Shown piece after piece: positions 1 to 10,988 of a stretch of DNA of 10,988 nt (the first letter of the stretch is position 1; each line of letters opens with the position of its first letter). Origin of the DNA: an uncultured Bacteroidales bacterium (lineage in GTDB: Bacteria > Bacteroidota > Bacteroidia > Bacteroidales > UBA932); assembly GCA_946617545.1 (NCBI GenBank), contig CAMOKK010000026.1:1-10988 (forward strand), given 5' to 3'. The notes below the pieces were generated by a model that saw only the letters and a program-made list of their open reading frames with translations, was not told the origin of the DNA and did no database searches. The translations under genes were made by a program, and so were the position numbers.

Positions 1-668
1 AAGACATGTCCCTGAGCGCCCACGACATCAATGCCGACAAAACCATGAACTCCCACCTGCATGTCCTGGAGGCCTATGCCAATCTGTACCAGGTCTGGCC
101 GGACGAAGGGCTCAAGACGGCGGTGGAGCGGCTGCTGGATATCATCGGCCATCAAGTGATGGCACCCAACGGGCATCTTCAGCTTTATTTCCGGCGTGAC
201 TGGAGCGTCATGCCGGGCGGCGTCTCCTACGGACACGACATCGAGACCTCCTGGCTGGCCCTGGAATGCGCCTTTGCCCTGAAGGACCTGGACGTGGTGA
301 ACAAGGTGCGGCCCTGGGCCCTTCGGATGGGGCTGGCCGGAAACGAGGGCCTTCTGGCCGACGGCTCCCTGCGCTACGAGAAACTCCCGGACGGCAGCTA
401 TGACGACTCCCGCCAGTGGTGGGTGCAGGCAGAGACCGTGGTGGGCAACCTCTGGCTCTGGAAATATCATTCCGACGCCGGTGGCGCCGACCGTGCCCTC
501 CGGGCCTGGAACTACATCAAGGAGCATCTGGTAGATTCGAAGGACGGCGAATGGTGGTGGGCCGTGCTGCCGGACGGCAGTTTGGACAAAGCCCAGCCCA
601 AGGCGGGCTTCTGGAAATGCCCTTACCACAATACGCGCATGTGCCTGCAGGTCTTATCCCTGTTTTAG
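1..668 (+). CDS. Cellobiose 2-epimerase-like (AGE family), C-terminal part
   Basis: C-terminal ~221 residues of an AGE-superfamily epimerase; the start lies before the window (reading frame open from base 3). Such enzymes epimerise the reducing-end glucose of cellobiose or mannobiose-type disaccharides at C2 in the cytoplasm; full-length members are about 400 residues. Numbering from the first in-window ATG (base 6), I see the family blocks KTMNSHLHVLEAY (12-24), SYGHDIETSW (74-83) and GFWKCPYHNTRMC (201-213). H77 and H208 lie 131 residues apart, the same spacing as the catalytic histidine pair known in characterised cellobiose 2-epimerases, and a third conserved His lies in NSHLH. The protein ends just after the last catalytic block, so the C-terminus looks intact. 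In Bacteroides this enzyme works with a mannosylglucose phosphorylase and a sugar symporter in beta-mannan use; no phosphorylase is visible here. A general AGE epimerase is the alternative. Confidence 0.88.
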   Translation, partial: DMSLSAHDINADKTMNSHLHVLEAYANLYQVWPDEGLKTAVERLLDIIGHQVMAPNGHLQLYFRRDWSVMPGGVSYGHDIETSWLALECAFALKDLDVVNKVRPWALRMGLAGNEGLLADGSLRYEKLPDGSYDDSRQWWVQAETVVGNLWLWKYHSDAGGADRALRAWNYIKEHLVDSKDGEWWWAVLPDGSLDKAQPKAGFWKCPYHNTRMCLQVLSLF

Positions 669-671
669 AAG

Positions 672-697
672 AATCCCGGATTGATCCGGGATTTTTT
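672..697 (+). terminator. Rho-independent terminator after the epimerase gene
   Basis: A perfect 9-bp stem (672-680 pairs with 685-693) with a 4-nt TTGA loop runs into a T-tract (692-697), three bases after the epimerase stop codon. It separates the epimerase transcript from the three-gene run that starts at 741. Confidence 0.85.
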
Positions 698-727
698 GAT
701 TAAGGTGGATATTTCCCGTAAAATGAG

Positions 728-735
728 TATATTTG
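728..735 (+). promoter_or_regulatory. Possible Bacteroidota -7 box close to the start codon
   Basis: TATATTTG matches the Bacteroidota -7 consensus TAnnTTTG and ends 5 nt before the ATG at 741. No TTTG-like -33 element lies at the expected ~19-21 nt upstream, so this is only half a promoter. If used, transcription would begin at or very near the start codon, giving an almost leaderless mRNA. Confidence 0.35.
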
Positions 736-740
736 CCCTT

Positions 741-1688
741 ATGAAATATTTCTCCCGCATTATGGCGCTACTGGCAGGGCTGTCCTTTTACGGAACTGTC
801 CAGGCGCAACAGAAGCTGGTTTTCACCCCGCAGTGGACCCCTCAGGCCCAGTTTGCCGGGTATTATGTGGCGCAGGAGCTGGGTTTTTACAAGGACGCCG
901 GCATCGAGGTGGAGATTGTCCACCCCAGTTCAACGGAATCGGCCGTTGCGCGCCTCCGATCCGGGAAAAGCCAGGTGACCACCATCCCCCTGTGCCAGGC
1001 CATGGAGTATATAGACAACGGCATGCCGCTGGTGAACATTCTCCAGACGTCCATGAACAACGGTCTGGTGATTGTCTCGCGAAACGGCCGGAACCCCGCT
1101 GCGCAGAAGGGCATCCGGGTGGGCACCTGGAGCGTGGGCTTCGACCAGGTTGCCCTGGCCATGAGCCTCAAGGAGGGCCTCAATTACCAGTGGGTTCCCT
1201 ATGCCAACAGCATCAATCTTTACCTCGCAGGTGCCATAGAAGCCATTCTTGTGATGAGTTACAACGAGTACTACCTCCTTAAACAGAGTGGTATAGAGCT
1301 CACGGAAGAGAATACCTACCGTTTCCGTGACCATGGCTACAACGTGCAGGAGGACGGGGTTTATATGCTGGAGTCCGGCTACCGCAAGGACAAGGAGGCG
1401 GCGTGTAAATTCGCCGAGGCCAGCAAGCGGGGCTGGCTGTATTGCGCAGAGCACCCGGAGGAAGCCCTGGATATCGTTATGAAGTACGTGAAAATGCACC
1501 ACGTGGCCACCAACCGCGTTATACAGAAGCTTCAGCTGGAGGAAGTCCTCAAGCTCCAGGTAGACCGGGATTCCGGACAGCGGGAATTCCGTTTGAGGCC
1601 GGATATGGTGAAGCAGGCCAACGACCTGATGCTGGAAAGCCAGCTTCTTCTGAAAGAAGTAGCATATAAGCAAATCATCGCCCGGTAA
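741..1688 (+). CDS. Secreted NMT1/THI5-type solute-binding protein (putative sensor partner)
   Basis: 315-residue periplasmic binding protein. Residues 1-22 form a Sec signal peptide (KYFSR, hydrophobic core, VQA|QQ cleavage); there is no lipobox cysteine. The mature start has the NMT1/THI5 signature WTPQAQFAGYYVAQELGFY (32-50), and GWLYCAEHPEEALDIV is the usual C-terminal-lobe motif. The family binds pyrimidines, sulfonates, nitrate or aromatic ligands; the ligand here is unknown. I chose the ATG at 741 because it directly opens the signal peptide; in-frame starts at 681 and 723 would add a non-signal-like extension and 681 lies inside the terminator. There is no ABC permease or ATPase beside it. 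Instead the phosphatase gene begins 2 nt after the stop codon, so I infer it presents a ligand to that receptor. An orphan ABC-transporter binding protein is the alternative. Confidence 0.85.
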   Translation: MKYFSRIMALLAGLSFYGTVQAQQKLVFTPQWTPQAQFAGYYVAQELGFYKDAGIEVEIVHPSSTESAVARLRSGKSQVTTIPLCQAMEYIDNGMPLVNILQTSMNNGLVIVSRNGRNPAAQKGIRVGTWSVGFDQVALAMSLKEGLNYQWVPYANSINLYLAGAIEAILVMSYNEYYLLKQSGIELTEENTYRFRDHGYNVQEDGVYMLESGYRKDKEAACKFAEASKRGWLYCAEHPEEALDIVMKYVKMHHVATNRVIQKLQLEEVLKLQVDRDSGQREFRLRPDMVKQANDLMLESQLLLKEVAYKQIIAR

Positions 1689-1690
1689 TT

Positions 1691-3643
1691 ATGCCATACA
1701 ACCCTATAGATTATTTCCGGATATCGTTCTCGCGAAGACTTAATTTCCTGGTGGCTACCCTGGCCTCCATCGTCTTTGTCGTGGCCCTGGTTTTCCTCTT
1801 TGCACAGGCCCGTTACGCCGTGCAGAGGGAAGCCAAAGAACATGCCTCCCAGCTTCTGAACAACACGGCCCTGCGCGTAAATACTGTTCTGAATCAAGTG
1901 GAAGTGGCCACAGAAAACACCAGCTGGCTGGTGGGCCGCCACCTGGATACGCCGGACTCCATGTATGTCTATGCCCGCGCCATTGTGGAAAACAATCCGG
2001 AACTGGCCGGCTGCTCCATTTCCTTTGAGCCCTATTATTACCCGAGGAAAGGCCGTTTCTTCTCCGTCTATGCCAAACAGGAGAACGGGAAAGTGTCGGT
2101 TGTGCAGGAAGGCGACGAATCCTACGAATACTTCTTCATGGACTGGTATCAGCTTCCCAAACTGCTGGGCCACTCGGCCTGGACAGAGCCCTTCCTGGGC
2201 GAATACCCCGAGGAAGAGGTCGTCCAGGACAAGATGGTTGTCTCCTACTGCAAGCGCATAGAGGACGAAAATGGGAAATATGTAGGAACCATCGCCTCGG
2301 ACCTTTCCCTCCGCTGGCTTTCGGAAACCATCTCGGCCGTTAAACCATACCCCCATTCCTATAGTTTCATGATAGGTAGGGGCGGCACCTTCTTTGTCCA
2401 TCCGGACCCGGAGAAGCTCCTCTACCAGAGCATCTTTACGGAAACCATGGAACAGGACAATCCGGAAAGGATGGCCCTTGGCAAGGCCATGGTGTCCGGG
2501 GAAGAAGGAATGAGGATGCTTACCCTGAACGGAGAACTCTGCTACGTTTTCTACCAGCCCCTGGGAGAGACCGGTTTCAGCGCCGCCATCGTATGTCCGG
2601 AAAGGGATATTTTCTACGGCTACAACCGCCTCAGGAACGTGGTGATTCTCATCTTTATCCTTGGGATGCTCATCATGCACATCATTCTGAGCACCGTTTT
2701 CCGCCGGGAGATTGCCCCCATGCGAAGCCTGGCCGAGCAGGCTGAAACCATTGCCGACGGCAACTTTGACGAGGTCCTTCTCGACACGGGCCGAAAAGAC
2801 GAAATAGGCAGGCTGGTGCACTCCTTCTCCGAGATGCAGCGGTCTCTGGTGAAGTACATTGAGGAAATCAAGAATACATCGGCCGAAAAAGCCTCCATCG
2901 AAAGGGAGCTGTACGTGGCCCGGGACATCCAGATGAGCATGGTTCCCCGTATTTTCCCGCCGTTCCCGGAAAGGGAGGACATAGACCTGTTTGCCTCCAT
3001 GACCCCTGCAAAAGAGGTGGGAGGAGACCTCTATGATTTCTTCGTGGAGAACGAGTGTCTGTATTTCTGCATAGGAGATGTGTCCGGCAAGGGCGTTCCC
3101 GCCTCCCTGTTCATGGCTGTGACAAGAAACCTCTTCCGCGTCATCGCCCAGCAGGGAAACAGCCCCGAGGAAATTGCCAAGAGCATCAACCACGCCTTGT
3201 CGGCCGAAAACGACCAGGGAATGTTTGTGACCATGTTCATCGGCAAGGCCAATCTCAAGACCGGAGAACTGACCTACTGCAACTGCGGCCACAACCCGCC
3301 CGTGGTGTGCGAACCCGGCAAGGAAGCCCGCTTCCTGCCGATGCAGTACGTGAACCTGGCCCTTGGGACCTGGGACGGCTTCGAGTTCCAGGGAGAACGT
3401 ATCCCGGACATCCGCGAATGGAAGATTCTCCTGTATACGGACGGCCTCAACGAGGCAGAGAACCCCCGGTACGAACTCTTTGGAAACGACCGACTGATTC
3501 AGCTGATGAACGGGGTGTCCCAGCTGGATGCCGAGGGCATCATCCAGATGTTGCAGGAAGAGGTGGAAAGGCATCGCAGCGGAGCCTCCCCCAATGATGA
3601 CCTCACCCTCCTGAGCCTCACCGTCAAGAAATTCAGCGCATAA
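1691..3643 (+). CDS. Membrane receptor phosphatase: dCache-HAMP-PP2C (SpoIIE/RsbU type)
   Basis: 650-residue inner-membrane signalling protein. TM1 spans ~18-38, a periplasmic Cache-like domain ~42-310 (FEPYYY at 112-117, DWYQLP at 151-156, FMIGRGGTFFVHP at 226-238), TM2 ~316-336, a HAMP domain ~338-392 (PMRSLAEQAETIADGNFD), a helical linker ~393-420 and a PP2C phosphatase domain ~425-648. The metal-binding aspartates of the SpoIIE/RsbU branch are present: GGD446, GD463VSGKG, YTD584G and NDD636-637. By family knowledge such enzymes dephosphorylate an anti-sigma-factor antagonist (STAS protein) in partner-switching cascades; I infer the same output, but no STAS or RsbW-like gene is in the window. 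The start lies 2 nt after the binding-protein stop codon, so the two are co-transcribed and probably translationally coupled. Confidence 0.92.
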   Translation: MPYNPIDYFRISFSRRLNFLVATLASIVFVVALVFLFAQARYAVQREAKEHASQLLNNTALRVNTVLNQVEVATENTSWLVGRHLDTPDSMYVYARAIVENNPELAGCSISFEPYYYPRKGRFFSVYAKQENGKVSVVQEGDESYEYFFMDWYQLPKLLGHSAWTEPFLGEYPEEEVVQDKMVVSYCKRIEDENGKYVGTIASDLSLRWLSETISAVKPYPHSYSFMIGRGGTFFVHPDPEKLLYQSIFTETMEQDNPERMALGKAMVSGEEGMRMLTLNGELCYVFYQPLGETGFSAAIVCPERDIFYGYNRLRNVVILIFILGMLIMHIILSTVFRREIAPMRSLAEQAETIADGNFDEVLLDTGRKDEIGRLVHSFSEMQRSLVKYIEEIKNTSAEKASIERELYVARDIQMSMVPRIFPPFPEREDIDLFASMTPAKEVGGDLYDFFVENECLYFCIGDVSGKGVPASLFMAVTRNLFRVIAQQGNSPEEIAKSINHALSAENDQGMFVTMFIGKANLKTGELTYCNCGHNPPVVCEPGKEARFLPMQYVNLALGTWDGFEFQGERIPDIREWKILLYTDGLNEAENPRYELFGNDRLIQLMNGVSQLDAEGIIQMLQEEVERHRSGASPNDDLTLLSLTVKKFSA

Positions 3644-3656
3644 TACACTTTTTACT

Positions 3657-5000
3657 ATGGCCAAACTATCCGAGAAAATTGGTTATGCCTTGGGTGACGC
3701 CGCCGCCGGCGGAATCACCTGGAAGGTCATGTCCATCGCTTTCCCTTTCTTTTTCACCAATGTCTTCGGCCTCACCGTGGCCGATGCGGCGGCCCTCATG
3801 CTGGTGGCCCGCCTGTTCGACGTGGTTACGGACCCCATGATGGGCGCCATCGCAGACCGGACCCAGTCCCGCTGGGGAACCTATCGGCCCTGGCTCATCT
3901 TTGGAGCCGTTCCGCTGGGCCTGGTGTTTGCCCTGCTGCTCTATACCCCGGACCTGGGACCTGCCGGAAAACGTGTCTATGCCTACGCGCTGTACCTGCT
4001 CATGATGGTGGTGTACACGGCGGTGAATGTGCCTTACGGGTCGCTCCTGGGCGTGATGACGGACGATGACAACGAGAAGAACCAGTTCTCCTCTTACCGG
4101 ATGGTGGGCGCCTATGCCATGGGTTTCGTGATGCTGTTCTCCTTCCCTTACCTCCAGCGGATGGTGGGAGGTGACGCCAAGCATCAGTATGCTGTCCTGG
4201 GCGTGGTCCTGGGCGCCGTGGCGGCCCTGGGAACCCTGGCCTGCGGCCTGCTCACGAAGGAACGCCTGAAACCCGTCCGTGCAGAGAAGTTCTCCCTCAA
4301 GCCCTTCGCCGACCTGTTCAGGAACAAGCCTTGGATTTATCTTACCCTCATCGGCATTTGCACCAATTTCTTCAATGGTTTCCGCTATGCCGTAGCTGCC
4401 TATCTGATGGAATACTGCCTGCACGGAGATGTTACCGTGATGGGCCTGGTGATTAACTACACCGTCTTCATGATGTTCGGTGAGGCCACTTGCATGGTGT
4501 TCGGCGGCCTCTGCCCCTGGTTCACCAAGAAGGTGGGCTCCAAGCACAAGGCCTTTGCCTGGGCGGCCGTCATCTGCGCCGTCTCCTCCATCCTGTTCTT
4601 CTTCATCCCCATGGATCCGGACTGGATTTGGGTAATGATTGCCAATGTGATTGTCACTTCCATCGGCATCGGCCTTTATTCCCCGCTTATCTGGAGCATG
4701 TATGCCGATGTGGCCGACTATGCCACCCGGAAGAACGGCACTTCCTCCACCGGCCTCATCTTCTCTTCCGGCACCATGGCCCAGAAGTTCGGCTCGGCCA
4801 TTTCGGGCGCCCTGGTGGCCATGCTGCTGGGCATTGCGGGCTTCGTTTCCAATACGGATCCGGCAACGGGAGAAACCATCATCAACATCAGCAATATGGA
4901 GTCTGTCCAGACCATGATCTGGGCATTGTTCTCGCTGTTCCCGGCGGCCATTGCCCTCCTCATTCTGCTCCTCCTGCGCCTGTATCCCATCAAGAAGTAG
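3657..5000 (+). CDS. GPH/MelB-family sugar:cation symporter
   Basis: 447-residue, multi-span (about 12 TM) transporter of the glycoside-pentoside-hexuronide:cation symporter family. The N-terminus EKIGYALGDAAAGG, then RLFDVVTDPMMGAIADRT (52-69) and RWGTYRPWL (72-80), are the family signature. D55 and D59 occupy the same numbered positions as the two cation-binding aspartates of MelB, so cation coupling is likely. MelB's sugar-binding Asp124 is Asn here (AVNVPYGS), and by hand alignment Asp19 is Gly, so a substrate other than melibiose is expected. The gene starts 13 nt after the phosphatase stop codon with no terminator between, so it probably shares that transcript. It could import a glycoside for the upstream epimerase, but that gene is cut off by a terminator. 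Substrate unknown. Confidence 0.9.
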   Translation: MAKLSEKIGYALGDAAAGGITWKVMSIAFPFFFTNVFGLTVADAAALMLVARLFDVVTDPMMGAIADRTQSRWGTYRPWLIFGAVPLGLVFALLLYTPDLGPAGKRVYAYALYLLMMVVYTAVNVPYGSLLGVMTDDDNEKNQFSSYRMVGAYAMGFVMLFSFPYLQRMVGGDAKHQYAVLGVVLGAVAALGTLACGLLTKERLKPVRAEKFSLKPFADLFRNKPWIYLTLIGICTNFFNGFRYAVAAYLMEYCLHGDVTVMGLVINYTVFMMFGEATCMVFGGLCPWFTKKVGSKHKAFAWAAVICAVSSILFFFIPMDPDWIWVMIANVIVTSIGIGLYSPLIWSMYADVADYATRKNGTSSTGLIFSSGTMAQKFGSAISGALVAMLLGIAGFVSNTDPATGETIINISNMESVQTMIWALFSLFPAAIALLILLLLRLYPIKK

Positions 5001-5007
5001 TTTTGGG

Positions 5008-5114
5008 TTGACAGTTAAGTGATTGACTGTCATTGACTTGTAGTACATTTCTCGTTCGGTTTTTGAACGAGAAATGTATTGTATATTGCAGAGTATCAAC
5101 GGCTTACTTGTCAA
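5008..5114. repeat. 107-bp symmetric palindromic element, copy 1
   Basis: Structure: 39-nt left arm (5008-5046), 11-nt stem (5047-5057), 7-nt T-rich loop (5058-5064), 11-nt stem (5065-5075), 39-nt right arm (5076-5114). The stem is perfect and extends to 14 bp (5044-5057 with 5065-5078). Read inward from both ends, the arms begin TTGACA-N2-TAAG-N3-TTGA, followed after 3 nt by TC; the rest of the arms is diverged. It starts 7 nt after the symporter stop codon. Its right arm overlaps the end of the transposase gene, whose stop codon (5104-5106, minus strand) is the conserved TAA of the arm. The hairpin lacks a U-tract on either strand, so it is not a canonical terminator, though it may slow or protect convergent transcripts. 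Aligned without gaps it matches copy 2 at 74 of 107 positions by hand count, 28 of 29 in the core. Confidence 0.85.
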
Positions 5115-6024
5115 GGGTAAGGTGGAGGTATTTGGCAATCTGGCGGGGTAGGGCGGTGGTTCGGCGTGCCAGCTCATCGGCCAGGGCCTTCCTGAGGGAG
5201 ATGGGCAGGGAAGGAATCTCACGCGGATGGCCGATATGCCCCTCCTTCAGCAGGATGCGGGTGCAATCTCCGTACACGGCGTCGGAGTAGCTGAGGCGGT
5301 CTTCGCGGATGTCATAGTCGCTGCCGGTGTTGTCACGGAAAGAGCGCAGCATGGCCTCGTAGTTCCCGTAATAGCCGATGGCTTCCCCATAATCGATTAC
5401 ATTCCAAAGGCCGATAAGGCAATCGGCCAGATACTGCATCTGCTCCGCGCTCAGGCAGCTTCGCCATCGCTCCAGCTGACAGTACTGCAGATGCCCGTTT
5501 CCCTCGCGGATGCGCTTGGCTTCCCGGAGGATGTTCCGCAGTTTGGCGGGCAGTGTGGCCGTATTTCCGGAGGGAGAATACGGATGTGCCTCCCGGGCAT
5601 AGAGCAGGAAATTCCAGCGGTAATCCTGAGCCTGGTGCACCAGTTTGCGTTCTACGGGATTGTTGTTGCAGTAATTGATGGTGGTTCTGGCCTGCTTGTT
5701 CCCCAGTTTGACGGAACTCATGTAGCGGTGTTTGAACAGCGGCCCTTTCCGGCCCCGGGACTTGTTCCACTCATAGGAAAATAGATGGGTATACTGCTGC
5801 ACAAAACGGGCGAGCGCCATTTCCCCGGGGGCCACCACCACTATGTGCGTGTGGTCCACCATGGGGCAGAGGGCCAGGATGCGGATGCCGAATCGGCCGG
5901 CCACCGTACACACGATGGTAAAAAAGACAAGGAAATCACTGACGGTGTAAAAAACGAGCACGCCGCCCACCGTCTGCTGGCAAACGTGATGCACCTCGCC
6001 GGGATATACTTTTCGCGTCTTCAT
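5104..6024 (-). CDS. IS200/REP-associated (RAYT-like) Y1 HUH transposase
   Basis: 306-residue protein whose first ~145 residues match the Y1 transposase (IS200-like/RAYT) fold. MVDHTHIVV (55-63) gives the HUH pair H58/H60 that binds the metal. The segment from YTHLFSYEW through GPLFKHRYMS (78-103) to INYCNNNPVERKLV (116-129) parallels the RAYT block ending in 'RYIxxNPVRAGLV'. Y118 is the likely nucleophile, an inference from position. Typical RAYTs are ~150-200 residues; here ~160 more follow (LRNILREAKRI, ISLRKALADEL, ALPRQIAKYLHL), the last part resembling a C-terminal DNA-binding helix-turn-helix. I chose the ATG at 6024 (MKTRKVYPGEVHHV) over an in-frame start at 6042 because homologues begin near this motif. 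The stop codon lies inside repeat copy 1. Such enzymes cut and join single-stranded DNA at hairpins. It appears intact and is more likely a domesticated RAYT than an active IS200. Confidence 0.82.
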   Translation of the reverse strand: MKTRKVYPGEVHHVCQQTVGGVLVFYTVSDFLVFFTIVCTVAGRFGIRILALCPMVDHTHIVVVAPGEMALARFVQQYTHLFSYEWNKSRGRKGPLFKHRYMSSVKLGNKQARTTINYCNNNPVERKLVHQAQDYRWNFLLYAREAHPYSPSGNTATLPAKLRNILREAKRIREGNGHLQYCQLERWRSCLSAEQMQYLADCLIGLWNVIDYGEAIGYYGNYEAMLRSFRDNTGSDYDIREDRLSYSDAVYGDCTRILLKEGHIGHPREIPSLPISLRKALADELARRTTALPRQIAKYLHLTLDK

Positions 6025-6115
6025 GGCGCAAGATATCCACAAGAAGGCTCAGAAGCAAGAATCGTAAAAAAAGTTGTGTTGTTTTACATGCTTTTTGTGT
6101 GTTTCTTACGATTTT
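6025..6115. other. 91-nt spacer between the 180-aa gene and the transposase
   Basis: A/T-rich spacer. It contains an 8-bp inverted repeat (6060-6067 with 6106-6113) with a 38-nt loop, too open to call a terminator. On the minus strand TATCTTGC lies 3 nt before the transposase ATG and is one base short of a TAnnTTTG box. No other signal is visible, so co-transcription with the upstream gene and a separate weak promoter are both possible. Confidence 0.4.
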
Positions 6116-6658
6116 TCACTCCCAAACCACCCAGCTCCGGTCCAGCAAAATGCGCTTGGGCGCCCCGGCCGCTCCGCCAATCTGGTAGTCCGGAATGCGG
6201 TCTGTCAGGAGGGCCACCGCCCGGTTCACCCGGGCAATGTTCACGTTGACCTCGTTGTTGAAGCAGTCCAGCATCCGCGCCACCCGCTCGTCTATGGCCG
6301 ATGGGTCGCAGCTCCGGCTCACTCTGCGGTAAAAGCTCCGGAGCTCCCTTTCGTAGGAGGCCATCTGCTTGAGCGGAATTCCCTCCGGGTGCCTCAGGAA
6401 CAGGAGTAGGACAGACTTGGCCATCGGCCTAAGCTTGAGTTCGCTCGGGCCGATATAAATCCGCAGTTCCCGCGTTACCCTTACCTTCCGGACCGGTAGC
6501 GGCGGCCTCACGCCCCGCCTTTCCATCTCCTGCGACGCCCGCCTCACGAAGGAAAGCAGTTCCTCCGTCTCCATTTCTTCCAGGCGGTTTCCATAAAGCT
6601 CCTGCGGGCTTTCTAACGCCACGCCTGTCAGGTAAAACAGTGCCAACAGTGCCGTCAT
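6116..6658 (-). CDS. Uncharacterised 180-aa protein, 'LLFLRHPEGI' Bacteroidota family
   Basis: Function unknown. The sequence resembles, from memory, a common unnamed Bacteroidota family with the core MAKSVLLLFLRHPEGIPLK (79-97), a following ERELRSFYRRVS helix, a variable loop, then VNVNIARVNRAVALL and an ending like YQIGGAAGAPKRILL-(x)-WVVWE. Residues 1-15 (MTALLALFYLTGVAL) are hydrophobic and could be a weak membrane anchor or simply a helix; ELLSFVRRASQEMERRG (34-50) is a charged helix. The C-terminal part is rich in Arg and may bind nucleic acid or be a winged-helix-like regulator, but I see no motif that proves it. It lies upstream of, and in the same direction as, the transposase (91-nt gap), and the two are the only genes between the 107-bp repeats. 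A TATCTTTG box ends 4 nt before its ATG. Confidence 0.75.
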   Translation of the reverse strand: MTALLALFYLTGVALESPQELYGNRLEEMETEELLSFVRRASQEMERRGVRPPLPVRKVRVTRELRIYIGPSELKLRPMAKSVLLLFLRHPEGIPLKQMASYERELRSFYRRVSRSCDPSAIDERVARMLDCFNNEVNVNIARVNRAVALLTDRIPDYQIGGAAGAPKRILLDRSWVVWE

Positions 6659-6662
6659 GCTG

Positions 6663-6670
6663 CAAAGATA
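6663..6670 (-). promoter_or_regulatory. Possible -7 box immediately before the 180-aa gene
   Basis: On the minus strand TATCTTTG is a perfect TAnnTTTG match ending 4 nt before the ATG at 6658. A TTG (complement of 6695-6697), lying in the outer arm of repeat copy 2, is 24 nt upstream, slightly too far for a normal -33 element. If used, the transcript would be essentially leaderless, and the repeat would supply part of the promoter. Confidence 0.4.
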
Positions 6671-6690
6671 ACACTAAGGCTCCAATCCCC

Positions 6691-6797
6691 TTGACAACTA
6701 ACTTGTTGATTATCATGTGTTTCCCGTACATTTCTCGTTCGTTTTTTGAACGAGAAATAGTATGCAAGTCTATGAGGTTCAATTACTTAGCTGTCAA
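6691..6797. repeat. 107-bp symmetric palindromic element, copy 2
   Basis: Same build and length as copy 1: left arm 6691-6729, stem 6730-6740, T-rich loop 6741-6747, stem 6748-6758, right arm 6759-6797. The 11-bp stem sequence is identical to copy 1 and the loop differs by one base, with the same strand orientation. Both arms, read inward, again begin TTGACA-N2-TAA-S-N3-TTGA with TC 3 nt later. The left arm ends 33 nt from the 180-aa gene start; the right arm ends 3 nt from the T-tract of the rpmH terminator. The core has been kept while the arms diverged at unconstrained positions, which suggests selection on, or recognition of, these particular bases. Confidence 0.85.
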
Positions 6798-6800
6798 GGC

Positions 6801-6835
6801 AAAAACAAAAACCGCAGGCCAGGGAGGTCTGCGGT
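6801..6835 (-). terminator. Rho-independent terminator of rpmH
   Basis: On the minus strand a 7-bp perfect stem (6835-6829 with 6817-6811), extended by one G-U and two G-C pairs, is followed by TTTTTGTTTTT (complement of 6801-6811). It lies 25 nt after the rpmH stop codon and directly next to repeat copy 2. Confidence 0.88.
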
Positions 6836-6860
6836 AAGTGTCTTGGATGCAAAAAGCGGA

Positions 6861-7013
6861 CTACCAGCGGTCTTCGTCAGATACGGAGAGCTTTTTGCGG
6901 GCGTGACGACGGCGGGCGTTCAGGACGCGGCGGCCGTTGGCGGAAGCCATGCGGGCGCGGAAGCCGTGCTTATTCACACGCTTGCGGCGGGAGGGTTGAA
7001 ATGTTCTTTTCAT
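6861..7013 (-). CDS. rpmH: 50S ribosomal protein L34
   Basis: 50-residue, highly basic protein. The N-terminus [12 protein letters not shown], then [10 protein letters not shown] and a [17 protein letters not shown] ending, are the full L34 pattern, a component of the large ribosomal subunit. The short C-terminal tail SVSDEDRW extends a few residues beyond the usual ~44-46. It is preceded by its own strong promoter (7050-7081) and followed by a clear terminator, so it is transcribed alone. In many bacteria rpmH is followed by rnpA; here it is not, and the next element downstream is repeat copy 2. The upstream gene rsmG ends 68 nt before the start codon. Confidence 0.97.
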
Positions 7014-7049
7014 GATATCTCTTTTTTATATTTTTCGCGTAAGGGACTG

Positions 7050-7081
7050 CAAAGGTAGTAAATCTATGCGAAACCGCCAAA
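7050..7081 (-). promoter_or_regulatory. Bacteroidota housekeeping promoter of rpmH
   Basis: On the minus strand TTTG (complement of 7078-7081), a 20-nt spacer and TACCTTTG (complement of 7050-7057) match the Bacteroidota consensus TTTG-N19-TAnnTTTG. The -33 box touches the rsmG stop codon. Transcription should begin around 7042-7046, giving a 5' leader of about 30 nt that is A/T-rich with no Shine-Dalgarno. Confidence 0.85.
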
Positions 7082-7705
7082 TTATTTTTCAATGTGAATC
7101 ACCAGTTTTCCTTCATACCAGGGGTCGTCCAGCCAGGAGGAGATTCTCCAGGTATGTACGCTGCCTTTGGGAAGATGATAACGGGCCATCACCTGGGCAA
7201 TCTCCGGGTTCACGTCTCCGCCTTTGAGGTAGAGGATGCCCTTTCGGTAGCACCCTTTCACCCAAGGGTAGAAGTCCGGAAGGGAGGCCACGGCGCGGGA
7301 CACTACATAGTCGAATTCCCGTCCCAGGGACTCTGCGCGGGCGTTCACCACTTCCACGTTCTCAAGCCCCAGGGCCCGGGAAACGGCCGATGCCACGATG
7401 GTCTTCTTCCCCACGGAGTCGCAGAGCACGAAGGAAGCCTCCGGGAACAAGATAGCCAGCGGAATGCCCGGGAAGCCGCCGCCGGTGCCCAGGTCCAGGA
7501 TGCTGGCCGATGAGAAGCTGTCCCACAGGCCCGGAACCTCGGAGAGGTATCGGCCTATGGCCAGCGAGTGCAGCACATGGTGGCTGTAGAGATTGTCTAT
7601 GTCTTTGCGGGAAATCACGTTAATCTGCGCGTTCCATTCCCGGTACAAGGCATCCAGGGCGTCAAAACGCTCCTTCTGCAGCGGCGTAAGTTCAAAGCTG
7701 TTCAT
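7082..7705 (-). CDS. rsmG: 16S rRNA (guanine-N7) methyltransferase RsmG (GidB)
   Basis: 207-residue class I SAM-dependent methyltransferase that modifies G527 (E. coli numbering) of 16S rRNA; its loss is known to give low-level streptomycin resistance. Family marks: YREWNAQINVISRKD (21-35), the HHVLHSL segment (42-48), the SAM-binding loop ILDLGTGGGFPGIPLAI (69-85), NARAE (121-125), SRAVA (136-140) and YLKGGD (159-164). Length is normal for the family. The start codon overlaps the stop codon of the sigma-factor gene by 4 nt (ATGA), so the two are translationally coupled. Sitting next to rpmH recalls the ancestral rpmH-gidB neighbourhood found near many replication origins. Confidence 0.96.
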   Translation of the reverse strand: MNSFELTPLQKERFDALDALYREWNAQINVISRKDIDNLYSHHVLHSLAIGRYLSEVPGLWDSFSSASILDLGTGGGFPGIPLAILFPEASFVLCDSVGKKTIVASAVSRALGLENVEVVNARAESLGREFDYVVSRAVASLPDFYPWVKGCYRKGILYLKGGDVNPEIAQVMARYHLPKGSVHTWRISSWLDDPWYEGKLVIHIEK

Positions 7706-8271
7706 TCCTCTTCCCCCCTTAGCATCATTTTGGAAAGGTGCTCCTTGCCCCGGCGGATGCGGGTGCGCACCGTGTTCAGTTCCAGGCCCAGTTCCCGGGC
7801 AATCTCCTCGTATTCCAGCTCCTCTATCATGTATTTGATCATCACGTCTTTATACAGGCTGGGCAGTTCGTCAATATAGCCCATCAGACGCTCATGCATC
7901 TCGTCGTTGATAATTTCCTCTTCGGGCGTGAAGTCCGTAAGCGGAGCGTTCCCTTCGGAGGAATCGGTCTTGTGGAGAATGCCCTCCTTCTTCTGGCTCT
8001 CCCGCTGGATGCTCTCCAGGTGGTCCAGGGCGGTGCGGGTGGCGATGGTCAGGAGCCAAGGACGGAATTCCCGCTCCGTGTCAAAGCTGCCCAGCGCAGC
8101 GAAGGCTTTTTGGAAAGTCTCCAGCACAACATCGTCGGCATCGGCCTTCCACTGGAAATAGCCGCTCACACGCCCCCGGACCGATTTTTCATGAATCTGA
8201 TACAGCATCCGGTAGGCCATCTGGTTTCCCTGCATGGCTTTCAGAACCAGTTCTTTTTCTTTTGCGTCCAT
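7702..8271 (-). CDS. ECF-type RNA polymerase sigma-70 family factor
   Basis: 189-residue sigma factor. Region 2 (~12-88) contains ADADDVVLETFQKAFAAL (43-60, the region 2.2-like core contact) and FRPWLLTIATRTALDHL (69-85). An acidic linker (~95-125) follows, then region 4 (~128-182) with the helix-turn-helix ELEYEEIARELGLELNTVRTRI split across 151-172 for -35/-33 recognition. There is no region 3, as expected for ECF factors. No anti-sigma gene is adjacent: it is flanked by polA (3-nt gap) and rsmG (4-nt overlap), so it appears to be produced with housekeeping genes. The partner-switching phosphatase at 1691-3643 is not obviously linked to it. Targets unknown. Confidence 0.93.
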   Translation of the reverse strand: MDAKEKELVLKAMQGNQMAYRMLYQIHEKSVRGRVSGYFQWKADADDVVLETFQKAFAALGSFDTEREFRPWLLTIATRTALDHLESIQRESQKKEGILHKTDSSEGNAPLTDFTPEEEIINDEMHERLMGYIDELPSLYKDVMIKYMIEELEYEEIARELGLELNTVRTRIRRGKEHLSKMMLRGEEE

Positions 8272-8274
8272 AGG

Positions 8275-10902
8275 CTAATGGGCTTCTAACCAGTTGGCGC
8301 CTGCGCTGCATTCCACCGTGAGGGGAACGCTCAGGCTAATCACATGTTCCATCACGTCTTTCACCAGCGCCTGGAGCTCCGGCACCTCGGAGGGAATGGC
8401 GTCAAACAGCAGTTCGTCGTGAATCTGCAGCACCATCTTGCTCTTCATGCCCTTTTCCTTCAGGCGGGCGGCTACCTGAATCATGGCCAGTTTGATGATA
8501 TCGGCCGATGTCCCCTGGATGGGCGCATTCACGGCATTGCGCTCGGCCAGGGACCGGACGGTGGCGTTGCGGGCATGGATGTCCGGCAGGTAGCGCCGGC
8601 GGCCGAAAAGGGTTTCTACGTAGCCGTTCTCCCGCGCGAAGGCCACCGAGTCGTCGATGAACGAGCGGATGGCGGGGAAGGCGGTGAAATAGTCGTCGAT
8701 CAGGGCCTTGGCGGCGCTGCGGGTCAGGTGCAGCCTTTGGGCCAGGCCGAAGGAAGAGATGCCGTACATGATGCCGAAGTTGGCCGTCTTGGCCATGCCG
8801 CGCTGTTCCCGCGTGACTTCGGAAACGGGGATGCCGAAGATTTTGGCGGCCGTGGCGGCATGCACGTCCTCTCCGTCGCGGAAGGCCTGCGTCAGGTGGG
8901 CGTCGCAGCTCAGATGGGCCATGATGCGCAGCTCGATCTGCGAGTAATCGGCCGATACGATAACTCCGTCCGGGGTGCCCGGCACGAAGGCCTTGCGGAT
9001 TTCCTTGCCGCGTTCCGTGCGGATGGGGATGTTCTGCAGGTTGGGGTTGGAGCTGGACAGGCGCCCGGTGGCCGTCAGGGCCTGGTTGAAGGTGGTATGC
9101 ACGCGCCCGTCCTTCTGGGAGATGTACGAGGGGAAGGGCTCGATATAGGTGGAAAGGAGCTTTTTGACGGCCCGGTATTCCAGGATTTCGTTCACGATGG
9201 GGTGCCGGTCCGCGATGGTGAGGAGGGTGGCCTCGTCCGTGCTGTACTGGCCCTTGGTACTGCGCTTGGCCTTGGGGTCCAGGGCCAGCTTGTCAAACAG
9301 GAGCTCTCCCACCTGTTTGGGGGAGGAGATGTTCAGCTGCGGCTCATCGGCCATTTCCCGGATGCGGTTTTCCCGCTCCGCCAGCTCTTTCCTCAGACCG
9401 TCGGCAAAGACCTTGAGCTGGGACAGGTCCACTTTCACGCCGTCCCGCTCCATCTGCGCGAGCACCTTGGCCAGGGGCTCCTCCATCCGGTAGTAGAAGT
9501 CCGGCAGGTCTTCCTTGAGCTTGTCTCCCAGCGGCAGCAGCACGGCCGCCTCCTTCAGGCGGGGGGAGTCCTCCTCTTCAGGAGCCTCATCGAAGAGGGA
9601 GCCGGTAGCGGCCGGGGCCGATGCTTCGACGGACACCCCCAGGTACGTCTGCGAGAGGGCCTGCAAGTCATGGCTGCGTTCCGGATTCAGGACATAGTGC
9701 ATGAGCTCGATGTCGTTCCAAGTACCCTCCAGGCTTATTCCGTCTTCGCTCAGGAACTTGGAAATGCGTTTGAGGTCTACGCCGTATTTGGCCACGGAAG
9801 GGTTCTCCAGCAGGGTTTTGGCCTCCTTGGGGTCTCGGCAGACGGCGACATTTACGCCATCGCTGAGGGCGAACCCGGAGGGGAGGGCCAACAGACCGAT
9901 TTTGGCGGGTTTGCTTTCCAGGATTTGCCGCACGCTGCACAAAATGGGGTCAATTTGCGTAACGGGTGGCTCGGTGGAGCCACTGGCTACGCGTTCTGGA
10001 CCAGAATCGCGTAACGGGTGGCCGGGCTCTGTCTTTCCAATCAGGTAACGCTTCAGGGAGGCAAACTCGTACCGGTCAAACAGCTGGGAGAGTCCGGATT
10101 GGTACATCCCGGTATATTGCATGTCCTCCACGCTCACAGGCAGGCCGATGTCCGTTTTGATGGTGACCAGCTGCTTGGAAAGGGCCATGTGCGGCTGCGC
10201 TTCCCGGAACATTTCCTGCTGTTTGGCCGACAGTTCCGAAAGGTGGGCATAGATGTTCTCTACGCTGCCGTACTTGGCGATGAGCTTGGCCGCGCCCACT
10301 TCTCCCACGCCCTTCACGCCGGGCACGTTGTCGGCCGTGTCTCCGCAGATGGAGAGCATGTCAATCACCTGGGCGGGCTCCGAGATGCCCCACTTCCGGC
10401 ACAGGGCCTCCGTGTTCACCAGCTCCGCCTCGGCCCCGCTTTTGCCGGGCTTGAGCTGGAAGGTGTGCGGGCCCAGCAGCTGTCCGTAGTCTTTGTCGGG
10501 GGTGACCAGGTACACATCCAGCGTGTCCGAGGCGTATTGGGCGGCCACGGAGCCCAGGACGTCGTCGGCCTCGAAGCCGGGCATCATGAGCACGGGGATG
10601 TTCATCTTCTGAACCAGCTCCGTGAGGGGCTCCAGGGCTTCTATCACCAACTGCGGGGTAGGGGGGCGCGTGCCCTTGTACTCCGGGTACAGCTGGTTGC
10701 GGAAGGTGCCTCCCGGCGGGTCGAAAGCCACCGCCACATGGCTGGGCTTCTCCCTTTCCAGCATCTCTAAAAGGTATTTGGTGAAGCCGTAGAGGATGGA
10801 CATGTCCTCCCCCTTGGAGTTAATCATGGGCCTGCGCAGGAAGGCATAGTACATCTTGAATACCAGCGCGTGCCCGTCTATGAGAAAAAGTTTACCTGGC
10901 AT
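8275..10902 (-). CDS. polA: DNA polymerase I (proofreading motif absent)
   Basis: Family A DNA polymerase for Okazaki-fragment processing and repair. Numbered from the ATG at 10902 (875 residues): 5'-nuclease domain ~1-287 (LFLIDGHALVFKMYYAF; PGFEADDVLG; CGDTADNVPGVKGVG), a linker ~290-318, a degenerate 3'-5' exonuclease-like domain ~319-430, a low-complexity acidic stretch (~430-450), and the polymerase domain. Motif A DYSQIELR starts at D652, motif B is RGMAKTANFGIMYG (701-714), and motif C is HDE (828-830). The exo I 'DTET' motif is missing (KIGLLALPSG in its place). An in-frame TTG at 10911 would add three residues; I prefer the ATG because MPGKLFLIDG opens the conserved domain directly. 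A 66-bp palindromic block is embedded in the linker. The sigma-factor gene follows after 3 nt, so the two are probably one transcript. Confidence 0.97.
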   Translation of the reverse strand: MPGKLFLIDGHALVFKMYYAFLRRPMINSKGEDMSILYGFTKYLLEMLEREKPSHVAVAFDPPGGTFRNQLYPEYKGTRPPTPQLVIEALEPLTELVQKMNIPVLMMPGFEADDVLGSVAAQYASDTLDVYLVTPDKDYGQLLGPHTFQLKPGKSGAEAELVNTEALCRKWGISEPAQVIDMLSICGDTADNVPGVKGVGEVGAAKLIAKYGSVENIYAHLSELSAKQQEMFREAQPHMALSKQLVTIKTDIGLPVSVEDMQYTGMYQSGLSQLFDRYEFASLKRYLIGKTEPGHPLRDSGPERVASGSTEPPVTQIDPILCSVRQILESKPAKIGLLALPSGFALSDGVNVAVCRDPKEAKTLLENPSVAKYGVDLKRISKFLSEDGISLEGTWNDIELMHYVLNPERSHDLQALSQTYLGVSVEASAPAATGSLFDEAPEEEDSPRLKEAAVLLPLGDKLKEDLPDFYYRMEEPLAKVLAQMERDGVKVDLSQLKVFADGLRKELAERENRIREMADEPQLNISSPKQVGELLFDKLALDPKAKRSTKGQYSTDEATLLTIADRHPIVNEILEYRAVKKLLSTYIEPFPSYISQKDGRVHTTFNQALTATGRLSSSNPNLQNIPIRTERGKEIRKAFVPGTPDGVIVSADYSQIELRIMAHLSCDAHLTQAFRDGEDVHAATAAKIFGIPVSEVTREQRGMAKTANFGIMYGISSFGLAQRLHLTRSAAKALIDDYFTAFPAIRSFIDDSVAFARENGYVETLFGRRRYLPDIHARNATVRSLAERNAVNAPIQGTSADIIKLAMIQVAARLKEKGMKSKMVLQIHDELLFDAIPSEVPELQALVKDVMEHVISLSVPLTVECSAGANWLEAH
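9957..10022. repeat. 66-bp palindromic block inside the polA linker
   Basis: A 14-bp direct repeat (GCGTAACGGGTGGC at 9957-9970 and 10009-10022) bounds two hairpins: a 7-bp stem with a 4-nt loop (9966-9972 with 9977-9983), and a 12-bp stem with one bulged base (9988-9999 with 10001-10013). The block is in frame and encodes GHPLRDSGPERVASGSTEPPVT in the linker between the 5'-nuclease and the rest of PolA. It could be a small element inserted in frame, comparable to Rickettsia palindromic elements, or only chance repetition in a flexible linker. Confidence 0.55.
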
Positions 10903-10908
10903 AGCCTT

Positions 10909-10916
10909 CAAAGATA
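10909..10916 (-). promoter_or_regulatory. Possible -7 box immediately before polA
   Basis: On the minus strand TATCTTTG is a perfect TAnnTTTG match ending 6 nt before the polA ATG at 10902. No TTTG lies at the expected distance upstream. The upstream gene ends only 23 nt from the polA ATG, so polA may simply be read through from it; the box could add a near-leaderless start. Confidence 0.35.
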
Positions 10917-10925
10917 CGAAAAAAA

Positions 10926-10988
10926 TCAGAACTTGACTTTTACAAGCAGGGGGAAATGGTCGGAAAGGCGGGCGGTGCCTTCCGTAAG
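10926..10988 (-). CDS. C-terminus of a probable endonuclease/exonuclease/phosphatase-family protein
   Basis: The last 20 codons of a minus-strand gene whose start lies beyond the window. The ending reads RLSDHFPLLVKVKF and stop; 'SDHxP' near the C-terminus is the hallmark of the EEP superfamily (the conserved Asp-His catalytic pair of DNase I and exonuclease III-like enzymes). Whether it acts on DNA, RNA or phospholipid cannot be decided from this fragment. It ends 23 nt before polA, in the same direction. Confidence 0.6.
   Translation of the reverse strand, partial: LTEGTARLSDHFPLLVKVKF

Follow-up and report, generated by a model that had tools for sequence, protein, structure and literature searches.

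A REPIN-like family of long imperfect hairpins beside a RAYT-type transposase in Bacteroidales, with ends that differ between species at orthologous copies

Background

RAYT transposases and their repeats have been kept for very long periods, even though the function of the enzyme is unknown (PMC8049555). For the TnpAREP enzymes that have been studied, both the foot and the palindrome of the repeat are described as important (PMC8266576), and REPs have been reported to persist in genomes where the RAYT seems to have been lost (PMC3686654). The latter source (Nunvar, Licha and Schneider 2013) also describes an 'orthoswitch', in which a mutated flanking REP is inferred to multiply, both classes of repeat being present. 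In the classification of TnpAY1 transposases by Quentin et al. (2018, PMC6006769), subclass 2.6 is a group from Bacteroidetes associated with 'atypical secondary structures', with the motifs NH[LIV]H, WQ and YIH[QN]NP and a median length of 179 aa, while subclass 2.4 is associated with 'double foot' REPs and has the motifs NH[IFV]H, WQ and YIxNNP and a length of about 194 aa.

Here we analyse a stretch of 10,988 nucleotides (hereafter the window; contig CAMOKK010000026.1, assembly GCA_946617545.1) from an uncultured Bacteroidales bacterium, in which two palindromes bracket a RAYT-like transposase and one further gene. The MAG to which it belongs (G000) spans 1.30 Mb and is 57% complete, and the transposase closest to that of the window (86% identity) is found in a sister species of the same genus (G019).

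Results

Two palindromic units and their layout

The features of the locus are listed in Table 1. The original prediction described two palindromes of 107 nt with the layout 39-11-7-11-39 and an identical 11-bp stem (ATTTCTCGTTC/GAACGAGAAAT), and both statements were reproduced on recomputation, as were the matches between the copies, which number 28 of 29 in the core and 46 of 78 in the arms. The arm motif that it proposed, TTGACA-N2-TAA-S-N3-TTGA with a TC 3 nt further inward, is fitted by all 4 arms and was found nowhere else on either strand of the window. In each copy 22 of the 39 outer pairs are formed, and the three window strands that were folded are more stable than shuffles (z -6.6, -5.9 and -4.8); given these values and the recurrence of the core in the genome, the window palindromes are not products of chance.

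Table 1 Coordinates of the features discussed, in window positions
Feature	Position	Strand	Remarks
Palindromic unit 1	5007..5115		109 bp including positions 0 and 108 (107-bp version, 5008-5114)
Palindromic unit 2	6690..6798		109 bp (107-bp version, 6691-6797)
Core hairpin, unit 1	5047..5075		11-bp stem, 7-nt loop
Core hairpin, unit 2	6730..6758		11-bp stem, 7-nt loop
Left tip block, unit 1	5007..5018		GTTGACAGTTAA
Right tip block, unit 1	5104..5115		TTACTTGTCAAG; conserved TTA is the transposase stop codon (TAA)
Left tip block, unit 2	6690..6701
Right tip block, unit 2	6787..6798
RAYT-like Y1 HUH transposase	5104..6042	-	312 aa
ORF180	6116..6658	-	unknown; adjoins the transposase in 8 species

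Across 60 units from G000 and G019, tip positions 0 and 1 pair in 0.82 and 0.97 of units, frequencies that are boosted by species-specific bases, and the z of 5.7 at position 0 likewise owes much to the different bases of the two genomes. Pairing thus reaches one base further out, and the unit is better taken as 109 bp, although position 0 is a G/G mismatch in copy 1 of the window. The proposal that units end at the TTGACA border is supported for this genome, where T occupies position 1 at 52 of 54 ends; TTGACA is the end of this species only, the ends in G019 reading GTGACA.

The transposase and its neighbour

Residues H64, H66 and Y124 are invariant among 18 aligned sequences, so that the HUH motif and a single catalytic Tyr are present; between the two histidines the window protein has T, where the others have L, I, V, F or Y. 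The class 2 signature Y---NP is also present (Y124, N128 and P129 invariant in the same alignment). The fold is that of the E. coli RAYT, with 4er8 as the best structural match, and the 312-aa protein has a conserved C-terminal part. The transposase locus is syntenic, the block being kept in 8 species, and a vertically inherited gene flanked by its own dispersed repeat is what we observe in this lineage. In fold, catalytic residues and genomic habit the protein is therefore a RAYT, while its NCBIfam REP_Tyr_transpos score, at 47.4 bits, misses the cut-off of 80. The gene is single in the window and apparently tamed.

For ORF180 no family was found above cut-off, with one sub-threshold Pfam match (E 0.097) and a structure model of pLDDT 72. 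Other genomes contain distant relatives (32-40%) within open frames as long as 454 aa (L140-L146), and ORF180 may thus belong to a wider family. Two species have ORF180 and the transposase as a block in the opposite orientation with respect to MFS and RsmG (L134 4227-6113 and L135 4093-5989; window 5007-6798), with a hairpin unit at each junction, as if units were the inversion endpoints.

A dispersed family that accompanies the transposase

The exact core TCTCGTTC-N7-GAACGAGA occurs at 27 places in G000, or 28 with one C-G variant (CCTCGTTC/GAACGAGG), and a reversed control pattern gave 0 matches in the same genome. G000 copies that are uncut by contig ends are whole units, a few with slightly altered ends. 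In G019 the exact core occurs at 37 places, 4 of them on redundant contigs as judged by eye; among 40 exact core matches, 35 distinct complete units are left once redundant contigs, again judged by eye (L264/L265, L267/L073, L268/L078, L269/L091 and L270/L089), are discounted. All but 1 of 61 copies from the two genomes lie outside called ORFs, and the expectation of many dispersed intergenic copies was thereby borne out, as was that of co-occurrence: among 61 genomes searched, the exact core is present in G000 and G019, both of which have the close transposase, and absent from the 59 other relatives.

A scan of named genomes returned six loci with transposases of 66-86% identity, all from uncultured Bacteroidales or Bacteroidia MAGs. 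We took one of these as G019; the other five genomes (G061-G065) carry the core at 13, 39, 44, 45 and 27 places, nearly all in the C-G form, which was searched in 8 genomes (G005, G061-G065, G000 and G019), all with a transposase of 63-100% identity. G005, at 63%, has a different core at 55 places that is absent from 60 others. It also contains a single copy of the CCTCGTTC core, within a unit that has partly decayed, and this agrees with an origin from a common family. The dispersal of copies, their co-occurrence with the transposase and their ends near the TTGACA border all favour the REPIN-like reading made from the window, and co-occurrence further suggests that the transposase maintains the family. 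Our literature search, which covered work outside subscription journals, found no description of this repeat family.

The sequences also show that different hairpin families adjoin different transposase lineages. In a strict stem search, the same core stands on both sides of transposase relatives at 13 of 31 loci, with 12 different cores (counted by eye, L092 being included, L131-L136 omitted and six of the 31 loci, L058-L063, being weak, partial relatives). The core of G028, searched as a strict pattern, was found in G028 only, at 3 places of which two adjoin its transposase, so the dispersed habit may not extend to every family. G000 has a second RAYT-like transposase (C12, L092 1812-3001), about 37% identical and with its own hairpin family. 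The core of this second family occurs at 7 places in G000, 10 in G019 and none in 59 others; since no second transposase of this kind was detectable in G019, the tracking of enzymes by repeats is imperfect.

Genomic placement, gain and loss

Based on mechanically called ORFs, 27 of the 61 copies lie between convergent genes, 8 between divergent and 19 between co-oriented genes, and 7 are unassignable. Many units start within about 15 bp of a called ORF end, and in unit 1 the TAA doubles as a stop codon. For five G000 copies lacking an orthologue in the G019 loci retrieved, the corresponding site was sought in G019, and none contained a unit: one site is cleanly empty and lies at a stop codon (L102/L150), two retain both flanks with a different sequence separating them, and for the last two a single flank was recovered. 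The clean empty site reflects gain or loss of a unit, and no target-site duplication was recognised there. In the reverse direction, a search of G000 for ten G019 sites yielded one-sided matches lacking a unit for two of them and no match for the other eight, as expected of a genome that is 57% complete. An inversion of about 2 kb separates G000 from G019 (L113 101, L115 2959, L079 2959-5606); G000 has a hairpin unit at each junction, and G019 has one intact and one decayed unit.

Ends and one stem pair differ at orthologous copies

We aligned 21 pairs of copies occupying the same sites in G000 and G019. All 42 ends differ at position 1, and 37 of the 42 at position 0; within each genome, identity at these positions is 0.91 and 0.88. 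With dS between the two genomes at 0.26-0.49 for the four genes compared, some 22-36% of neutral sites would be expected to differ, not all. Arm interiors are more similar between orthologues (identity 0.73) than between other copies (0.60), and the orthologue is the best arm match in 13 of the 21 pairs and not the best in 8. Positions 1 and 107 are the only ones to differ in every one of the 21 pairs, and no second internal change matching the new tip was found among them.

Retained locus ancestry was calculated as orthologous minus non-orthologous identity, divided by 1 minus non-orthologous identity. Between G000 and G019 it amounts to 0.03 (95% interval -0.01 to 0.07) at positions -3 to 1, 0.06 (-0.13 to 0.26) at 7-9, 0.39 (0.23 to 0.53) at 12-16 and 0.47 (0.35 to 0.59) at 18-39; owing to the inversion, L113/L079 here replaces the pair L115/L079 of the first alignment and best-match ranking. 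Against G061 and G062, ancestry over 44 arm pairs is -0.03 to 0.01 at positions 0-9 and 0.29-0.39 in the arm segments, and stem pair 43 differs in 44 of the 44 chosen arm pairs. This comparison comprises 22 pairs from 14 copies, 8 of which were compared with both G000 and G019; 17 of 21 entries were listed as orthologous, but L131/L167 and L178/L180 are the same copies. L183, which also matched G000 L094:1233 and G019 L085:4191, was paired by eye with L094:2499 and L085:2959, a choice that omits the sole G000 unit sharing the C-G core.

The tips read CTTGACA at 45 of 54 ends in G000 and GGTGACA at 57 of 66 in G019. Those of G061 read CTTGATC (12/26) or CTTGACA (7/26), those of G062 CTTGGCA (29/76) or GGCGGCA (9/76), and those of G063-G065 mostly NGTG in the units read (6 of 44, 17 of 45 and 20 of 27). 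Tips are mixed in G061-G065, so that only G000 and G019 conform well to a rule of 'one tip per species'. The C-G core is retained in one G000 unit and in one distinct G019 unit, each with the tips of its own genome; one further G019 unit is half-changed at pair 43, with T facing G, and a C-G core without tips remains in a decayed unit of G019. In the second hairpin family, the ends read by eye are [CG]CGTG in both genomes (13 of 14 in 7 G000 units, 16 of 16 in 8 G019 units), and this equality would argue against a general mutational bias. Taken together, the alignments show that the tip and one apical pair changed at orthologous sites, that is, in resident copies. No report of such in-place change at orthologous repeat copies was found within the same literature coverage.

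Immediately outside the tip, at positions -1 to -5, G019 units have T-rich or A-rich flanks, and several sites orthologous to those of G000 are longer in G019 by about 10 nt next to the tip. Close tandem units, resembling small BIMEs, occur in G005 (L038 2473-2771, spacing about 134 bp) and G064 (L164 1501-1649, about 126 bp).

Internal architecture and pairing

Pairing within units was compared with shuffles in the 60 units from G000 and G019, excluding from all unit statistics those cut by contig ends (L110 and the first copy of L133). Because the copies and species are related, the z values overstate significance, and the MAGs are incomplete. Pairing exceeds shuffles at stem positions 37-43 (z 4.2) and falls below them over positions 2-39 as a whole (z -4.35), a test in which no positions were picked. 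The 'variable' columns are under-paired with z -5.6, although these columns, like the positions tested after orientation below, were chosen once the pairing profile had been seen. PC1 of the left arms is anticorrelated with that of the right arms (r -0.48, opposite sign in 38 of 60 units), and an asymmetric ancestor inserted in random orientation could explain part of the under-pairing. With units oriented on positions 23-39, under-pairing persists at 8 positions (7, 12, 14-16 and 20-22; z -4.6) and is no longer clear at 26-30, 33 and 36 (z -1.1). Pairing is thus preserved in the apical stem and disfavoured at certain positions of the arms.

Fifteen G005 units that were read have the same scaffold, TAA-N4-YTGA-N3-TCA-N5-TT, but the tip CTGG and another core. 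The families of G000/G019 and G005 therefore share a common plan, in which a tip block ending in TAA is followed by N4-YTGA-N3-TCA-N5-TT and then by a family-specific apical stem. We propose that the folded unit is paired at its tip, opens into internal loops and ends in a perfect apical stem; some arms fold alone (L105 and window copy 1), and other units fold as one long hairpin.

Discussion

The explanation that we favour, with a probability of roughly 0.8, is that the units form a REPIN-like, non-autonomous family of imperfect hairpins of about 109 bp, with the neighbouring RAYT-type Y1 transposase, itself vertically inherited, as their cognate enzyme. The tip and the apical stem are the most likely recognition parts, because both change together by genome, and the transposase would bind single-stranded DNA folded on these parts and cut near the tip, as TnpAREP cuts beside its REP, copying units only rarely. 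When the specificity of the enzyme drifts, resident copies would follow in place, step by step via mismatched intermediates. The most likely driver would be selection on each copy to stay recognisable, and selection of this kind for following the enzyme would offer the simplest account of the end switch.

A different route to the same outcome is end-by-end conversion, whereby resident units are cut by the transposase close to the conserved TAA and swap terminal blocks of about 13 nt, or copy them from one another, in place of selected point mutations. We consider this unlikely, yet the block-like loss of ancestry at the ends keeps it under consideration: almost no ancestry is retained between -3 and +9, even at positions 7-9, which vary within each genome, and it has returned at position 12; the same picture is obtained with G061 and G062, in each of which single units bear two different tips. 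However, the interval at positions 7-9 is wide, and the core pair has also switched in place, leaving a half-changed T/G unit that point mutation explains at once. RecA, moreover, usually needs a longer tract than some 13 nt, which counts against such exchange. We give still less credence to the idea that the RAYT, or a process dependent on it, edits resident repeats by exchanging end blocks of this size between units on single-stranded DNA; were it true, a whole repeat population could change its recognition ends without moving, and editing in place would amount to active concerted evolution that keeps enzyme and repeats matched.

Other readings concern the nature of the units themselves. They may be host elements that are independent of the transposase, such as bidirectional terminators, RNA processing sites or nucleoid sites, and the excess of convergent over divergent placements, the many sites kept between species and a terminator-like hairpin with a T-run (seen by eye) in G019 where G000 has a unit (L109/L151) would all agree with this. 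Such a role is compatible with the explanation that we favour, but on its own appears improbable, given that neither window unit has a terminator-like site (the region has three, against 2.5 expected), that no Rfam family was matched beyond two weak microRNA matches far below gathering scores, and that presence follows the transposase lineage as far as searched. It is more improbable still that the palindrome pair and transposase constitute an ordinary IS200/IS605-like insertion sequence, with lone units as deletion derivatives or ends: a Y1 transposase with hairpins on both sides would suit such an element, whereas the block is syntenic in 8 species, complete units stand alone elsewhere and mobility of the IS200/IS605 kind was not seen. 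As for a conserved peptide encoded by the arms, EREMYYKSM-like strings can be read outward and variability peaks at the third codon position (mean entropy 1.16, compared with 0.80 and 0.83), but in-frame stops in many of the 70 arms read leave this reading with a negligible chance, and we reject it.

Returning to the cognate hairpin family, the locus combines, in Bacteroidales, a defined unit with its cognate enzyme and with natural variants. The many copies that sister species have in common at individual sites make the co-evolution of enzyme and repeats directly readable, and how a dispersed repeat population follows its enzyme becomes testable. Signal-like bases, which change together, can be separated from structure-like bases, which covary or avoid pairing, and from bases that retain the ancestry of their locus.

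Comparison with known systems

Judged by its sequence motifs, the 312-aa enzyme matches neither of the published subclasses with which we compared it. It resembles subclass 2.6 in coming from Bacteroidota, in being a class 2 Y---NP enzyme, and in having atypical flanking hairpins that lack GT[AG]G and have copies elsewhere; it departs from that subclass in its motifs (DHTH, EWN and YCNNNP) and length, although a few aligned relatives have NHFH, NHIH or NHYH. The resemblance to subclass 2.4 lies in a palindrome that has the foot at one end and its complement at the other, in a Y motif with NNP, and in G065 ends, of which at least 23 of 40 read GTGG. However, the HuH and W motifs differ, the protein has 312 rather than 194 aa, and the common tips of G000 and G019 lack GT[AG]G. 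As in the orthoswitch, orthologous RAYTs of related strains are flanked by different repeat variants; unlike there, the change is seen here at the orthologous copies themselves.

The likeness to the REPIN/RAYT systems of Proteobacteria (Bertels and Rainey 2011; Nunvar 2010, 2013; TnpAREP 4er8) extends to a low-copy, vertically inherited Y1 HUH enzyme flanked by its own dispersed extragenic palindromes, to more than one enzyme/repeat pair per genome and to orthologous enzymes with different repeats. The differences lie in the repeat, which is one hairpin of about 109 bp with a family-specific apical stem and tip, where REPs are 20-40 nt with a GTAG/GTGG foot; in copy number, with tens of copies in this lineage as opposed to hundreds; in the 312-aa enzyme; and in repeats that change in place. 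A GT[AG]G foot beside the hairpin is absent from the common tips of G000 and G019, while G065 is mixed, with some GTGG, and on this feature of their sequence the units fall outside canonical REPs and REPINs. What we describe is consequently a known kind of system, a RAYT with REPIN-like repeats, in an unusual form.
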